DNA of 64,000 bases. It comes from Desulfovibrio sp. TomC. Lineage in GTDB: Bacteria; Desulfobacterota; Desulfovibrionia; Desulfovibrionales; Desulfovibrionaceae. Each line of letters begins with the position of its first letter. Position 1 is the stretch's first letter. The stretch lies in NCBI RefSeq assembly GCF_000801335.2, contig NZ_JSEH01000010.1, positions 124,001-188,000 on the forward strand, given 5' to 3'. Positions 1 to 64,000 of this stretch are shown in pieces. Made by a program: the position numbers and the translations under genes. The notes under the pieces were generated by a model. It had not been told where the DNA came from. It saw only the letters and a list, made by a program, of their open reading frames with translations, and searched no databases.

Positions 1-43
1 CGACGCCCGGCCTTGGCGACGCCAACCCGCTGCAAAACCCGCC

Positions 44-988
44 CTACTTGTGCATGGAGCCGAGCATCTGGGCGATGCGGATGCCGGCCGGTCCCAGGAT
101 AACGATCAACAGCGTCGGAAAGATGAACAGCATCAGCGGCAAAAGCAGCTTGACCGGCAGCTTGGCCGCCAGTTCTTCGGCCAACTGAAAGCGTTTGGTC
201 CGCAAGGAATCAGCATAGACCCGAAGCGTCTGGGCAATCGAGGTGCCGAACATGTCGGTCTGGATGAGCATAGCCACAAGGCTGCCCAGGTCCTCCAGGC
301 CGACCCGGGTGGAAAGATTGCGCAGCGCCTCGCGCCGCGATTTGCCGGCCCGCAGCTCCAACGTGAGCAGACGCAGTTCGGAACTGAGAATGGGATCCTT
401 TTGCGTCAGCTCCTGGCACACCCGGTAGATGGCCTGATCCAGGCCCATGCCGGCCTCCACGCAAACGACCAGCATGTCCAAGGCGTCGGGCAGGCTGCGG
501 GCGATGGCTTTTTGCCGGGCCTTGACCCGGGAGTTCAGAACGAACCCCGGCAAATAGAACCCCGCGGCCACCAGCGCCACCACCACGAACATCTTGTACT
601 GTCCGGACACCCGGCCGGACATGGCCGCAAGCGTGCCCAGCACCAGCCCGACAAAGGCGAAACCGGCCTTGATGCCCCAATACAGTTCCACCGCGTTTGG
701 CTGTCGGTAGCCGGCCTGGACCAGGGACGACCGTGTTTTGGACAGTTCCTTGGCTTCCTTGGGTTTGACCAGTTCGCCAAACCAGGCCGCCGCCCGCCGT
801 CCGACGCTCTCCATCCAGCCAAGCAACCCCGGTCGCGCGCTCCCGCCCAGCTGCGCCGCATTGGCGACGGCATAGGCGCGACCGGCCATCTCCTGGCGTT
901 TGCGGCCTTCGTCACGGAGCGTCGCCGCCGCGTAGACGACAAGGCCCACGCTCGCGGCGACCAGCACGGCAATGACGAACAGATCCAT
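44..988 (-). CDS. tadC: Flp/Tad pilus inner-membrane platform protein TadC
   Basis: 314 residues of the type II secretion F (GspF/TadC) family. It should sit in the inner membrane and, with TadB, form the platform that couples the TadA ATPase to pilus extension. Hydrophobic segments are visible at about residues 3-21, 110-150 (two close segments) and at the C terminus (about 285-310), with the soluble T2SF domain in between. The ATG is 9 bases after the tadB stop, and its AGGAG ribosome binding site overlaps that stop, so translation is probably coupled. It is the last complete gene of the operon at this window edge. The family call is firm; TadC rather than TadB rests on its order in the operon. 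Confidence 0.92.
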   Translation of the reverse strand: MDLFVIAVLVAASVGLVVYAAATLRDEGRKRQEMAGRAYAVANAAQLGGSARPGLLGWMESVGRRAAAWFGELVKPKEAKELSKTRSSLVQAGYRQPNAVELYWGIKAGFAFVGLVLGTLAAMSGRVSGQYKMFVVVALVAAGFYLPGFVLNSRVKARQKAIARSLPDALDMLVVCVEAGMGLDQAIYRVCQELTQKDPILSSELRLLTLELRAGKSRREALRNLSTRVGLEDLGSLVAMLIQTDMFGTSIAQTLRVYADSLRTKRFQLAEELAAKLPVKLLLPLMLFIFPTLLIVILGPAGIRIAQMLGSMHK

Positions 989-997
989 GGCGCGCTC

Positions 998-1978
998 CTA
1001 GACCTCGATACGGACCATCTTGCGGATAATGAGGACGCCCGTGGTCATAAGCCCGATGACCAGGTAGCTCATGATCAGTCCAATGGGGTCGATAAACAGC
1101 AGATTGAAATAATCGGGATTCACCATCTTCACCACGCCGCTCACGCCAAAGGGCAGCAGGCACAACACCCATGCGGCCATGCGCCCTTCGGCCGAAAGCA
1201 CCCGGATGCGGCCTTTGAGTTTGAACCGCTCGCGGATCAGCCAGGAGATGTTGCTGATGATTTCCGCCAAATTGCCGCCGGATTCATTCTGGATTTTGAC
1301 CGACACCACGAAAAAGCTCAGGTCCGGGCAGTCCACACGGTCCATGAGGTTGTCCAGGGCCACGGTGACGCCCAGGCCGAAATTGATTTCTTCCAAGGTG
1401 GTCTGAAATTCAATGCGGATGGGGTCGGCGAATTCGCTGACCACCATGCCCATGCCGCTGGTGAAGGTGTGTCCGGCCCGTAGCGCCCGGCCCACCAGTT
1501 CCAGGGCCTCGGGCAACTGGCGCTCGAAATCGGCCATGCGTTTGCTTTTGCGCATGGCCACCCATTTAAACGGCAGGCAGCCCAGGGCCAGCCCGACGCC
1601 CAGACGCACCAACGGGTTGTCGACATACAGCGAACTGCCGAGATACCCAGTGACGCCGAAGACCAGGGACAACAACACGAAGATGCCAAGCGGGGCCTTG
1701 ATGTCGGCCTGATGCAGGATCTTTTCCATGCGCCCGCTCCAGGCATGGCGCGAGAGCAACACATCAAGCCAACGCAGGCCGCTCATCTCGTGTTTCTTCT
1801 CGATGTCCCCCACCTCAAGGCCAAGCCCCTCGCCGCGCGTCACCTGGTCGATGCGCCGGGCCATTTCCTGGCCGGACTTGTCGGTCAGGCGCAGGATGGC
1901 CAGCACCACGGCAACAAACAGGTAGACCAGGGAAAGCAGCAGGGCCAGGGAGAGGATCTTCGGCAGACCGTCGGACAT
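998..1978 (-). CDS. tadB: Flp/Tad pilus inner-membrane platform protein TadB
   Basis: 326 residues, type II secretion F family. It begins with a hydrophobic segment (about residues 8-27), followed by a charged cytoplasmic stretch, a second hydrophobic pair near 98-135, the T2SF domain with its typical glutamate-rich helices (around 155-265), and a C-terminal membrane pair. Expected to pair with TadC as the platform of the Tad secretion machine. It lies 58 bases downstream of the CpaF/TadA ATPase gene and 9 bases upstream of tadC, all on the minus strand, as in typical tad loci. Confidence 0.92.
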   Translation of the reverse strand: MSDGLPKILSLALLLSLVYLFVAVVLAILRLTDKSGQEMARRIDQVTRGEGLGLEVGDIEKKHEMSGLRWLDVLLSRHAWSGRMEKILHQADIKAPLGIFVLLSLVFGVTGYLGSSLYVDNPLVRLGVGLALGCLPFKWVAMRKSKRMADFERQLPEALELVGRALRAGHTFTSGMGMVVSEFADPIRIEFQTTLEEINFGLGVTVALDNLMDRVDCPDLSFFVVSVKIQNESGGNLAEIISNISWLIRERFKLKGRIRVLSAEGRMAAWVLCLLPFGVSGVVKMVNPDYFNLLFIDPIGLIMSYLVIGLMTTGVLIIRKMVRIEV

Positions 1979-2036
1979 GACGTCTCGCTCCTATCCCGGC
2001 TGATTGCCGGCGCATTGACGGGTGGCATTCACGCTG

Positions 2037-3407
2037 TCAGACCTCGGCCACGTTGCGGGGATCGAAAATGCCTTCCGGCATCTTGATGCCCTTGGACTCG
2101 AAACGCACGGCAAACTTGGGCCGGATGCCCCGGGCCAAAAACGCGCCCTTGACCTTGGCGTCGGCCGTCATGCCGCGCTGCTCGAAGGCGAAAATCTCCT
2201 GCATGGTGATGACCTCGCCTTCCATGCCGGTCAGTTCCTGGAAACTGACCAGTTTGCGGCTGCCGTCGGAAAAGCGCGAGATCTGGACAATGACGTCCAC
2301 GGCCGAGGCGATGTAGCGTTTAAGCGACAGGGCGGATATATTGAGTCCGGCCATGGCCACCAGTGTTTCCAGGCGCATGAGCGCGTCGCGGGGGGTGTTG
2401 GCGTGGAGCGTGGCCAGGGACCCGTCGTGGCCGGTATTCATGGCCTGGAGCATGTCGAGGGCCTCGGCCCCGCGCACTTCGCCGACGATGATGCGGTCGG
2501 GGCGCATACGCAGGCAGTTGCGCACCAGATCGCGCTGGGTCACCTCGCCGCGTCCTTCGATGTTGGGCGGACGTGATTCCAGACGGACCACATGGTCCTG
2601 CTTGAGCTGGAGTTCGGCCGCGTCTTCCACGGTGACGATGCGTTCGTCGTGGGGAATAAACCCCGAAAGGCAGTTGAGCATGGTGGTCTTGCCCGTGCCC
2701 GTGCCGCCGGAAATGAGGATATTGAGCCGGGCCAGGACAATGCCTTGCAGGACGTCGGCAATGTCCCGGGTCATGGCCTTGTAGCGGATGAGATCCTCGA
2801 TGGTGAGCTTTTCCTTGGCGAATTTGCGGATGGACAGGGCCGGGCCGTCAATGGCCAGGGGCGGGATGATGGCGTTGACGCGGGAGCCGTCGGGCAGGCG
2901 CGCGTCCACCATGGGCGAGGATTCGTCCACCCGCCGGCCGACCCGGGAGACGATGCGGTCGATGATCTTTTTTAAGTGATCATTGTCCTTGAAGCGCGAT
3001 TCGGTCAGCACGAGCTTGCCGCTGCGCTCCACGTAGATCTGACGATAGGAATTGACCAGGATGTCGTTGACGCTTGGGTCCTTGAGAAACGGCTCCAGGG
3101 GACCAAGGCCGAGCATCTCGTCCTTGACCTCGTTTATGAGCCGATCGCGCTCGATCTGATTGAGCGGGGTCTGGAAGAATTCGTCGCGCAACAGCCGCTC
3201 GACGATTTTGCCGATCTCCCCCCCAAGCGAGCTCTCATCCAGGCTGTCGAGCAACGACAGGTCAATAAGGTCGATCAGCCGGTCATGGATGCGGGTCTTT
3301 ATTTCGTAGTATTCGTCCCTGGCGATGCCCGACTCCTTGCGCTCGGGCGCAGGCGTCTGGAGACGGGGCATCTGGTGGCGCAAAATGGGCGGGCGGCCGC
3401 GTTCCAT
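2037..3407 (-). CDS. cpaF: Flp/Tad pilus secretion ATPase TadA/CpaF
   Basis: 456 residues, the type II/IV secretion ATPase that powers Flp pilus assembly. An N-terminal helical region (to about 150) precedes the ATPase core. The Walker A motif [10 protein letters not shown] lies near residue 234, and the Asp/His box region carries the stretch [15 protein letters not shown]. The length is normal for CpaF. It is followed by tadB and preceded (96 bases) by the CpaE/TadZ gene. The start MERGRPPIL is taken as given; upstream sequence offers AAGGAG close to the ATG. No key motif is missing. Confidence 0.95.
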
Positions 3408-3503
3408 GCGTGGACTCCTTCACCGGTTTGGCGCTTTCGCCGCAATATTCCCTTAGCACCGTTTCACCCCAGCCGCCACCGGCCCCTGGCGAGGCCGTCC
3501 GGG

Positions 3504-4673
3504 TCAGGATCGGCCGCGCAGAAACTTGAGGCCAAACAGAGGCTTTTTGGCTTCCTCTGCCGTCTGGACCGGAGCCAGGGTGGCGGCCAGATCGCCCAGG
3601 GAACGGGTCACCGGTGCGCGCGGCGCGGTTTCAAGCAGGGTCTTGCCCTGGTTTATGGCCGCGAGCGTAGTCTTGTAGTCGTTGGGCACGCGCCAGAAAA
3701 CCGGCAGCCCCAGAGCCTTTTCCATGTCCTCCACCACCAGATCGCTCTCGTCGAGGTGGCGGTTGACCACAATTTTGAGTTTTTCTTCAAGACCGGAATC
3801 GGCATGGCGGATGTTGTCCAAAAAGCGCCGCACATTGGCCAGACAGGGCAAATTCTGGACGCACACCAAGACAATGGCGTCGGATATGTCCATGACCTTG
3901 AGCGTTATTTCGTCCAGATACATGCCAAGATCGATGACCACGGTATCAAAGACCTGGCGCATGAGTTCCAGGAGCCTGGAGATATTTTCCGGCGTAGCCA
4001 TCTGCAGATCGTCGAGCCGGCTTGGCGGGGCCAGCAGATAGATCCCCGAGGGATGGCGGGACATGACGCTCATGAGATAGGTGGCGTCCAAGCGGCTGAT
4101 GTTGCCCAGCACTTCGCCCCAATGGTATTTGGGGGCGATGTCGAGAAAGAGCTGGGCCTCGCCAAAGGGCAGATTCATGTCCATGAGGGCCACCGTGGCC
4201 CCGGGTTTGTGGGTCTGGCAGGCCGCAGCCAGATTGACGGCCAGCGAGGTGGTGCCGACTCCTCCCTTGGCCCCGAAGATGCTGACGATGCGGCCCTGCT
4301 TGCTGCGCTTGGGGCCAAGGGCGGCCTCCCGGCGCTCCTTGAAGCGCCAAAGGGCCATGCGGACTTCCTCGTGATTGACCGGCTGGGGGAAAAATTCGCG
4401 CACGCCCTGGCGCATGAGCCGCATGAGCACCTCGGCGTCGTAGACCGGAGCCGTTAAAAACACCTCCCGCTCGCCGCGCCGGGCGACCATGTCAGCCACG
4501 GCCTCAAGCTGGGCCTCGCCTCCATCCGGGGCAAGCTCGCGCACGAGCAGATCGGCGTATTCCTCGCCGGCCCCGAGCACCTCGAAATCGCCGTCCTCAG
4601 ACAGACACTCCTCGAACACCCCCCGGGCCGGCGTGGGGTCCATATCCAGGATCACGGTGAGTTTGTCGCGCAT
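3504..4673 (-). CDS. cpaE: Pilus localisation ATPase TadZ/CpaE (MinD/ParA superfamily)
   Basis: 389 residues from the ATG at 4673, chosen because GGAAGGG lies just upstream; an alternative ATG at 4703 overlaps the lipoprotein stop. An N-terminal receiver-like domain (about 1-110) is followed by a MinD-type ATPase whose P-loop reads GAKGGVGTTSLA. The signature lysine is kept, but the usual second lysine (GKT) is threonine, a change seen in some TadZ/CpaE proteins. TadZ is known to localise the Tad machinery at the pole. Neighbours are the small lipoprotein upstream and cpaF downstream. ATP hydrolysis by this copy is doubtful; binding is possible. Confidence 0.9.
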   Translation of the reverse strand: MRDKLTVILDMDPTPARGVFEECLSEDGDFEVLGAGEEYADLLVRELAPDGGEAQLEAVADMVARRGEREVFLTAPVYDAEVLMRLMRQGVREFFPQPVNHEEVRMALWRFKERREAALGPKRSKQGRIVSIFGAKGGVGTTSLAVNLAAACQTHKPGATVALMDMNLPFGEAQLFLDIAPKYHWGEVLGNISRLDATYLMSVMSRHPSGIYLLAPPSRLDDLQMATPENISRLLELMRQVFDTVVIDLGMYLDEITLKVMDISDAIVLVCVQNLPCLANVRRFLDNIRHADSGLEEKLKIVVNRHLDESDLVVEDMEKALGLPVFWRVPNDYKTTLAAINQGKTLLETAPRAPVTRSLGDLAATLAPVQTAEEAKKPLFGLKFLRGRS

Positions 4674-4702
4674 GGTGGTGCCCTTCCCTCCGGTCGGCAG
4701 CA

Positions 4703-4975
4703 TTATTTCTGCTTGAGGAAGGCCTCAAACGCGCCTGACTGATTCGCCTTCTCGTCTGGCGCGGCCTTTTCCATCCGTTCGTAGGCCAGGCCGGCCCGGG
4801 CGCCGTCCATCCCCAGGACCGGGCTGTCGTCCCCGGCCGCCGGATCAATCTTCTGATTCTCAAAGACCGTATGGTACGCCTTGCCGTAATCCCAGCTCAA
4901 GGGCTCTTTCTCGGCCTGACAGCCGGCCAGGACCGCGGCCAGGGCCGCAGCGAGGAGGTAGAACTTGCATTGCAT
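4703..4975 (-). CDS. Small lipoprotein in the Tad pilus operon
   Basis: 90 residues. The N terminus is a classic lipoprotein signal with lipobox LAGC (Cys19), so the mature protein should be anchored in a membrane and face the periplasm. The rest (about 70 residues) is charged and has no recognised domain. It lies between the secretin gene and cpaE, so a role as a secretin-associated or pilus-associated lipoprotein (the RcpB/CpaD position) is plausible but inferred from position only; it is much shorter than CpaD. Its stop codon touches the alternative cpaE start at 4703. Confidence 0.75.
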   Translation of the reverse strand: MQCKFYLLAAALAAVLAGCQAEKEPLSWDYGKAYHTVFENQKIDPAAGDDSPVLGMDGARAGLAYERMEKAAPDEKANQSGAFEAFLKQK

Positions 4976-5017
4976 GGCGTCGCTCCTGTGTGTCGTCCGT
5001 ATCCGGCCGTCGGCCGG

Positions 5018-6616
5018 TTAATAGCCCTTGCCGTCCGGCTGGCGCGGCGCAGCCGCAGCCAGGGGCACGGCATGGCCGAATTCGCCGTCCAATTCCGCCC
5101 CGGTCCGGGCCATGGCCGGCGCCTGTGCCCCGGCCTGGGCCGTGTCCTGCTGGTGGATGCCCAGGAAAAATTCCAGATCGTCGGGTTCATGCACCATGTC
5201 CGTCGGCAGTTTCATGGACTTCTTATCCAGCGGCTTGACCAGATGGGCCGTGATGATGATCACCAGCTCGGACTGGTCCTTCTGGTACTGGGAACTCTTA
5301 AAGAGGTTGCCAAGGACCGGGATGTCGCCAAGCACCGGGTACTTGTCCATGGCGCTGCGGGCCTCTTCCTTGAGCAGCCCGGCCACGGCAAAGCTCTGGC
5401 CGTTTTTGAGTTCCACCGTAGTGGAGGTGCGCCGGGTGTTGATGGCCGGGATGGTAAAGCCCTGGATCTGGATGGCCCGGGTGTAGTCGAGGTCGGACAC
5501 CTCGGGGTTGACCTGCAGGCTGATGCGTTCGCCCGAGGCCACGGTGGGCGTGAATTTAAGGCCCACGCCGAACTCCTTCCACTCGATGCTGGTGGTGCCA
5601 AGGCCCGACGGCACCGGGACCGGGATCTCGCCGCCGGCCAGAAACTTGGCCGACTGGCCGTTTAGGCACACGAGATTGGGCTCGGCCAGGATCTTGACCA
5701 GCCCGTTTTGCTTGAGCATGTCGATGACGGCGGTCATGGTCGTGTTGCCGGCCCCGCCCCAGTTGGTATTGAACCGCATGGCAGCCGTGCCCTGGCTCAG
5801 CGCCATCGTCTCTTTGTTGGCATTGGTGTTAAACTCCCGATAGCGCGTCTGGACCGCGGACGATTCCGGGAAATGACCGGTCGTGTTGCCGTCGGCGTCT
5901 TGCAGTTCCCAGCCCGGCACACTGGCGTACTTATAGACATTTTGGACATTGTCGACATTGAACGCCGCGGCAGCGATGGAGGTGAGACCACCGATCAGGG
6001 TGTAGCCGAAATTGCCGTCGCCAATGGCGTTTAAGTTGATGCCCATGCGGTTGACCAGGGTCTTGGACATCTCGGCCACCCGCACTTCCAGCATGACCTG
6101 CTGCACGCCGGCGACCGAAAGCAGGTTCAGGACCTTTTTGGGGGCGTACACCTCGGCCATGGCCAGGGCTTTTTTCAGGCTTTCGGCATCGCGCACCGTG
6201 CCGGACAGGGCAATGGAGTCCTGACTGGCCATGACCTCGATGCCGGTCTCGCCGGGCATGGTGTCGTGGAGCATCTTTTTGAGCCGCGACACGTCCGGAG
6301 CCACGTCGAGGTCGTAGACCGTGCGGATCTTGTCGCCCTTGTCCCACAAGGTCAGGTTGGTGATGCCCGGGGCGCGGCCGGTGACATAGACCTGGCGCGG
6401 CGAGAGCAGGACGAAATCGGCCACATCGGGCTGGGCCACGGAGACCCGGGCAATGTCGGTTTCACTTTGCAAAATGACGGACTTGCCGATGGTCAGGGCA
6501 AGCCGCGGGGCGGAGCGCACCGCCACCGGCCGCACGCTGGCCGGAGCGGCGTAGGAAGCCGTAACCAGGGACAGGGACAGGGCAAGCGCCAGAAGGCGCG
6601 CTCCCAGATGTCGCAT
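5018..6616 (-). CDS. rcpA: Flp/Tad pilus outer-membrane secretin RcpA/CpaC
   Basis: 532 residues from the ATG at 6616, directly after the rcpC stop; frames reading further upstream lie inside rcpC. A signal peptide covers about residues 1-27. The N-terminal domain (about 35-110) is the pilus-formation domain of type II/III secretins, followed by a BON-like segment (about 110-190) and the secretin domain with the C-terminal FLAGGEIPVPVPS region and the GLLKEEAR stretch. Product: multimeric outer-membrane pore for the Flp pilus. A hydrophilic tail follows the secretin core. Confidence 0.93.
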   Translation of the reverse strand: MRHLGARLLALALSLSLVTASYAAPASVRPVAVRSAPRLALTIGKSVILQSETDIARVSVAQPDVADFVLLSPRQVYVTGRAPGITNLTLWDKGDKIRTVYDLDVAPDVSRLKKMLHDTMPGETGIEVMASQDSIALSGTVRDAESLKKALAMAEVYAPKKVLNLLSVAGVQQVMLEVRVAEMSKTLVNRMGINLNAIGDGNFGYTLIGGLTSIAAAAFNVDNVQNVYKYASVPGWELQDADGNTTGHFPESSAVQTRYREFNTNANKETMALSQGTAAMRFNTNWGGAGNTTMTAVIDMLKQNGLVKILAEPNLVCLNGQSAKFLAGGEIPVPVPSGLGTTSIEWKEFGVGLKFTPTVASGERISLQVNPEVSDLDYTRAIQIQGFTIPAINTRRTSTTVELKNGQSFAVAGLLKEEARSAMDKYPVLGDIPVLGNLFKSSQYQKDQSELVIIITAHLVKPLDKKSMKLPTDMVHEPDDLEFFLGIHQQDTAQAGAQAPAMARTGAELDGEFGHAVPLAAAAPRQPDGKGY

Positions 6617-6617
6617 A

Positions 6618-7517
6618 CTACGGCTTGGCATGGCCTTTCTCCTCCTTCGTCGTCGCACCCAGGGCATCAAGGCGCACCCGCTCGCGTTCCGTGCCCCGGA
6701 TGGTCTCCACACTGTAGCTCGTGTCCTCGGCCAGGCTCGGTTCCGGTTCGACGGGCGGCCCGGCCGGAGCAGCGGCAAAGGCTTCGAGGCTTCGGGCCAC
6801 ATCGGCTCCGGATGTCGCCACCATATCCTCGTCGCCGGGCTTGCGCAGGGCCAGATGCATGCTGCCGAGATCGGCAGCCAGGGCCAGACGCTCCGCCTCC
6901 TCAGGGGTGACCATCAGGGTGAAAAAATCGGTATTGGCCAATTCCTCGCGGCCATCCTTGCCGATTTTCGTTTCGCGCTCGGTGCCGGTGGTCAGCAGAG
7001 GAACATTTTCCAGGATGGTCTTGTTGACCTTCTCGTCGTTCTTGGCCCCTGGCTGGGAATAGGTGACCAGGACGTCCACCCGGCAGCCCGGGGTGATGAG
7101 CCCGCCGGCCCCCATCAGTTTGGAGCCTTTGACGGTAAAGGCCCGCTTGCCCGGCTCCACCGAGGCGTCCAGGCCGCCGCTGACCGCGCCCTTGGGCATG
7201 AGCTTGTCCGGGGTGATGGGATCGTCAGGGGAAATATCACGGGCGCTGATGCGTCCGTAGGCCTCGGCCGGGTCGCGCAGGGCGCCCTGGGGCACGGCTT
7301 CGGCCTCATAGGGCTTCACTTTGACCATGGCGGCATCCAGGCGCGCTCCCTTGGGAATGGCGCGGGCCGCCACGAGAACGTCGCTTTTGGGAGCCGCCAC
7401 CTTGACCTGATTCGTTTGGGCGGTGCGCATTGATCCCAACCAGCGAATCGTCAGCACCCCGGCAACAAGCGCCAGGATGACGGCCAGAATCATGTGGGGT
7501 ACGGCCTTGGATTTCAT
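6618..7517 (-). CDS. cpaB: Flp pilus assembly protein RcpC/CpaB
   Basis: 299 residues from the ATG at 7517, which has GGAGG five bases upstream; a longer frame starts only with TTG at 7607 and lacks a binding site. One N-terminal membrane segment (about residues 8-26) is followed by an SAF/CpaB domain (about 45-110, with VLVAARAIPKGARLD) and a RcpC-type domain ending near residue 250. RcpC is a periplasmic partner of the secretin and pilus. It is the first gene of the operon here; the pilin and prepilin peptidase genes that often precede it are absent. Confidence 0.92.
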   Translation of the reverse strand: MKSKAVPHMILAVILALVAGVLTIRWLGSMRTAQTNQVKVAAPKSDVLVAARAIPKGARLDAAMVKVKPYEAEAVPQGALRDPAEAYGRISARDISPDDPITPDKLMPKGAVSGGLDASVEPGKRAFTVKGSKLMGAGGLITPGCRVDVLVTYSQPGAKNDEKVNKTILENVPLLTTGTERETKIGKDGREELANTDFFTLMVTPEEAERLALAADLGSMHLALRKPGDEDMVATSGADVARSLEAFAAAPAGPPVEPEPSLAEDTSYSVETIRGTERERVRLDALGATTKEEKGHAKP

Positions 7518-7818
7518 GCGGGCCTCCGCCTGCTCGTCCTTGGGTCGATTGGCCGCGTCCTGGTCCTTGAAGGGAACGCCGGCGTATGACTTTATTAAAC
7601 GGTTCAAGTCGCCAGCCGGAATCGGAGCGCCTTTTTAAACACCATCCGGCCTGCCGGACCGGCCTTTCCGGGTTGCACCCCCCGCGTGGCCCCGATTTGC
7701 GGGCTTTGGGGAGCAGCTCGCCGGTCCCGGGCACAGAGGCTAAAGCAAAAAGCCTGCCAAAAAGAAAGGCCGACGGAATCGCTTCCGTCGGCCGAGCCAA
7801 GATACGGTCTCTGGGAAA
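7518..7818. other. Intergenic region: cpaB promoter side and ntrC terminator
   Basis: About 300 bases without a gene between the cpaB start and the stop of the NtrC-type regulator, both on the minus strand. It holds a strong terminator at 7762-7793 and must contain the promoter of the Tad operon. I could not identify convincing sigma-70 or sigma-54 elements in it. Confidence 0.6.
7762..7793 (-). terminator. Intrinsic terminator after the NtrC-type regulator gene
   Basis: Perfect 11-bp inverted repeat (GGCCGACGGAA at 7768-7778 and its complement at 7783-7793) with a GCGA tetraloop on the minus strand, followed in that direction by TTTCTTTTT. It lies 26 bases past the stop of the regulator gene. 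Confidence 0.85.
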
Positions 7819-9210
7819 TCAGGCTGAATATTCGGTCGGGTCGATGCGGTGCTTCTGGATCTTGTTCCACAGATTCTTGGGACTGACCCCCAGACTGCGG
7901 GCGGCATCCTTCTGGCTGCCCCCGGCTTTTTTGAGGGCAGTAAGGATCATATTGCGCTCCATGTCCTGCAGAGTGTCCCGCAGATTGCCGGCCGCCTCCG
8001 GGAGGTCGTCCGGTCCGGCATCCTCCGGGACCAGCCGCGTCGGCCGGTCCAAGGCCCGGCCAATCTCGACGGCGGTCAGAACCTCGCCCGAACTCATGAT
8101 GGCGGCCCGCTCCAGCAGATTGGCCAACTGCCGGACGTTGCCCGGCCAGTCGTAATCAAAGAGCAGCTGCATCCCTTCGCGGGACACCCCCCGCAAATTG
8201 ACGCCCACCCGGGGACCGATGCGCTCCAGGAAGTGGCCGACCAAAAGCGGCAGGTCCTCCTTGCGCTCACGCAGCGGCGGCAAGGGGACGGCCGCGACGC
8301 TTAAGCGGTAATAGAGGTCGGCCCGAAAGAGCTTCTGGGCGACCAGGTTTTGCAGGTCCTGGTTGGTGGCGGCAATAATGCGAATGTCGATGTCGATGGG
8401 TTTGGCCCCGCCCACCCGTTCGATCTGTTTCTGTTCCACGGCGCGCAGGAGCTTGGGCTGCAAAAAAAGCGGCATATCGCCGATTTCGTCGAGCATGATG
8501 GTGCCCTGGTTGGCCAGCTCGAACTTGCCCTTTTTGAGGGCCACAGCACCGGTGAAGGCCCCTTTTTCGTGACCAAACAACTCTGATTCCAGGAGATTTT
8601 CAGGAATAGCCGCACAGTTGACCTTGACAAAGGGCGCCGTCGCCCGCTTGCTCAAGGCCTGGATGGCGTCGGCCACCACTTCCTTGCCCGACCCGGACTC
8701 GCCGGTGATAAGCACCGTGGAGTCGAGCGGCGCGACCCGACGCACCATATCCACCACGGCCCGCATGGGCGGCGACTGGCCGACGATGATCGGCCCCCGG
8801 CCCGAGGCCATGACCGACTTGAGCTGCCGCAGTTCGGCCAACAGCGTGCGCCGCTCCAGGGCGCGGCGCAGGACCACTTCCATTTCGGCCAGGGAAAAGG
8901 GCTTGGCAAAAAAGTCGTAGGCCCCCAGGCGCACCGCATCCAGGGCTTTTTCCCGGGCCGAGTAGCCGGTCATGACGATGACCTCGCTCTCCGGGGCGGC
9001 TTCCTTGATTTTTGAGAGTCCCTCAATGCCGTCCATGCCGGGCAGCATGACGTCGGTCAGGACCAGATCAAAGGCTTCGGCCTTGGCCCGGGCCACGCCT
9101 TCCTCGGCCGACCCGACCCCGACCGGATCGAAATCCCGCGACAGAAGGGCCTCGCACAGCATGTCCCTGAACGCCGCATCGTCGTCGATAACCAGAATTC
9201 GGGCAGGCAT
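7819..9210 (-). CDS. NtrC-family sigma-54-dependent response regulator
   Basis: 463 residues: receiver domain (1-120, acidic pair D9-D11 and phospho-acceptor D53), AAA+ sigma-54 interaction domain (about 140-365) with Walker A GESGSGKE and the GAFTGA loop that contacts sigma-54 intact, and a C-terminal Fis-type helix-turn-helix (about 410-455). It should activate sigma-54 promoters when phosphorylated. It lies 31 bases downstream of an HDOD gene and directly upstream of the Tad operon on the same strand. Regulation of the pilus genes is an attractive guess from position only. The cognate kinase is not certain; the degenerate kinase-like gene two positions upstream is a candidate. Confidence 0.93.
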   Translation of the reverse strand: MPARILVIDDDAAFRDMLCEALLSRDFDPVGVGSAEEGVARAKAEAFDLVLTDVMLPGMDGIEGLSKIKEAAPESEVIVMTGYSAREKALDAVRLGAYDFFAKPFSLAEMEVVLRRALERRTLLAELRQLKSVMASGRGPIIVGQSPPMRAVVDMVRRVAPLDSTVLITGESGSGKEVVADAIQALSKRATAPFVKVNCAAIPENLLESELFGHEKGAFTGAVALKKGKFELANQGTIMLDEIGDMPLFLQPKLLRAVEQKQIERVGGAKPIDIDIRIIAATNQDLQNLVAQKLFRADLYYRLSVAAVPLPPLRERKEDLPLLVGHFLERIGPRVGVNLRGVSREGMQLLFDYDWPGNVRQLANLLERAAIMSSGEVLTAVEIGRALDRPTRLVPEDAGPDDLPEAAGNLRDTLQDMERNMILTALKKAGGSQKDAARSLGVSPKNLWNKIQKHRIDPTEYSA

Positions 9211-9241
9211 CAGCGCTCCGGCAAAGCAGTTGCGAACCGTC

Positions 9242-10561
9242 TCATGGCGGTCCCTGGTGGTCCGGGAAAAAACTCCGCATGGTCTCGGCCAACCGGGCCT
9301 CCATGACAGGAACGAGTCCGGCCAAGCCGTCTTCGGTCAGGCCCAGGGCTTCCCAGGCGGCAGGATCAAGCGGCGGCACCCGGCGGTTGCCGCTGCCGCC
9401 CCAGCCCATGGCCGTAGCCACAATATCGGCCAGATGGATCACGGCCGGCTCATCAATAAAAAGCGGTTCGCCCAGATCGTGGTGATAGCGCACCATCTTT
9501 TCCAGATTGGCCGGAAATTGCCATTTCTGGAGCAAATGGCCGCCCAGGGCGGCATGGTCGAAACCGATGACCTCGCGTTCGACCACAAAAAGCGGCACAG
9601 CCTCGACCTCGGCCCGGCGCATGGCCACACCCATATGGACGACGGCCTGCTTGAAGGTGATGATCCGGCCGATGTCGTGGAGCAATCCGGCCACAAAGGC
9701 GGTCTCGGCGTTGATCCGGCCGGTGGCGGCGGCAATGGCCTGGGCCGCGGCGGCGCAGCCGACGCTGTGCTCCCAGAAAAGACGCATGTTGACCCACTGG
9801 GGCGGGATGTCCTGAAAAAGCGGCAGGACGGAGACGCCCAGGGCCAGGGTGGCGAGCTGGCGCGCCCCGACCACCATGACGGCCCGGGACAGGCTGTCGA
9901 TCTTGGCTGGAAAACGGCCGCGCATGGCCCGCATGGTGCGGGCGTAGTAGGAGCTGTTGACCAGACGCAACAGCTTGGCGGCCAGGGATGGGTCGTGTTT
10001 GATGCTCTCGGCCGCGTCATCAACGGTACTGGCCGGATCTTTCAGGACGTCGTTGATACGCAGATAGACTTCTGGCGGGGAGACGAGCTTGGGTTCGTCG
10101 CGCAACAGCCCTTCCAGGGAAAGCGGCCCGGGCGTCGCCGGATCGATCGGACGCCGGCTGCGCTCCTCGGCAACGGGCGTCTGGTCGGCAACAGGGCCGC
10201 CGGCCTGAAGCCGCCTGACTTCCCGGTCCAGGGCCAGCCGATACAACACGGCTGTCGGGCCGCCGGCCACGTCGGAACAGGCAAACCGCTCGGCCAGGGC
10301 GGCCTCGGCCGCCGCCCGACCGTCGCCGTCGTCGTCGGCCACGGGGGCAGAGGCCGACGACGGCGGCGCCTCGGTCGACTGGGGATTGGCCTCGGCGGCG
10401 GCGATCACCGTCACCTCGGTCAGATTCCAGGCCACAAGGGACTTCAGATGGCCGGCGTCAAGAATCGTGCCCCTGGGCATGAGAAACCGTCCGCCCGGAG
10501 TCAGTGCATCCTCGGCCAGCACCATGCCGGGAGAGAGCTCGGAAACAGTGCGTCTGACCAT
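9242..10561 (-). CDS. HDOD-domain signalling protein
   Basis: 439 residues from the ATG at 10561. A longer frame exists, but a near-consensus promoter lies at 10608-10635, so the transcript cannot include the upstream extension. The N terminus (1-70) resembles the PilZ-like/HD-associated leader that contains SELSPGMVLAEDAL. A proline/alanine-rich stretch leads to the HDOD domain (about 210-400) with the motif AGLLHDIGRII. HDOD proteins act in signalling, often with c-di-GMP or chemotaxis modules; no enzymatic activity is established for the family. It probably forms an operon with the NtrC-type regulator 31 bases downstream. Confidence 0.85.
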   Translation of the reverse strand: MVRRTVSELSPGMVLAEDALTPGGRFLMPRGTILDAGHLKSLVAWNLTEVTVIAAAEANPQSTEAPPSSASAPVADDDGDGRAAAEAALAERFACSDVAGGPTAVLYRLALDREVRRLQAGGPVADQTPVAEERSRRPIDPATPGPLSLEGLLRDEPKLVSPPEVYLRINDVLKDPASTVDDAAESIKHDPSLAAKLLRLVNSSYYARTMRAMRGRFPAKIDSLSRAVMVVGARQLATLALGVSVLPLFQDIPPQWVNMRLFWEHSVGCAAAAQAIAAATGRINAETAFVAGLLHDIGRIITFKQAVVHMGVAMRRAEVEAVPLFVVEREVIGFDHAALGGHLLQKWQFPANLEKMVRYHHDLGEPLFIDEPAVIHLADIVATAMGWGGSGNRRVPPLDPAAWEALGLTEDGLAGLVPVMEARLAETMRSFFPDHQGPP

Positions 10562-10607
10562 GGCCCCCGTCGTTTCATTTCGTAAATAGTACGCCAGTGA
10601 TCCCGTA

Positions 10608-10635
10608 ATCATACGGGTTTGCGCCATGCTGTCAA
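10608..10635 (-). promoter_or_regulatory. Sigma-70-type promoter for the HDOD gene
   Basis: Minus strand: -35 TTGACA at 10630-10635, 16-bp spacer, -10 TATGAT at 10608-10613. Transcription should start near 10601, giving a leader of about 40 bases to the ATG at 10561. The -35 box overlaps the stop codon region of the upstream kinase-like gene, so the HDOD-ntrC pair has its own promoter. Confidence 0.8.
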
Positions 10636-11807
10636 GAAAGGCCGGAAACAGGTGCCGGGGCCTTGGGCAACCGTGCGTCCAGCTTGACAACCAGACGGGG
10701 CGGCCGGCCGGGAGCGCCCGGATACTGGCGCAGCGTGCCGCTGTTCTCATTGATGAAGTTGATGCAGTCGGCCACGGCCCCGGACTCGACCTCGGGCAGG
10801 CCGGCTCCGTCGAGGGTCAGGACGGCCGAGCCGTCCGGCTCCTGTTCAAGACGCACGGTCACCGCGTCCGTGGCCGCATCCAGGACCTGGCGCAAAAGCG
10901 CCGCCAGCCCGGCCAGAAAGGGCTGCTTGCGCGTGCGGATGCGCACGCCGCCTGCCAGTTGGCGCATCACCGGATCACTGCCGGCCGACCTGGGCATCCT
11001 ATCGAGGATGGCCGCCACCTCCACATCCAGGCGCACCTCCTGCAAATACGGCGCAACCGGACCCAGGCGCTCGAAGTCGCCCCTATGGCGTTCCAGGTCG
11101 GCGGCCATGCGGTCCTTGACTTCGGCAAGAGCGCCCACCCCGGCGGACAGACGCGGCAACGCCCGACCAAGCAGTATTTCCCGCAGCAGGCCCGCCGTGG
11201 CCATGGCCGTCTCCAGGTCGCCGGAGCGGATGTCGCTCTCGAAGGTCCGAAACACAGCATCCAGACGCGGCCCGACAGCCAGGGCGCGGGTCAGGCGCAG
11301 GAGTTCCAGGTCCATGGCGGACAGGCTGTTGCCCACTTCGTGCAGGTAGGCCCCGGCAGCCTCCACGCGGCCGGCGGCAAAGGCGGTCTCGGCTTCGCTT
11401 TCCGCCAGACGTTCGCGCAGCCTGGCCTCGCGAAGGGCTCTGGTGCGCAGGCGCAGGATGTCGGTGCGCCTGGCCATGCGCCGGGCCAGGGCGGCATGGG
11501 CCAACTGCAGCGAGGCTTCGGCCTGCCGTCGGCGTCTGGCATCGCGGGCGGCCAGCAAAGACAGGCCCAGGCCTCCAACGCTTAAGAGCGCCATGACCAG
11601 ACGCATGAGCGCAAGCCGGCTCTCCACGGCCGGCGAACCGGCGGCCAGGGGAATGACCACGCGCTCGTAATCGAGGAGCACGTACCAACCAAGGGCGATG
11701 CAGATGGCGGCGGCCAGGGGCAGGATCAGGTCGATTTCGCGCAGATTGCGTTCTGGCGACGGGCTGCCGTCCGGTGCGGGGGAAACGGAATCAGGCGGTC
11801 TCGGCAT
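10632..11807 (-). CDS. Membrane-anchored sensor-kinase-like protein, degenerate
   Basis: 391 residues from the ATG at 11807 (GGGAGAGAG just upstream). Two membrane segments (about residues 25-46 and 68-92) flank a short periplasmic loop. A long arginine-rich helical region (about 95-165) follows, then a segment with LHEVGNSLSAMDLELL that resembles the dimerisation/phospho-acceptor helix of histidine kinases. The C-terminal region (about 280-390) has some HATPase-like pattern, but I see no clear N, G1 or G2 box. It may be a kinase that has lost catalysis, or a scaffold for the NtrC-type regulator encoded two genes downstream. Function not established. Confidence 0.65.
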   Translation of the reverse strand: MPRPPDSVSPAPDGSPSPERNLREIDLILPLAAAICIALGWYVLLDYERVVIPLAAGSPAVESRLALMRLVMALLSVGGLGLSLLAARDARRRRQAEASLQLAHAALARRMARRTDILRLRTRALREARLRERLAESEAETAFAAGRVEAAGAYLHEVGNSLSAMDLELLRLTRALAVGPRLDAVFRTFESDIRSGDLETAMATAGLLREILLGRALPRLSAGVGALAEVKDRMAADLERHRGDFERLGPVAPYLQEVRLDVEVAAILDRMPRSAGSDPVMRQLAGGVRIRTRKQPFLAGLAALLRQVLDAATDAVTVRLEQEPDGSAVLTLDGAGLPEVESGAVADCINFINENSGTLRQYPGAPGRPPRLVVKLDARLPKAPAPVSGLS

Positions 11808-11935
11808 GGCTCTCTCCCGGGGTTGGAGCGTTGCCCGTGCTGACGCCAGAAGTGTGCCGACCGGGGTCGATGGCTCCGGGCGGGGCCTGACGCGGCCAAG
11901 GGCCACTGCGATACTCCACCGCCCGGAGAGGGAAA

Positions 11936-11970
11936 CCGGGCGCGCTCCACCCACTGTGGAACACGCCCGG
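11936..11970 (-). terminator. Possible terminator between two minus-strand genes
   Basis: Inverted repeat CCGGGCG (11936-11942) / CGCCCGG (11964-11970) with an inner TCCAC/GTGGA pairing, followed on the minus strand by only TTTCCC. It lies 6 bases after the stop of the upstream gene; the weak U-tract makes it a modest candidate. Confidence 0.4.
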
Positions 11971-11975
11971 CGGAT

Positions 11976-12701
11976 CTATTCGGGCAAAGAAATACCGAAA
12001 TCCATGCGGCCAAAGGAATCCAGGTTGTCATCCCCGCCGCTGCCCTCGGAATGTTCCTCGGCTGCCCGGGGGGCGGCGGTCTTGGTCTTGCGGCGACGAC
12101 GCGCAATGATTTCCTTTAACAGTTCATCGCGGCCCATATAGCAGTCCAGGCACATATCCTCCCGGGGGCTGAATTCCGAAGAGCGTTTGCGCAGATTGCA
12201 GACCCGGCACAGCCGGTTGTCGGCCAGGGGAGCCGAGGGTTCGTCGTCTTCCTCCTCCTCGGCAAAGGCCTCTTCGGGCATTTCCTGAAGTTCCTCGGCC
12301 GGCTCCGCCCGTTCTTCCTCGCGCTCCTTGCGCACAGGCTTTTCCTTGCGCACCTTGGCCGGAGTCGGACGCGGGGGAGCCTCCTCCTCGTCGACATCAG
12401 CCTCGATACGCAGGGTGAACGGTCCCTTCCGCGTGCGCAACGTCAGTTCGACGCCGAGCATTTCCGGGAACAGTTCGGCAAAAATCCGTACCAGCTGGAA
12501 CTTCTTGTCCACGCCTTTGCGGCGCACCCGGATATAGGCCCGGCTGCCTTGCACCGTAGGCCAGATAGCCTTGTCCAGGTTGGCCTGCCCCTCCTGCAAA
12601 AAGCGGCCTTCGACGACAAAGCCCTCTTCGCAGATGAAATAATCCGTTCCCGCCTCACAATGGAAATAATCCGCTTCCGTGGGTATCTTCTTCCAAACCA
12701 A
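11976..12701 (-). CDS. Uncharacterised protein with a four-cysteine motif
   Basis: 241 residues. The start appears to be TTG at 12701, preceded by GAGGA seven bases away; no ATG exists near it in frame. The N-terminal half (1-125) is a mixed sequence with no recognised family. A charged, acidic/lysine-rich linker follows (about 130-185). Then comes a CxxC...CxxC pair (CRVCNLRKR and MCLDCYMG, about residues 192-215) that looks like a small zinc-binding unit, and a basic tail (ARRRRKTK). The basic tail and zinc-like motif suggest nucleic acid or protein binding, but this is inference. It lies 36 bases after the LUD gene. Confidence 0.7.
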   Translation of the reverse strand: MVWKKIPTEADYFHCEAGTDYFICEEGFVVEGRFLQEGQANLDKAIWPTVQGSRAYIRVRRKGVDKKFQLVRIFAELFPEMLGVELTLRTRKGPFTLRIEADVDEEEAPPRPTPAKVRKEKPVRKEREEERAEPAEELQEMPEEAFAEEEEDDEPSAPLADNRLCRVCNLRKRSSEFSPREDMCLDCYMGRDELLKEIIARRRRKTKTAAPRAAEEHSEGSGGDDNLDSFGRMDFGISLPE

Positions 12702-12737
12702 TGCCGGTTCCTCATCCGACCGTGCGCGACGGTCCTG

Positions 12738-13391
12738 TTAGAATCCCAGATCCTGATTGACCAAGATCACCGTGACGCGTCCCCGGGGGAAGCACTTCTC
12801 GGCAATGGTCCACACGTTGCAGATGCGCTGCGGGCTGCCGCAATCCTCACAGTGGGCGGTGGCAGTGCACGGCGTTTTTTTCGACAGCCGCAGGGCATTG
12901 ACCGGTGCGGCGAAATTCTTGATGCGGACCCTGGCGGCGTCGACATCGGGCACGATCTTGTTGCGCCCGGCAATGACCACGACATGTTTGGGACCAAAGG
13001 CAATGGCACAGGCCCGGTTCCCGATCATGTCCAGGTTGACCAGGACCCCGTCCTCCGTGACGGCGTTGGAGCCGGTGAGAAACAGGTCGGCCAGCAAGGC
13101 CTGGCGACGACGCTCATAGAGTTCTTCAGGCGACACGCTGTGATCCAGGGTGTTTATGATCGACACGCCCGGCGCCTGAGCCAGGGCAGCCGGCAGTCCG
13201 GTGGCGGCAAGGGTCATGGAGCCACCAAAAGAAATAACCTTGGCTGCGGTCTGCGGCAAAATGGTTTCCAGGACCAGAGCGCCGGCAGCCTCGGCATCGG
13301 CCACGAGATAGGACTCGAAGTGGTTGGCGACCAGGGCTTTGGCTGTTTGTTCCAGCCGTTTGGCGTAATATGCGTCGATAGGAGCCTGCAT
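12738..13391 (-). CDS. LUD-domain protein (lactate utilisation/DUF162 family)
   Basis: 217 residues from the ATG at 13391, with GGAGG four bases upstream. The sequence matches the LUD domain: an early VLETILPQTA region, the SFGGSMTLAATGL stretch, the GSNAVTEDG motif (about residue 115), and a C-terminal cluster with CEDCGSPQRICN. Members include LutC and stand-alone proteins of unclear role. No lutA/lutB partners lie nearby, so a direct role in lactate oxidation is not shown. The four cysteines near the end (C...CxxC...C) could bind a metal. Confidence 0.85.
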   Translation of the reverse strand: MQAPIDAYYAKRLEQTAKALVANHFESYLVADAEAAGALVLETILPQTAAKVISFGGSMTLAATGLPAALAQAPGVSIINTLDHSVSPEELYERRRQALLADLFLTGSNAVTEDGVLVNLDMIGNRACAIAFGPKHVVVIAGRNKIVPDVDAARVRIKNFAAPVNALRLSKKTPCTATAHCEDCGSPQRICNVWTIAEKCFPRGRVTVILVNQDLGF

Positions 13392-13468
13392 GACGCCTCC
13401 TTGCCCGCCCGGACCGGCGGCGCAAGCCCTTTTAATCGCGTCCCCCAAAAAAGCAAGACGCTTGACGG

Positions 13469-13927
13469 TCAGGGATACAGGTTCCGCAGTTCTTCAAGGA
13501 ATTCAGGCAGCGTCGGGTCGCGCCGGTTTTTGCGCACCACCACCCAGACACCCCAGGATATTGGAATATTTTTATTTTTGCGCTCGGCATAAAAACTGTC
13601 CAACCCGGTGACGATGCGTCCGGCCGGCATGTCTGCGAAATAGGCGTCAGACTGTCGCATGATGCTTTCCATGATGTCGGAACAGATCGTGTATTCGTTT
13701 TTGAGCGTTATGCCGAGGATATTCTCATTCAGGTTAAATCCGTCGAAGATCCCCAGCACCAGATCGGTTTTCTGTTCCCTGGAAAGGCCGGCCCAATAGC
13801 TTCCGGCCCGGCGCGGCGCTTCGGCCGCAAGGGTCTGGGCCGCAGGCAGCCCCGAGGTCAGCAGCAACCACAGGAGCAACACCTGTAAAAGCCCCTCCGG
13901 CCGTGTCATCCATTCGCGCCCCATCAT
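13469..13927 (-). CDS. Uncharacterised secreted protein
   Basis: About 152 residues from the ATG at 13927, preceded by GGAAGGGG; an in-frame TTG at 13978 lies inside the promoter and is rejected. A signal peptide with a leucine-rich core (about residues 10-35, ending near AAQTLAAEA) implies export. The mature part (about 115 residues) has no recognised domain. It carries its own promoter and stands alone between the LUD gene and the histidine phosphatase gene. Function unknown. Confidence 0.7.
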   Translation of the reverse strand: MMGREWMTRPEGLLQVLLLWLLLTSGLPAAQTLAAEAPRRAGSYWAGLSREQKTDLVLGIFDGFNLNENILGITLKNEYTICSDIMESIMRQSDAYFADMPAGRIVTGLDSFYAERKNKNIPISWGVWVVVRKNRRDPTLPEFLEELRNLYP

Positions 13928-13966
13928 CACCCCTTCCCGCGTTCCCGCACACTGCCAAACACCAAC

Positions 13967-13995
13967 CTTATAAAGCAAGGAATACGGTGTTTCAA
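13967..13995 (-). promoter_or_regulatory. Sigma-70-type promoter for the secreted protein gene
   Basis: Minus strand: -35 TTGAAA at 13990-13995, 17-bp spacer, -10 TATAAG at 13967-13972, in a locally AT-rich stretch. The predicted start near 13960 gives a leader of about 33 bases to the ATG at 13927. Confidence 0.65.
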
Positions 13996-14031
13996 CGGGT
14001 CAACGTCAAAAATATTATTGCTTTTGAATTA

Positions 14032-14676
14032 TTACGTGGAAAGCAGTTCCGGCGGCAGATGATCGGTCATCACCGGGCCAAGCATGGGCGCGCGCTGCGA
14101 CAGGCCAAGGACCACCATGGCGGCGTTGGGAATGGCCACGGCCTGGCGAAAGGCCCGAAAGCGGAACATGGCTTCCTCCACCCCCAACCGCCCACACAAG
14201 ACACGCAACATCACCCCGCGCAAAAACTGCCCATGGGTAAAAACCGCGACATGGCCCGCTACCCCGGCCAAACGGTCGAGAAAGGAGTCCACCCGGTCCC
14301 AGAAGGCCAGGAAGGACTCGGCCCCCTCCCCGTCCCGGGCCATCGGATCAAGACGCTTCCAATAGGACTCCACGGCGTCGTGGCGGTCCCCCCGCCGGGT
14401 GCCCAGATAGTGGCGCGGGGCCAGATAGGTGAATTCCTGCACCGGCCAGACCGCCACTGGGACGTCCGGAAAGCGTTCGCACAGGGGTTCGGCCGTCTGC
14501 ACGGCCCGGTCGAAGGAGGAAAATATAATAAGTCTTGGAGGCTTATTGAAACACGACGCCACCAGGGCGGCCTGGGAATGGCCCAGGCCGGTCAAAGGAA
14601 TGGTATCCGGATATTGGGTGATTTCCCCGGCGTTGGAGGCGCTTTGGCCGTGGCGGATGCAGCGTATAACGGTCAT
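14032..14676 (-). CDS. Histidine phosphatase family protein (phosphoglycerate mutase-like)
   Basis: 214 residues. The catalytic RHGQS motif is at residues 8-12 (His9 is the phospho-acceptor), and the downstream THGQFLRG segment (about residue 152) supplies the second histidine of the active site. This superfamily includes phosphoglycerate mutases and many phosphatases; the substrate cannot be told from the sequence. The ATG overlaps the stop of the FliL-like gene (ATGA), so it is translationally coupled to that gene and to the MFS gene ahead of it. Confidence 0.88.
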   Translation of the reverse strand: MTVIRCIRHGQSASNAGEITQYPDTIPLTGLGHSQAALVASCFNKPPRLIIFSSFDRAVQTAEPLCERFPDVPVAVWPVQEFTYLAPRHYLGTRRGDRHDAVESYWKRLDPMARDGEGAESFLAFWDRVDSFLDRLAGVAGHVAVFTHGQFLRGVMLRVLCGRLGVEEAMFRFRAFRQAVAIPNAAMVVLGLSQRAPMLGPVMTDHLPPELLST

Positions 14677-15074
14677 GGCGTTCCTGCTTTGATGACGAGA
14701 TAGTCAAGATAGTACAAACGGATGGCCCGGGGGCCGCCGATTGCGTCGTTAATCTGGTCCAAAAGCTCCCGGCGAAGCGTTTCCCGGCCCCGTGGCCCCA
14801 GCAATTGGGCCGCTGTCTTTCCCCGTAGATACAGGAGAAGCGACTCCTTGACCTGGGGGGCGGCCGCCATTTTCGCCCCCTGCTCGTCCGTAAAGAGCAC
14901 CTCAAAAGCCAGACGCAACCGGCCAAGCCGCCCGCCGTCGTCGATATTGACGTCAAACCCCGGGTAGGTCACCCCGCCGCCGCGCGCCACGGGTTCGCCT
15001 TGGGCCAGCCCGTGGCGCGGCGCGGCAAGCATTGCCAGCCAGAGGGCCGCCGCCAGCCAGACTCGGCGCCTCAT
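14673..15074 (-). CDS. FliL-family protein outside a flagellar operon
   Basis: 133 residues from the ATG at 15074, which overlaps the stop of the MFS gene (ATGA). A signal or membrane anchor covers about residues 1-25. The remainder matches the FliL fold pattern, with LRLAFEVLFTD, then VKESLLLYLRGKTAAQLL and a C-terminal IRLYYLDYLVIK. FliL is associated with the flagellar stator; here the gene is flanked by a transporter and a phosphatase, with no flagellar gene in view. The family call is by pattern and is moderately sure; its role is unknown. Confidence 0.7.
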   Translation of the reverse strand: MRRRVWLAAALWLAMLAAPRHGLAQGEPVARGGGVTYPGFDVNIDDGGRLGRLRLAFEVLFTDEQGAKMAAAPQVKESLLLYLRGKTAAQLLGPRGRETLRRELLDQINDAIGGPRAIRLYYLDYLVIKAGTP

Positions 15075-16252
15075 GCTTCCTCCGTCCGACTGGGGCCGTG
15101 TCCCCCACCGGCCAGGGCGACCCGGCCCAGCGAAAAGGCCACCAGCATTCCAAGCACCGCCGCTGCAACCAGCGTCGCCGCTGCCGCTGGAAAGCCAAAA
15201 TGGGACAGGACCAGCCCAGGCAGGTAGGTGCCAAGCGCCCCGCCGGAATAGTAAAAAGAAATATAGAGTCCGTTGACAAGGCCCTTGTGCTCGGCCTCGG
15301 CACTGTTGAGCACACCCGGGGCCACGGAGTGGGCCATGAACATGCCCGAGCACAGTACGAACACACTGGCGAAAATCGCTTCCGGGGCCGGCAGGGAAAA
15401 AAGCCCGGCCGCCCCGATAACCACGCCTGCGCCAAGAATCATGGTTCGGGCCGGCCCCCCCAGACGACGCGAGAGGCGATGGGAGGTCAGGCAGGCGATA
15501 ATGCCCATCAGATAGCCGCAGTACATGGCCCCGGCCCGAAGCGGCGAATAACCTCCAGACAGTTCGGCCAATCGGAAGGGCAGCAGATTGAGCATCCCGG
15601 AAAACACGAAAAAGAGCAGGGCCACCACCGCGTAGGTGGTCAGAAAACCAGGCTTGCCAAGCACCTGGGGCGCATCGCCAAGACGGATGGGCAAAAAAGC
15701 CGATCGGGCGTCCCGGGGGAGCGTCAGACAGGCCAGGGCACACACGAACAGCGTCCCCCCAAGACAGTAAAATGGAATGTGCCAGCCCAAGGCGTTGGCG
15801 ACAAGCCCGGAAAAGAACCGGCCGAAAAATCCGCCAAACACGGTCACGGCGATATAGGCGGCCATGACCCGGCGCAGCGCGCCCGGAGAGGCGGCCGTGG
15901 CCAAATAGGTCATAAGCGACGTCAGAAGCGCCGGCACCGCCAAGCCCTGAACAACCCGCAGCGCCAGAAAAAGCTCGAAATCCGGGCATAAGGGCAGGCA
16001 GGCGGTGGTGACGGAGAGCAGCCCCAGCGAAAGGCCGATGAGCGGCCGGGCCGGGGTCGCGTCAAGAAAAAAGCCATAGGCCAAGGGAGCGATTCCCAGC
16101 GGCAACATCGTGGCGGTGACGGACAGGGAGGCAGTGGACTGGGAAACCCCGTAGGCCTCAGCCAAAAGCGGCAACAACGGCTGGGGAGCGTAGATGGAGG
16201 AAATGCCGCAGACCGTCGCCGCGTAGAGTACCAAAAGCGCCCAGATCCCCAT
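15071..16252 (-). CDS. MFS transporter
   Basis: 393 residues from the ATG at 16252, preceded by GGGAGGAAGAG; a longer frame begins with GTG at 16285 without support. Twelve hydrophobic segments are apparent. The pattern around residues 30-70 and the PRDARSAFLPI loop in the middle fit the YnfM/arabinose-efflux-like group of the major facilitator superfamily. Substrate unknown. It leads a coupled three-gene unit with the FliL-like and phosphatase genes. Confidence 0.88.
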   Translation of the reverse strand: MGIWALLVLYAATVCGISSIYAPQPLLPLLAEAYGVSQSTASLSVTATMLPLGIAPLAYGFFLDATPARPLIGLSLGLLSVTTACLPLCPDFELFLALRVVQGLAVPALLTSLMTYLATAASPGALRRVMAAYIAVTVFGGFFGRFFSGLVANALGWHIPFYCLGGTLFVCALACLTLPRDARSAFLPIRLGDAPQVLGKPGFLTTYAVVALLFFVFSGMLNLLPFRLAELSGGYSPLRAGAMYCGYLMGIIACLTSHRLSRRLGGPARTMILGAGVVIGAAGLFSLPAPEAIFASVFVLCSGMFMAHSVAPGVLNSAEAEHKGLVNGLYISFYYSGGALGTYLPGLVLSHFGFPAAAATLVAAAVLGMLVAFSLGRVALAGGGHGPSRTEEA

Positions 16253-16549
16253 CTCTTCCTCCCAAGCGGTCCGACCTTGGTTCACATACTCCCGAACGGC
16301 AACGGAGAAAAGGGCGCAACGTACGATATCCGCCGTTTACAAACCTTTGGCGCGGCTGGTCTGGGCCAGCCGCGCCAAAGGCAGGAGCACCGGCGGCCGG
16401 GTGCCTGGGGATCGCGCGCCCCGGCCATGCCCGGGGGAGACCCGACCTGGGAGCGCGGAGCATCCAGCCGCTGCGTGCGCCCGGACGCCGGCCGGATGGC
16501 TTGGCAACAGCCCGGCGGCGTCCGGAAATGCAGCCGACACAGCGGCAGC
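16253..16549. other. Intergenic region with a perfect 16-bp stem-loop
   Basis: About 300 bases between the MFS start and the stop of the zinc-ribbon gene, both on the minus strand. It contains the stem-loop at 16344-16381 and the presumed MFS promoter. I see no further gene or repeat. Confidence 0.55.
16344..16381 (-). terminator. Strong stem-loop, likely terminator of the zinc-ribbon gene
   Basis: Perfect 16-bp arms (16344-16359 and 16366-16381; CCTTTGGCGCGGCTGG and its complement) around a 6-base loop. On the minus strand it is followed by TTTGTAAA, a short U-tract; on the plus strand there is none. It lies about 170 bases after the zinc-ribbon stop, far for a simple terminator. Confidence 0.55.
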
Positions 16550-16714
16550 TTAAAACAGGCTATCGATATTCAAGGCCTCGCCGCAGCACGGGCAGCATTG
16601 CACCCGGGCCTTGAACAAAAGCCGGGCCCGGAAAAACACCGCCCGCCAGGTCGGGCCGCAGGGCCGGTAATCCACCAGGATGGGTTTGCCGCAGCGGCAG
16701 TAGCGACGTTGCAT
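16550..16714 (-). CDS. Small zinc-ribbon protein
   Basis: 54 residues. The ATG at 16714 has a perfect AAGGAGG seven bases upstream. The protein begins with a CxCGKP motif (Cys6, Cys8) and ends with a CCPCCGEAL motif, giving two cysteine clusters about 30 residues apart, as in a small zinc ribbon. The middle is rich in arginine, phenylalanine and leucine. A role in nucleic acid or protein binding is inferred from the fold only. A perfect 16-bp palindrome lies 37 bases upstream of its start, next to the S24-type repressor gene, so it may be controlled by that repressor. Confidence 0.75.
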   Translation of the reverse strand: MQRRYCRCGKPILVDYRPCGPTWRAVFFRARLLFKARVQCCPCCGEALNIDSLF

Positions 16715-16750
16715 GGTCCGCCTCCTTGTTGCACAGCTTGCGCAACAGTA

Positions 16751-16766
16751 GTTTATTTAAATAAAC
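16751..16766. promoter_or_regulatory. 16-bp perfect palindrome, candidate operator
   Basis: GTTTATTTAAATAAAC is a perfect palindrome and AT-rich against a GC-rich background. It lies between the stop of the S24 repressor gene (16784) and the zinc-ribbon start (16714), where the zinc-ribbon promoter should be. The repressor's own -10 region carries the related string GTTTATAAAAC. A second imperfect repeat (GTTGCGCA...TGTGCAAC, 16723-16745 region) lies between it and the ribosome binding site. Confidence 0.5.
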
Positions 16767-16783
16767 ACGTTGGAGAAAAAAAA

Positions 16784-17503
16784 TTACAGTTCCCGACCCA
16801 CCCACAACACCCGGCCAATGACCCGCAGGGCTTCCAGTTCGTCCCCGGCCAGGACAATGGGGGCATAATCGCGGTTGTCGCTTAAAAGCACCAGCTGGCC
16901 CGGCCGTTTTTCCACCCGTTTGACCAACACCGTGTCTTCCAGTCCCACGGCGTAGACGCCATGGGCCACCACGGCAACCTGCCCCTGGTCAATAAGCACC
17001 ATGTCGCCGTGTCGAATCTCCGGCTCCATGCTGTTGCCGACCACATCCATAAGCACCATCTGCGCCGGCTGCCCTTTGGCCCGCAGCCAGTCCTGCCGGA
17101 AGGGGTAGAACTGTTCCACCTCTCCCCCGGTCTCAAACGAGCCGCCGCCGGCCGACAGCCTGGTTCGCACCTTGGGCACGGCGGCGAAGACCGCCTGGGT
17201 TTCGTCCGCCTCGGCCGGCCGCGTCCTGTTGCCGGCCAGCGCCCCACGGGCCGCTCCGGCCGCTCCCGGCCGTTCCCGGCCAAATTCCAGCCAGTCCGGA
17301 TCGGCCCCGGTGCGCCGCGAAACAGCCAGCACCCAGGCCTTGGGCACGCCGTCCTTCCGTTTGGCCTGGGTCACGGCCGAGCGATGCACCCCGAGCAAAG
17401 CGGCCAGCTCGGTCTGGCTGGTCAACCCGGCCGCCTTGGCGGCCCTGGCGAAAAAGCCCTCGAAACCGCTTTCGCCCTGCTGTTGTCCGTCGCGTTCAAT
17501 CAT
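16784..17503 (-). CDS. S24/CI-type repressor (helix-turn-helix plus LexA-like peptidase domain)
   Basis: 239 residues from the ATG at 17503. The N terminus (about 10-65) is a helix-turn-helix with TSQTELAALLGVHRSAVTQAKRK, like phage CI/Bacteriophage CI repressor domains. An alanine/arginine-rich linker leads to an S24 (LexA/CI) domain: DVVGNSMEPEIRHGDMVLID (catalytic Ser in GNSMEP) and, near the C terminus, VLVKRVEKRPG with the catalytic lysine. Such proteins repress genes until RecA or self-cleavage inactivates them. The promoter at 17511-17539 puts the transcription start on or next to the ATG, and no ribosome binding site precedes it. No other phage gene is near. Confidence 0.88.
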   Translation of the reverse strand: MIERDGQQQGESGFEGFFARAAKAAGLTSQTELAALLGVHRSAVTQAKRKDGVPKAWVLAVSRRTGADPDWLEFGRERPGAAGAARGALAGNRTRPAEADETQAVFAAVPKVRTRLSAGGGSFETGGEVEQFYPFRQDWLRAKGQPAQMVLMDVVGNSMEPEIRHGDMVLIDQGQVAVVAHGVYAVGLEDTVLVKRVEKRPGQLVLLSDNRDYAPIVLAGDELEALRVIGRVLWVGREL

Positions 17504-17510
17504 GTTGCGT

Positions 17511-17539
17511 TTTATAAACAACCAAACCCCGGCCCGCAA
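17511..17539 (-). promoter_or_regulatory. Promoter of the S24 repressor, likely producing a leaderless mRNA
   Basis: Minus strand: -35 TTGCGG at 17534-17539, 17-bp spacer, -10 TATAAA at 17511-17516. Only seven bases separate the -10 box from the ATG at 17503, so the mRNA would begin at or very near the start codon. Confidence 0.6.
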
Positions 17540-17676
17540 GTGTTTTTTTACGGCCAGGGCCATTTTTCGATTATTTTGCTGCCGCGCTAAAGACACCGGT
17601 CAAGACAGCCGAAAAGAGCAGCGACACAGGTTCTCGCCACGGCCGGGCCGGGGCAGCTTCGACAAGGAAGTCCGTT

Positions 17677-17859
17677 ATGAACGCACCTGCCAAGCACCAC
17701 CGCGCCAGAGGCGTCGCACTCGGCCATCAGGAAGATCCGGCCGAACGCGCCCAGCGCATCGAAGAGCTCAAGCGCCGCGTGGAATCAGGCACCTACCTGA
17801 TCCAGCGCTACGAGATCATCGAAGGCCTCCTCGACGCCCTGGCCACCGAAACCGACTAG
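17677..17859 (+). CDS. FlgM-like small protein (anti-sigma-28 family candidate)
   Basis: 60 residues, with AAGGAAG upstream of the ATG. The C-terminal half (RIEELKRRVESGTYLIQ... and IIEGLLDAL) fits the pattern of the sigma-28-binding half of FlgM: a basic helix, a 'sGtY' turn and a final amphipathic helix. FlgM proteins are usually 85-100 residues, so this copy is short at the N terminus. It is divergent from the S24 repressor, and no flagellar genes are nearby. Identification is by pattern and is tentative. Confidence 0.6.
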   Translation: MNAPAKHHRARGVALGHQEDPAERAQRIEELKRRVESGTYLIQRYEIIEGLLDALATETD

Positions 17860-17934
17860 GACGATTTCCGTCTTTTGCCGGCGCTCTCGGCCCATGCTCC
17901 AGGCTCTATCGCATACACGGTTTCCTCTCGCAAC

Positions 17935-18804
17935 TTACTCCGCCTCGCCCCCTAAAAGCAGGCCGACGGCGTCGTCCAGGGTCCAGGGCGCATCGAGTCG
18001 GGCCGTGAAGGCCGGACAGTCGATGCCGGCGCAGTGCAGAAAAAGCCGCTCCCCCGCCTGACCATATCCGTAGAGCGGGTCACCCACCAATGGATGGCCC
18101 AGATAAGCCAGATGGGCGCGGATCTGATGGCGCGCCCCTTTGTTGATGACGCAGCGGAAAAGGGTTGCCCCGCCGCTGGCGGTCAGGGCCTCCACATCGG
18201 TCATGCGCAGGGAGTCAACCGACAGGCGCGCCAGCACCCGGGTCTTGCGGCGATCGGCCGCGTCCAGTTCGTTTTCCACCCGAAAAAACCCCTGCGTCTC
18301 GCCCCAGCCAACGGCCATATAGGTCTTGACCACCCGGCCCGACTCTTCCATGTCCCGGTACGCTTGCGCCGCCTCATCGGAAAAGGCCACGGGCAAAAGC
18401 CCGGTGGTCAGCCGGTCCAGACGCGAGAGGAGCACCAGCGGCCGGCCCGGGAAGATCGCCGGCAACAGGTTCTCGACGCTTTCGCCGCCGCCGTGGGCCA
18501 AAGACGAGGTATTGAGTCCGGCCGGCTTGGCCACGACGGCGTAGTCGCCGACGGCCATGACCACCGGCACGTCGGCCGGACCAAAAGCCGCTTCCCGGAC
18601 AACCGGGGACACGATGAGTTCCTGTCCGGGCCGCACCCGGTAGCCGCACGGTTTGTCCCGTCCGTCCACGGTCACAGCCCCGGATTCCACCAGCCGCCGC
18701 CGGCCGCGAAGCCCGGTGTCGGGCAAAAGCAGTTCCAATACCCGGTCGAGGCGCCAGCCGTCGGCTGTGGCCGGAATCGTCAGTTTGTCAGTTTCCTTGT
18801 GCAT
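17935..18804 (-). CDS. RluA-family RNA pseudouridine synthase
   Basis: 289 residues from the ATG at 18804. An S4-like RNA-binding segment (about 10-75) precedes the catalytic domain. The motif SRLDRLTTGLLPVA (about residue 137) holds the catalytic aspartate of the RluA family; the later KGARHQIRAHLAYLGHPLVGD stretch region is also conserved. The enzyme isomerises uridine to pseudouridine in rRNA or tRNA; which site cannot be told. It converges with the FlgM-like gene and is divergent from addA. Confidence 0.9.
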   Translation of the reverse strand: MHKETDKLTIPATADGWRLDRVLELLLPDTGLRGRRRLVESGAVTVDGRDKPCGYRVRPGQELIVSPVVREAAFGPADVPVVMAVGDYAVVAKPAGLNTSSLAHGGGESVENLLPAIFPGRPLVLLSRLDRLTTGLLPVAFSDEAAQAYRDMEESGRVVKTYMAVGWGETQGFFRVENELDAADRRKTRVLARLSVDSLRMTDVEALTASGGATLFRCVINKGARHQIRAHLAYLGHPLVGDPLYGYGQAGERLFLHCAGIDCPAFTARLDAPWTLDDAVGLLLGGEAE

Positions 18805-18906
18805 CCGCCTATCATAGGCTTCGCCCGGCCAAGCGCAAGGGCTGCGACATTGCGCCTGGGGCCGGTTCCAGGTAGTTTTACGTTCATTTTCGCAAGGAGC
18901 CGTCCC

Positions 18907-21900
18907 ATGCTCATCCAGGTCAAGGCCTCGGCCGGGTCGGGCAAGACCCATGCCCTGACCCACCGCTTTCTCTCCCTCGTCCTTGGGGCCAGCCGCGACC
19001 TGCCCCGGGCCTGCGGCGACCTGGGCGACGCCGCCTATGCCGTGCCGGACATCCTGGCGGTGACGTTTACCAACAAGGCCGCCGCTGAAATGCGCGAGCG
19101 GGTCATCGAGGCGCTCAAAAAAATGGCCCTGGGCCAGGCCGGCGGCAGCGCCCGGGACCGGACCACGGCCCGGCGCGAACTGGAATCGCTCCTGATCCAC
19201 GCCCAGCGCCTCAATATCCGGACCATCGACAGCCTGCTCTATCTCATGGCCCGGGTGTTCGCCCTGGAGCTGGGCCTGCGCCCGGATTTCGAGCCGTGTT
19301 TCGACGACAAGGGCATCTTAAACGACCTCTACGACCGGCTGGCCGCCACCCTGCCGGCCGATCCGGGGCTGGCCCGCCAGTTTTCCGAGGCGGCCGGGGC
19401 GCTTTTTGGCCGCACCAAGGGTTTTTTGCCCACCCAGTCCTTCCGCGAACAACTGCTGGCCGTGGCCGGCCATCTCCTGGCCGATCCCGGCTGCAGCAGC
19501 GTCGAGGCCGACACCCTGCGCCTGGGCCTGACCAGACGGCTCGGAGCCGTGCAAAACGCGGCCGGGGCCGTCCTGCTGGCCCTGGACAAGGCCGGCCTTA
19601 CCGGGAGTTCCAATTTCCTGACCTTCCTGCGCAAATGCCGGGACTGCGACAATGCCGCCGCCCTTCCCACCTCGGTCTTTGCCGCCAAGGCCTCCCTGAC
19701 CGAGTGTGTGCTCAAGGCCTCACGCGACCGGATCACACCCGATCTGGAGCGCCTCTATGCCGCCCTGTCGGCAGCCCACGCCGTCTGTCGCCGGGAGGCC
19801 CCGGTCCTGCTCGGGGCCATGGGTCTGGCCCCGTTTCTGATTCTGGCCCGGCGGCTGGCCGAAGATTTCCCAAGCTACCTGGCCCGAATGCGGATGCTGC
19901 CCCAGTCCCAGTGGGCGCGCCTCGTGGCGGCCCGGCTAGCCGGCGAAGACGGCGTGCCCGACGCCTGGTGTCGCATGGGTTCGGGGCTGGCCCATATGCT
20001 TATTGACGAGTTCCAGGACACGGCCAGGAGCCAATGGGCGGTGCTGCGGCTTTTGGCCCTGGAAAGTCTGGCCCGCGGCGGCAGCCTCTATCTGGTCGGC
20101 GACGTCAAGCAGGCCATCTACGGCTGGCGCGGCGGCGACGCCGCCCTGTTTGACGAGGCCCCGGCCGATCCCGACCTGTGCGCCGTGGCCGCGCCCATGC
20201 GCGACGCCCTGCCCCACAACTGGCGAAGCGCCCCGGCCATTGTCGGGGTCAACAACCGCTTTTTTGCGCCGCTGGCCGATCCGGCGCAGGCCCGGCAGAC
20301 GGCCGAGGCCCTGCTTGGCCCGGATCTGGCCGAGGCCGCGCCGGATCTGGCCGACGCCCTCAGACGGGCCTTTGCCGGAGCGGCCCAGGACGTGCCCGAC
20401 GCCTACGCCGGCCCCCCGGGCCATGTGCGGGTCACGGCCCTGCCGGCCGAGGCCGTCGAGGACTATGACGCCGCTGCCCGGGAGACCCTGCTGGCCCTGC
20501 TTTGCGACGAACTGCTCCCCCGCCACGGGGCCGGGGGCGTGGCCGTGCTCACCCGCACCAATCCCCAGGCTGGGCGCGTGGCTTCCTGGCTGGTGGACGC
20601 CGGCATCGAAGTGGTGACGGAAAACAGCCTGCGGCTGGCCGACCATCCGCTGATCCGCCAGCTGGCCGCCATGCTGGCCTTTCTGGATTATCCGCCGGAC
20701 AGCCTGTCCTTTTGGGCCTTTGTCTCGGGCCAGGAGCTTTTCGGCGATCTCTCGGGCATCGGCCGCGAGGAGCTGGCCGGCTGGCTGGCCGGGCTGCCGC
20801 GCCGGGCCTCGCTGTCCCTGGCCTTTGCCGCCCGCTGGCCCGAGGTCTGGCAACGGCTCATCCGCCCCTATCTGCGCCAGACCGGACTGGCCGGATCCTA
20901 TGACATCCTGCGCTCGGTAGTGACCGGCTACCGTCTGCTGACGCGCCGGCCCGGGGACGAGGCCTTTGTGCGCCGCTTCCTGGAAATCGCCTACCTGGCC
21001 GAAAACGACGGCCGGGCTTCCATCTCCGCTTTCCTGGAATTCTGGAACGAACACGGCGAGGACGAAAAGGTCCCCCAGCCCGAAAATACCGGGGCTGTGC
21101 GGGTCATGACCATCCACAAGGCCAAGGGGCTGCAGTTTCCGGCCGTGGTCGTCCCCTACCACCATTTCCATACCGACAACCGCCGCCCCGAACTGGTCTC
21201 GGCCACGCTGCCCGAGGGCACGTTGCTCGTCCCGGACCAGCCCGGCCTGGGGCCGGCCTATGCAGGAAGGCGGGCCAGGGAGCTGGCCGAACAGCTCCAC
21301 TTGCTCTACGTGGCCTGGACCCGGCCGCAAATCGAACTGCATGCCTTCGTGCCCGGCCACGGCCCCTTGCGCGACAAGGCCGCCTATCCGCTGCCCCGGG
21401 CCATGGCCGTCCTTTTTGCCGCCTTTGGCAACGACCCGGCCGACGGCACGCCGATCCGCATCGGCGCGCCGCCCGAGGCCCCGGCCAGGGTCGGGACCGC
21501 CTGCCCGGCTCCCGCCGACCTCCGGCCGGCCCTGGTCGATCCCGAGCCGCCGCTGTCCTGGCTGCCGCGGCTCAAGGTCTACCGCAACGCCGCCCGGGAC
21601 ATCCGCGACGCCATGCGCTTTACCGAAAAGCGGCGCGGCGAACTGGCCCACCTGGCGGCCGAAGGTTTTGTGCGGGCCGGATTTCTCCCGGGCGATCCCC
21701 GGCCGGCCGCAGCCAAAGCCGTGGGGCAAGCCCTTGGCCCGGCCCGCCTGGATGCCCGGCTGCGCAACCGTCTGGCCGGTGAATTCACCGACATGCTTCT
21801 GTGGCTGGCCGGGCTGCCGGAAATCGCCCCAACCCTGGCCGCCGGCTACTGCGAACGCGACATCCTGGCCGAAGACGGCGAGCGCCACCGGCCCGACCTT

Positions 21901-22092
21901 TTTACCGCTTCTCCGTCCGGCATCACCGTGGCCGATTTCAAGACCGGCCGTCCCGACGCCGCCCACGAGGCCCAGGTCCGCCGCTATTGCCGCCTCATCC
22001 GCCGCCTGCCCGGACTGGCCGAGGCCCCGGCCGCCGGCTTCCTCGTCTACCTCGACCGCCGGGAGTGCCGCCCCGTGGAGTGCGCCTCATGA
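18907..22092 (+). CDS. addA: AddA-type helicase-nuclease (UvrD/RecB family)
   Basis: 1061 residues from the ATG at 18907 (AAGGAG upstream). A frame reading further upstream is antisense to the pseudouridine synthase gene. Walker A ASAGSGKTHAL is at residues 7-17, at the very N terminus as in AddA. The helicase motif IDEFQDTA lies near residue 367, the GDVKQAIYGWRGGD motif near 400, and TIHKAKGLQFPAVVVP near 736. The C terminus carries a PD-(D/E)XK nuclease motif (VADFKTGRP, about residue 1010). Together with AddB it should process double-strand breaks for RecA loading. The next gene overlaps by ATGA. Confidence 0.92.
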   Translation: MLIQVKASAGSGKTHALTHRFLSLVLGASRDLPRACGDLGDAAYAVPDILAVTFTNKAAAEMRERVIEALKKMALGQAGGSARDRTTARRELESLLIHAQRLNIRTIDSLLYLMARVFALELGLRPDFEPCFDDKGILNDLYDRLAATLPADPGLARQFSEAAGALFGRTKGFLPTQSFREQLLAVAGHLLADPGCSSVEADTLRLGLTRRLGAVQNAAGAVLLALDKAGLTGSSNFLTFLRKCRDCDNAAALPTSVFAAKASLTECVLKASRDRITPDLERLYAALSAAHAVCRREAPVLLGAMGLAPFLILARRLAEDFPSYLARMRMLPQSQWARLVAARLAGEDGVPDAWCRMGSGLAHMLIDEFQDTARSQWAVLRLLALESLARGGSLYLVGDVKQAIYGWRGGDAALFDEAPADPDLCAVAAPMRDALPHNWRSAPAIVGVNNRFFAPLADPAQARQTAEALLGPDLAEAAPDLADALRRAFAGAAQDVPDAYAGPPGHVRVTALPAEAVEDYDAAARETLLALLCDELLPRHGAGGVAVLTRTNPQAGRVASWLVDAGIEVVTENSLRLADHPLIRQLAAMLAFLDYPPDSLSFWAFVSGQELFGDLSGIGREELAGWLAGLPRRASLSLAFAARWPEVWQRLIRPYLRQTGLAGSYDILRSVVTGYRLLTRRPGDEAFVRRFLEIAYLAENDGRASISAFLEFWNEHGEDEKVPQPENTGAVRVMTIHKAKGLQFPAVVVPYHHFHTDNRRPELVSATLPEGTLLVPDQPGLGPAYAGRRARELAEQLHLLYVAWTRPQIELHAFVPGHGPLRDKAAYPLPRAMAVLFAAFGNDPADGTPIRIGAPPEAPARVGTACPAPADLRPALVDPEPPLSWLPRLKVYRNAARDIRDAMRFTEKRRGELAHLAAEGFVRAGFLPGDPRPAAAKAVGQALGPARLDARLRNRLAGEFTDMLLWLAGLPEIAPTLAAGYCERDILAEDGERHRPDLFTASPSGITVADFKTGRPDAAHEAQVRRYCRLIRRLPGLAEAPAAGFLVYLDRRECRPVECAS

Positions 22093-25052
22093 AACCCGTC
22101 AGCATCATTCCCTGGACCGAGGAGTTTTTCGCCGGACTGGCCGAGCGTCTCGTGGCCGCGACCGGCGGCGATTTCCGCGACGTGTTGGTGCTTTTCCCCC
22201 TGCGCCGGGCCGCCCGGCATCTGTGCGACCGGCTGGCCGCCATGCCGGACCTGCCAAAGCCGCTGCTGCTGCCGGAAATCGCGGCCGTGGGCGAGTGGAC
22301 GGCCGGCCTGGGGGCCTCCTTTGCCGCCGACCCGCCGGTCATGCTCGACGCCCTGGACCGGGTGGCCATCCTCCACGACATCGTGGCCGGTCTGGCCGCC
22401 GAGACCGGGGAAGAAAGCGATTTTCCCACCGACATCACCAGTTTTTTCCCCTGGGGCCTGGAACTGGCCGAACTCATGGAGGAGCTGTTCCGCCAGGGCG
22501 TGCCCGGCCGGGATCTGGCCCACATGGAGGGGCAGGTGCTGCTGCCGGCCGCCGCCCTGTTGGCCCGGCTCGGGACCATCCACGACCGCTACCGCGAGCG
22601 CCTGACCGCCGAAGGCCTGGGCACGCCGGGATTGTGCGCCGCCCTGGCCGCCGAACACGCCCCGGACATTGCCGCCCGGTTGGCCGGCCGGCGCATCTTT
22701 GCCTGCGGCTTTGCCGTGCTGTCCGGGGCCGAAAAAAAGGTCTTTCACGGCCTGTGGAAAAAGGACCTCCTGGAACTGGTCTGGCACGCCGACCCGGCCC
22801 TGGCCGACGGCGGCCGGCCGGTCCATTTCGCCTGCCGGGAGCAGGAACGGTGGCTGCGGGACTGGAAGGCCCGGGCCACGGTCGTCACTGCCGGCAAGGC
22901 CCGCCGGCTTCGCGCCAAGGCCGACCCGACCCGGGCCACGTTGATGCTCGACGCCGACGCCGCCAACCTGTCCTCGAAAAAACTGCGTTTCATCGAAGCC
23001 CACGATCTCCATGCGGAATTAAAAGCCCTGGAAGAGCAGCTCGCCCAGGCCCCGGACCTCGACGCCACGGCCATCGTCCTGCCCGACACCGGACTGCTTT
23101 CCCCGGTGCTCCACATCCTGCCGCAAAAAGACGTCAACATCTCCATGGGCTATCCGTTGGCCCGCTCGTCCCTGGCCAGGCTTTTGGAGACCATCCTCGG
23201 CCTCCAGGAAACCCGTCTGGCCGCCGGGCGCTACCACTGGCGCGAACTGGTGGCCCTTTTGCGCCATCCCTACCTCAAAATGCTGCGCGTCGGGGCCAGC
23301 GAACCCCTGCGAACCGTCTTTCACAGCCTGGAGGCGGCCATTCGCCAGGGCGGGGCCTACGTGGATCCCTTTGCCCTGTCCCTGGCCGGCAACGAGGACG
23401 ACAATCCGCCGGCCCCCGAGGTCCTGGCCCTGGCCGGACAGGCGCTCGCCGCCTGCCTCACCGCCTTTGAGGCCGTGGATACTCCGCGCGCCCTGGGCAA
23501 TGCCCTGACCGGACTGGCCGAACTGCTCCTTGATCCCGACCATGCCGGCGACGCCTGGGAGCGGTTTCTGATCGACGCCGAATGCCTGTTCCGGCTGGCC
23601 TCGGACGTCATCCCGACCCTGACCACCGGCCGGCTGGCCGACGCCGTCCTGCCGACGCCAACGCTCTTTGCCCTGCTGCGCCGCCTGCTGGCCGACGAGC
23701 GCGCCCCCTTCGAGGCCGAGCCGCTGACCGGCCTGCAGGTCCTGGGCGTGCTGGAGACGCGCCTTTTGTCGTTTAAGCGGGTGTTTCTCCTGGACGCCGT
23801 GGAGGACAAGATTCCCGGCGCGCCGCGCTACGACGCCCTGCTCCCGGACACCCTGCGCCGCCTGCTCGATCTGCCCGACTCCCGGGAGAGCGACATCGTG
23901 GCCGCCTACAACCTCTACCGGCTCTTTTTCGGGGCCGGCGAGATCACCGTGCTCTACCGCACCGGGGCCGCCGGCACCGGGCTTTTCGAGGACAAGCCGA
24001 GCCGCAGCCGGTTTGTGGAGCAGCTGCTTTGGGAGGAGGAAAAACGCCTTGGCCGGGTCCTGGTCGCCGGCGAAGACCCGGTCTCCATCGTGCGTCTGCC
24101 GCCCTGCCCCATTCCCCACGGCGACCCGTCCATGCCGGTTACGGCCGAGGTGGCCGCACGGCTGGCCGCCTATCTGGCCGACAAACGCCTCTCGGCCACC
24201 TTTTTCGATACCTACCTCGCCTGTCCGCTGCGTTTTTTCTACCGCTACCTCTCGCCCCTGGCCGCGCTGGACGAAGTGGCCGAAGACGGCAACCGGGCGG
24301 CGGTCGGCGAGGTGGTCCATGCCGTGCTGCGGGAGTATTTCACGCCCTTTCTCGGCCGCGACATCGACGGCGCCGACCTCGACCCGGTCGAACTGGCCGA
24401 CTGCTACGAGCGCCACATGCGGGCCAGTCCGGCCTATGCCGCCCTGCCCCCGGACGGCCAGCTCCTGCTTCTGCGCACAGGCCGGGCGCGGCTGGCCGAA
24501 GCGGCAGCGGCCACCCCGCGCACCACGCCCCTGGCCCTGGAAACGGAACTCGTGGCCAGCCTGGACGTGGACGCCCGCAGCTACCCGCTGGCCGGTCGGG
24601 CCGATCGCATCGACCAGCGTCCGGACGGCGTCATCATTTTGGATTACAAGACCGGCGGGCTGTCCGCGCCGAAAAATGCGGTCTGGACCGATGAGGCCTT
24701 GTGGGATCGGGTGGCCCAAAGCACCGGACTGGTGGTCGACGACAGTCTTTTGGAAACCCTGTCCAGACGCCTGGGGAGCGTGCAATTGCCGCTGTACTGC
24801 TGGCTCTATGCGACCAGCCGGGGCGAAGTCCCGGCCGACGCCGCCTTTGTGGAACTGCGCGACCGGGGCCAGGAGCGGCCCCTGTTTGGTCCGCGCCTGG
24901 ACCCGGAGGCCAGAACCGAGGCCATCGTACGCAACACGCCCCGGCTCCTGGCCTATCTCATCCGCAGCCTGCGCGCCGCCAGCCGCTTTGTCCCGCGCCC
25001 CGACGAGCGTCGCTGCCCGTACTGCGAATATAAGACCGCCTGTCAGGCCTGA
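22089..25052 (+). CDS. addB: AddB-type helicase-like nuclease with iron-sulfur cysteines
   Basis: 987 residues from the ATG at 22089, which overlaps the addA stop. The N-terminal helicase-like region has VLVLFPLRRAARHL where a Walker A would be, so no ATP-binding loop is visible. The C-terminal nuclease has ILDYKTGG (about residue 850) and four cysteines: Cys712 (in CPLRFFYRY) and Cys976, Cys979 and Cys985 (in CPYCEYKTAC). This C...CxxCx5C pattern is that of the AddB/Dna2 iron-sulfur cluster. Partner of AddA in double-strand break resection. Confidence 0.9.
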   Translation: MKPVSIIPWTEEFFAGLAERLVAATGGDFRDVLVLFPLRRAARHLCDRLAAMPDLPKPLLLPEIAAVGEWTAGLGASFAADPPVMLDALDRVAILHDIVAGLAAETGEESDFPTDITSFFPWGLELAELMEELFRQGVPGRDLAHMEGQVLLPAAALLARLGTIHDRYRERLTAEGLGTPGLCAALAAEHAPDIAARLAGRRIFACGFAVLSGAEKKVFHGLWKKDLLELVWHADPALADGGRPVHFACREQERWLRDWKARATVVTAGKARRLRAKADPTRATLMLDADAANLSSKKLRFIEAHDLHAELKALEEQLAQAPDLDATAIVLPDTGLLSPVLHILPQKDVNISMGYPLARSSLARLLETILGLQETRLAAGRYHWRELVALLRHPYLKMLRVGASEPLRTVFHSLEAAIRQGGAYVDPFALSLAGNEDDNPPAPEVLALAGQALAACLTAFEAVDTPRALGNALTGLAELLLDPDHAGDAWERFLIDAECLFRLASDVIPTLTTGRLADAVLPTPTLFALLRRLLADERAPFEAEPLTGLQVLGVLETRLLSFKRVFLLDAVEDKIPGAPRYDALLPDTLRRLLDLPDSRESDIVAAYNLYRLFFGAGEITVLYRTGAAGTGLFEDKPSRSRFVEQLLWEEEKRLGRVLVAGEDPVSIVRLPPCPIPHGDPSMPVTAEVAARLAAYLADKRLSATFFDTYLACPLRFFYRYLSPLAALDEVAEDGNRAAVGEVVHAVLREYFTPFLGRDIDGADLDPVELADCYERHMRASPAYAALPPDGQLLLLRTGRARLAEAAAATPRTTPLALETELVASLDVDARSYPLAGRADRIDQRPDGVIILDYKTGGLSAPKNAVWTDEALWDRVAQSTGLVVDDSLLETLSRRLGSVQLPLYCWLYATSRGEVPADAAFVELRDRGQERPLFGPRLDPEARTEAIVRNTPRLLAYLIRSLRAASRFVPRPDERRCPYCEYKTACQA

Positions 25053-25076
25053 TCCCGCAGCAGCCGCCATGGCCAC

Positions 25077-25110
25077 AAAAAAAACCGCCGCCCGGATACC
25101 CGGACGGCGG
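25077..25110 (-). terminator. Terminator for the secreted protein gene at 25143
   Basis: Hairpin with arms CCGCCG/CGGCGG (25085-25090 and 25105-25110) and an inner CCGG pair, followed on the minus strand by eight T (25077-25084). It lies 33 bases past the minus-strand stop; on the plus strand there is no U-tract, so addB does not obviously end here. Confidence 0.7.
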
Positions 25111-25142
25111 ACTGCCCCAAAAAAACGGCCGCACAGACGCAG

Positions 25143-25649
25143 CTAGTCGTCCAGAGTGTTTTCCTGCCCGTCGCCGTCGCCCTTGCCCGGACGCAGGGGT
25201 TCGAAATACAGCGCTGACTTGGTGGCCTTGGTGGCGGTGTTGTATTTGAGCTTCATCTTGATCTGCTTCTCGGGAAAATTCCAACGCATGACCGTCCATT
25301 CGCCTTCGTCCGTAGTCTTGGGCGTGCCGGCCAGCTTGCTCGTCACCTGTTTTATGATCTCGATGTCGTCATGCTCGGTCCGCATGACCCGGCTATACAG
25401 ATTCCCGTTTACGACGCCATACACGATTGTGGGGGCCAGACGTTCGTGGACGCCAAGCTTGCACGGACCGGTGAAATTGTAATAGGCGACGCCGTGATCT
25501 TCCTTGAACTTCACAAAATAGCCGCTGTCGTTCATTGTTGCCAGCGGCTTGCCGTACTGCGGCTTGGCACAATCGAATTCACCGGCTGATGCGACGGCGG
25601 CAAAAAGAAGTGTCGCCAACAGACAGGACGCCAGAAAACGGAACACCAT
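25143..25649 (-). CDS. Uncharacterised secreted protein
   Basis: 168 residues from the ATG at 25649, with GGAGG five bases upstream. A signal peptide spans about residues 1-21 (ending ASAGEFD). The mature region contains two cysteines and a pattern of short beta-rich segments but no family I recognise. It stands alone, with its own terminator, between addB and a TetR regulator. Function unknown. Confidence 0.7.
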   Translation of the reverse strand: MVFRFLASCLLATLLFAAVASAGEFDCAKPQYGKPLATMNDSGYFVKFKEDHGVAYYNFTGPCKLGVHERLAPTIVYGVVNGNLYSRVMRTEHDDIEIIKQVTSKLAGTPKTTDEGEWTVMRWNFPEKQIKMKLKYNTATKATKSALYFEPLRPGKGDGDGQENTLDD

Positions 25650-25770
25650 GACAGCCTCCATTGGTACGAGTACCGGACACCCATACGCCATATCGATTTC
25701 CTCAAATCGTAAAGGAAATGAAGGCTCAAGGCAAGGAGGCCGGGCCGAAATACATTCGGAGGAGCCGGCT

Positions 25771-26364
25771 TCAGGCCGCTTTCGTGACCGCCCGCGCTCC
25801 GGCCAGGGCATTCAGCATGGCCCGCAGATTCCTGGTTCTGGCCCGGACATGGGTCAGGCGCAGGCGCACCGTCCCGACCAGCACGCACACAATGCGCCGG
25901 GCCGTGTCCCCGTCGGCCTCGGGGCGCACCGAACCATCGAGGCGTCCCAGGAGCAACAGCACTTCGAACTGTTTGGCCACCCGGGCCGCCAACCGGCCAA
26001 GCTCCCGGCCGGCTTCCCCGCGGGCCAGCGACCCCGCCCTGGCCGGCGGACTGAAGATATCGCTATAGGCCGGCGGACGCGACTCCAGAAACCGGCTGTA
26101 GGCCTCGGCCAGACGCAGGATCATGGACAGACCCCGTTCGCCGGGCACAACCGGGCAACTGGCCTCAATGTGGGCAAAGAGTTCAGCCTGCACCCGGGCC
26201 AGCACGGCAGCCAACAACTCGTCGCGATTCTTGAAATGGCGGTATACCGAGCCGGGGGAGACTCCAAGCCGGCGCACGAGATCCCCTGTCCCGACGCCGT
26301 CGCAGCCGACCGCGTCAAAACGCCGTAGCGCCGTATCCACAAGCACCTGTCTGGACACGTCCAT
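25771..26364 (-). CDS. TetR-family transcriptional regulator
   Basis: 197 residues from the ATG at 26364, preceded by GGAGGAAGG. The N-terminal helix-turn-helix (about residues 15-50) shows VRRLGVSPGSVYRHFKNRDELL, the TetR signature. The C-terminal ligand domain has no recognisable match. It stands between the secreted protein gene and the Xer recombinase gene; the target is not evident, although the adjacent secreted protein gene is a candidate. Confidence 0.87.
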   Translation of the reverse strand: MDVSRQVLVDTALRRFDAVGCDGVGTGDLVRRLGVSPGSVYRHFKNRDELLAAVLARVQAELFAHIEASCPVVPGERGLSMILRLAEAYSRFLESRPPAYSDIFSPPARAGSLARGEAGRELGRLAARVAKQFEVLLLLGRLDGSVRPEADGDTARRIVCVLVGTVRLRLTHVRARTRNLRAMLNALAGARAVTKAA

Positions 26365-26560
26365 GTCCTTCCTCCGGTTGCTTTGCCTTCCAAACGGCCA
26401 ACACTTTTTGATGCATCTTCCATCTAGCCGTATTAGGCAGGACAGGCAATACAAAATCGATCCAGAGCAGGCACAAACACTGCAATTGGGAAGAACAGAA
26501 CAGCGCCTGGGTAAAAAAGCACCAGTCGTCCGTTGCCGCACTGCCGGATACGCAGTGGCT

Positions 26561-27535
26561 TTATGAGGAATCGGATTCGTCGGAACGGGGATGGGCCTTG
26601 TCGTAAACACGCATGATACGGGCCAGATCGAGATGGGTGTAGCGGGTGGTGGTGGTCAGATGGGCATGGCCGAGCAATTCCTGGACGCTGCGCAGATCGG
26701 CCCCGGATTCCAGCATATGGGTGGCGAAACTGTGGCGCAGCATGTGGGGATGGGTGTGCCGGGCCAACCCGGCCTCTTTGGCCAGGGCGTCGATGATGCG
26801 CCCTGCCTGCCGGCGGTTGAGCCGCCCCCCCCGGGCGCCGAGAAAGAGCGCCTTTTCGGTCAGCTCCGGAGCCAGTTCGCCCCGTCGGCGCTGGTATTCT
26901 TTGAGACGGGCCCGGGAGGCGTCGCTTAGCGGTGCAATCCGCTCCTTGCTGCCCTTGCCCAGCACCCGCACAATGCCCTGGGACACGTCCACGTCGTCGA
27001 GATCAAGGCCCAGGGCCTCGCTCACCCGCAGCCCGGAACCGTAGAGCAGCTCGGCCAGGGCCAGATCCCGGCAGGCCTCGACAGAGCCGTCGGCTGCATC
27101 CGTGCCGGCGGCCGGCGACACCAGGGCCACGGCTTCGTCGGCATTGAGCGCCCGGGGGCCGCGTCGTTCGGCCTTGGGATTCTTGACCCCGGCCATGGGG
27201 TCAATGACAAGCCGTTTTCTTTGCAGCTGGCGCTTGAAAAAACCGCGAAGCGTCGAGAGTTTGCGGCCCATGGACGACTTGGCGCTGCGCCCGCGGTGCA
27301 ATTCGGCCAGAAACCCCCGGACATGGTCACGCGTCAGGGCCTGGGGGGCGGCCAGGGTCAGGCTGCGGCCGGCCAGCCAGTGTTCGAACTGGGCCAGATC
27401 GGCGGCATAGCCGTCCAGGGTGGCCTGGCTGTAGCCCTTCTGGGCCGAGAGGTAGGTCAGGAATTCGGCCACGGTCTCCGGCAAGGCGGCCGGGGCCGCA
27501 TCTGGCTGGTCAGCCTTGCCTTTGGTCGAGGACAT
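26561..27535 (-). CDS. xerC: Tyrosine recombinase, XerC/XerD type
   Basis: 324 residues. An N-terminal SAM-like core-binding domain (about 15-120) precedes the catalytic domain. The catalytic residues are all visible: Arg in GSGLRVSEAL, Lys in VLGKGSKERI, HxxR in HMLRHSFATHML, His in LLGHAHL and the nucleophile Tyr in TRYTHLDL. The length is typical of chromosomal XerC/XerD, which resolve chromosome dimers at dif. XerC rather than XerD is not certain. The start overlaps the end of the upstream GGDEF gene by 26 bases. Confidence 0.9.
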   Translation of the reverse strand: MSSTKGKADQPDAAPAALPETVAEFLTYLSAQKGYSQATLDGYAADLAQFEHWLAGRSLTLAAPQALTRDHVRGFLAELHRGRSAKSSMGRKLSTLRGFFKRQLQRKRLVIDPMAGVKNPKAERRGPRALNADEAVALVSPAAGTDAADGSVEACRDLALAELLYGSGLRVSEALGLDLDDVDVSQGIVRVLGKGSKERIAPLSDASRARLKEYQRRRGELAPELTEKALFLGARGGRLNRRQAGRIIDALAKEAGLARHTHPHMLRHSFATHMLESGADLRSVQELLGHAHLTTTTRYTHLDLARIMRVYDKAHPRSDESDSS

Positions 27536-28469
27536 AACAACTCTTGGGGTTTTCCTTGGCCTTTTTCTTGAGCGTCATGGCCGTCTGGGAGGCCTCGCCA
27601 AAGTGCTTGAGGCGTCCGTCGCGGTTGAAGACCACGGCAATGGAAATGGCCATCAGCGGAAACGCCCGGCGGTTGCCTTCCCGGTCCACGGACTGGATAA
27701 AGCCCCGGCCCCGGTCGTCGGCGTCGTAGAAATGGGGCACAATGCCGTCAAAACTCGACACCACCGCCCGGCAGGCTTCCTCCACCCGGTCAATGGCCAT
27801 GATAAAGACAAAATCATCGCCGCCCACATGGCCCACAAAGGCCTTGGGACCGCCCACGGCGCGCACGGTGTTGACGATGATGCGGGCCGTCATCATGAGC
27901 ACCTCATCCCCCCGGGAAAAGCCGTACTTGTCGTTAAACGACTTGAAATAATCCAGATCGGCATAGGCCAGGGCAAAGTCTTCCCGGCGGTCGATAAGAT
28001 CCTGAATACGGCCGATAATGGAGGTGTTGCCCGGCAGTTTGGTCAGCGGATTGGCGTCCAGGGACCGGGTGGCCCGGGCCAGGGACAACGTGATGCGCGC
28101 CCTGAGCATGGGGGCGGTCATGGGGCGCGTCAGCAGTTCATCCACCTCGGCGGCGCACCAGTCGATGTCCGTGCCAAGCTGGGCCTCGTCCATGACCAGG
28201 GCCACCGGCAACTGGCGATAGACGTTTTCGCTTTTGACCATGGCCACCAGATCAAGCCCCGGGATGTCGGCCAGCTTCTGGTCCACCACCAGCATGTCCG
28301 GCGGGTCAATGAAAAGCGCCTCAATGGCTCCCTTGCCCCGGGCCAGCACGGACACTTCGGCCTCGACGGGCGAAAAAGCGGCGGCAAACAAGGCGGCCAG
28401 ATCCGGATCGGGACTCAATACCAGGATCTTCTGGGTGCGGGTAAAGGCACAAAGGGGGGCGGTGGGCAT
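27510..28469 (-). CDS. Receiver-like/GGDEF-domain protein
   Basis: 319 residues. An N-terminal receiver-like domain (about 10-130) is followed by a GGDEF domain whose signature is GGDDF (about residue 215) rather than GG(D/E)EF. The receiver region has an aspartate in VVDQKLADIPG, but the canonical acidic pair is weak. It may be a diguanylate cyclase with a variant site or a c-di-GMP-related scaffold. It lies 6 bases downstream of an HDOD gene and overlaps the Xer gene. Confidence 0.82.
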   Translation of the reverse strand: MPTAPLCAFTRTQKILVLSPDPDLAALFAAAFSPVEAEVSVLARGKGAIEALFIDPPDMLVVDQKLADIPGLDLVAMVKSENVYRQLPVALVMDEAQLGTDIDWCAAEVDELLTRPMTAPMLRARITLSLARATRSLDANPLTKLPGNTSIIGRIQDLIDRREDFALAYADLDYFKSFNDKYGFSRGDEVLMMTARIIVNTVRAVGGPKAFVGHVGGDDFVFIMAIDRVEEACRAVVSSFDGIVPHFYDADDRGRGFIQSVDREGNRRAFPLMAISIAVVFNRDGRLKHFGEASQTAMTLKKKAKENPKSCYVLDQRQG

Positions 28470-28475
28470 GGCGGA

Positions 28476-29315
28476 TCAGGTAAAGCGCAGATCAGCCAGC
28501 TCCACGAACTGGTCGCTTAATTCGTCAAGGAGCTTTTCAAATGCGGCCGGGCGGATTTTGAGAATCTTCAGCGCCTCGGGCTGGAGATAGTTGACGCCCA
28601 CGTCGCCGGAAAAACCATACTCGAACACCCGGGCCATGAAATCGCCGATGTGCACCACGCAGGCCATCTCGGGGTAGAGCTGGGCCAGATGCGGCTTGTG
28701 GTGATACGACAGGCCTTCCTTGATATTGGGCGGCAGCTTCCAGTGGTCGGCCAGCCAGGCGTTGATGCGGTCGTGGCCAAAGCCCAGGACCGCCCGCTCG
28801 GCTTCGAGATAGGAGACGTCGCGTTCGGCCACCACCCGCTCGATCTCGGGCTTGAGGTCGGGCAGCTGCACCGTGGCCACCACCTTGCCCAGATCATGGA
28901 GCAGCCCGGCCACGGAATATTCCTCGGCGTCCTTGAGGTTGAGCATCCGGGCCAGGGAACCGCAGGTCATGGCGCAGCCCAGGCTGTGTTCCCAAAGCCC
29001 CACCATGTTCTCGGTCATGACCTCGAACACCGAGGTGGAGACAATAATCGAGCGCAGGACATTAAAGCCCAACAGGACCAGGGCGTGGCCGATGGAACTG
29101 ATGCGCCCGGGAAAGCCGTAAACCGGAGAGTTGACCATTTTAAGGACCTTGGCCGAAAGCACCTGGTCCATGCTGATAAGTTTGGCCACCTGCTCGGTGG
29201 TGGAGTCCGGACGTTCGACGAGTTTGGACACCTCTTCAAGCACCTTGGGCAGGGTGGGCAGGTCGCGGACGGCCAGGATGCGGTCCTTGCGCTCGGTACG
29301 CAGATCCTCGGCCAT
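28476..29315 (-). CDS. HDOD-domain signalling protein
   Basis: 279 residues consisting almost entirely of the HDOD domain (about 15-215). It has the family's LPTLPKVLEEVSKLV entry and AGLLHDLGKVVA. No output domain is fused. It sits in a three-gene signalling run (29730-27510) between a small protein and the GGDEF protein, one or a few bases apart, so the three probably act together. Confidence 0.87.
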   Translation of the reverse strand: MAEDLRTERKDRILAVRDLPTLPKVLEEVSKLVERPDSTTEQVAKLISMDQVLSAKVLKMVNSPVYGFPGRISSIGHALVLLGFNVLRSIIVSTSVFEVMTENMVGLWEHSLGCAMTCGSLARMLNLKDAEEYSVAGLLHDLGKVVATVQLPDLKPEIERVVAERDVSYLEAERAVLGFGHDRINAWLADHWKLPPNIKEGLSYHHKPHLAQLYPEMACVVHIGDFMARVFEYGFSGDVGVNYLQPEALKILKIRPAAFEKLLDELSDQFVELADLRFT

Positions 29316-29316
29316 G

Positions 29317-29730
29317 TCAGGCGTCCTTGGGCTTGGGAGTGTTGTCGACTTCCGGAGCGGCTTCGGACTGGCTGGCGGCCCGGGCGGCCCGGGCGGCCTC
29401 GGCCAGGGCGGCGCTGGCCGCAGCCTTCATGCGGAAATAATGGTCCACCAGACGCTTGATCTGGCCCATCCACTTGTCGTCAGGAAATCGTCGAAAAAGG
29501 TAGTCCAGACGTTCCAGGCGTTTGTCATAGGACGTGGTGCCCGGTTGCCCGTCGAGCTTGACCGGCTCCCCTTCCACCACCACATGGGTGATGCCCATGG
29601 AATCGAACCGATCCAAAATGCCCTGGGACAATTCGGAACCGGCTCCGGCCACGGCAATGCCGTCAGGCCGGGTCACGGGTTTGGCCAGGGTCATGCCCGG
29701 CTTGGCCAGGGTCAGGGGAATCTTTTGCAT
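29317..29730 (-). CDS. Small uncharacterised protein in a signalling operon
   Basis: 137 residues. The N terminus (IPLTLAKPGMTLAKPVTRPDG) resembles the leader domain often fused to HD-GYP/HDOD proteins, seen also at the start of the HDOD protein at 10561. The C terminus is alanine-rich helix and ends in a charged tail. It is one base upstream of the HDOD gene, so it may be a separated input domain for that protein. No function is established. Confidence 0.68.
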   Translation of the reverse strand: MQKIPLTLAKPGMTLAKPVTRPDGIAVAGAGSELSQGILDRFDSMGITHVVVEGEPVKLDGQPGTTSYDKRLERLDYLFRRFPDDKWMGQIKRLVDHYFRMKAAASAALAEAARAARAASQSEAAPEVDNTPKPKDA

Positions 29731-29738
29731 GGTCCGGG

Positions 29739-31058
29739 TTATCCTTGCGCTTCACCGGTGTAGTACATGCCCGGCCATTTCCGCACAAGACCCTTGAGTT
29801 CCAGCAGGACGAGCGCACTGCTCAAATCCTTGGCGGCCACGGACAAGACCGTGCCCATGGCGTCGATGTGGTGCTTGGCCCCGTCGGCCAAGAGCGTCAG
29901 GACGCCGGCCTCCACCGACCCAAGCCCCTCGGGCAGGCCCGGAGCCGGCCGGGAGGCAGGCCTGGGGGCCAAAAGTCCGGCCGGTCCGGCCTGGGGAGCC
30001 GCTTTGGCCCCAGCCGGGGAAGCCCTTCTGGGAGCCGGCCGAGGGGCTGGAGCCGCGACTGAGGCCGGGGCCGGCGTCCTGGCCGGGCGTCCCGGCGGCA
30101 CGGGACGGGGGGCGTCCACATAGGGCGCCAGCTCCCGGGCCAGACCGGACACGATGTCCCCGGCCGACTGCACCAGCCGCGCCCCCTGGGAAAGCAGGGC
30201 GTGGCAGCCGGAAAAGGTCGGCAGGTTGACCGGCCCGGGCAGGGCAAAGACCTCGCGCCCCTGTTCCAGGGCCAGACGGGCGGTGATGAGGCTGCCGGAA
30301 CGGTCGGCCGCCTCCACCACCATGACGCCCAGGGACAGGCCGGCGATGATGCGGTTTCTGACCGGAAAATTGGCGGCCCGGGGCGGGGTGCCCGGGGCGA
30401 ATTCGCTGATAATGGCCCCGCCGGCGGCCAGCTCCCGCCACACGTCGAGATTGGCGTCGGGGTAGACCAGATCGAGGCCGGTGCCGAGAACCGCCACCGA
30501 CCGGCCCGGCCCGGCCAAGCCGCCGAGATGGGCCTGCCGGTCGATGCCGTAGGCCAACCCGGAGACCACGGTGATGCCGGCCGCAGACAGGCCCACGGCG
30601 AAATCGTAGGCTGCGCCGAAGCCGTAGCGCGAACACTGGCGCGCCCCGACCATGGCCACGCAGGGGCCGGCCAAAAGACACGCGTCGCCGATGACGTAAA
30701 GGACAGCCGGCGGATCAGGCAGCTCACGCAGCCGCGAGGGATAGGCGGCATGAAAATACGGCAGCGGGGTCAGCCCCTTGGCCGCAGCGGCCGACAATTC
30801 GGCCTCGGCCGCCGGGGTGGTCAGGCCCCGGGCCAGGGAACCGGCGGCGGCATCGTCGCACAGCCCTTGCGGACCAAACGAACGAGCCTCGGCCAGGGCG
30901 GCGACCGCACTGGGGTAGCGGTCGAAAATGCGTTTGATGGTGCGCGGCCCGACGCCGGCCTGATGGCGCAGGCGCAGGCAGGCCAGGCATTCGGCCACGA
31001 ACCCTGCGTCGGCGGTCCAGGCCTCCGGGGGGGCGCTCGGCACAACCGGGTCGGTCAT
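29739..31058 (-). CDS. dprA: DNA processing protein DprA
   Basis: 439 residues. Order: an N-terminal helix-hairpin-helix region (about 20-70), the Rossmann-fold DprA domain (about 105-310) with VGARQCSRYG, SGLAYGIDRQAHLGGL and FPVRNRIIAGLS, a proline/alanine-rich linker (about 315-375) and a C-terminal winged helix. DprA loads RecA on incoming single-stranded DNA during transformation. The ATG overlaps the stop of the upstream CpoB-like gene (ATGA). The long linker is longer than in compact DprA proteins. Confidence 0.93.
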   Translation of the reverse strand: MTDPVVPSAPPEAWTADAGFVAECLACLRLRHQAGVGPRTIKRIFDRYPSAVAALAEARSFGPQGLCDDAAAGSLARGLTTPAAEAELSAAAAKGLTPLPYFHAAYPSRLRELPDPPAVLYVIGDACLLAGPCVAMVGARQCSRYGFGAAYDFAVGLSAAGITVVSGLAYGIDRQAHLGGLAGPGRSVAVLGTGLDLVYPDANLDVWRELAAGGAIISEFAPGTPPRAANFPVRNRIIAGLSLGVMVVEAADRSGSLITARLALEQGREVFALPGPVNLPTFSGCHALLSQGARLVQSAGDIVSGLARELAPYVDAPRPVPPGRPARTPAPASVAAPAPRPAPRRASPAGAKAAPQAGPAGLLAPRPASRPAPGLPEGLGSVEAGVLTLLADGAKHHIDAMGTVLSVAAKDLSSALVLLELKGLVRKWPGMYYTGEAQG

Positions 31059-32272
31059 TTGGGCAGGGCCTGGAGCTTCTGGCGGGCCACGCCGGCGAGT
31101 TCGGCATTGGGATAGTCTTTGAGATAGCGTTCCAGGCTGGCCCGGGCCGCCGGCACATCCCCGGCCTTTTCCTGGGCCATGGCCATCTTATAGAGCGAAT
31201 CCGCGGCCTTGTGATGGCCGGGCCAGCCCTTGGCCACCTTGTCGAAATCCGCGATGGCGGTCTGGTAATCACCCCGGGCAAAGGCCCCTTCGCCAACCCA
31301 ATACAGGGCATTGGGCGTGAGGGGGCTGGCGGGATTGGCGGCCAGAAACTGGTCAAAGGCGGCCTTGGCCTCGGCTGCGCGGCCGTTGATAGCCAGTTGC
31401 AAGGCTCTGTTATACTCGGCTTTCTGGGCCGGGGTGGCTGTATCAGCATAGCCTGGGGCGGGGCCGGACCCCTTGGAGCCCGGCGTCGCGGCCGGTTCCT
31501 CGGCCTTTGGCCCTGGCGGCGTCTCGGCCGCAACCGGCGACGGCGCGGCCGCGGCAGGAGCGGCAGTCGGAACAGTCGGGGACGGTGGCGTCGCTTGAGC
31601 AGCCGCAGGCGCTTGAGCCGTCGCAACCGGGGCGGTAGCCGGCCTTGGTCCCGGCCCGGCCTCGACGCGATCCGCAGCTATGGCCGCTTCCGGGGTGGCC
31701 GGCGTCTCGGGCGGACCGACCCGGCCGCCATGCCGGCCGCGCATCTCGGCAGCCGAGGGAGGAGGCGTGGAGCGTGTGGCCGCAGCGGGCGCCGGCCGGG
31801 GCGGCAGGCCGTTTGGCTGACCAGCCGGAGCTCCCATGGCCGGGCTATGGCCGCCGGGTGCGCCAGGGACGCCCGGACCCGGCGCGCCCGGGACAGCCGG
31901 GGACGGCTCGGCAGCGGCGGCAGCGGCAGTTGCCGGCTCCGGCGCGACCGCCTCGCCGGGATGGGCAAAGCCGACGCCAAGCGCACTGCCCCTGGCCCCG
32001 GGGGCCGGCAGTTTGACGCCCTGGCCTTCGAGAACCGTGCGGATTGCACCCAGTTGTTTATGGATATCGGCCAGTTTGGCGTCGTTTTGCTGCTGCTGCC
32101 CGGAGAGGGCCTTGAGATCGTCCTGGGCTTTTTGCAGATTGGCTTCAATGGCCTTGAGGCGAAAATCCTCGCTGCCCTTGCCCACAGCAAGCGTATTGCC
32201 CGGCCCGCAAGCACCAAGCAGGCCGGTCAGGCACAGGGCAACCAGCCCCATAAGCAGTGTCGTACGCTTCAT
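31055..32272 (-). CDS. cpoB: CpoB/YbgF-like lipoprotein with TPR repeats
   Basis: 405 residues. A lipoprotein signal with lipobox LGAC is followed by a short coiled coil (about 45-85), a long proline/alanine/glycine-rich linker (about 95-280) and C-terminal TPR repeats (about 285-400) with YNRALQLAINGRAAEA and similar units. This is the layout of CpoB (YbgF), which links cell-wall synthesis to the Tol-Pal system, but no tol genes are in the window and a lipid anchor is not the E. coli form. Translationally coupled to dprA. Confidence 0.8.
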   Translation of the reverse strand: MKRTTLLMGLVALCLTGLLGACGPGNTLAVGKGSEDFRLKAIEANLQKAQDDLKALSGQQQQNDAKLADIHKQLGAIRTVLEGQGVKLPAPGARGSALGVGFAHPGEAVAPEPATAAAAAAEPSPAVPGAPGPGVPGAPGGHSPAMGAPAGQPNGLPPRPAPAAATRSTPPPSAAEMRGRHGGRVGPPETPATPEAAIAADRVEAGPGPRPATAPVATAQAPAAAQATPPSPTVPTAAPAAAAPSPVAAETPPGPKAEEPAATPGSKGSGPAPGYADTATPAQKAEYNRALQLAINGRAAEAKAAFDQFLAANPASPLTPNALYWVGEGAFARGDYQTAIADFDKVAKGWPGHHKAADSLYKMAMAQEKAGDVPAARASLERYLKDYPNAELAGVARQKLQALPK

Positions 32273-32499
32273 GGACGCATCAATCCTAACGCTTTACATC
32301 CTTTCACGTTCCACCAGCAACTACGTCACAGGGCCGCTTTTCGCAAGCCGATTCTTGGTCAATGCCGACACAGCCGCCCGGCTTTGTTGCATCTCTCGCA
32401 AAATTAGGGCAAAAGCCGTCTGCAAAGCCGGTTCCGCATCAAGCCGGACCGGCCGCGCCACCCGCACCGAACCTACAGGCCGAAAGGAGAACGCTCCCC

Positions 32500-33450
32500 A
32501 TGCCCGAGGCTGTCCGCGCTGCCGTCTTCTGGGCGGCCATGCTCCTTTTTGCCATACACCTGGGTCTGGCTCTGGCCGGCGCAGGCATTCCGCTTATCAC
32601 GTCGCTTGTGGGCCTCAGCAAGGTCAAGCGGCTGAAAATCTTCACCGACAAGTTTGGCCAACAGACCGCCACCTTCGCCCTGCTTGGCGGCTTGTGGGTC
32701 TTTATCGTCCTTATAGTCTCTTTGGCGGCGCTGTGGCTCCTGGCCCCGGCCAAAGCCCCCTACTATCTCGGCCTGCCCTTTCCCCTGGCCGCCGTGGCCG
32801 GGACGGTGCTGGCCGGAGCCCTTGCCTTTCTGACCTATCGCGGCTCGTGGCAGCGGCTCAAGGCCCAAAAAACCCTGCACGGAGCCATTGGCCTGACCAC
32901 CACGCTGCTCCTGTGGGCCGCCCTGTACGTCGGGCTGGCCGCCGCCCGTCCCTTGGCGCTCCTGCTTCCCCCGGCAACGGGTCCGGCCTTCCTGCTGCCG
33001 CCGGGCAATTCACTGGTCTGGCGTCTGTTCGCCCTGGGCTTGGCCTTGTCCCTCGGTCTGGCCGGGACGTTTACCGGCGCGTGGCTGGTGTGGCGGCGCG
33101 ACAAGGACGATTTTGGCCGCGACTACTATAATTTCACCCTGCGCCTGTCGGCCCGGATCGGCTTCGTCGGCCATGCCCTGGCCCTGGTCGCCGTAGGCTG
33201 GCTCGGTCTTGCCCTCATGCCCCTGGCCGGCGAACTGACGACCAGGCTGGCCGTCTCCCTGGGCCTGTACGGCACCGGCGTGCTGCTCACCCTGGTCTGC
33301 CTGGGATTTATCATGCCCCAGGAAAACGCCCTGCGCCATAAGATCCTGCTCGTCGCCGGTTTTCTTGGCTCGCTCCTGGCCCTGACCGGCCTGTGCGCCG
33401 GCCTGACCGGGCTTGTCGTCCCGGGGCTGGCCGGCAGCATCCTGCCGTGA
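32500..33450 (+). CDS. Polytopic membrane protein of unknown function
   Basis: 316 residues from the ATG at 32500 (CGAAAGGAGAACGC upstream). It has about eight hydrophobic segments spread over the whole length. The N-terminal segment and the charged loop SKVKRLKIFTDKFGQQ give a faint resemblance to cytochrome ubiquinol oxidase subunit I, but I cannot see the haem ligands and do not claim it. It is divergent from the cpoB gene and ends in a perfect terminator. Confidence 0.7.
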   Translation: MPEAVRAAVFWAAMLLFAIHLGLALAGAGIPLITSLVGLSKVKRLKIFTDKFGQQTATFALLGGLWVFIVLIVSLAALWLLAPAKAPYYLGLPFPLAAVAGTVLAGALAFLTYRGSWQRLKAQKTLHGAIGLTTTLLLWAALYVGLAAARPLALLLPPATGPAFLLPPGNSLVWRLFALGLALSLGLAGTFTGAWLVWRRDKDDFGRDYYNFTLRLSARIGFVGHALALVAVGWLGLALMPLAGELTTRLAVSLGLYGTGVLLTLVCLGFIMPQENALRHKILLVAGFLGSLLALTGLCAGLTGLVVPGLAGSILP

Positions 33451-33506
33451 CCATCCCGTAACGCCAAGGAACCGAACCCACAACGCGGCCGAACGCTTCC
33501 AGGCAA

Positions 33507-33539
33507 CGCGCAACCAGCCGGCTGGTTGCGCGTTTTTTT
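33507..33539 (+). terminator. Intrinsic terminator of the membrane protein gene
   Basis: Perfect 13-bp inverted repeat (CGCGCAACCAGCC at 33507-33519 and its complement at 33520-33532) followed by seven T (33533-33539). It lies 57 bases past the plus-strand stop. Confidence 0.92.
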
Positions 33540-33560
33540 GTCTGGCGAAGCAGCCCGGCG

Positions 33561-34688
33561 TCAACTCCGGGACACCCGCACCAGGGCCGTCGCCCGGGAC
33601 AGTTCGACAGCCAAAGCCGGATCGGCCAGCGCCTCGGCCAGGATCGGTTCGTTGATTAAAAACCGGTAGGAATGGCACAGCGGCAGCAGGCGCCCCGGAT
33701 CGCAGCCATCCAGGGACAGGGCCAGCGTGTCGGCCATGCCGACGGCCAGCGCCAGCCGGATATCGGCCAGCCCGGCCTCCAGGTCCTCAATTTCCACCCA
33801 GGACGGGGCATGGTGCAGGCACACGGCCTGGGACAGGTTTCCCGGCAGGTCAAAACCGCCGCACACGGCATACCCGGCCAGACCGTGGTGAACGCCGTAC
33901 GCCGCCAGCTCGGCCGGCGGACGCCAGGGAGCGGCAGATTGTCCGGCGGCCGGCAGGGTCAGCTTGCCGACGTCGTGCAGGAGCCCGGCGGTGTAGGCCA
34001 CGCCGGCGTCGAGTCCGGCAAAGGCCGGGGCAATGCGCCGGGCCAGGACGGCCGTCTTGGCCATATGCGCCCACATGGCCCCCCGGGCCGGTCGCGTCGG
34101 GCCGCCCGGGACTTCGGCCCGCTCCAGCAGTTCGGCAAAGACCAGGGCGCGCACGTTGCCCAGGCCAACCACGGCGACGGCCTGCTCCACGGCGGCAATC
34201 TCGGCGCGCAGGCCATAGAGCGGACTGTTGGCGATTTTCAAGACATTGCCGGCCAGGACCGGGTTGGCGGCCACGAGATCGACCACGGCCCCCAGACTGG
34301 TCCGGGGATTGCTTAAGCGGGGCAGGAGCGACCCGCTGGCGGCATCCTGGCTCACCTGCCGGACTGCGGCGGCGATGCCCGGCGGCAGGCTCCTGCCGCT
34401 GGCGGCAAAGAACCGGTGTTCCCGCCCGGCCGCGGCGTCCGGTTCGTCGTAGAGCCGGGCCAGCCCAAGGCCCAGGCGCTCAAGCACCGCCTCGCCCTCT
34501 CCAGTGCGCAGTGTCCGGGGCGGACCGGCCGAAACCCGTCGGCCCGCCCCCGTCGCCCGGGCCAAGCCTGCCCCTGCTTCGCTGGCAGTCTCCGAAACGG
34601 ACGCCCGGTTTCGCCGCCGCAAGGCCATGCCAACACCAAGGCCTGCTCCAACGAGCAGGCCAACCAGAACCCAAAATTCCCACTGCAT
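33561..34688 (-). CDS. Membrane-anchored HDOD-domain protein
   Basis: 375 residues from the ATG at 34688; a TTG at 34727 is the alternative, and neither has a good ribosome binding site. One N-terminal membrane segment (about 5-22) is followed by an arginine/alanine-rich linker and the HDOD domain (about 105-330) with TAGLLHDVGKLTL. It is the third HDOD protein of the window and the only one with a membrane anchor. It stands alone between two converging or unrelated units. Confidence 0.83.
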   Translation of the reverse strand: MQWEFWVLVGLLVGAGLGVGMALRRRNRASVSETASEAGAGLARATGAGRRVSAGPPRTLRTGEGEAVLERLGLGLARLYDEPDAAAGREHRFFAASGRSLPPGIAAAVRQVSQDAASGSLLPRLSNPRTSLGAVVDLVAANPVLAGNVLKIANSPLYGLRAEIAAVEQAVAVVGLGNVRALVFAELLERAEVPGGPTRPARGAMWAHMAKTAVLARRIAPAFAGLDAGVAYTAGLLHDVGKLTLPAAGQSAAPWRPPAELAAYGVHHGLAGYAVCGGFDLPGNLSQAVCLHHAPSWVEIEDLEAGLADIRLALAVGMADTLALSLDGCDPGRLLPLCHSYRFLINEPILAEALADPALAVELSRATALVRVSRS

Positions 34689-35053
34689 GCAGGCCACAGC
34701 GGCCAAGCCGCCCCTGTTGCGCGTCAATCGACCAAAATGGCCACGTCTCCGTCAACCCGACCGTTGGCTCAGAAACGCACCATTCGTCGGTCAACCAGCA
34801 CGCTGCCCGGGGCTTCCGGGATCTGCTGCGCCGGCCCGGCCGCCCACAGGACGACTGGGAATGCCCCGGCGGCCTGGGGGGATACGCTCCCGGCCGCCGG
34901 CAAAGGGAAAAGCAAGTGAAAGGACTTGGGCCGTTTCGAAGGCGCAAACGCCCCCTGTGCCGGAGAGAATCGACTCTCCCGCGTGGACTTCATGACGCCC
35001 GCATAACACGCAATCAGCGCGGGAGGATTGTCCAAACGCGACAGACCGGGACG
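34689..35053. other. Intergenic region without an identified gene
   Basis: About 365 bases between the HDOD gene and the end of the RND pump gene. It has a short inverted repeat GGAGAG/CTCTCC at 34962-34979 and no convincing promoter, terminator or coding region. An 88-codon minus-strand frame here starts without a binding site and looks incidental. Confidence 0.5.
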
Positions 35054-38000
35054 CTACGAAGCTGGGCCGGGGACGACAGCCGAACTGGGTTTGGAGCCGC
35101 CCAAGCGTTTTTTCAGCCACTCCTGCAAGGCATCGAGATAGATGTAATAGACCGGCGTGAAATAGAGGGTCAAAAGCTGGGACACGACCAGCCCCCCCAC
35201 CACGCAAAGTCCGAGCGGCCGCCGCGCCGCCGCCCCGGCCCCAAACCCCAGGGCAATGGGCAACGTCCCCATCAGCGCCGCCATGGTGGTCATCATGATG
35301 GGGCGAAAGCGCACCAGCGCTCCCTGATAGATGGCCTCCCGGGCCGGGATATGCTGGCCGCGCTGGCTCTCCAGGGCAAAGTCGATCATCATGATGGCGT
35401 TTTTCTTAACAATGCCAATAAGCATGATGATGCCGACAAAGCCGTAGATATTGAGGTCCATGCCAAAGAGCATGAGCGTGGCCAAGGCCCCGACCCCGGC
35501 CGAGGGCAGGCCGGAAAGGATGGTCAGGGGATGGATGAAGCTCTCATAGAGGATGCCAAGGACGATGTAGATGACGAGCACGGCCATGCCCAACAGAACG
35601 GACAGGCCGGTCAGCGAACTCTGGAAGGCCTGGGCCTCGCCCTGGAAGCTCGTGAAGACCGAGGCCGGCAGTTCGCGCCGGGCCGTGCTTTCGATGGCGT
35701 CCACCACCGAGCCCAGCGACGCCCCTGGGCGCAGGTTAAAGGAGATGGTCACCGACGGGGTCTGGCCGGAATGGTTGATGGACAGCGGCCCCACCGCAAC
35801 CGTGCGGGCGATCAGGGTATCCAGGGGCACGAGCTGGCCGTCGCTTGAGCGCACATAGAGCATGGACAGGGCTTCGGGGTTGGCCTGATAGGCCGAGGCC
35901 AGCTCCATGATGACCTGATAGGTGTCGTTGGGGGCGTAAATGGTCGAGATCTGGCGGTTGCCGTAGGACGTGGCCAGGGCGTTTTCGATCTGGTAGGCGC
36001 TGATGCCCAGGGCCGACGCCTTGTCGCGGTCGATGTCGATGCGAAGCTCGGGGTTTTTGATCTGCAGATCGCTGGAGACGTCCTGGATGCCGTCGAGACC
36101 GCGCAGTTTGATTTCGAAAGCCGAGGCGGCGGCGAAAAGCTCGTCGGTGTTGGTGGCCTGCAAGGTGAACTGGTACTGGCCCTTGGAGGCCCGGCCGCCA
36201 ATACGGATGGGCGGGGGGTTTTGCAGATAGGAACGCAAGCCCGGCACCTCGGCGAACTCGCGGCGAAGCCGCTGCATGACCTCATCAGCGCTGGCCTTGC
36301 GTTCGTGCAGGGGCTTGAGCGACAGCATCAGCCTGCCGTTGTTGGTGGTATTGTTGGGACCGCCCGGACCGATCACGGACATGAATTCGCCAATGTCCGG
36401 GTCTTTTTGCAAGATGGCATTGAGGCGCTGCTGGCGCTCGGTCATGACGTCAAAGGCCACGCCTTCCTCGGCCTCGGTGGTCACCGCTAACTGGCCGGTG
36501 TCCTCGCTGGGCAAAAAGCCCTTGGGAATGGCTCCAAAGAGCCACACCGTGACGCCGAGCAGCGCCAGGGAAAAGAGCATGGTGGCGGCATGATGGCGCA
36601 ACACAAAGCGCAGGGAGACGTCGTAGGCGTCGCGCAGCCCGTTAAAGGCCCCTTCGATGGCGTTGTAGACCCGGCCGTGGCCCTCGTTGACATGGGGCCG
36701 CAGCACCAGATTGCACAACATGGGGGTCAGCGAAATGGACACGAATCCGGAGATGAGAATCGACACCATGATGGTGACGGCGAATTCGTGAAAGAGCCGC
36801 CCCACCACGCCGCCCATGAAAAAGACCGGCAAAAAGACGGCAGCCAGGGAGATGGTCATGGAGACAATGGTGAAGCTGATCTCCCGGGAGCCTTCCATGG
36901 CGGCGGCTAAGGGCGTTTTGCCCATTTCCATGTGGCGCACGATGTTTTCGAGCATGACAATGGCGTCGTCCACCACAAAGCCCACGGACAGAGTCAGGGC
37001 CATAAGCGAGATGTTATCGAGACTAAAACCCAGCTGGTACATGACGGCAAAGGTGCCGACAACGGACATGGGCAGGGCCAGGCTGGGGATGACGGTGGCC
37101 GGGATGTTGCGCAGAAACAGGAAGATGACCATGACCACGAGGCAGACCGTGAGCACCAGGGTGAACTTCACGTCGGCCACGGATTCCCGGATCGAGGTCG
37201 AGCGGTCGTACAGGACGCGCAGCGACACCGAGGCCGGCAACTGGGCCTGGAAGTGGGGCAAAAGCTTTTTGACCGCGTCCACCACTTCCACGGTGTTGGT
37301 GCCGGGCTGGCGCTGCACGGCCAACACCATGCCCGGGGTGCCGGAAAACCAGTTGAGCCGCCGCGTTTCCTCCACGGAGTCGGCGACGTTGGCGATTTCC
37401 CCCAGCCGCACCGGCGAACCGTTTTTCCAGGCCACGATCAGCGGGCGATAGCTGGCGGCGTCCATGAGCTTGCCGCTGGAACGCACGGTATATTCCCGGG
37501 CCGGGCCGGACACCGTGCCGACGGGCAGGTTGACGTTGCCGCGCTTGACGGCCTCGGAGGCCTCGTCCACGCCAATCCCCTTGGCGGCCATGGCCTCGGG
37601 GTCGAGCTGAATGCGCACGGCGTATTTCTTCGAGCCGTACACCGACACCTGGGCCACGCCCGGCACCATGGATATGCGCTGGGCCATCATGTTCTCCGCG
37701 AACTCGTTGACGTCGGAGGCGCGCATGACGGCCGAGGAAATGGCCAGATACAGGATCGGCGAATCGGCCGGGTTGACCTTGCGAAACGACGGCGGCGAGG
37801 GCAGATCGTCGGGCAGGTCCTTGCCGGCCGTGGTCATGGCCGACTGCACATCCAGGGAGGCGGCGTCGATGTTGCGGTCCAGGGCAAACTGCATGGTGAT
37901 GCGGGTCGAACCGAGGGTGTTGATCGAGGTCATGGAATCCAGGCCCGCGATGGTGGAAAACTGCTTTTCCAGCGGGTTGGCCACGGCTGCGGCCATGGTC

Positions 38001-38170
38001 TCGGGGCTGGCCCCGGGCAGGGAGACGCGCACCTCGATGGTGGGGAAATCAACGTTGGGCAGATCGGACACCGGCAGCCGGTTGTAGGCCATGACGCCGA
38101 AGATGAGGATGGCGGACATGACCAGGGTGGTCATGACCGGCCGGGTGATGAAGATCGAGGCCGGGTTCAC
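35054..38170 (-). CDS. RND efflux pump inner-membrane transporter
   Basis: 1038 residues from the GTG at 38170, which overlaps the stop of the adaptor gene (GTGA); a longer frame lies within that gene. The sequence is a complete HAE1/MdtB-type RND transporter: the first membrane helix at residues about 10-30, SLPGASPETMAAAVANPLE, a periplasmic domain, helices around 335-500 with the acidic proton-relay pattern VGFVVDDAIVMLENI, a second periplasmic domain and the C-terminal helices. It moves substrates across the envelope with an outer-membrane factor; none is encoded here. Confidence 0.93.
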   Translation of the reverse strand: MNPASIFITRPVMTTLVMSAILIFGVMAYNRLPVSDLPNVDFPTIEVRVSLPGASPETMAAAVANPLEKQFSTIAGLDSMTSINTLGSTRITMQFALDRNIDAASLDVQSAMTTAGKDLPDDLPSPPSFRKVNPADSPILYLAISSAVMRASDVNEFAENMMAQRISMVPGVAQVSVYGSKKYAVRIQLDPEAMAAKGIGVDEASEAVKRGNVNLPVGTVSGPAREYTVRSSGKLMDAASYRPLIVAWKNGSPVRLGEIANVADSVEETRRLNWFSGTPGMVLAVQRQPGTNTVEVVDAVKKLLPHFQAQLPASVSLRVLYDRSTSIRESVADVKFTLVLTVCLVVMVIFLFLRNIPATVIPSLALPMSVVGTFAVMYQLGFSLDNISLMALTLSVGFVVDDAIVMLENIVRHMEMGKTPLAAAMEGSREISFTIVSMTISLAAVFLPVFFMGGVVGRLFHEFAVTIMVSILISGFVSISLTPMLCNLVLRPHVNEGHGRVYNAIEGAFNGLRDAYDVSLRFVLRHHAATMLFSLALLGVTVWLFGAIPKGFLPSEDTGQLAVTTEAEEGVAFDVMTERQQRLNAILQKDPDIGEFMSVIGPGGPNNTTNNGRLMLSLKPLHERKASADEVMQRLRREFAEVPGLRSYLQNPPPIRIGGRASKGQYQFTLQATNTDELFAAASAFEIKLRGLDGIQDVSSDLQIKNPELRIDIDRDKASALGISAYQIENALATSYGNRQISTIYAPNDTYQVIMELASAYQANPEALSMLYVRSSDGQLVPLDTLIARTVAVGPLSINHSGQTPSVTISFNLRPGASLGSVVDAIESTARRELPASVFTSFQGEAQAFQSSLTGLSVLLGMAVLVIYIVLGILYESFIHPLTILSGLPSAGVGALATLMLFGMDLNIYGFVGIIMLIGIVKKNAIMMIDFALESQRGQHIPAREAIYQGALVRFRPIMMTTMAALMGTLPIALGFGAGAAARRPLGLCVVGGLVVSQLLTLYFTPVYYIYLDALQEWLKKRLGGSKPSSAVVPGPAS

Positions 38171-39372
38171 TGTTTGGCCCCTTCGCCGGCCGGCTTGGCA
38201 TCGGCTTTTTGGGCGTCGGCCTTTGGGGCGTCGGCTTTTTGGGCGTCGGTCGGTTTGGCGTCGGCCCCGGCCGCTCCCTTGATTTCGGCCTTGGCTCCCG
38301 GGGCCAGACGCACCTGCCCGTCGGTGACCACCATTTCGCCGGCAGCCAGCCCCTTTTCCACGACCGTGTCGGCATCGACGATCGGCCCGGGAGTGACGCG
38401 CCTCGCTTCGGCCTTGCCGTCGGTCCCGATGACATAGACATAGGGTCCGGTGACGCCGTCGAGCAACGCCTGGGTGGGAATGACCACGGCGTTGTCCAGT
38501 TCCGCAATGGTCAGGCCCACCCGCACGAACTGGCCGGGCCACAGGCGATGGTCGGCGTTTTGGGCCAGGGCTTTCAAGCGGATGGTGCCGGTTTTGGTGT
38601 CCACGGCGTTGTCCACCGAGGCAATGGAGGCTCGGACCGGTTGGGTCTCAAGCTCGCCCGGGGCCGAGGCGGTAATCTCCAGAGGGCCTTTTTTCTGCCG
38701 GGCCATGACCGCCGACAGATAGCGCTCGGGGATGGAAAAGGAAATAAAGATCGGGCTGATCTGATTGATGACGCAGGCCACCGCCTCGTTGGCCTTGACC
38801 ACGTTGCCGGTGGTGAGCATCACGGTGCCGACCCGGCCGGCAATGGGGGCGCGGACCTCGGCGTATTCGAGATCGAGCTTGGAGCGGTCCAGACTGGCCT
38901 GATTGAGTTTGATGGTGCCGTCCAGGGTCTTGGCCGCGGCATAGGTCTGGTCGTACTGCTCCTGGGCCACCACGTCCTTGGCCTTGAGGGTGACATAGCG
39001 TTTGAGGTCTTCATCGGCCTTGATCAGCAGCGCCTTGTCGCGTTCGAGCTTGGCCTGGGACTCCCGGATGGCCAGTTCAAAGGGCCGGGGATCAATGCGA
39101 AAGAGCACGTCGCCCTTGGCCACCTGGGCGCCGTCATGGACAAGCTGGGCCACGATGGCTCCGCCGACCTGCGGTTTGACGGCCACCGTGGCCATGGGTT
39201 CCACATTGCCAACGGCCTTAATGACCACCGGCACGTTGGCCGCCCGGGCCGGGACGGCCATCACCGGGGCGGGCCGGGTATCGCGGGCGTTTTTTTGTTC
39301 TCCACCGCTGCACGAGCACAGACAAAAAAGAAGCGCCGCGAGAGCGGCGCGAAGGAGAGGATTGCGACTCAA
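38167..39372 (-). CDS. RND efflux periplasmic adaptor (membrane fusion) lipoprotein
   Basis: 401 residues with a TTG start at 39372, supported by AGGAG eight bases upstream and by the fact that the lipoprotein signal begins there; the TTG overlaps the tetR stop. The lipobox is LCSC. Biotinyl-lipoyl, hairpin and beta-barrel domains of an adaptor are evident (VKPQVGGAIVAQLVHDGAQVAKGDVL is the lipoyl edge, about 65-90). The C-terminal 30 residues carry a lysine/alanine repeat (DAQKADAPKADAQKAD) encoded by a 15-base tandem repeat. Confidence 0.92.
   Translation of the reverse strand: MSRNPLLRAALAALLFCLCSCSGGEQKNARDTRPAPVMAVPARAANVPVVIKAVGNVEPMATVAVKPQVGGAIVAQLVHDGAQVAKGDVLFRIDPRPFELAIRESQAKLERDKALLIKADEDLKRYVTLKAKDVVAQEQYDQTYAAAKTLDGTIKLNQASLDRSKLDLEYAEVRAPIAGRVGTVMLTTGNVVKANEAVACVINQISPIFISFSIPERYLSAVMARQKKGPLEITASAPGELETQPVRASIASVDNAVDTKTGTIRLKALAQNADHRLWPGQFVRVGLTIAELDNAVVIPTQALLDGVTGPYVYVIGTDGKAEARRVTPGPIVDADTVVEKGLAAGEMVVTDGQVRLAPGAKAEIKGAAGADAKPTDAQKADAPKADAQKADAKPAGEGAKQ
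38198..38262 (-). repeat. 15-base tandem repeat in the adaptor gene tail
   Basis: Four full 15-base units (starting 38198, 38213, 38228 and 38243) plus a partial fifth, the form gcgtcggctttttgg with a few changes, encode the five-residue repeat (A/K)DAQK at the C terminus of the adaptor. Such repeats can change length by slippage in multiples of five residues. Confidence 0.75.
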
Positions 39373-40049
39373 AACAGATCTCCTACGTGGGGTTCCAGGT
39401 GGGGCGGGGTAAAGTCACAGACTTGGTAGTTGTGCAAAGCAGCCAGGGAAAAACGGGTAATATGCCGAGCCACGGCGTCGATGCCGCCCTGCCCCGGGTC
39501 ATTGCCGGGATGCAGACGCGTCAGCACCGGCCGGTCGATGGAGAAATGGCGGCACTGTCCAACCACGCTCTGGGCGCAGCGGGCAATGGCCAGGGGGTCG
39601 GCTCCGGGGCCGAGCAACTCGGCCACGATGGCCCGCAGCACGGCATTGGCCGGGGCGAGACTGCGTTCGACCACCGCCGCCAGTTGGGGCGTGGGATCGG
39701 CCATCTCCCGGGCCATCAACCGGAAAAACCAGGCATGGCGGCCCTTGTCGGCCAGCCGCAGGAGCAGGGCGCGCACATAGGCGAAAAGGCGCACCTCGGC
39801 TGTGGCGTTGCCGGCCAGCCCCATGTCCGGGGGATAGCGGCGCAACGCCTCGTTGTGGGCATGTTCCAGAACGGCCTGATAGAGCCGGTCCTTGCTGCCA
39901 AAATGGTAATGGATGGCGGCGACGTTGGCCTTGGCGACCTTCGTTATCTCACGAACGGTGGCGGCGTGAAATCCCTTGCCGGAAAAAATCTCGCCGGCAG
40001 CGTCCAGAAGCCGCATCCGGGTTTCGTCTTCACGACCGCTGCTGGTCAT
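39369..40049 (-). CDS. TetR-family regulator of the RND operon
   Basis: 226 residues from the ATG at 40049 (AAGG upstream, seven-base gap). The helix-turn-helix (about 20-65) shows VREITKVAKANVAAIHYHFGSKDRL. The C-terminal domain resembles the CerR/DUF1956-type ligand domain. It is the first gene of the tetR-adaptor-pump operon, as is usual for a local repressor, and is preceded by a near-consensus promoter. Divergent from the GapN-like gene. Confidence 0.9.
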   Translation of the reverse strand: MTSSGREDETRMRLLDAAGEIFSGKGFHAATVREITKVAKANVAAIHYHFGSKDRLYQAVLEHAHNEALRRYPPDMGLAGNATAEVRLFAYVRALLLRLADKGRHAWFFRLMAREMADPTPQLAAVVERSLAPANAVLRAIVAELLGPGADPLAIARCAQSVVGQCRHFSIDRPVLTRLHPGNDPGQGGIDAVARHITRFSLAALHNYQVCDFTPPHLEPHVGDLF

Positions 40050-40083
40050 CTGGCCGCCTTGCGTCAAGCATGTGTTCGCATTG

Positions 40084-40112
40084 AAAATACGAGGGAACGC
40101 CAAAGCGGTCAA
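40084..40112 (-). promoter_or_regulatory. Promoter of the tetR-RND operon
   Basis: Minus strand: -35 TTGACC at 40107-40112, 17-bp spacer, -10 TATTTT at 40084-40089. The start near 40077 gives a leader of about 28 bases to the ATG at 40049. Confidence 0.65.
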
Positions 40113-40146
40113 TACTTTCGCACACAGACGGGGTCTGGTTACAGAC

Positions 40147-40189
40147 TTGACATGCCGGCCAGGACGTTCACTATGTCATTTCCGACATA
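40147..40189 (+). promoter_or_regulatory. Candidate promoter of the aldehyde dehydrogenase gene with overlapping inverted repeat
   Basis: Plus strand: -35 TTGACA at 40147-40152 with a weak -10 (CACTAT at 40169-40174, 16-bp spacer). The inverted repeat TATGTC...GACATA (40172-40177 and 40184-40189) covers the -10 and start region, the usual place for a repressor operator. Confidence 0.5.
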
Positions 40190-40229
40190 CCGCATCCGGA
40201 CGCGAAATGCGCCGGAGCAGGGAGGTTTC

Positions 40230-41837
40230 ATGTCGCAACCCAGCCTGCCGCAGGGCTTTTCCCCGGACGCCGGAGACGTACCCGCCGCCTGCGCCCTGTC
40301 CCCGTTTGAAGAACGCCGCTATTTGATCGGCGGCGAACTGCTCTCCTGGTCCGGTCCCATGCAGACCGTGACCTCTCCGATCTACGTTGGCAACGCACCG
40401 GCGATGCTGGGATTTTGTCCCGATCTGACCGAGTCCGAATCCCTGGCCGCCGTGGAGGCCGTCAGCGCGGCCTGGAACGATGGCCGGGGTGCGTGGCCCA
40501 CCATGAGCGTGGCCCGACGCATCGCCCATGTCGAAGCCTTTGCCCGGCGCATGGCGGCCGTACGCGACACGGTGGTGGGCCTTATGGCCTGGGAAATCTG
40601 CAAACCGCTGGCCGACTGCCGGGCCGAGTTCGACCGCACGGTGGAATATATCCTGGCCACGGTGGAGGCGCTCAAAGACCTCGACCGGGCCTCTTCGCGG
40701 TTTGTCATCGAATCGGGCATTTACGCCCAGATCCGCCGCGCCCCGCTGGGGCCTGTCCTGTGCATGGGACCCTACAACTATCCGCTCAACGAAACCTTCA
40801 CCACGCTTATTCCGGCCCTGATCATGGGCAACCCGGTCATCGTCAAGACCCCGCGCATCGGCAAACTGCTCTACGCCCCGCTACTCGAAGCCTTTGCCGC
40901 CTCGTTTCCCCCGGGCGTCATAAACATCCTTTTCGGCGGCCGGCGCGTGGCCATCCCGGCCCTGGCCTCGGGCACAATCAGCGTCCTGGCCTTTATCGGC
41001 TCAAGCCAGGCCGCCGACGCCCTGCGCCGCCACCACCCTGCCCCCCACCGGCTGCGTTGCGTCCTTGGCCTGGACGCCAAAAACGTGGGCATTGTCCTGC
41101 CCTGCGCCGACATGGAACTGACGTCCGCCGAGGCCGTGGCCGGGGCGCTCTCCTTTAACGGCCAGCGCTGCACGGCGCTCAAGCTCTTTTACGTCCACGA
41201 ATCCCGGCTGGAGGAATTTCTCGCCCGCATGAGCGAACGCATCGCCGCCCTGCCCATGGGCCTGCCCTGGCAGGAAAACGTCCGCATAACGCCCCTGCCC
41301 GTGCCGGGAAAACCAGAAGCCCTGTCGGCCATGGTGGCCGAGGCCACGGCCCGGGGCGCCCAGGTGGCCAATCCGCTTGGCGGCACGACCGAACGCACCC
41401 TGGTCTACCCGGCCCTGGTGGCCGGAGTGACCCCGGGGATGCGGCTTCATGAAGAGGAACAATTCGGCCCGGTTGTGCCGGTGGCCTCCTTTGCCGAGGT
41501 GGAGACAGCGGCCAAAGCGGTGGCGGCCTCGCCCTACGGCCAGCAGGTGAGCATCTTTGGGACCGATCCCGAGGCCGTGGCTGCGCTGATTGATCCCATG
41601 GTCAACCAGGTCTGCCGGGTCAACATCAATTGCCAATGCCAGCGCGGCCCGGACACCTTTCCGTTCACCGGCCGCAAGGATTCGGCCGAAGGCACGCTCT
41701 CGGTGTCCGACGCCTTGCGGGCCTTTTCCATCCGCACCCTGGTTGCGGCCAAGGGCTCGGCCCAAAACAAGGAGTTGTTGACCAACATCGTGAAGTTTCG
41801 CCAGTCCAATTTCCTGTCGACAGACTTCCTGTTCTAG
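40230..41837 (+). CDS. GapN-like aldehyde dehydrogenase (NADP-dependent glyceraldehyde-3-phosphate type)
   Basis: 535 residues from the ATG at 40230 (GGAGG, four-base gap). ALDH family: GPYNYPLNETF (about residue 180), VIVKTPRIGKLL, and catalytic Cys314 in NGQRCTALK; the E in the LGLDAKNVGI region is in place. The sequence around the substrate site and QCQRGPDTFPFTGRKDS near the end fit the non-phosphorylating glyceraldehyde-3-phosphate dehydrogenase (GapN) group. If so, it makes 3-phosphoglycerate and NADPH. Closest alternative: another aldehyde dehydrogenase of unknown substrate. Confidence 0.82.
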   Translation: MSQPSLPQGFSPDAGDVPAACALSPFEERRYLIGGELLSWSGPMQTVTSPIYVGNAPAMLGFCPDLTESESLAAVEAVSAAWNDGRGAWPTMSVARRIAHVEAFARRMAAVRDTVVGLMAWEICKPLADCRAEFDRTVEYILATVEALKDLDRASSRFVIESGIYAQIRRAPLGPVLCMGPYNYPLNETFTTLIPALIMGNPVIVKTPRIGKLLYAPLLEAFAASFPPGVINILFGGRRVAIPALASGTISVLAFIGSSQAADALRRHHPAPHRLRCVLGLDAKNVGIVLPCADMELTSAEAVAGALSFNGQRCTALKLFYVHESRLEEFLARMSERIAALPMGLPWQENVRITPLPVPGKPEALSAMVAEATARGAQVANPLGGTTERTLVYPALVAGVTPGMRLHEEEQFGPVVPVASFAEVETAAKAVAASPYGQQVSIFGTDPEAVAALIDPMVNQVCRVNINCQCQRGPDTFPFTGRKDSAEGTLSVSDALRAFSIRTLVAAKGSAQNKELLTNIVKFRQSNFLSTDFLF

Positions 41838-41912
41838 GCCCCGCCCGTTGACCAGCCGGGGAAAAGAGCCTAACCCCAAGCATACTTGGAACCAATCTGA
41901 GAGGAGGACTCC

Positions 41913-42218
41913 ATGGCAGCAAACACCGTGCACGTCGTGGCCAAATTCGTGGCCAAACCCGGCCAGGAAGCCGCGCTGAAAACCGCCATCACCGGCCTTA
42001 TCGCCCCGACCCAGAAAGATCCCGGCTACATCGCCTACGACCTCTACGAATCCACCCAGCGTCCCGGCGAATTCGTCCTGGTCGAGGCCTGGGCGACCAA
42101 GGAACTGCTGGCCGCCCACCTCGACACGCCGCACTTAAACGGCTTCAAGGCCGCCGCCCCCGGGCTGCTGGCGACCCCCATGTCCGTGACGCTTTTTAAC
42201 GAAATTCCCGGCTTCTAG
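41913..42218 (+). CDS. ABM-domain monooxygenase-like protein
   Basis: 101 residues, with GAGGAGG upstream of the ATG. It is a single antibiotic biosynthesis monooxygenase (ABM) domain: VVAKFVAKPGQEAALKTA at the start, YDLYESTQRPGEFVLVE in the middle and HLDTPHLNGF near the end. These ferredoxin-like proteins include YgiN quinol monooxygenase; this copy's substrate is unknown. It follows the GapN-like gene by 75 bases and may be cotranscribed. Confidence 0.85.
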   Translation: MAANTVHVVAKFVAKPGQEAALKTAITGLIAPTQKDPGYIAYDLYESTQRPGEFVLVEAWATKELLAAHLDTPHLNGFKAAAPGLLATPMSVTLFNEIPGF

Positions 42219-42226
42219 CCGACTGC

Positions 42227-42265
42227 AAAAAAACCGGCCGCGCGTCCAAAGACGCCGCGGCCGGT
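42227..42265 (-). terminator. Terminator of the PAS histidine kinase gene
   Basis: Inverted repeat ACCGGCCGCG (42233-42242) / CGCGGCCGGT (42256-42265) with an inner CGTC/GACG pairing and one bulge, followed on the minus strand by seven T (42227-42233). It lies about 30 bases past the minus-strand stop. The plus-strand ABM gene ends just before it but has no U-tract here. Confidence 0.85.
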
Positions 42266-42295
42266 CCGAAAAATCCCCCTCCCCGCCAGGGCGGC

Positions 42296-43450
42296 TTAGC
42301 CGATTGCCGGCTCCCCGCCAGGGAGCAGCACGTAAAACACGGTGCCGTCCGTTGCCTCCGAGGTAAAGCCCACCGTGCCGCCCAGATAGCTCTCGGCGAA
42401 AAGCTTGGTGCCGTAGGTGCCAAGCCCCCGGCCCCGGCCCTTGGTGGAAAAGGTCCGGCGAAAAATCTGCGGCCGCGCTTCTTCGGCCACGACCCCGGCA
42501 TTGTGCACCCAAAACCGCACCTGCCCGTCCTGCCGCCCGCATCCCACGGTCACCGTCCCGCCGGCTGCCGTGGCTTCCAGGGCGTTTTTCTGCATGTTGA
42601 CCAGGATACGGGTCAGAAGCTTGCGATCCGAGGCGAAAAAAACATCGCTGCTGTCCGGCGAAATGACCAGGGTCTTGCCCCGGCAGGACGATTCGCGGCG
42701 CATAAGCGACGTGATGTCGGTTAAAAGCGACAGCGTGCCCATCTTGTTGACCGTCACTTCGTAGTCGCCGCGTTCGGCAAAGCTCAGGTCGCGCTGGGAC
42801 AAGATGAGGTCGGTCACGCGCTCCACTGCGAAAAGCAGCAGATCGAGTTCGGCGTTTCGTGTCCCTTCCTCTTCCTCGCGCATGAGTTCGCAGATGCCCT
42901 GCATCCCGGAAACGAGGTTCATGATGTCATGGTAGAAAATGCGCTCCATGAGATCGAGACGCTTTTCCGCCCGGATGTCGGACATAAGGGCCACATGAAA
43001 GGCCTCGCCGGCATGGCGCAAGGCCCAGATCCAGATCCGGAAATCCAGATTATCCAGGCGCTTGATACCCTGACGACTGATGGAACAATCGCCGGATGCG
43101 CCGTCAGCCCCGGCAAGCGACGCCGCCAACGACTTGGCCGCCCCGCAGGAACGGCACAACTGCGTCGAGCCGCACACCCCGTCCTCGAACTGCGTCCCCA
43201 AACAGGACAAGGCATCACCCAGCCGCAACCCGATGACGTCGGCAACGCCGCGCCCGGTGTCGGACAAGGTGCAAAAGGCGGCATTGGCATAGATAATCTG
43301 ACGCGACGTATTGAAAACAGCTACGCCCATGGGCAACCGGTCAAGGATGCCGACAGCCGGACTTTCCGCAAAAAGCCTGACCTGCCGGTCCAGCGTTGGC
43401 CCCGGCGTCCGCTCGGCCGTAAAAGACTCAAGAAGCCGTGCGTGCACCAT
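42296..43450 (-). CDS. PAS-domain histidine kinase with a cysteine-rich insert
   Basis: 384 residues from the ATG at 43450 (GGAGG, five-base gap). No membrane segment. A PAS domain (about 35-155) contains five cysteines (residues 83, 93, 99, 102, 122) in CGSTQLCRSCGAA and nearby, which could bind a metal or sense redox. The phospho-acceptor is His174 in FYHDIMNLVSG. The ATP-binding domain has the N box (NMQKNALEA) and a glycine box (GRGRGLGTYGTKL). It is a cytoplasmic sensor; no response regulator is adjacent. Confidence 0.88.
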   Translation of the reverse strand: MVHARLLESFTAERTPGPTLDRQVRLFAESPAVGILDRLPMGVAVFNTSRQIIYANAAFCTLSDTGRGVADVIGLRLGDALSCLGTQFEDGVCGSTQLCRSCGAAKSLAASLAGADGASGDCSISRQGIKRLDNLDFRIWIWALRHAGEAFHVALMSDIRAEKRLDLMERIFYHDIMNLVSGMQGICELMREEEEGTRNAELDLLLFAVERVTDLILSQRDLSFAERGDYEVTVNKMGTLSLLTDITSLMRRESSCRGKTLVISPDSSDVFFASDRKLLTRILVNMQKNALEATAAGGTVTVGCGRQDGQVRFWVHNAGVVAEEARPQIFRRTFSTKGRGRGLGTYGTKLFAESYLGGTVGFTSEATDGTVFYVLLPGGEPAIG

Positions 43451-43519
43451 ACAACCTCCAGACGGCCGCAACCGCCGTAGGCCACATACCCCAGGCGGTC
43501 AGGGTCGTCCAGAGCGTCG

Positions 43520-43831
43520 TCAGGCCGCAGCCGTGCCCGCTCTCCGCAGCCCGCAGCCCCCTGTCGTCACGGCCAGCCGCGCCCCGCACACCTCGGGCAG
43601 CCCACGCAGTTCCATGACCAGCCGGTCGAGACGGCCGTCGTCGGCCACGGTCACAACGAGCCTTCCCGGCGCAGCCCCTCCGGGTTCGCAGGAAAGACCG
43701 AGCAGTTCGTGAGAACGCCGGGCCAGACAGGCCGCCACATGGCGCAAGGCGGCCAGAGGATCGCGGGTGGCCAGTTCGAGCACGGCCCGGGGAGCAGAAA
43801 TGGGTGTGTGATCGTTACTCGGCGTGGGCAT
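43520..43831 (-). CDS. ilvN: ACT-domain small subunit of acetolactate synthase (IlvN/IlvM type)
   Basis: 103 residues. Its start overlaps the end of ilvB by 17 bases, the position of the regulatory subunit. The sequence has the ACT pattern of IlvN/IlvM: LELATRDPLAALRHVAACLARRSHEL, then GRLVVTVADDGRLDRLVMELRGL. The conserved start of the ACT domain is diverged and the protein is shorter than typical IlvN (about 160), closer in size to IlvM. It probably tunes the large subunit's response to valine. Confidence 0.75.
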   Translation of the reverse strand: MPTPSNDHTPISAPRAVLELATRDPLAALRHVAACLARRSHELLGLSCEPGGAAPGRLVVTVADDGRLDRLVMELRGLPEVCGARLAVTTGGCGLRRAGTAAA

Positions 43832-45494
43832 GGCGTTTCTCCAGGATCATTTCATGGTTGGCGGCGCCGGGCGGCACCATGGGATAGACATGGGCATCGG
43901 GGTCGACGGGCAGACGCACCAGCGCCGGCCCGGGCGCGGCCAGGGCGGCGGCCAGGACCGACCGGACATCCCGGCACGGTTCGAGATCAAGGGCGGCAAT
44001 GCCAAAGGAGGCGGCCAGGGCCACGAAATCCGGCCGGCAGCCAAAGGTCGAGGCGGTGTAGCGGCCGCCGACAAACAGCGCCTGCTGCTGGCGCACCAGC
44101 CCCAGCACGCCGTTGTCCATGAGCAGGATTTTGACCGGCAGGCCAAGCTCGGCCAACGTGGCCAGCTCCTGCACGTTCATCAGAAGCCCGCCGTCGCCGG
44201 TGACGCAGGCAACCGGCCGGCCGGGATCGGCCAGGGCCGCGCCAATGGCCGTCGGCAGGCCAAAGCCCATGGTGCCAAGGCCGCCGGAGGTGAGAAACTT
44301 GCCCGGCAGATGGCACGGCCAGGCCTGGGCGGCGCGCATCTGGTTTTGGCCGACGTCGGTGGCCACGACGGCTTGGGGGCCGAGCATTTCGGCCACGGCC
44401 GCCAGCATCCCGTAGGGGCTTTTCGGATCATCCAGTCCGGGCAGGGCAAAGGGATGCTCCCGGGCCAGGCGTTTTCGAATGGCGGTCCACTCCGGCCGCG
44501 GCCGGGCCGGAACCAGCGGCAAGAGCGCGGTCAGGATCCGCCCGGCATCACCGGCCAGGGGCACATGGGCCTGGCGGTTCTTGTGGTGTTCGGCCGGATC
44601 GATGTCGATGTGGATGACCGACGCCCCTGGACAAAACCGCTTGGCGTCGCCGGTGGCCCGGTCGTCAAAACGCGCCCCGATGGCCACCAGCATATCGCAG
44701 CGGGCCAGCAGATGGTTGGCAGCCGGCGCGCCGTGCATGCCGATCATGCCGGCATGCCTGGGGTGGCCCGGCGGCAGCAGGCCAAGGCCCATGAGCGTTG
44801 TCACCACCGGCGCGTCCAGCATCCCGGCCAGGGCCGCCACCTGCTCCCCGGCCCGGGCCGCACCGCCGCCGCAATACAGGAGCGGCCGCTCACACCGGGC
44901 CAGAAGCGAAGCCGCCCAGGCCAGATCGGCCGGACCGGGGAGCGCCGGACCTGCCGGCCCGTCGGCCGTCGGCCAGTCGTCAAAGGCCGCTTCCTCGGTC
45001 TGCACGTCCCGGGGCACGTCAATGACCACCGGTCCCGGCCGCCCCGCCTCGGCTATGGCAAAGGCCTCGGCCATAAGGCGCGGCAGATCGGCTGCCCGGC
45101 GCACCAGCATGTTGTGTTTGGCGATGGGAATGGTCAGGCCGTAGACGTCCACCTCCTGAAAGGCGTCGGTCCCCAGGAGGGCACGAGGCACCTGGCCTGT
45201 AATACAGACCAGGGGCACGGAATCAGCTTTGGCGTCGGCTATGGCAGTCAGCAGATTCATGACGCCGGGACCGGAGGTGGCCAGACACGCCTGGGCCCGG
45301 CCGGTCACCCGGGCCATGCCCTGGGCGATAAACCCGGCCCCCTGTTCATGGCGGGCCAGAACAATGCGCACCGGCGTCTCGGCAATGGCGTCAAAAAGCG
45401 GCAGGTTGGCCCCGCCAGGGATGCCGGCCACAGCGGTTATGCCGTGGCGGACAAGACTCTGGGCAATGATGCGCGCACCCGTTAACCGTATCAT
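43815..45494 (-). CDS. ilvB: Acetolactate synthase large subunit
   Basis: 559 residues from the ATG at 45494; GGAG precedes it. ThDP-dependent enzyme: the N-terminal PYR domain with GIPGGANLPLFDA and the catalytic Glu in LARHEQGAGFIAQGMAR (about residue 47), a central domain, and the C-terminal PP domain with the ThDP motif GDGGLLMNVQELAT. It condenses pyruvate to acetolactate (valine/leucine) or pyruvate with 2-oxobutyrate (isoleucine). Expression is governed by the leader-peptide attenuator immediately upstream. Confidence 0.93.
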   Translation of the reverse strand: MIRLTGARIIAQSLVRHGITAVAGIPGGANLPLFDAIAETPVRIVLARHEQGAGFIAQGMARVTGRAQACLATSGPGVMNLLTAIADAKADSVPLVCITGQVPRALLGTDAFQEVDVYGLTIPIAKHNMLVRRAADLPRLMAEAFAIAEAGRPGPVVIDVPRDVQTEEAAFDDWPTADGPAGPALPGPADLAWAASLLARCERPLLYCGGGAARAGEQVAALAGMLDAPVVTTLMGLGLLPPGHPRHAGMIGMHGAPAANHLLARCDMLVAIGARFDDRATGDAKRFCPGASVIHIDIDPAEHHKNRQAHVPLAGDAGRILTALLPLVPARPRPEWTAIRKRLAREHPFALPGLDDPKSPYGMLAAVAEMLGPQAVVATDVGQNQMRAAQAWPCHLPGKFLTSGGLGTMGFGLPTAIGAALADPGRPVACVTGDGGLLMNVQELATLAELGLPVKILLMDNGVLGLVRQQQALFVGGRYTASTFGCRPDFVALAASFGIAALDLEPCRDVRSVLAAALAAPGPALVRLPVDPDAHVYPMVPPGAANHEMILEKRHAHAE

Positions 45495-45536
45495 TGAAGG
45501 CTCCGTAAAGCCCCATGGCACGCGGTGGACAGACCC

Positions 45537-45601
45537 AAAAAAAGCCCCCACCGGCGCGCCGGCGGGGGCTGGGTTGTCACAAAAAAAGAAAGGTTCCCCG
45601 C
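45537..45601 (-). terminator. ilv attenuator terminator with antiterminator option
   Basis: A 14-bp GC hairpin (45543-45556 and 45557-45570; one G-U pair in the RNA) is followed on the minus strand by seven T (45537-45543). GCGGGG at 45596-45601, starting on the last base of the leader stop codon, can pair with CCCCGC in the first arm of the hairpin, giving an antiterminator. Termination would leave ilvB unexpressed. Confidence 0.85.
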
Positions 45602-45687
45602 TAAGGCGCCGCGATAACGACGCCTACTACGACCGCGCAAGTCGTCTGCAGAGAGCTGGTTAGCTGGGCGCGGTTGGCAGTCGTCAT
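45601..45687 (-). CDS. ilv leader peptide (attenuator peptide)
   Basis: 28 residues, ATG at 45687, TAG at 45601-45603; an AAGGAAA site lies upstream. The peptide contains the run VVVGVVIA at residues 19-26 (five valines and an isoleucine in eight codons) plus two leucines earlier, as expected of a branched-chain attenuator. The stop codon sits directly before the antiterminator segment, so a ribosome finishing translation would cover it and allow the terminator to form. Confidence 0.85.
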   Translation of the reverse strand: MTTANRAQLTSSLQTTCAVVVGVVIAAP

Positions 45688-45723
45688 GGCAAGGTTTCCT
45701 TGGTGGGGTAAATCGTTGGGTGA

Positions 45724-45752
45724 AATCTACTGCGGGCCGGGCCGCTCGTCAA
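45724..45752 (-). promoter_or_regulatory. ilvBN promoter
   Basis: Minus strand: -35 TTGACG at 45747-45752, 17-bp spacer, -10 TAGATT at 45724-45729. The start near 45717 puts the leader-peptide ATG about 30 bases downstream. Confidence 0.7.
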
Positions 45753-45791
45753 GGGGATGAGAGCGACGGGCGGCAGACGGCGGAAGATGAA

Positions 45792-45819
45792 AGATGGGAG
45801 ATGGGAGATGGGAGATGGG
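45792..45819. repeat. Four tandem copies of AGATGGG
   Basis: Exact head-to-tail heptamers starting at 45792, 45799, 45806 and 45813, in the non-coding gap between cheA and the ilv promoter. Partial copies flank it (AGATGAA before, GGAGGC after). Confidence 0.9.
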
Positions 45820-45828
45820 AGGCAAAAG

Positions 45829-45892
45829 ATCGGGGCGCTGCCCCGAACCCCGCCGGGGGGGAGCATCCCCCCGGCCCCCTGGAGGGTGGGAC
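45829..45892. repeat. GC-rich extragenic palindromic element
   Basis: Interleaved inverted repeats, including CGGGGCGCTGCCCCG (45831-45845) and CCGGGGGGGAGCATCCCCCCGG (45853-45874 region), then CCCCCTGGAGGGTGGG. Elements of this form occur as dispersed repeats in high-GC deltaproteobacteria (general knowledge; copy number here not testable). Confidence 0.5.
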
Positions 45893-45938
45893 ACAACAAG
45901 GGCAAAGCGGGTGGGAGATACGCCGGTTGGCGGGAAAG

Positions 45939-45965
45939 GCCAGGAGGGACAGCATCCCTCCTGGC
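45939..45965 (-). terminator. Terminator of the chemosensory operon
   Basis: Perfect 11-bp inverted repeat (GCCAGGAGGGA at 45939-45949 and its complement at 45955-45965) around a 5-base loop, followed on the minus strand by CTTTCCC. It lies about 27 bases past the cheA stop. The U-tract is weak. Confidence 0.65.
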
Positions 45966-45991
45966 CGGGCCGGGCCACGCCCCGGAAAAGC

Positions 45992-48961
45992 CTACCCCTT
46001 GGAGCGGCCGCCGGGGGTGGACATCATGTAGATTTCGTGCGGATCAAGGATGAGCACCACGGAACCGTCGCCCATGATGGTCGCGCCGGAGATGCCGCGC
46101 ATATCGAATTCGGACAGATAGCTGCCAAGGGGCTTGATCACGATTTCCTGGCGTTCCAGCAGCCGGTCCACGATGAGGCCCAGCCGGCGTTCGTTATCCT
46201 GGAGGATGACGATGGGAGCGATCTCCTGTTTGACCTGGGCCTGGGGCAGTTCCAGGATCTCGGCCAACTCCACGATGCCAAGGACTTCGCCGCGCAGGGT
46301 GACGGCCTTGCGCTTGTTGATCTCGGTCATCCGGTTGACTTCGATCTTGGTGGTTTCGGACACGGAATCAAGCGGCAAGGCGTAGGTCTGGCCGGCAACC
46401 ACCACCATGAGCGCGTCGATGATGGCCAGGGTCAGCGGCAGGGACAGGGTGAACTTGGTGCCCTTGCCCACTTCACTGCTGACGTTGACCGTGCCTTTGA
46501 GATTTTTGATGTTGGTGCGCACGACGTCCATGCCCACCCCCCGGCCCGAGATGTCGGTGATGGTCTCGGCCGAGGAAAAGCCGGGCATGAAGATGATGTC
46601 GATGGCGTCCCGGTCATCCATGGCCTTGGCTTCTTCGGGGCTCATGAGATTTTTTTTGACGGCCACTTCGCGCATCTTGGCCGGATCAATGCCTTTGCCG
46701 TCGTCTTCGATCTCAATGGCCACCGAGTTGCCGCGGTGATAGGCGCGAAGCCAGACGCGCCCGATGGGCGGCTTGCCGGCGGCAATGCGCTCGGCCTCGG
46801 TCTCGATGCCATGGTCCACGGAATTCCGGATGAGGTGGACCAGCGGATCGCCGATGACCTCGACCACGGATTTGTCGAGTTCGGTTTCCTCGCCTTCGGT
46901 GATCAGCGAAACTTCCTTGCCGGATTTGCGCGACAGGTCGCGCACCAGGCGCGGGAAACGGGAAAACACCGTGGACACCGGGACCATGCGCACCTTCATG
47001 ATGGTGTCTTGCAGGTCGTCGGAGATGCGCGCCATGGCGTACGTGGTCTCGGTCAGCTGCTGCCCGATGTGCGCGCCGCTGTCCTTGCCCTCTTCCAGGG
47101 CGCGGGCCAGCATGGTGAAGCGGTTGCGGTTAATGAGCAACTCGCCGATGAGATTCATGAGGTGGTCGAGCTTTTCGTGGTCCACCCGGATGGTGGCGGA
47201 AACCTTGGGTTTGGCCGCCTCGCCCTGGGCCGCAGCCGCAGCCGGCTCGGGTTTGGGCGCAGGTTTGGGAGCCGGCTTCGGTTCCGGCTTGGGCGCCGGC
47301 GCCGGTTTCGGGGGTGTCGCCGGGGCCGGTTGGGCTTCAGGCTTGGGAACCGGGACTGGCTTCGGGGCAGGTTCGGGCTTCGGTTCAGGCTTGGATTCCG
47401 GAGCCGGTTCCGGCGTCGTGGCCGGGGCAGCTTCCGGTTCAGAGACCCGGGCCAGTTCAGGCTGCGGTTCGGGCGCGGCCGGCGGCAGTTCGGGTGCGGC
47501 CTCGGCCGGGGCGGCGGCCGGAGCAGCGCGCAGTTTGCCCAGGGCGGACGCGAGCATGTCGCCGAGGATGGCGCACTCCTGGCGCAGCATGTCGAGTAAC
47601 AGTTCAAAGGGCAGCCCCTGCTTGCGCCCCGTATCCACGAGCCCGGCCGTGCGTTCGGCCTGGACCTTGAGGTCGTTAAGTCCCATGTAGCCCGAGGAAT
47701 TCTGGATGGTGACTAGCGCCCGGTAAAGACCGTCCACCATTTCCTTGGATTCGGAATTCTCATTGAGCCCGGCCAGGGCCTGGGTCATGTAGGTAATCTG
47801 CTGATCGATGGTGGATTCGAAAACGGCCACATCTTCCGGATCGTATCCCGGGGCGGCGGCAGCGCTCTTCGCAGCCTCGGCAACCGGCTTCTGCGGCTCT
47901 GGTTCAGGTTCCGGCTCAGGTTCAGGTTGCGAGGCGGCGGCATCGCCCGGCTCGGCCACATAGCCGTCCTCGCTGGCCTGTTTGAGTCGGGCCACCAGGG
48001 GACGGATGTCCAGCGGCATGGCAATGCTCGTAGCGGCGTCGATGGTGGTGACCAGGGCTTCGACCTGATCGACCACGGCCAGGAGCAGATCGACCATGGC
48101 CGGGGTGGCGACCATCTCGCCCTTGCGCACCCGATTGAGCAGGGTTTCGGCCTCATGGGTCAGGCCGTTTAATTCCTTGTGCCCGATGATGCCGCTGTTG
48201 CCTTTGAGGTTATGAAAATAGCGAAAAATATCGTTGATGCTTTCGTTAGGCCCTTCGCCGGTGGCCTCAAGCTCAAGCAGCGCAGCGTTCAAGCGCTCGA
48301 TAATCTCCCGGGCTTCCTCCATAAAATCGGCCATATGGCCTTCCCCTATGGAGGTCAGCGGATAGGGATCGGGCAGAAACGGCGGCAGGTCTTCGATATT
48401 GATGATCGTTTTGGCCGGCGGGGTCTGGGCCGAAGCCGGGGGCGGCGTTTTGGCCGATTGCGGCGCGACGGCTTCCGGGTCCGGTTCGTCTGACGGGGCG
48501 GGTCCGTCTTCGGGAGGAAAGTCGCCGGACGCGGGCATCGCCGGAGCGTGGGGGACGGCGGCCGGACCGCCTTCCAGCAGCACGGCGATACGGGCGATCA
48601 CCGGGGCGGTGTCGAGATCGCCCTCGACCCCGGTCTGCTCCAGGTTCTCGATCATGGTGCGCAGGATATCCGTGGCCGAGAGGATGACGTCCATGATCTC
48701 GGGATTAACCGGGATATTCCCTTTGCGCAGTTCATCGAGAATGTTCTCGGCTTTGTGGGCCAGCCCGTTGATGGCGTTTAAGCCCAGAAAACCCGAGGCG
48801 CCCTTGAGAGAGTGCATGGGCCGGAAGATATCGTTTAAAAGGCCGAGGTTGCCGGGGTTGCGCTCCAGCTCGAGAAGATTGGGCTCGATGGTCTCGAGGT
48901 GCTCCCGGGCTTCGACAATGAAGTCGGCAAACAGTTCCGGATCCATGAAATCTTGGTTCAT
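45992..48961 (-). CDS. cheA: Chemotaxis histidine kinase CheA with multiple Hpt units
   Basis: 989 residues from the ATG at 48961 (GAGG upstream). Three Hpt-like units are visible: His50 in FRPMHSLKGASGFLG, His250 in FRYFHNLKGNSGIIG, and a third at about 413-429 (YRALVTIQNSSGYMG) in which the histidine is Val417. A proline/alanine/lysine-rich linker (about 480-580) leads to the dimerisation domain (from about 588), the ATPase (N box HLIRNSVDHGIE, then GFSSAETITDISGRGVGMD) and the CheW-like domain at the C terminus. It should phosphorylate CheY and CheB from this operon. Much larger than E. coli CheA (654). Confidence 0.93.
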   Translation of the reverse strand: MNQDFMDPELFADFIVEAREHLETIEPNLLELERNPGNLGLLNDIFRPMHSLKGASGFLGLNAINGLAHKAENILDELRKGNIPVNPEIMDVILSATDILRTMIENLEQTGVEGDLDTAPVIARIAVLLEGGPAAVPHAPAMPASGDFPPEDGPAPSDEPDPEAVAPQSAKTPPPASAQTPPAKTIINIEDLPPFLPDPYPLTSIGEGHMADFMEEAREIIERLNAALLELEATGEGPNESINDIFRYFHNLKGNSGIIGHKELNGLTHEAETLLNRVRKGEMVATPAMVDLLLAVVDQVEALVTTIDAATSIAMPLDIRPLVARLKQASEDGYVAEPGDAAASQPEPEPEPEPEPQKPVAEAAKSAAAAPGYDPEDVAVFESTIDQQITYMTQALAGLNENSESKEMVDGLYRALVTIQNSSGYMGLNDLKVQAERTAGLVDTGRKQGLPFELLLDMLRQECAILGDMLASALGKLRAAPAAAPAEAAPELPPAAPEPQPELARVSEPEAAPATTPEPAPESKPEPKPEPAPKPVPVPKPEAQPAPATPPKPAPAPKPEPKPAPKPAPKPEPAAAAAQGEAAKPKVSATIRVDHEKLDHLMNLIGELLINRNRFTMLARALEEGKDSGAHIGQQLTETTYAMARISDDLQDTIMKVRMVPVSTVFSRFPRLVRDLSRKSGKEVSLITEGEETELDKSVVEVIGDPLVHLIRNSVDHGIETEAERIAAGKPPIGRVWLRAYHRGNSVAIEIEDDGKGIDPAKMREVAVKKNLMSPEEAKAMDDRDAIDIIFMPGFSSAETITDISGRGVGMDVVRTNIKNLKGTVNVSSEVGKGTKFTLSLPLTLAIIDALMVVVAGQTYALPLDSVSETTKIEVNRMTEINKRKAVTLRGEVLGIVELAEILELPQAQVKQEIAPIVILQDNERRLGLIVDRLLERQEIVIKPLGSYLSEFDMRGISGATIMGDGSVVLILDPHEIYMMSTPGGRSKG

Positions 48962-49000
48962 CAAGGTACCTCGCGGCGTTTATGCAGGTGTGTCGCCGAC

Positions 49001-49369
49001 TTATCCCAAAAGCATCTTGACGTTGCGGACCATAACTTCGGGCTGGGCGGGTTTGACCATATACAGGTTGGCCCCGATGGAAAGCCCGACATGGATGTCG
49101 CGTTCCTCGCCTTCGGTCGACAGCACCACAATGGGGATATCGCGATAACTGTCTTGTTCGCGAACGGTTTTAATAAAGGTGATGCCATCCATGCGCGGCA
49201 TATTGATGTCAGTGATTATAAGATCCACCTGCTGATCGGTATACAGCTTCTCCAACCCGTCGAGTCCGTCCTCGGCGGCCGTCACCTTGAAGCCTTCCTT
49301 GCGCATGATAAACGCCACGAGATTGCGCACCGTCTTGGAATCATCCACAATAAGGATATGCTTGGGCAT
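49001..49369 (-). CDS. cheY: CheY-type response regulator
   Basis: 122 residues, a single receiver domain: acidic pair D9-D10, phospho-acceptor Asp54 in ITDINMPRMDG, Thr in VVLSTEGEE and Lys in MVKPAQPE. Stand-alone CheY of the chemosensory operon, between cheW and cheA. It should carry the output signal to a motor or another target; the target is not encoded here. Confidence 0.92.
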   Translation of the reverse strand: MPKHILIVDDSKTVRNLVAFIMRKEGFKVTAAEDGLDGLEKLYTDQQVDLIITDINMPRMDGITFIKTVREQDSYRDIPIVVLSTEGEERDIHVGLSIGANLYMVKPAQPEVMVRNVKMLLG

Positions 49370-49381
49370 CCCTTTACCTCC

Positions 49382-50080
49382 TCAACTCTTCAAAACCTTT
49401 TGAAACAGGCTGTCAACGGAGAGGATCGCAACCAATTTTTCGCCCACTTTGAGCAGACCCAAAACCAGATCCGAGGCCACGCCTACCCGGGCCTCGACCC
49501 CCCACTCGATATCCTGGCCGTCGGCCTGGTGCATGGCGGCAATGCCCTCGACCAAAAGCCCCACCAGCATCCCCCGGCAACGGCAGACGATGATGAATCT
49601 GTTTTCCCCGCATGGGCCGGAAAAATCCATGATCCTGGCCAGATCGACCATGGGGGCCACCCGTCCGCGCAGATTGGTCATACCGACGATATGGGGCGGC
49701 GCGGCCGGCAAACGGGTCAGCGGCATGGCCCGAATGACTTCCTGCACCTGGGCGATGGGGATGGCCAATTCCTGCCCGGCCACGCGAAATCCCACCAGTT
49801 TGAGCTCCCGGACCTGACGCAGCCCGGCTTCCAACGCCCCGTCCCCGTCAGCCTCCGTTGCCGGCCCGGACTGGCCGTCCAGCCCATCGGCCGGGGCCAG
49901 TTCGCCGGTGACGGACTCCACGACCGCCGGCTGCGACAGTCCCTGGCGCACCAGGGCGGCCTCGAAATCGTCGCCCATATAGCGCGATAAAAAGGCCCGT
50001 TCCGTCTCGGAAAATGTCTTGCCGCCCTGCTCGGGCAACAGCACGGACTCCTCGAAATATTGCTCCAGACTCGGACTCAC
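49382..50080 (-). CDS. cheW: CheW scaffold protein
   Basis: 232 residues from the GTG at 50080, which overlaps the parA stop (GTGA); GGAGG lies about 10 bases upstream. An extra N-terminal stretch of about 90 residues precedes the CheW domain (about 90-225), with FRVAGQELAIPIAQVQEVIR and GMTNLRGRVAPMVDLARIM. It couples receptors to CheA. The N-terminal extension is unusual for CheW and is rich in charged and alanine residues; it may interact with the neighbouring ParA. Confidence 0.88.
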   Translation of the reverse strand: MSPSLEQYFEESVLLPEQGGKTFSETERAFLSRYMGDDFEAALVRQGLSQPAVVESVTGELAPADGLDGQSGPATEADGDGALEAGLRQVRELKLVGFRVAGQELAIPIAQVQEVIRAMPLTRLPAAPPHIVGMTNLRGRVAPMVDLARIMDFSGPCGENRFIIVCRCRGMLVGLLVEGIAAMHQADGQDIEWGVEARVGVASDLVLGLLKVGEKLVAILSVDSLFQKVLKS

Positions 50081-50841
50081 AGAACCGCCACCTCCTCGGC
50101 CAATCTGGCATATTCGCAGGCACCCCGGCATTCCGGGGAGACCTCCTGGATCACCTTGCCCAGAGCGCTGGCCTCCCGAAACTTGGTGTCCAACCCGATG
50201 ACCGTGGAAAACATCCGGTCGCCGAACTTGGCGCGCAGCAAGGCCAGCACCCGGGTGCAGGCCTTGGCCCGGCGGTCGAACATGGTGGCCAGGGCCCGGT
50301 AGGCGATGGGCCGGGGCAGCACCCGGTTGAGCGCCCGCATGGTATCAAAAAGGTGGCGCACGCCGTGCAGGGCTAAAAAATCCGTCTGAATCGGGATGAT
50401 CAGCAAGTCCGAGGCCACCAGGGCGTTGACCAGCACCACGCCGGTGTGGGGCGGACAGTCAAGCAGCACATGGTCATAGGCCGGTCCCGATTCCAGAGCT
50501 TGTCGCAACAATATGCCCTTCCCTTTTCGCTCGGCAAGGTCCATGTCCAGATCGGCCAGCCGGGTATGGCTCGGGGCCAGATCAAAGAGTCCACGCCCCG
50601 GATTGCTGATCACCTTGTCCCAGGGCACGTCGGCCGGGGCTCCGGCCAGAAACACATCCGCCGCCGAAGCAGACAGTCCCTCGGGAAAAATCCCCAGATG
50701 GGCCGAGGCGCAGCCATGCGGGTCAAGGTCCATGACCAGCACCCGCCGCCCTAAAAGGGCCAACGCTGCAGCCAGCGACAACGCCGTTGTGGTCTTGCCG
50801 ACCCCGCCTTTTTGATTGGCTACGGCCAATATCCGGGCCAC
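50077..50841 (-). CDS. ParA-family ATPase in the chemosensory operon
   Basis: 254 residues. Deviant Walker A ANQKGGVGKTTTALSLA at residues 7-23, Walker A' region VLVMDLDPHGCAS and Walker B region DHVLLDCPPHTGVVL. ParA proteins in che operons (for example PpfA in Rhodobacter and ParC in Vibrio) place chemosensory arrays in the cell; this one likely does the same. It overlaps cheW and lies 44 bases after cheR. No parB-like gene is seen. Confidence 0.9.
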   Translation of the reverse strand: MARILAVANQKGGVGKTTTALSLAAALALLGRRVLVMDLDPHGCASAHLGIFPEGLSASAADVFLAGAPADVPWDKVISNPGRGLFDLAPSHTRLADLDMDLAERKGKGILLRQALESGPAYDHVLLDCPPHTGVVLVNALVASDLLIIPIQTDFLALHGVRHLFDTMRALNRVLPRPIAYRALATMFDRRAKACTRVLALLRAKFGDRMFSTVIGLDTKFREASALGKVIQEVSPECRGACEYARLAEEVAVL

Positions 50842-50885
50842 CGCAACTCCTGCGGCCGTGCGGCCGCACCCGACGCCATTCCCCC

Positions 50886-51764
50886 CTACTCCTCTTTGCT
50901 GTAGATGATCGCCCCGGGGTAGTGCTTGGGACGAAAGGCCCGGGAGATGTTGTGCAACGACTCCGAGTGGCCGATCAGCAGATAGCCTCCGGGCAGCAAA
51001 TTGTCGTAGAAGGCAGTAATGACATTCTTCTTCATTTCATCATCAAAATAGATGATGACGTTGCGGCAAAAAACAATGTGCGAACGCTCCACCCGTTTGA
51101 GCTGCGTCCGATCGCTCAAATTGATCTGGCCAAAGCTGACCAGCCGTTTGACCTCGGGCTTGAGCTTGAAATTGGCTCCATCCGACACGAAATACCGGGC
51201 GACGATCTCTTTGGGCGTGGTGCGCAGGCTGTATTCGCTGTAGACCCCGGCCCTGGCCTGGGCCAGGACGGCCTCGGACAGATCATTGGCCGTGATCCGG
51301 ATGTCCCAGCCGGCAATTTCCGAGCGCAGCACTTCATGGAGGATAATCGCGATGGTGTAGGGTTCCTCGCCCGTGGAACAGCCGGCCGACCAGATGCGCA
51401 GACGCTTTTGCCGCTGGGATTTGAGCTTGTCCAGCACGTCTTTAAGGACCATGTCCTGAAAGACCTTGAGTTGGGGCGGATTGCGGTAAAAGCTCGTCTC
51501 GTTGGTGGTGATCACCTCAAAAAGCCGATTGAGTTCCTGGCGACGCCCCGCGTCATACTGCAAGAAGGTATGGTACTCGGCAAAACTTTTGAGGTTCAGC
51601 TCTTTGATGCGGGTAGCCAGGCGATTTTCCACAAGATACTTGCGGTTGTCAGCCACATAGATGCCTGCCTGGGCGTAGATGAAGTCCCGCAGCTGGGTAA
51701 ACTCCGCATCGGAGATTTTAAGCTCCTTACGCAGAGAAATCGTCTTGGAAAAAAGCGAGGTCAT
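50886..51764 (-). CDS. cheR: Chemoreceptor methyltransferase CheR
   Basis: 292 residues. An N-terminal helical domain (about 15-90) precedes the SAM-binding methyltransferase domain with IWSAGCSTGEEPYTIAI (about residue 110) and NVIIYFD near the end. It methylates receptor glutamates, with CheB as the opposing esterase. The gene lies 3 bases after the HEAT-repeat gene. All expected motifs are present. Confidence 0.93.
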   Translation of the reverse strand: MTSLFSKTISLRKELKISDAEFTQLRDFIYAQAGIYVADNRKYLVENRLATRIKELNLKSFAEYHTFLQYDAGRRQELNRLFEVITTNETSFYRNPPQLKVFQDMVLKDVLDKLKSQRQKRLRIWSAGCSTGEEPYTIAIILHEVLRSEIAGWDIRITANDLSEAVLAQARAGVYSEYSLRTTPKEIVARYFVSDGANFKLKPEVKRLVSFGQINLSDRTQLKRVERSHIVFCRNVIIYFDDEMKKNVITAFYDNLLPGGYLLIGHSESLHNISRAFRPKHYPGAIIYSKEE

Positions 51765-51767
51765 GGA

Positions 51768-53690
51768 CTAGCGCTCCCCTTGCTCGTCCTGCAGTCGGGC
51801 TATTGCCGTCTCGGCCACCCCGGCCAGCTCCGGATCGTCGCTGGAAATAAGCCCCAACAATGCCTGAAAAGCGTCTGGTCCACCAATTTCGCCAAGGACT
51901 TCGACCGCCTTGAGGGCTACGATCTTGCTTGACTCGCCGGCCAGGGCCAGCAGGCGGGGCACAGCCGCACTCTCGCCCCTGGCCCCCAGGGCTTCAATGG
52001 CCCGGATACGCACCCAATCGTCGCTGTCATCCAGGGCTTTTTCCAAATATCCATAGACCTTGTCACTGTCGCACCCGCCCAGGACCTCCACCACGGCCAA
52101 CCGGACGTCCCGGTTTTCGTCATCAAGACGACTGACGATCAGCGGCAGGCTGGTTTCCTCGTGGCCGCAGGAATCGGCCAGGGTCTCCAGGGCAATTTTG
52201 CGGATGTCCGGGATTTCATCGATGAGCGCAGCCCGGATGATGTCCATATGGTCGCCGACACCCATCCGTCCCAGGGCGTAGACGGCCATCAGACGGTCCA
52301 TGGGGTCTTCGCTGTGACTCAAATCCCGAAACCGGGTGTCCAGTTCGGCGCCGCCGATGGCCACGCACGCATCCAGGGCGGCCTCCTTGACGGCGTCGGA
52401 CGGATGGCCGAGCAGTCCGAAGAGCGGCGCCCCGGCGGCCGGCACCCGCATGGAGCCGCCAAGAAAGGCCACGGCCTCAAGCAGCACGGCTTCGTTGTCG
52501 CTGCCAAGGAGAGCCATGAAAAATTCGACGGCGTCCTCGCCTGCGATGCCGGCCAGGGCCTTGACGGCCGCCGGCTGAAAGGACGGCGGCAGGCTGGCGA
52601 AGGCGTCGATCAAAAGGCCTGGGCACTGGGGGCACGGCAGATTCGAGAGCACATCCAGGGCTGCGGACCGTTGCGCCGTATCTCCCTCGCGCAGAGCCCG
52701 TCCCAGCGCCTCGGTCAACCCCATGTCGCGCAGGGCGGCCACGGCGTGCTCGTAGCGTTCGGGCAGGTTGTCGCGGTCGATGCGGGCGGCATGGGCCAGG
52801 ACCGCCTCGGCCGCGTCTTCGCCGCCGACCGAGCCCAGCCCGGAAACAGCCGCGTCCTGCACGTCGTCTTCGTCATCGTGCAGCGCGGCCAGCAGATAGC
52901 TGCGAAACCGCTCCCGCTCGGCCGGGGAAAGGAGCGACAGGGCCTTGCCCCCGAGGATGCGCACCACGGCTTTGACGATCTTGTTGCGCAGCACCTCGGG
53001 CGAGGCGTCAATGCGCTTTAAGAGCATGGTCACGGCCTTGATGTTGCCGATTTCGCCCAGGGCGTCGACAATCATGGAGGCGACCAGATCGGTGCTCTTG
53101 TCCAGGGCCTTGACCAGCGCCCCGACCGAGGAGGCGTCGCGGATCTTGGACAGGGCCTCGATGACGGCGAACTGCACCCACTCGTCATCGCCAAGGGCCT
53201 GGCCCAAGCCTGGGGCGGCCTCGGCAAAGGCCAACTCGCCGAGGCTGACCGCCGCCTGGTAGCGGACATTGACCTCGGGATCTTTTAACAGTGCGTCGCA
53301 AAGCGGCGTCACCGCCAGACGGCTGTCGGTGGAACCAAGGATGTCAGAGGCAAATATGCGGATGTCCGGGTCGCTGTCGTGGAGCAGTTCAAGCAGTGAC
53401 GGAAAATCCTGGGAGCCAACGGCCCGCAGAATATCCATGGCCGCGTTGCGGACCGGGGCGTCGTCGGAACGCAGCAGCGCCTTGACGGCGGCCACGACTT
53501 CTTTGCCGCCAAGCCGGCGCAAGGCCCGATCCGCCGCTTCCTGGACGCCAAGATTATGTGTGCTCAATAACTTGGCCAAAAGCGGTACAGCTTGGAGACA
53601 TCCGCTCTCCCCGGCATCAAAGGCGGCGTCCCGAAGCACGTCGGGATCGTCGCTGCCAAGCCTCTGGCAAAGGTCGTTGCAGTCCACCAT
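51768..53690 (-). CDS. HEAT-repeat protein in the chemosensory operon
   Basis: 640 residues from the ATG at 53690 (AAGGA, six-base gap); an ATG at 53726 overlapping the cheB stop is the alternative. The whole protein is a run of HEAT/PBS-lyase-type repeats of about 31 residues, with recurrent DxxxxVRxxAxxALG pattern (for example DNRDVRLAVVEVLGGC, DDWVRIRAIEALG). No catalytic domain is visible. It should be a scaffold that binds partner proteins of the array. It sits between cheB and cheR, which is not part of the E. coli gene set. Confidence 0.88.
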   Translation of the reverse strand: MVDCNDLCQRLGSDDPDVLRDAAFDAGESGCLQAVPLLAKLLSTHNLGVQEAADRALRRLGGKEVVAAVKALLRSDDAPVRNAAMDILRAVGSQDFPSLLELLHDSDPDIRIFASDILGSTDSRLAVTPLCDALLKDPEVNVRYQAAVSLGELAFAEAAPGLGQALGDDEWVQFAVIEALSKIRDASSVGALVKALDKSTDLVASMIVDALGEIGNIKAVTMLLKRIDASPEVLRNKIVKAVVRILGGKALSLLSPAERERFRSYLLAALHDDEDDVQDAAVSGLGSVGGEDAAEAVLAHAARIDRDNLPERYEHAVAALRDMGLTEALGRALREGDTAQRSAALDVLSNLPCPQCPGLLIDAFASLPPSFQPAAVKALAGIAGEDAVEFFMALLGSDNEAVLLEAVAFLGGSMRVPAAGAPLFGLLGHPSDAVKEAALDACVAIGGAELDTRFRDLSHSEDPMDRLMAVYALGRMGVGDHMDIIRAALIDEIPDIRKIALETLADSCGHEETSLPLIVSRLDDENRDVRLAVVEVLGGCDSDKVYGYLEKALDDSDDWVRIRAIEALGARGESAAVPRLLALAGESSKIVALKAVEVLGEIGGPDAFQALLGLISSDDPELAGVAETAIARLQDEQGER

Positions 53691-53722
53691 GCCGCGTCCT
53701 TGGCCGTTCCGCGCCGGAACGG

Positions 53723-54823
53723 TCATTTGTAAAGGTTTGAAAGGATGGCTTCGCCCATGTCGTCGATATCAATGATTTCGTCGGCCAGTCCCGCATCGAC
53801 GATGGCCTTGGGCATCCCGTAGACCACACAGGTGGAATCAGACTGGGCCAGGGCTCGCCCGCCTTTGGCCTTGAGGACCCGCATCCCGTCCAGACCGTCG
53901 CTGCCCATGCCGGTCAGCACCACGCCCAGGCCGCGTCGGCCCACGCCCGCCGCCACCGACTCAAAAAGCACCGAGGCCGAAGGTTTGTACAACGCTTCCC
54001 GAGGTTCTTCCACCACCCGCACCTCGATGCGGCTGACTTTCTGATCGATGCGCAGATGTTTGCCGCCCGGAGCCACGTAGGCCACCCCGTGCTGGAGCCG
54101 CTCGCCGTCCTCGGCCTCTTTGACCGTAATCTGGCACACGCTGTCCAGACGTTTGGCAAAGGGACCGGTAAAGGCCGCCGGCATGTGCTGGGCAATAAGG
54201 ATGCCGGCGGGAAAATCCTTGGGCAAAAACGACAGCACCTTCTGCACCGCCGGCGGCCCGCCGGTGGAAACGCCGATGGCCACCAGATCGCGGGTCTGGG
54301 AGCCGCCCGGCCGGGGGCTGCGCGGGGCGCGCTCGGTCGCCGGGCCGGCCGGCGTTGCTGCGCCGGCCGGGGCAGCCCCGGCGGCGCGGACCCGGGCGGA
54401 AAGCGGCGACCGGGACAGGTGGCTCATGCGTCGGCGGGCAATCAGCTTGACCTTGGCCCGCAGATCATCCTCGATCTTGACGATGTCGAGCGACACCTTG
54501 GAAAGTTGTTTGGGGATGAAATCCACCGCCCCGAGTTCCATGGCCTTGAGCGTCGCTTCCGCTCCTTCGGTGGTCAGCGAACTGACCATGAGCACCGGCC
54601 GGGGCATCTCCATCATGATATGCCGCAACGCGGTCAGGCCGTCCATGCGGGGCATTTCAATATCCAGGGTGACCACGTCGGGCTGGTGCCGACGGATCAG
54701 TTCCAGACCTTCCTCGCCGTCCCGGGCCGTCGCCACGACCTCGATTTCCGGGTCCTTGGACAGCATGGTGCTGAGGGCCTTTCGCATGAAGGCCGAATCA
54801 TCGACGACCACTACCTTGATCAC
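53723..54823 (-). CDS. cheB: Chemotaxis response regulator protein-glutamate methylesterase CheB
   Basis: 366 residues from the GTG at 54823 (AGGAG, seven-base gap). Receiver domain (1-120, phospho-acceptor Asp54), a linker rich in alanine, proline and arginine (about 130-175), and the CheB esterase domain. Catalytic residues are present: Ser in GVSTGGPPAVQKV, His in IAQHMPAAFTGPFA and Asp in GMGSDGLDGM. It demethylates or deamidates receptors. First gene of the operon that runs to cheA. Confidence 0.93.
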   Translation of the reverse strand: MIKVVVVDDSAFMRKALSTMLSKDPEIEVVATARDGEEGLELIRRHQPDVVTLDIEMPRMDGLTALRHIMMEMPRPVLMVSSLTTEGAEATLKAMELGAVDFIPKQLSKVSLDIVKIEDDLRAKVKLIARRRMSHLSRSPLSARVRAAGAAPAGAATPAGPATERAPRSPRPGGSQTRDLVAIGVSTGGPPAVQKVLSFLPKDFPAGILIAQHMPAAFTGPFAKRLDSVCQITVKEAEDGERLQHGVAYVAPGGKHLRIDQKVSRIEVRVVEEPREALYKPSASVLFESVAAGVGRRGLGVVLTGMGSDGLDGMRVLKAKGGRALAQSDSTCVVYGMPKAIVDAGLADEIIDIDDMGEAILSNLYK

Positions 54824-54910
54824 GCATCTCTCCTGACGGCGGCATATCGTGGGCGCTTTCCCCGGGCTCCCCTCGAAGCTCCGGATGGGCGGCCCGTCCC
54901 CTTGTCCATG

Positions 54911-54937
54911 ATTAGATGACTCTTTGCGTTATGACAA
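54911..54937 (-). promoter_or_regulatory. Candidate promoter of the chemosensory operon
   Basis: Minus strand: TTGTCA at 54932-54937 and TCTAAT at 54911-54916 with a short 15-bp spacer. Good hexamers, poor spacing. It lies about 90 bases before the cheB GTG. Confidence 0.35.
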
Positions 54938-54992
54938 CACACTTTGTGCTTGCCAAAGCCCGCGGGATACTCTAAAAGCTTTTCTCTCACGA

Positions 54993-55069
54993 CGGGATGT
55001 GGCTCAGCCTGGTAGAGCGCTGCGTTCGGGACGCAGAAGCCGGAGGTTCGAATCCTCTCATCCCGACCA
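54993..55069 (+). tRNA. tRNA-Pro(CGG)
   Basis: 77 bases folding as a standard tRNA: acceptor CGGGATG/CATCCCG, D-arm GGCTCAGCCTGGTAGAGCG region, anticodon stem CTGCG/CGCAG with loop TTCGGGA (anticodon CGG, reading CCG proline), T-arm GGAGGTTCGAATCCTCT. The 3' CCA is encoded. A weak promoter (TTGTGC at 54944-54949 and GATACT at 54966-54971) lies upstream. Confidence 0.96.
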
Positions 55070-55078
55070 GAACAGTCC

Positions 55079-55110
55079 AAGGGGTTATGCGCAAGCATGG
55101 CCCCTTTTTT
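55079..55110 (+). terminator. Terminator of tRNA-Pro
   Basis: Arms AAGGGG (55079-55084) and CCCCTT (55101-55106) with an inner ATGC/GCAT pairing closed by a GCAA tetraloop, then TTTTTT to 55110. It lies 9 bases after the tRNA. Confidence 0.85.
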
Positions 55111-55475
55111 CATTGCCCGTCGCCCGCTTTGGCCCCGCCAGCCGCGTCCGCCAGCTCCCTGGCCCGCTCTTCGGCCAACCGGCCGACAGCCCGCAACAGC
55201 ACTTCGACAAACGCGCCCAGATGGTTGCCGCAATAATGCTCCATGCCATCAGAACCCGACACGCCTGTATCGAGCCAGTCCGGCTCGGGGAACAACAGGG
55301 AGGCCTCATCCAGGCGCTGTTCCAACTGTTCAAGCAGATCGTCAATGCCTCCAAGACCCAGTGCCGGCATATCCAGGACGAGGCGCAGTTTCTCATAGAT
55401 GTCTCGCAGCCGCTCCCACCTGTTGGATTCGCGGCTTTGGCCGTCCCAGGTGGGGGCCAGGGGGTCTGCCTGCAT
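55110..55475 (-). CDS. Uncharacterised protein
   Basis: 121 residues from the ATG at 55475 (AAAGGAG, eight-base gap); two longer starts are possible (55511, 55616) with weaker signals. The protein is acidic, helical and rich in leucine, arginine and glutamate (DDLLEQLEQRLDEASLL in the middle). No domain is recognised. It converges with the tRNA terminator and is divergent from the copper ATPase gene. Function unknown. Confidence 0.6.
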   Translation of the reverse strand: MQADPLAPTWDGQSRESNRWERLRDIYEKLRLVLDMPALGLGGIDDLLEQLEQRLDEASLLFPEPDWLDTGVSGSDGMEHYCGNHLGAFVEVLLRAVGRLAEERARELADAAGGAKAGDGQ

Positions 55476-55567
55476 GTCCCGGACTCCTTTGACGTTCACT
55501 TCACGTCCCATATCCTGCCCGGCTGACAATTGCCAGCATCGCCCTTTCCACCCAAGACGGTTCAGAC

Positions 55568-55595
55568 TTGCACTTTCCGCTTCGGGGATTATTAT
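55568..55595 (+). promoter_or_regulatory. Promoter of the copper ATPase gene, likely giving a leaderless mRNA
   Basis: Plus strand: -35 TTGCAC at 55568-55573, 16-bp spacer, -10 TATTAT at 55590-55595. Five bases (CGGGC) separate the -10 box from the ATG at 55601, so the mRNA would begin at the start codon. Confidence 0.6.
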
Positions 55596-55600
55596 CGGGC

Positions 55601-58090
55601 ATGACGAAAATTTCATTCAAATCCGTCACGATTCCAGTTGGCGGAATGCACTGCGCCGCCTGTTCCACCCGCATCGAACGGGTGCTTGCCGCCATGGACG
55701 GCATTGATCAGGTCAGCGTCAATCTGGCCGACGGCTCCCTGCACCTCCAATACGATCCTGAAGCCGCCCCCCTCGACGCCATCGCCGCCCGGGTGGCCGA
55801 TCTCGGCTTCACCCTTGGCCCGCCCCCCCCGGAACACGCCGTCCTTGATCTGGCCATCAGCGGCATGCACTGCGCCGCCTGCTCCTCGCGCATCGAGCGC
55901 GTCGCCGGCAAACTTCCGGGCATGGTCAGCGCCGCCGTCAACCTGCCCGGCGAATCCGGCCGCTTCACCTTTGATCCGGCGGTGTTGACCCGTCGCCAGA
56001 TCCGCCAGGCCATCGCCGACCTCGGCTTTTCCACCACCCCGGCCAGCCCCTCCGGCGACCGGTTGGCCGAGCGCCAGCGTGCGGCCCAGGCCGAACTGGC
56101 CAGCCAGCGTCGGCAGCTTGTCCCGGCCCTGGGTTTTGCCGCTGCCCTCCTCGTCCTGTCCATGGGCCACATGCTGGGCCTGCCCCTGCCCCATTTTCTC
56201 CATCCCGACGCCGCCCCGGCCGCCTTTGCCCTGGCCCAACTGGCCCTCGCCGCCCCCATTGTCTGGATCGGCCGGCGCTTTTACCGCGACGGCATCCCGG
56301 CGCTCCTTCGCGGCGGGCCCAACATGGACAGCCTCGTGGCTCTGGGCACCGGCGCGGCCCTGGCCTACAGCCTGGCCAACCTCGGGCTCATCCTGGCCGG
56401 TTCCGACCCGGTGGCCCGGGCCATGGACCTCTATTTCGAATCGGCCGGCGTGCTGTTGGCCATGATCAGTCTGGGCAAATATCTCGAGGCCTCGGCCAAG
56501 ATCAAAACCTCCGGGGCCATTGCGGCCCTTATGCGGCTGGCCCCGGACACCGCCACCCTGGTCCGCGACGGCCGCGAAGAAACCGTGCCCATCGACGAAC
56601 TCGAACCCGGCGACGCCTTCCTGGTGCGCCCTGGCGAACGGGTGCCCACCGACGGCGAAGTCCTCGACGGGGCCACCCGCCTCGACGAATCCATGCTCAC
56701 CGGCGAACCCATGCCCGTGGCCAAAACCGTCGGCGACGCCGTCACCGGCGGCACGCAAAATACCACCGGGGCCATTGTCGTGCGCGCCACCCGTGTCGGC
56801 CAGGACACCACCCTGGCCCGCATCGTGGCCCTGGTGCGCGAGGCCCAGGGCTCCAAAGCCCCCATTGCCAATCTGGCCGACACGGTCAGCTTTTATTTTG
56901 TGCCCACGGTCATGGCCGTGGCCGCCGTGGCCGGTCTGGCCTGGTTTTTTATTGGCGGGGCCGATCTGTCCTTTTCGCTTCGCATCTTCGTGGCCGTCCT
57001 GGTCATCGCCTGCCCCTGCGCCATGGGGCTGGCCGTGCCCACCTCGATCATGGTCGGCACCGGCCGGGGCGCGCGCCTGGGCATCCTGGTCAAATCCGGA
57101 GCCGCCCTGCAAATCGCCGGCGACATCGCCACCGTCGTCTTCGACAAGACCGGCACGCTCACCCACGGCGCCCCGGTGCTCACCGACATCGTCCCGGCCC
57201 CGGGCCACGACCCCGACGCCCTGCTCGCCCTGGCCGCCGCCGCCGAAGCCCGCTCCGAGCACCCGCTGGCCAAAGCCGTGGTCCAGGCCGCCGCCGCCAA
57301 AGGCCTCGCCCTGCCCGCCCCGGACCACTTCGAAGCCGTGCCCGGCCACGGCGTGACCGCCCGCATTGGCGGCCATACCGTCCTCATTGGCACCGAAGCC
57401 TTCATGGCCGCAGAACACATTCCCCCGCTGGCCAGCCTCGATGCGGCCGACGCCGACCTGGCTGGGGCCGGCAAAACCGCCGTCCGCCTCGCCCTCGACG
57501 GCAAGGCCGCCGCGGTCCTGGCCGTGGCCGACACCCCGCGCCCCGAAGCCGCAGCCGTGGTGGCTTCGCTTTCCCAAAACGGCATCCGCGTGGTCATGCT
57601 CACCGGCGACGACGAACGCACGGCCCAGGCCGTGGCCCGGACTCTGGGCATCGCAACCGTCATCGCCCGGGTTCTGCCCGAGCGCAAAGCAGCCGAGGTG
57701 GCCCGCCTCAAGACCGAGGGCGGCAAAGTGGCCATGGTTGGCGACGGCATCAACGACGCCCCGGCCCTGGCTGCCGCCGATCTCGGCATGGCCATGGGGT
57801 CGGGCATCGACGTGGCGGTTGAATCCTGCGACGTCGTGCTGATGCGAAACGACCTTCGCGGCGTGCCCGCAGCCCTCGAATTGTCCCGGGCCGTCATCGG
57901 CAATATCAAGCAAAACCTCTTCTGGGCCTTTGCCTTCAATACCATCGGCATCCCGGTCGCCGCCGGGGTGTTGCACCTCTTCGGCGGCCCGACCCTCAAT
58001 CCGATGATCGCCGGCACAGCCATGGCGCTGAGCTCCTTTACCGTGGTCACCAACGCCCTGCGCTTGCGCTTTTTTAGGCCGAGGGGATGA
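55601..58090 (+). CDS. copA: Copper-transporting P1B-type ATPase CopA
   Basis: 829 residues from the ATG at 55601; no ribosome binding site precedes it. Two N-terminal heavy-metal domains with GMHCAAC motifs (Cys18/Cys21 and a second pair near residue 95), then membrane helices, the phosphatase loop, the CPC metal site in [13 protein letters not shown], the phosphorylation motif DKTGTLTHG and the [10 protein letters not shown] hinge. This is a Cu(+) exporter of the inner membrane. The last 17 bases overlap the convergent glycosyltransferase gene. No copper regulator is adjacent. Confidence 0.95.
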
Positions 58091-59255
58091 CGTCGGCCAG
58101 GGTCATGCCTCTGGCCCCGGCCTGTCCGTCCTGCCCCTCGCCCGAGGCTTTCGCCCCCTCCCCTGTTGCAAGGGCATCATAAAACGAGACGTCCCAATCC
58201 TCCCGCCTGTCCTCGGCCTCCAAATGCGGCCGGGCCGATTCCAGCGCGCCGGCCGCATCGCCCGGCAAAATGGAGCACACCCCCTGCCGGATGGCCTCAA
58301 CCAGCGGCGAGGCCGGCATGCCGTCCTCGAACGCTACCCCCAGTCCGGCCAGATCGGCGCGCAGCAATGCCCCGGCCCAGGGATGGGGCAACGCATCGGC
58401 CAGGACCGCCGGCAGGCTGGCTGCAGCTTCAAAATAGCCGGCTTCGCCAAGCAGGCTGGTCAGGGCGAATGCCAGATAGAGGCAATCATAATAGAGAAAG
58501 GCGGGGTTGGCGGCGTGGTGCCGGAGAATGCGGTTTTGCATGGCCAGCAGGAAGGCATTGACGGGATCGACGGGGTTTTGCCGGGCGGCGGCCAGGTACT
58601 GCCGGCCCTGCCAGACCCAGCCGCGCCGGACCATGGTCTGACGCGACAGACGCCGGATCTGCCGGGCAGCCGGTCCGGGCAGGATACGCCGGGCCAGACC
58701 CGCCCGTCGCAGGGTTTGGCTGAAATGCACATCTTCATGCAGCCGGTGGGGGTAGTCGTGAAATCCGTGGCGTTGCCAGACCTCCCGGCGCAGGAGCCAC
58801 AGCCCGGCCGGGGCGACGTCGGCGTTGCCGGAGAAATTGACCATGAGGCCGTAGCGCAGTTGCTGATACTTAGCCAGGAGTCCCGAGCCGGCATCGGTGA
58901 GAATGGGCGTGGCCACAATGCCCACTTCCGGCTTGGCGGCTTCGCGCAGGCAACGGCTGATCCAGTCGGGCGGCAGACGGATATCGGCATCCAGGGAGAG
59001 CAGGAAGCGGTTTTGGGCCGCGCCCAGACCGACGGCCTTGGCCCGGGCCGGCCCCTGGTTGGGTTCGAGGCGAACAAGGCGGGTCGGGGGGGCCTCGTCC
59101 GGGACGACGAACGGTGTTTGGGAGCCGTCGTCGATGACCAGCGTTTCGCGCGGCCTGACGTCCCACCCGGCCATGGAACGGAGAAGACCGGCGGCCAGGG
59201 CGTGGTCATTGTAGGTGTAGGTGATGACGGACAGGGCCAACAATCTGTTTTTCAT
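58074..59255 (-). CDS. Family 2 glycosyltransferase
   Basis: 393 residues from the ATG at 59255 ([16 protein letters not shown]); an alternative ATG at 59312 adds a hydrophobic stretch, and neither has a good ribosome binding site. GT2 fold: VIDDGS (about residue 42), [13 protein letters not shown] with the DxD-type metal motif, and [16 protein letters not shown], which resembles the ED/QxxRW region. It would transfer a sugar from a nucleotide donor; acceptor unknown. The C terminus (about 300-393) is a separate low-complexity part. Confidence 0.83.
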
Positions 59256-59485
59256 AGGTATTATGGCTGCCGACGCAAGCGCGGCCAGTAAGAGTATTGC
59301 GTATGACGCCATGTCGGCCGGGAGATCACAACTGGCTGCCGAACATGAACAAAAGTTTAATTTTACTGTAATCTTTCATATTTGGAAAAACATTGCCCCT
59401 TGACCCGAGGTAGTCTAAACAGAAACCTTCAAATTTGATCACACAGAACAGTTCCGATACGAACCCGACAGTACAAGGTGGTGCT

Positions 59486-60877
59486 ATGCCTCGATTTTCT
59501 GCTTTCGCTTCCTTTTTTGTCTGCCTTGGCCTGGCCTTAAGCTCTCCGGCGCTCCTGCACGCCTACTCCGTCCAAGCTGGCGACACCCCGCAATCGATCG
59601 CCAAGAAGCATAATATCTCCGTAGACGAGTTGCTCAAGGCCAACAAGAACCTCAAGCCGAGCAAAATGCTCATCGGCGACACGCTGGTCATCCCCGGGGG
59701 GACGCCGGCCAAGTCGGGCAAACCGGAGAAAGCCGAAAAGTCGGGGAAAAACCAGCCTGAGAAAGAACCGGCCCACGATACCCGCAAGGACAAGGCCTCG
59801 GCCAAATCCGAACCCCTGTCGGCCAAGGAACGGGCCGCCGAGGCCCGGGATCGGGAGAGAGAACGCAAGGCTCCCTCCGGCCATGCCGCCGCCGGTTCCT
59901 ACACGGTCAAAAAGGGCGATACGTTCGGCTCCATTGCTGCGAAAAACAACACGACCACCAATGACCTGCTCAAGGCCAACAAAGGGTTAAACCCCAGCAA
60001 GTTGCACATCGGCCAGGAGATTGCCCTGCCCGGCGGCGCTGCGGGCAAGGCCGAACCGGCGGAGAAAGCCTCGACCAAGTCGGCGCCGGTCGAGAAGCCC
60101 TCTGCCAAGAGCCAGAAAACTGCCGAGCCGCAGCTTCCCACCTTCACCCATACGGTTCGCAAGGGCGACACCCCGCATTCCGTGGCCCGTCGCTATCGGA
60201 TCAGCCCCCATGAACTGGCCCGGCTCAATCCCGACATGGGGAAAAAGCTGCATACCGGGCAGAAACTGGTGATTCCGGCCGCAGGCGCGGTCAAGGCAGC
60301 CGAGGCTGAGGTCGCCGCCCCTGAGGCCGAACCCGTCGCCGCTCCCGAGCGTCCGACCGCCAAGGCCCCCCGCACTCCCGAACCGGCCGACCCCACACCG
60401 ACGCTGCCCGACAGCCGCGACTCGGCCGATGCCGAAGCCGCTTTTGAAAAGGGTATCGAATTCGGCAAGCAAAACAAGTTCCAAAAGGCCGTCGAATCCT
60501 TTGACAAGGCCATCAAGCTCGCTCCCAACCGGGCGGACTTTTTTGCCAGCCGCGGCCATGCCCATTACTATCTGGCCCAGTACAACAAGGCTATCGACGA
60601 CTACACCAAGGCCATTGAGAAAAACCCCAACTTTGCCCTGGCCTATTCCATGCGTGGCTTGAGCCGCGCCCGCTCAGACCATTATCCCCAGGCCATCGAG
60701 GACTTCAACAAGGCGATCTCCCTCGGTCCCACCGAGGCCGATTACTACAAGGGACGGGGCTTCACCTACCTGCGCCTCAAACAGTACGGCCCCATGTGCC
60801 AGGACTATCAAAAGGCCTGCAGCCTGGGCGATTGCGAGTTGCTGGAAAGCGTCAAGAAGGAAAAGCTCTGCCAATAA
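59486..60877 (+). CDS. LysM- and TPR-repeat envelope protein
   Basis: 463 residues from the ATG at 59486 (AAGGTGG upstream). A signal peptide (about 1-25) is followed by three LysM repeats (about 27-75, 140-185 and 225-275; the motif YSVQAGDTPQSIAKKHNIS opens the first), separated by lysine/alanine/serine-rich linkers, and three or four TPR repeats (about 330-450). LysM binds peptidoglycan; TPR binds protein. It is exported and probably wall-bound. It ends in a very strong terminator. Confidence 0.88.
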   Translation: MPRFSAFASFFVCLGLALSSPALLHAYSVQAGDTPQSIAKKHNISVDELLKANKNLKPSKMLIGDTLVIPGGTPAKSGKPEKAEKSGKNQPEKEPAHDTRKDKASAKSEPLSAKERAAEARDRERERKAPSGHAAAGSYTVKKGDTFGSIAAKNNTTTNDLLKANKGLNPSKLHIGQEIALPGGAAGKAEPAEKASTKSAPVEKPSAKSQKTAEPQLPTFTHTVRKGDTPHSVARRYRISPHELARLNPDMGKKLHTGQKLVIPAAGAVKAAEAEVAAPEAEPVAAPERPTAKAPRTPEPADPTPTLPDSRDSADAEAAFEKGIEFGKQNKFQKAVESFDKAIKLAPNRADFFASRGHAHYYLAQYNKAIDDYTKAIEKNPNFALAYSMRGLSRARSDHYPQAIEDFNKAISLGPTEADYYKGRGFTYLRLKQYGPMCQDYQKACSLGDCELLESVKKEKLCQ

Positions 60878-60885
60878 GGCGGCTT

Positions 60886-60930
60886 CCTGGCCCATAAAAA
60901 AGCCGCGCCGGCGCTTTTTTATGGGCCAGG
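60886..60930 (+). terminator. Bidirectional terminator after the LysM/TPR gene
   Basis: Perfect 18-bp inverted repeat (60886-60903 and 60913-60930) with a 9-base loop. The arms contain six A and six T, so both strands carry a U-tract inside the stem; it works best for the plus-strand gene, whose stop is 9 bases upstream. Confidence 0.9.
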
Positions 60931-60959
60931 GCGTCGCCTCCGCCTCGGACACGGGGTCT

Positions 60960-61244
60960 GGAGCGGACGGTCACACCAGGGCTCAAGCGCCTGACAGCAA
61001 AGCCGCCATGACGGCGGGTACGTCTGTGCAGTCCACCGGCTGACTCATGGAGAGCCGACTCACAGCAGCTAGGCGGTGAGCATCAGCCCGGGGCCAGGCT
61101 CAAGGGAGTGGCGTCGCCGGGCATTGGCAGCCTGTTCGCCCCATCGCCACGGACCGCAACTCCCTCAAAACGAACCAGGACCCGGCATACCCCCGGCAAC
61201 CGGATCATGAGCGGCCTGCTTCCTTTCGGAGGCAGGCCGCTTTT
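60960..61244 (+). ncRNA. Candidate structured RNA, unidentified
   Basis: A hairpin-rich plus-strand segment. AGGGAGT (61103-61109) pairs with ACTCCCT (61159-61165), and inside it GTGGCG (61108-61113) pairs with CGCCAC (61144-61149) around a further GGGC/GCCC pair. The segment ends in a clear terminator. No family match could be made, and no promoter was identified, so this is a candidate only; the 5' end is unknown. Confidence 0.3.
61210..61244 (+). terminator. Intrinsic terminator in non-coding region
   Basis: 14-bp stem (AGCGGCCTGCTTCC at 61210-61223 and its near complement at 61228-61241, one G-U pair), TTTC loop, followed by TTTT. No protein-coding gene precedes it on the plus strand within 330 bases. 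Confidence 0.85.
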
Positions 61245-61329
61245 CGATTGCCGGGCCTGACAGCTTGCGCTGCCTGCGATGGCTTCTTGGCGAAGAAAGG
61301 CTGTCATTCTATAGCCATGAAAAAGTTGT

Positions 61330-61358
61330 TGACAGGAACAGGCTTCATGACCATTCTT
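61330..61358 (+). promoter_or_regulatory. Candidate promoter of the AAA+ gene
   Basis: Perfect -35 TTGACA at 61330-61335, 17-bp spacer, poor -10 (CATTCT at 61353-61358). About 105 bases of leader to the ATG at 61471. Confidence 0.35.
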
Positions 61359-61470
61359 TTTCTACTTCTACGACACCTCTTTGCACGCATCTTCAATTAC
61401 ACAATTCCGATACACCCCGAGGGAAGTTCATTTAGCAATGAATTTTACCCGTTACAAAGGAGGATAAACC

Positions 61471-62550
61471 ATGAATACACAGACATCGAATACCGTTGAG
61501 CCAACGGATTACAGTGCGGAAATATTCGATGCCAGCGGCATCAAATTCGATGAGACCGTCGCCTGCGGCCTGTGGCAGAAAATCGTGGACCACAAGTGGA
61601 TCTTGTCCGAGAAACTCGGGCGGGACGTGGGCTTCCGGGCCGCCTGTATTGATTTCCTGGATAACTTCGAGGTGGGGCATGACCTGCGCCTGGAGCGCCA
61701 GGCCGACCTTCTCGGCGAAATGGGCGCCCAGTACATCGACCGGGACATCTGGGAAACCATCTCCGATTCCCAACCCCCCAAGCAGCTCGTCCAGAAGCGC
61801 ATCATCCGGCCGCTTCAGGAAGAGAACCTGTCCAAAAAACACGGCGTGGTCATCCCCAAGGCCATTATCTTCTTCGGTCCTCCCGGCACGGGAAAAACCC
61901 ATTTCGTCAAAGCCATGGCTGGGTTTCTCGGCTGGTGGTTCATCGAGATTGCTCCCAGCATGCTCATGGCCGAGGGTGTGGACAGAATCGGCGCCCACCT
62001 GCGCGCCACCATGGAAAAGGCCCGCCGACTTGAGGAAGCCGTCATCTTCATCGACGAGTTCGAGGAACTCGCCGCCAGTCGGGACGAAGCCGACCGCATC
62101 GACCGGTCCATCACCAACGAGTTCCTCAAGCAGGTCCCCCTGCTCAAGAGTCAGGCGAACAAGGTGCTTTTGGTCTGCGCGACCAACTATGTCCGTCAAC
62201 TGGATGCGGCCCTGCTGCGTCCCGGGCGCTTTGACTGCATCATCCCGGTGGGAGTCCTCGACGACGACGGACGGCGGACCATCCTGCAATACCACAATGC
62301 CCGGATCAATGTCGGGGATATCGACCTGGATCTCATTGTCAAAAAGACCCGGCACTTCACCCCGGCTGACCTGGAACACCTGTACCAGCTCATCGCCCAG
62401 CACGCCTTTGACCGGGAATACGAGACGGGAAAGGACTTCGCGGTGACCACGGAATGCATCATGGAGAAGATCGGCCAGGTCCGTCCTTCCCTGAGCGACG
62501 AAGTGATGACCCAGTTCCAGGAGGACGTTTTGACCTATTCACGGTATTAA
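61471..62550 (+). CDS. AAA+ ATPase
   Basis: 359 residues, with a near-perfect AAAGGAGG upstream of the ATG. An N-terminal domain of about 125 residues with no recognised family precedes the AAA+ module: Walker A GPPGTGKT (136-143), Walker B VIFIDEFEEL (191-200), sensor 1 LVCATNY and the RPGRFD arginine-finger region. The module is of the FtsH/Vps4-like (classical AAA) type. There is no protease domain or membrane segment, so it is a soluble unfoldase or remodelling ATPase. It is 276 bases upstream of an arylsulfatase gene. Substrate unknown. Confidence 0.9.
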   Translation: MNTQTSNTVEPTDYSAEIFDASGIKFDETVACGLWQKIVDHKWILSEKLGRDVGFRAACIDFLDNFEVGHDLRLERQADLLGEMGAQYIDRDIWETISDSQPPKQLVQKRIIRPLQEENLSKKHGVVIPKAIIFFGPPGTGKTHFVKAMAGFLGWWFIEIAPSMLMAEGVDRIGAHLRATMEKARRLEEAVIFIDEFEELAASRDEADRIDRSITNEFLKQVPLLKSQANKVLLVCATNYVRQLDAALLRPGRFDCIIPVGVLDDDGRRTILQYHNARINVGDIDLDLIVKKTRHFTPADLEHLYQLIAQHAFDREYETGKDFAVTTECIMEKIGQVRPSLSDEVMTQFQEDVLTYSRY

Positions 62551-62614
62551 GACCGACGACTTGGCGACTCCGCAAAGAGTCCCTGCCTGCTGGGAATAGT
62601 GTCGGACAAGAAAA

Positions 62615-62646
62615 AAGGGTTTACTGCATTTCTGCGGTAAACCCTT
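62615..62646 (+). terminator. Terminator-like hairpin after the AAA+ gene
   Basis: 14-bp stem (62615-62628 and 62633-62646, one G-U pair) with a TTTC loop; the following sequence TTGAATTCTCTTT is only moderately T-rich. Confidence 0.6.
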
Positions 62647-62742
62647 GAATTCTCTTTATGTACCTGCATTCCCCGAAATCTGGCATTCCCTGCACACGAT
62701 ATCCCCCGCCCTCCACGCTTCCTGTTTATAGCTCACCCCGTC

Positions 62743-62771
62743 TTGAATCGTGACCACTCTCGGGGTACTAG
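62743..62771 (+). promoter_or_regulatory. Candidate promoter of the arylsulfatase gene
   Basis: -35 TTGAAT at 62743-62748, 17-bp spacer, -10 TACTAG at 62766-62771. Leader of about 49 bases to the ATG at 62827. Confidence 0.5.
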
Positions 62772-62826
62772 AGCAATAAGGGCCAGAAGTACTCCGGCGG
62801 CCCACACCCCACGGAGGAACGACATA

Positions 62827-64000
62827 ATGCCTGCCCGCAACTCGCTTTTTTTCTTGCGCTGCGCTGCGCTGGCCCTCTTGGCCATGCTGGCCGCTGTGTC
62901 CGTCTCGGCCCAGGAAGTCAGCGGTACGCTGGGTTCGCCAAGTGCGACCACCACCATCAGTGGTAAGCAGCTTCCGCCGCCTGATCCAAAATTCGGCGGT
63001 GTGATCAGGGAAAAAGCCTCGGAGTCAAAAGCTTGGTGGCCGCCACGCGTGGTGCCGCCCAAGGGCGCACCCAACGTGCTGCTTATCATGACGGATGACC
63101 AGGGTTTTGGCGCACCAAGTACCTTCGGCGGCGTCATACCCACTCCTGCCATGGACCGCATCGCACGGTCTGGGCTGCGTTATACAAATTTCCATTCGAC
63201 AGCCTTGTGCTCGCCGACTCGAGCGGCACTGATTACGGGCCGCAACCATCACTCCGTGGGCTTCGGGGTGGTTGATGAAATAGCGACCGGGTTCCCAGGC
63301 TACGACTCGATCATCCCGATTGAGAAAGGCACCGTGGGCACCATCCTCAAAGAGAATGGTTACGCCACGTCCTGGTTCGGCAAGGACCACAACACGCCGT
63401 CGTATCAGTCGAGCCAAGCCGGGCCGTTCAATCAATGGCCCAACGGCATGGGCTTCGAGTATTTCTACGGCTTCGTCGGCGGCGACGCCAGCCAGTGGCA
63501 GCCGAACCTGTTCCGCAACACAACGGCCATTTATCCCTTCCTGGACAATCCGGGCTGGAATTTGGAGACGGCGATGGCGGATGAAGCCATCCAACACATC
63601 AAGGAGCTCAAGGAGATCGCTCCTGGCAAGCCTTGGTTCGTCTATTACGTGCCGGGCGCAACCCATGCGCCGCACCACCCCACGCCCGAGTGGATCAAGA
63701 AGATCAGCGACATGCACCTCTTTGACGAGGGCTGGAACAAAGTGCGGGAGACCATCTTCGCCAATCAGAAGCGCCTGGGCATCATGCCTGCGGACGCCAA
63801 GCTGACGCCATGGCCGGAGGGGCTGCCGCAGTGGGATACGCTGAGCCTGGAGGAGAAAAAACTCTTCATCAAGCAAGCGGATGTTTACGGAGCCTACCTC
63901 GCCTATGCAGACAATGAGATAGGACGGGTCATCCAGGCCGTCGAAAATCTTGGCGAACTCGACAACACTTTGATCATCTATATTGGCGGCGACAACGGCG
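62827..64000 (+). CDS. Arylsulfatase (S1 family), secreted, cut by the window end
   Basis: At least 391 residues; the stop is beyond the window. The ATG has GGAGG nine bases upstream. A Sec signal peptide spans about residues 1-27 (ending SVSAQE). The sulfatase motif MTDDQGFG (about residues 84-91) supplies metal ligands, and CSPTR at residues 128-132 is the cysteine-type modification site (Cys128 to formylglycine). The stretch FGKDHNTP follows. It hydrolyses sulfate esters outside the cytoplasm. A modifying enzyme (FGE or anaerobic SME) is not in this window. Sulfate released could feed sulfate respiration in such an organism (inference). Confidence 0.92.
   Translation, partial: MPARNSLFFLRCAALALLAMLAAVSVSAQEVSGTLGSPSATTTISGKQLPPPDPKFGGVIREKASESKAWWPPRVVPPKGAPNVLLIMTDDQGFGAPSTFGGVIPTPAMDRIARSGLRYTNFHSTALCSPTRAALITGRNHHSVGFGVVDEIATGFPGYDSIIPIEKGTVGTILKENGYATSWFGKDHNTPSYQSSQAGPFNQWPNGMGFEYFYGFVGGDASQWQPNLFRNTTAIYPFLDNPGWNLETAMADEAIQHIKELKEIAPGKPWFVYYVPGATHAPHHPTPEWIKKISDMHLFDEGWNKVRETIFANQKRLGIMPADAKLTPWPEGLPQWDTLSLEEKKLFIKQADVYGAYLAYADNEIGRVIQAVENLGELDNTLIIYIGGDNG

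Follow-up and report, generated by a model that had tools for sequence, protein, structure and literature searches.

The region between a cheA-like gene and ilvB in a Solidesulfovibrio-type genome raises the question of how ilvB is controlled there. An earlier note had placed a transcription attenuator with a Val/Ile-rich leader peptide in this region. The locus was analyzed within a 64,000-nucleotide stretch of DNA, henceforth referred to as the window, and was compared with ilvB loci of other genomes.

Organization of the ilvB locus

The candidate attenuator is situated on the minus strand, between the cheA-like gene, which encodes Hpt, H-kinase_dim, HATPase_c and CheW domains, and the following two genes:

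43815-45494, minus strand: ilvB, acetohydroxy acid synthase (AHAS) large subunit; best model NF006016, TIGR00118 passed
43520-43831, minus strand: ilvN-like small subunit; weak IlvN/ACT matches below curated cut-offs

IlvB scored 748 bits against its best-scoring model, NF006016, which is below the cut-off of 870, and 599 against the general AHAS model TIGR00118, which is over the cut-off of 538. The genus assignment follows from an 89% match to the window IlvB in S. aerotolerans, whose locus coincides with that of G097, a genome listed in the same genus. The window genome itself contains five IlvB matches, two of them strong. There is a 17-base overlap between ilvB and the ilvN-like gene, whose matches remained below cut-off (NF006036, 25.8 bits of 128; PF22629, 20.7 of 27). 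An ilvN-like frame was located 3' of ilvB in 59 of 80 loci (tblastn, 1e-3) that were selected by IlvB similarity alone as the best 80 of 582 and are henceforth referred to as the named loci. The candidate attenuator is positioned directly upstream of ilvB and ilvN, as in the ilvBN (ivbL) type, with the weak ilvN matches as a qualification.

A PAS/HATPase histidine kinase gene lies directly 3' of ilvN (42296-43450, minus strand). Comparison of 12 Solidesulfovibrio loci showed a histidine kinase gene after ilvBN in 12/12, whereas none was detected in the 1.5 kb or less of sequence covered past ilvB in 78 named loci outside the genus (tblastn, 1e-3; best 80 of 582). A short tandem repeat, CTCCCAT, occupies 45786-45815, in the interval that separates the cheA-like gene from the ilvB promoter, and a terminator-like hairpin at 45830-45846 (minus strand) perhaps marks the end of the cheA transcript.

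Promoter, leader peptide and valine codons

The promoter, ribosome binding site, 28-codon leader and GC hairpin with seven T described by the earlier note were all present on the minus strand in the claimed order. Read 5' to 3', that order is promoter, AAGGA, leader, terminator, ilvB and ilvN, which is the order of an attenuator. The elements upstream of the terminator are as follows:

45724-45752, minus strand: sigma-70-type promoter TTGACG-17-TAGATT; the 1 promoter-like site found in 45400-46000 (0.1 expected), -35 kept in the genus
45697-45701, minus strand: leader ribosome binding site AAGGA; sequence and genus alignment
45601-45687, minus strand: leader peptide ORF, 28 codons plus TAG, MTTANRAQLTSSLQTTCAVVVGVVIAAP; sequence, and Val-rich leaders in relatives
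45616-45633, minus strand: regulatory run, codons 19-24, GTC GTA GTA GGC GTC GTT (five Val, one Gly); sequence and genus alignment

In an alignment of 12 Solidesulfovibrio loci, the -35 element CTTGAC(G/A) was identical in 12/12 except for its last base, with flanking bases drifting. The -10 element was kept weakly, with just its first TA conserved, and most of the 12 loci have GGAGGA or GGAG as the ribosome binding site. The leader opens with ATG at 45687 and closes with TAG at 45603-45601, and the ATG start codon of ilvB at 45494 is located 106 bases past this stop. As in the ivbL type, the ORF, its ribosome binding site and its conservation delineate a short, putatively translated leader frame with a run of Val codons. 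The run of Val codons 19-24 given by the earlier note stands with one correction: Val occupies codons 19-21, 23 and 24, codon 22 is Gly, and Ile follows at codon 25.

The Val codons GTCGTAGTAGGCGTCG were identical in 12/12 Solidesulfovibrio loci. Conservation of the leader Val/Ile codons in relatives thus held for Val and failed for Ile, which is present at codon 25 in 8/12 genus loci. CGGCGCCTT and nearly the whole terminator stem were also kept in the 12 loci, while the spacer between them drifts, and GCGGGG was kept in all 12, shifted by one base in three. Identity at third codon positions exceeds what the peptide would require, as would fit a paired RNA.

The wider survey covered 149 genomes of the family, 132 of which gave an AHAS match at 1e-100, and the upstream regions of 77 IlvBN-type genes were collected. 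Three more loci of the genus and 12 from a phylum search (395 genomes), two of them from the same family, were added to these and to the named set; three loci were common to two sets. A leader was scored as Val-rich when it contained at least five Val/Ile in 10 codons. Such a leader was found in 74 of 83 family loci, the window included, and the other nine score 4; shuffled upstream regions gave 5.7%. It was likewise found in 10/10 Desulfobacterota loci outside the family (shuffles 3%) and in 78/80 named loci, the best 80 of 582 (shuffles 7%). Upstream of ilvI-type paralogues, a Val-rich leader was found in 1/11 and 0/20 regions (1/31 in all).

Terminator and antiterminator

Five RNA elements were mapped at and beyond the leader end:

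45537-45570, minus strand: intrinsic terminator, 12-bp stem plus T7; terminator search and covariation
45605-45609, minus strand: antiterminator helix A, 5' strand GCGCC (within leader codons 27-28); shortened-transcript folds and covariation
45596-45601, minus strand: antiterminator helix B, 5' strand GCGGGG (last stop-codon base plus five); shortened-transcript folds and covariation
45556-45567, minus strand: shared strand CCCCGCCGGCGC, which forms the antiterminator with the leader end or, along most of its length, the terminator with the 3' arm; shortened-transcript folds and covariation
45600-45627, minus strand: predicted protector/pause hairpin (1:2), codons 21-28 plus stop; free fold

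An intrinsic terminator separates leader and gene, as in the ivbL type. Its hairpin, AGCCCCCGCCGG-CGCG-CCGGTGGGGGCT, spans 45570-45543 and its T run spans 45543-45537. Among the non-redundant leaders measured, leader stop and terminator are separated by a tightly distributed distance, with a median of 29 nt and a 10th-90th percentile range of 23-34. Most bases of the predicted 1:2 hairpin are conserved in the genus.

The GCGGGG at the leader stop, proposed earlier as the antiterminator, is present but too short, and a second helix, GCGCC/GGCGC, was added. The complete antiterminator (GCGCC/GGCGC plus GCGGGG/CCCCGC) is about twice the length of the GCGGGG/CCCCGC reported earlier and leaves most of the leader stop codon in an internal loop. 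When leader ends were compared side by side, GCGCCG|TAG|CGGG was seen opposite the terminator beginning CCCCGCCGGCGC. In many loci the GCGC part falls within the terminator loop, where it is unneeded for the terminator stem and pairs with the leader end.

Folding of shortened transcripts was carried out with the ribosome masked at successive positions. With the ribosome at codons 19, 20, 21, 23 or 24, the antiterminator was predicted in the three longest shortened transcripts at -14 to -23 kcal/mol; in the two longest, the values were -21 to -23 kcal/mol for codons 19, 20, 21 and 23 and about -15 for codon 24. At codon 25, helix B alone remains. A ribosome placed at the stop codon excluded the antiterminator by construction, since it was set to cover the leader end; the antiterminator also folds in shortened transcripts without any ribosome. 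Full-length equilibrium folds did not separate the states: the terminator prevails at every masked ribosome position tried, and the switch must therefore be kinetic.

Covariation of the two helices

The pairing test was entered by 170 of 174 loci (duplicates counted), two being without a leader and two without a hairpin by rule; 76 loci were non-redundant. The mean energy of each leader end with its own arm was -20.7 kcal/mol, compared to -17.9 when swapped and -15.1 when shuffled (76 loci). Own pairing was better than swapped in 64/76 loci (Wilcoxon p 6e-11) and better than shuffled in 73/76, and 36/76 loci singly reached p≤0.05 with the terminator loop bases included. Inclusion of the loop bases was post hoc, following the side-by-side reading of leader ends, and the out-of-sample check is the family-trained model described below. 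A narrower first test, restricted to the 5' strand of the terminator, was significant (p<0.05) at just 11/57, 0/9 and 7/73 loci.

In alignment A1, whose rows are related to one another so that shuffles overstate significance, 78.5% of antiterminator cells were paired compared to 74.7 in shuffles (0/500), with 51 double-change cells compared to 27 (0/500) and a score of 0.262 compared to 0.205 (0/500). The count of pair types was less clear (27 compared to 22; 6/500) and that of pairs with a double change was not striking (10 compared to 8.3; 79/500). Slid versions of the antiterminator reached at most 60.7% paired and scores up to 0.122; the version slid by +2 had 11 double-change pairs and 27 pair types, compared to 10 and 27 for the real antiterminator. 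For the terminator, 92.2% of cells were paired compared to 82.8, with 89 double-change cells compared to 21 and a score of 0.341 compared to 0.158 (0/500 each), and 9 double-change pairs compared to 6.6 (20/500).

Within the family alone (25 of its 35 A1 rows) the antiterminator signal was modest: 88.7% paired compared to 87.7% (50/500), six double-change pairs compared to 3.0 (8/500), and a score reached by 14/500 shuffles. Terminator and antiterminator, which have one strand in common, both covary over 76 non-redundant loci. The pairing of leader end and terminator, which the earlier note had proposed as GCGGGG/CCCCGC, is kept with compensatory changes over these 76 loci, the signal being weak within the family alone. 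As in the ivbL type, the antiterminator and terminator are mutually exclusive, with weaker evidence within the family alone and in the narrow test.

Distribution across phyla

A second RNA model, R2, was trained on 25 Desulfovibrionaceae rows of A1, with no E. coli sequence, and was run on 76 sources, namely E. coli and the 75 named loci outside the family (from the best 80 of 582). A match was counted at up to 200 bases upstream of an ilvB match and on the ilvB strand. R2 matched 67/76 outside sources at E ≤ 3.4e-4, with the E-values of both RNA models (R1 and R2) being rough. The E. coli ilvBN attenuator was matched at 45.2 bits and a similarly rough E-value of 1.2e-9 (L097 4833-4918), a sequence relationship to the E. 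coli element that is expected of an ivbL-type attenuator. Weaker matches were obtained at L145 (0.0013), L189 (0.0064), L163 (0.015), L129 (0.066) and L191 (0.47), and at L183 (0.58) the match was away from the expected hairpin; L121, L141 and L156 had no R2 match at the required position and strand. In the paralogue controls, 0/31 fell below E 0.1, with one at 0.63.

The 67 matches carry ten phylum labels: Pseudomonadota, Thermodesulfobacteriota, Verrucomicrobiota (four loci), Myxococcota, Spirochaetota, Elusimicrobiota, Hydrogenedentota, Auribacterota, Bacillota and Binatota, the last seven being represented by one metagenome-derived record each, for which bins can be wrong. The Bacteroidota label of L133 was left out of this count. 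This locus is titled Chryseobacterium sp. 18061, and its ilvB falls inside Enterobacter, a probable mislabel or contamination. The IlvB tree was a quick LG+G4 tree with long-branch warnings and one outgroup row (a single paralogue), from which L180 was left out (frame of 113 aa); it serves for grouping only.

A single strong match to model R1 was detected in the window genome, at the ilvB attenuator site (5.7e-11), the next being 0.0055. When 297 genomes were scanned with R1 across the phylum, the top 14 matches comprised 13 ilvB sites and one site before an ilvD-like gene; several loci behind the best matches had given rows to R1, and those matches are no independent test. Of 39 loci from the R1 scans, 14 encode IlvB (tblastn), two of them being the window's own site, once per strand. 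Apart from L228, described below, those lacking ilvB were, for that reason, taken as background, and L241 was set aside as what looks on reading like a plain terminator between genes. The same attenuator was seen before the ilvD-like gene of L228 (G228:C182:13980-14079), in another Desulfobacterota genome (8% contamination); that gene encodes a dihydroxy-acid dehydratase (ILVD_EDD, 5e-121) and its leader is Leu/Val-rich.

From these sequence comparisons, the attenuator is apparently homologous wherever it accompanies ilvBN under the ten phylum labels. On balance, we favor a single ancient element, homologous from E. coli through Solidesulfovibrio to Verrucomicrobiota, Spirochaetota and other phyla, that has been passed on together with ilvBN as one unit, both by inheritance and by transfer. 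The reading includes a doubly coded leader 3' end, in which GCGCCG-UAG-CGGG would specify both ..Ala-Pro-stop and the antiterminator strand; such double coding would account for the shared last residues of otherwise dissimilar leader peptides. Some Betaproteobacteria (Azonexus, Dechloromonas and relatives) have a frame that runs on (..APSRTG) and nevertheless retain GCGCCG-UCG-CGG, the pattern expected under selection on the RNA and not on the peptide.

Convergence on a GC-rich solution would account for the cross-phylum match without common descent. GC-rich terminators do score in the background, as in the second match of the window's own genome, the weaker R1 phylum-scan matches among the 39 loci have no ilvB beside them, and repeated emergence has been considered for Firmicutes leaders (PMC2965389). 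The gene tree, rooted on a single paralogue, does not decide between descent and convergence. A model trained on one family, however, finds the element at 67/76 ilvB loci from outside that family, no more than 200 bases upstream and in the correct orientation, and in none of the 31 paralogue controls, which makes convergence the less probable account, if one of some weight, and leaves common ancestry preferred.

Sensed amino acid

The Val/Ile sensing suggested earlier is retained for Val and not for Ile. Over the last 22 codons of 72 leaders, Val accounts for 35%, Leu for 10% and Ile for 3%. By codon content, the sensed amino acid would be mainly valine, the Ile codon being unconserved.

AHAS feeds all three branched-chain pathways, and the same attenuator might instead sense Val, Leu and Ile jointly. 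The Leu share among the 72 leaders and the Leu- and Val-rich leader before ilvD in G228 speak for joint sensing. The window run ahead of the antiterminator, by contrast, has five Val, one Ile and no Leu, that Ile is poorly kept in the genus and rare over the 72 leaders, and a ribosome at codon 25 leaves helix B alone. Joint sensing is thus considered possible but rather unlikely, and valine remains the preferred signal.

Within the regulatory run, GTA makes up 2/5 Val codons. It accounts for 3/249 Val codons in eight window genes (~1%) as opposed to 208/554 in leaders of many genomes (38%). One tRNA-Val each with anticodon TAC, GAC and CAC was found (30 of 47 tRNA places in the genome scanned), and GTA/GTC would therefore report on TAC and GAC, omitting the GTG reader CAC. 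The choice of GTA/GTC in the leader would fit the selective-charging idea (PMC1183508), and pairing of the leader RNA could also dictate it.

Proposed mechanism

Very probably, the locus is a transcription attenuator of the classical, ribosome-mediated type, like that of E. coli ilvBN (ivbL). The attenuation put forward earlier is supported by the conserved leader Val codons in the 12 genus loci and by the compensatory pairing changes over the 76 loci. Its parts are present and conserved, and both exclusive helices covary; leader translation, ribosome stalling, kinetics and the amino-acid response are what we infer from them. RNA polymerase would transcribe the leader with a ribosome close behind. 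With ample Val-tRNA, the ribosome would reach the stop codon and cover the leader end, the newly made CCCCGCCGGCGC would pair with the downstream arm, and transcription would end before ilvB. With scarce Val-tRNA, the ribosome would stall at codons 19-24 and leave GCGCC...GCGGGG free to pair first with GGCGC...CCCCGC, so that the terminator would be blocked and ilvBN transcribed.

The leader ORF might alternatively act on translation of ilvB, through reinitiation or coupling, and not on termination; it has been proposed that leader ORFs increase the translation of a gene close by (PMC4833913). The 106 bases between leader stop and ilvB start, with a 12-bp terminator between, and the covariation of the antiterminator pairing run contrary to a translation-only role, which is judged very improbable. 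That a plain terminator merely adjoins a chance Val-rich ORF, in GC-rich DNA that forms hairpins easily (2 terminator-like sites found in 601 bases, 1.0 expected), is hardly credible given that codons, geometry and alternative pairing are all conserved.

On the attenuator reading, Desulfovibrionaceae sulfate reducers have a leader gene missing from the annotation, together with an ilvBN attenuator that has good computational support. A model that connects E. coli with Verrucomicrobiota and other phyla at the sequence level would allow tests of how old and how mobile a ribosome-mediated attenuator is.

Comparison with known systems

T-box and ppGpp riboswitches located before branched-chain genes control the same pathway by termination. 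With Rfam 15 at gathering score, the sole match in the window was a tRNA, with none at the ilvB leader, and across 20 sources, E. coli included, no family matched this leader; membership of the T-box or another Rfam cis-regulator family was accordingly not found in the window or these sources. Loose thresholds returned weak matches only (best E 0.84), most of which fell on the terminator hairpin, and these were rejected. Since no Rfam 15 family matches it in the 20 sources, the attenuator could become an RNA family.

A term search of Rodionov 2004 on delta-proteobacteria returned neither 'ilv' nor 'leader peptide' in the text. No paper on an ilvB attenuator in Desulfovibrio was among the literature matches listed; prior mention is possible, with Vitreschak 2004 and Lopatovskaya 2010 known from citations. 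The kind of attenuator is already known, and the breadth of one homologous element across phyla may be the new part.

Actinobacteria ilvB leaders, including the Corynebacterium ilvB-II motif, have been described (PMC1262725, PMC10272879). Like the window, they have a branched-chain-rich leader and a terminator before ilvB, and ilvB-II also has an antiterminator; the Corynebacterium operon is ilvBNC, unlike the window, and is set apart by description. In Streptomyces coelicolor, regulation was unaffected when codons of an attenuator-like ilvB leader were changed (PMC1262725), which by analogy would count against the attenuator reading. The ilvB-OMG motif, with 41 representatives in various phyla in a 2023 paper (PMC10272879), resembles the window in that, across several phyla, ilvB is preceded by a uORF with many branched-chain codons, and differs in being also threonine-codon-rich, as compared by description.

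Attenuation of E. coli ilvBN is named as established (PMC1183508, PMC10272879). In common with the window, it has an ilvB-ilvN operon, a Val-rich leader ending ..AP* and a terminator with CCCCGCCGGCGC, and its R2 match (L097 4833-4918) overlaps the end of ivbL and lies before ilvB. The window leader is 28 codons with five Val, compared to 32 codons with nine Val for ivbL, and uses GTA codons, unlike ivbL. The window operon is followed by a sensor kinase gene, whereas E. coli ilvBN is followed by uhp genes.
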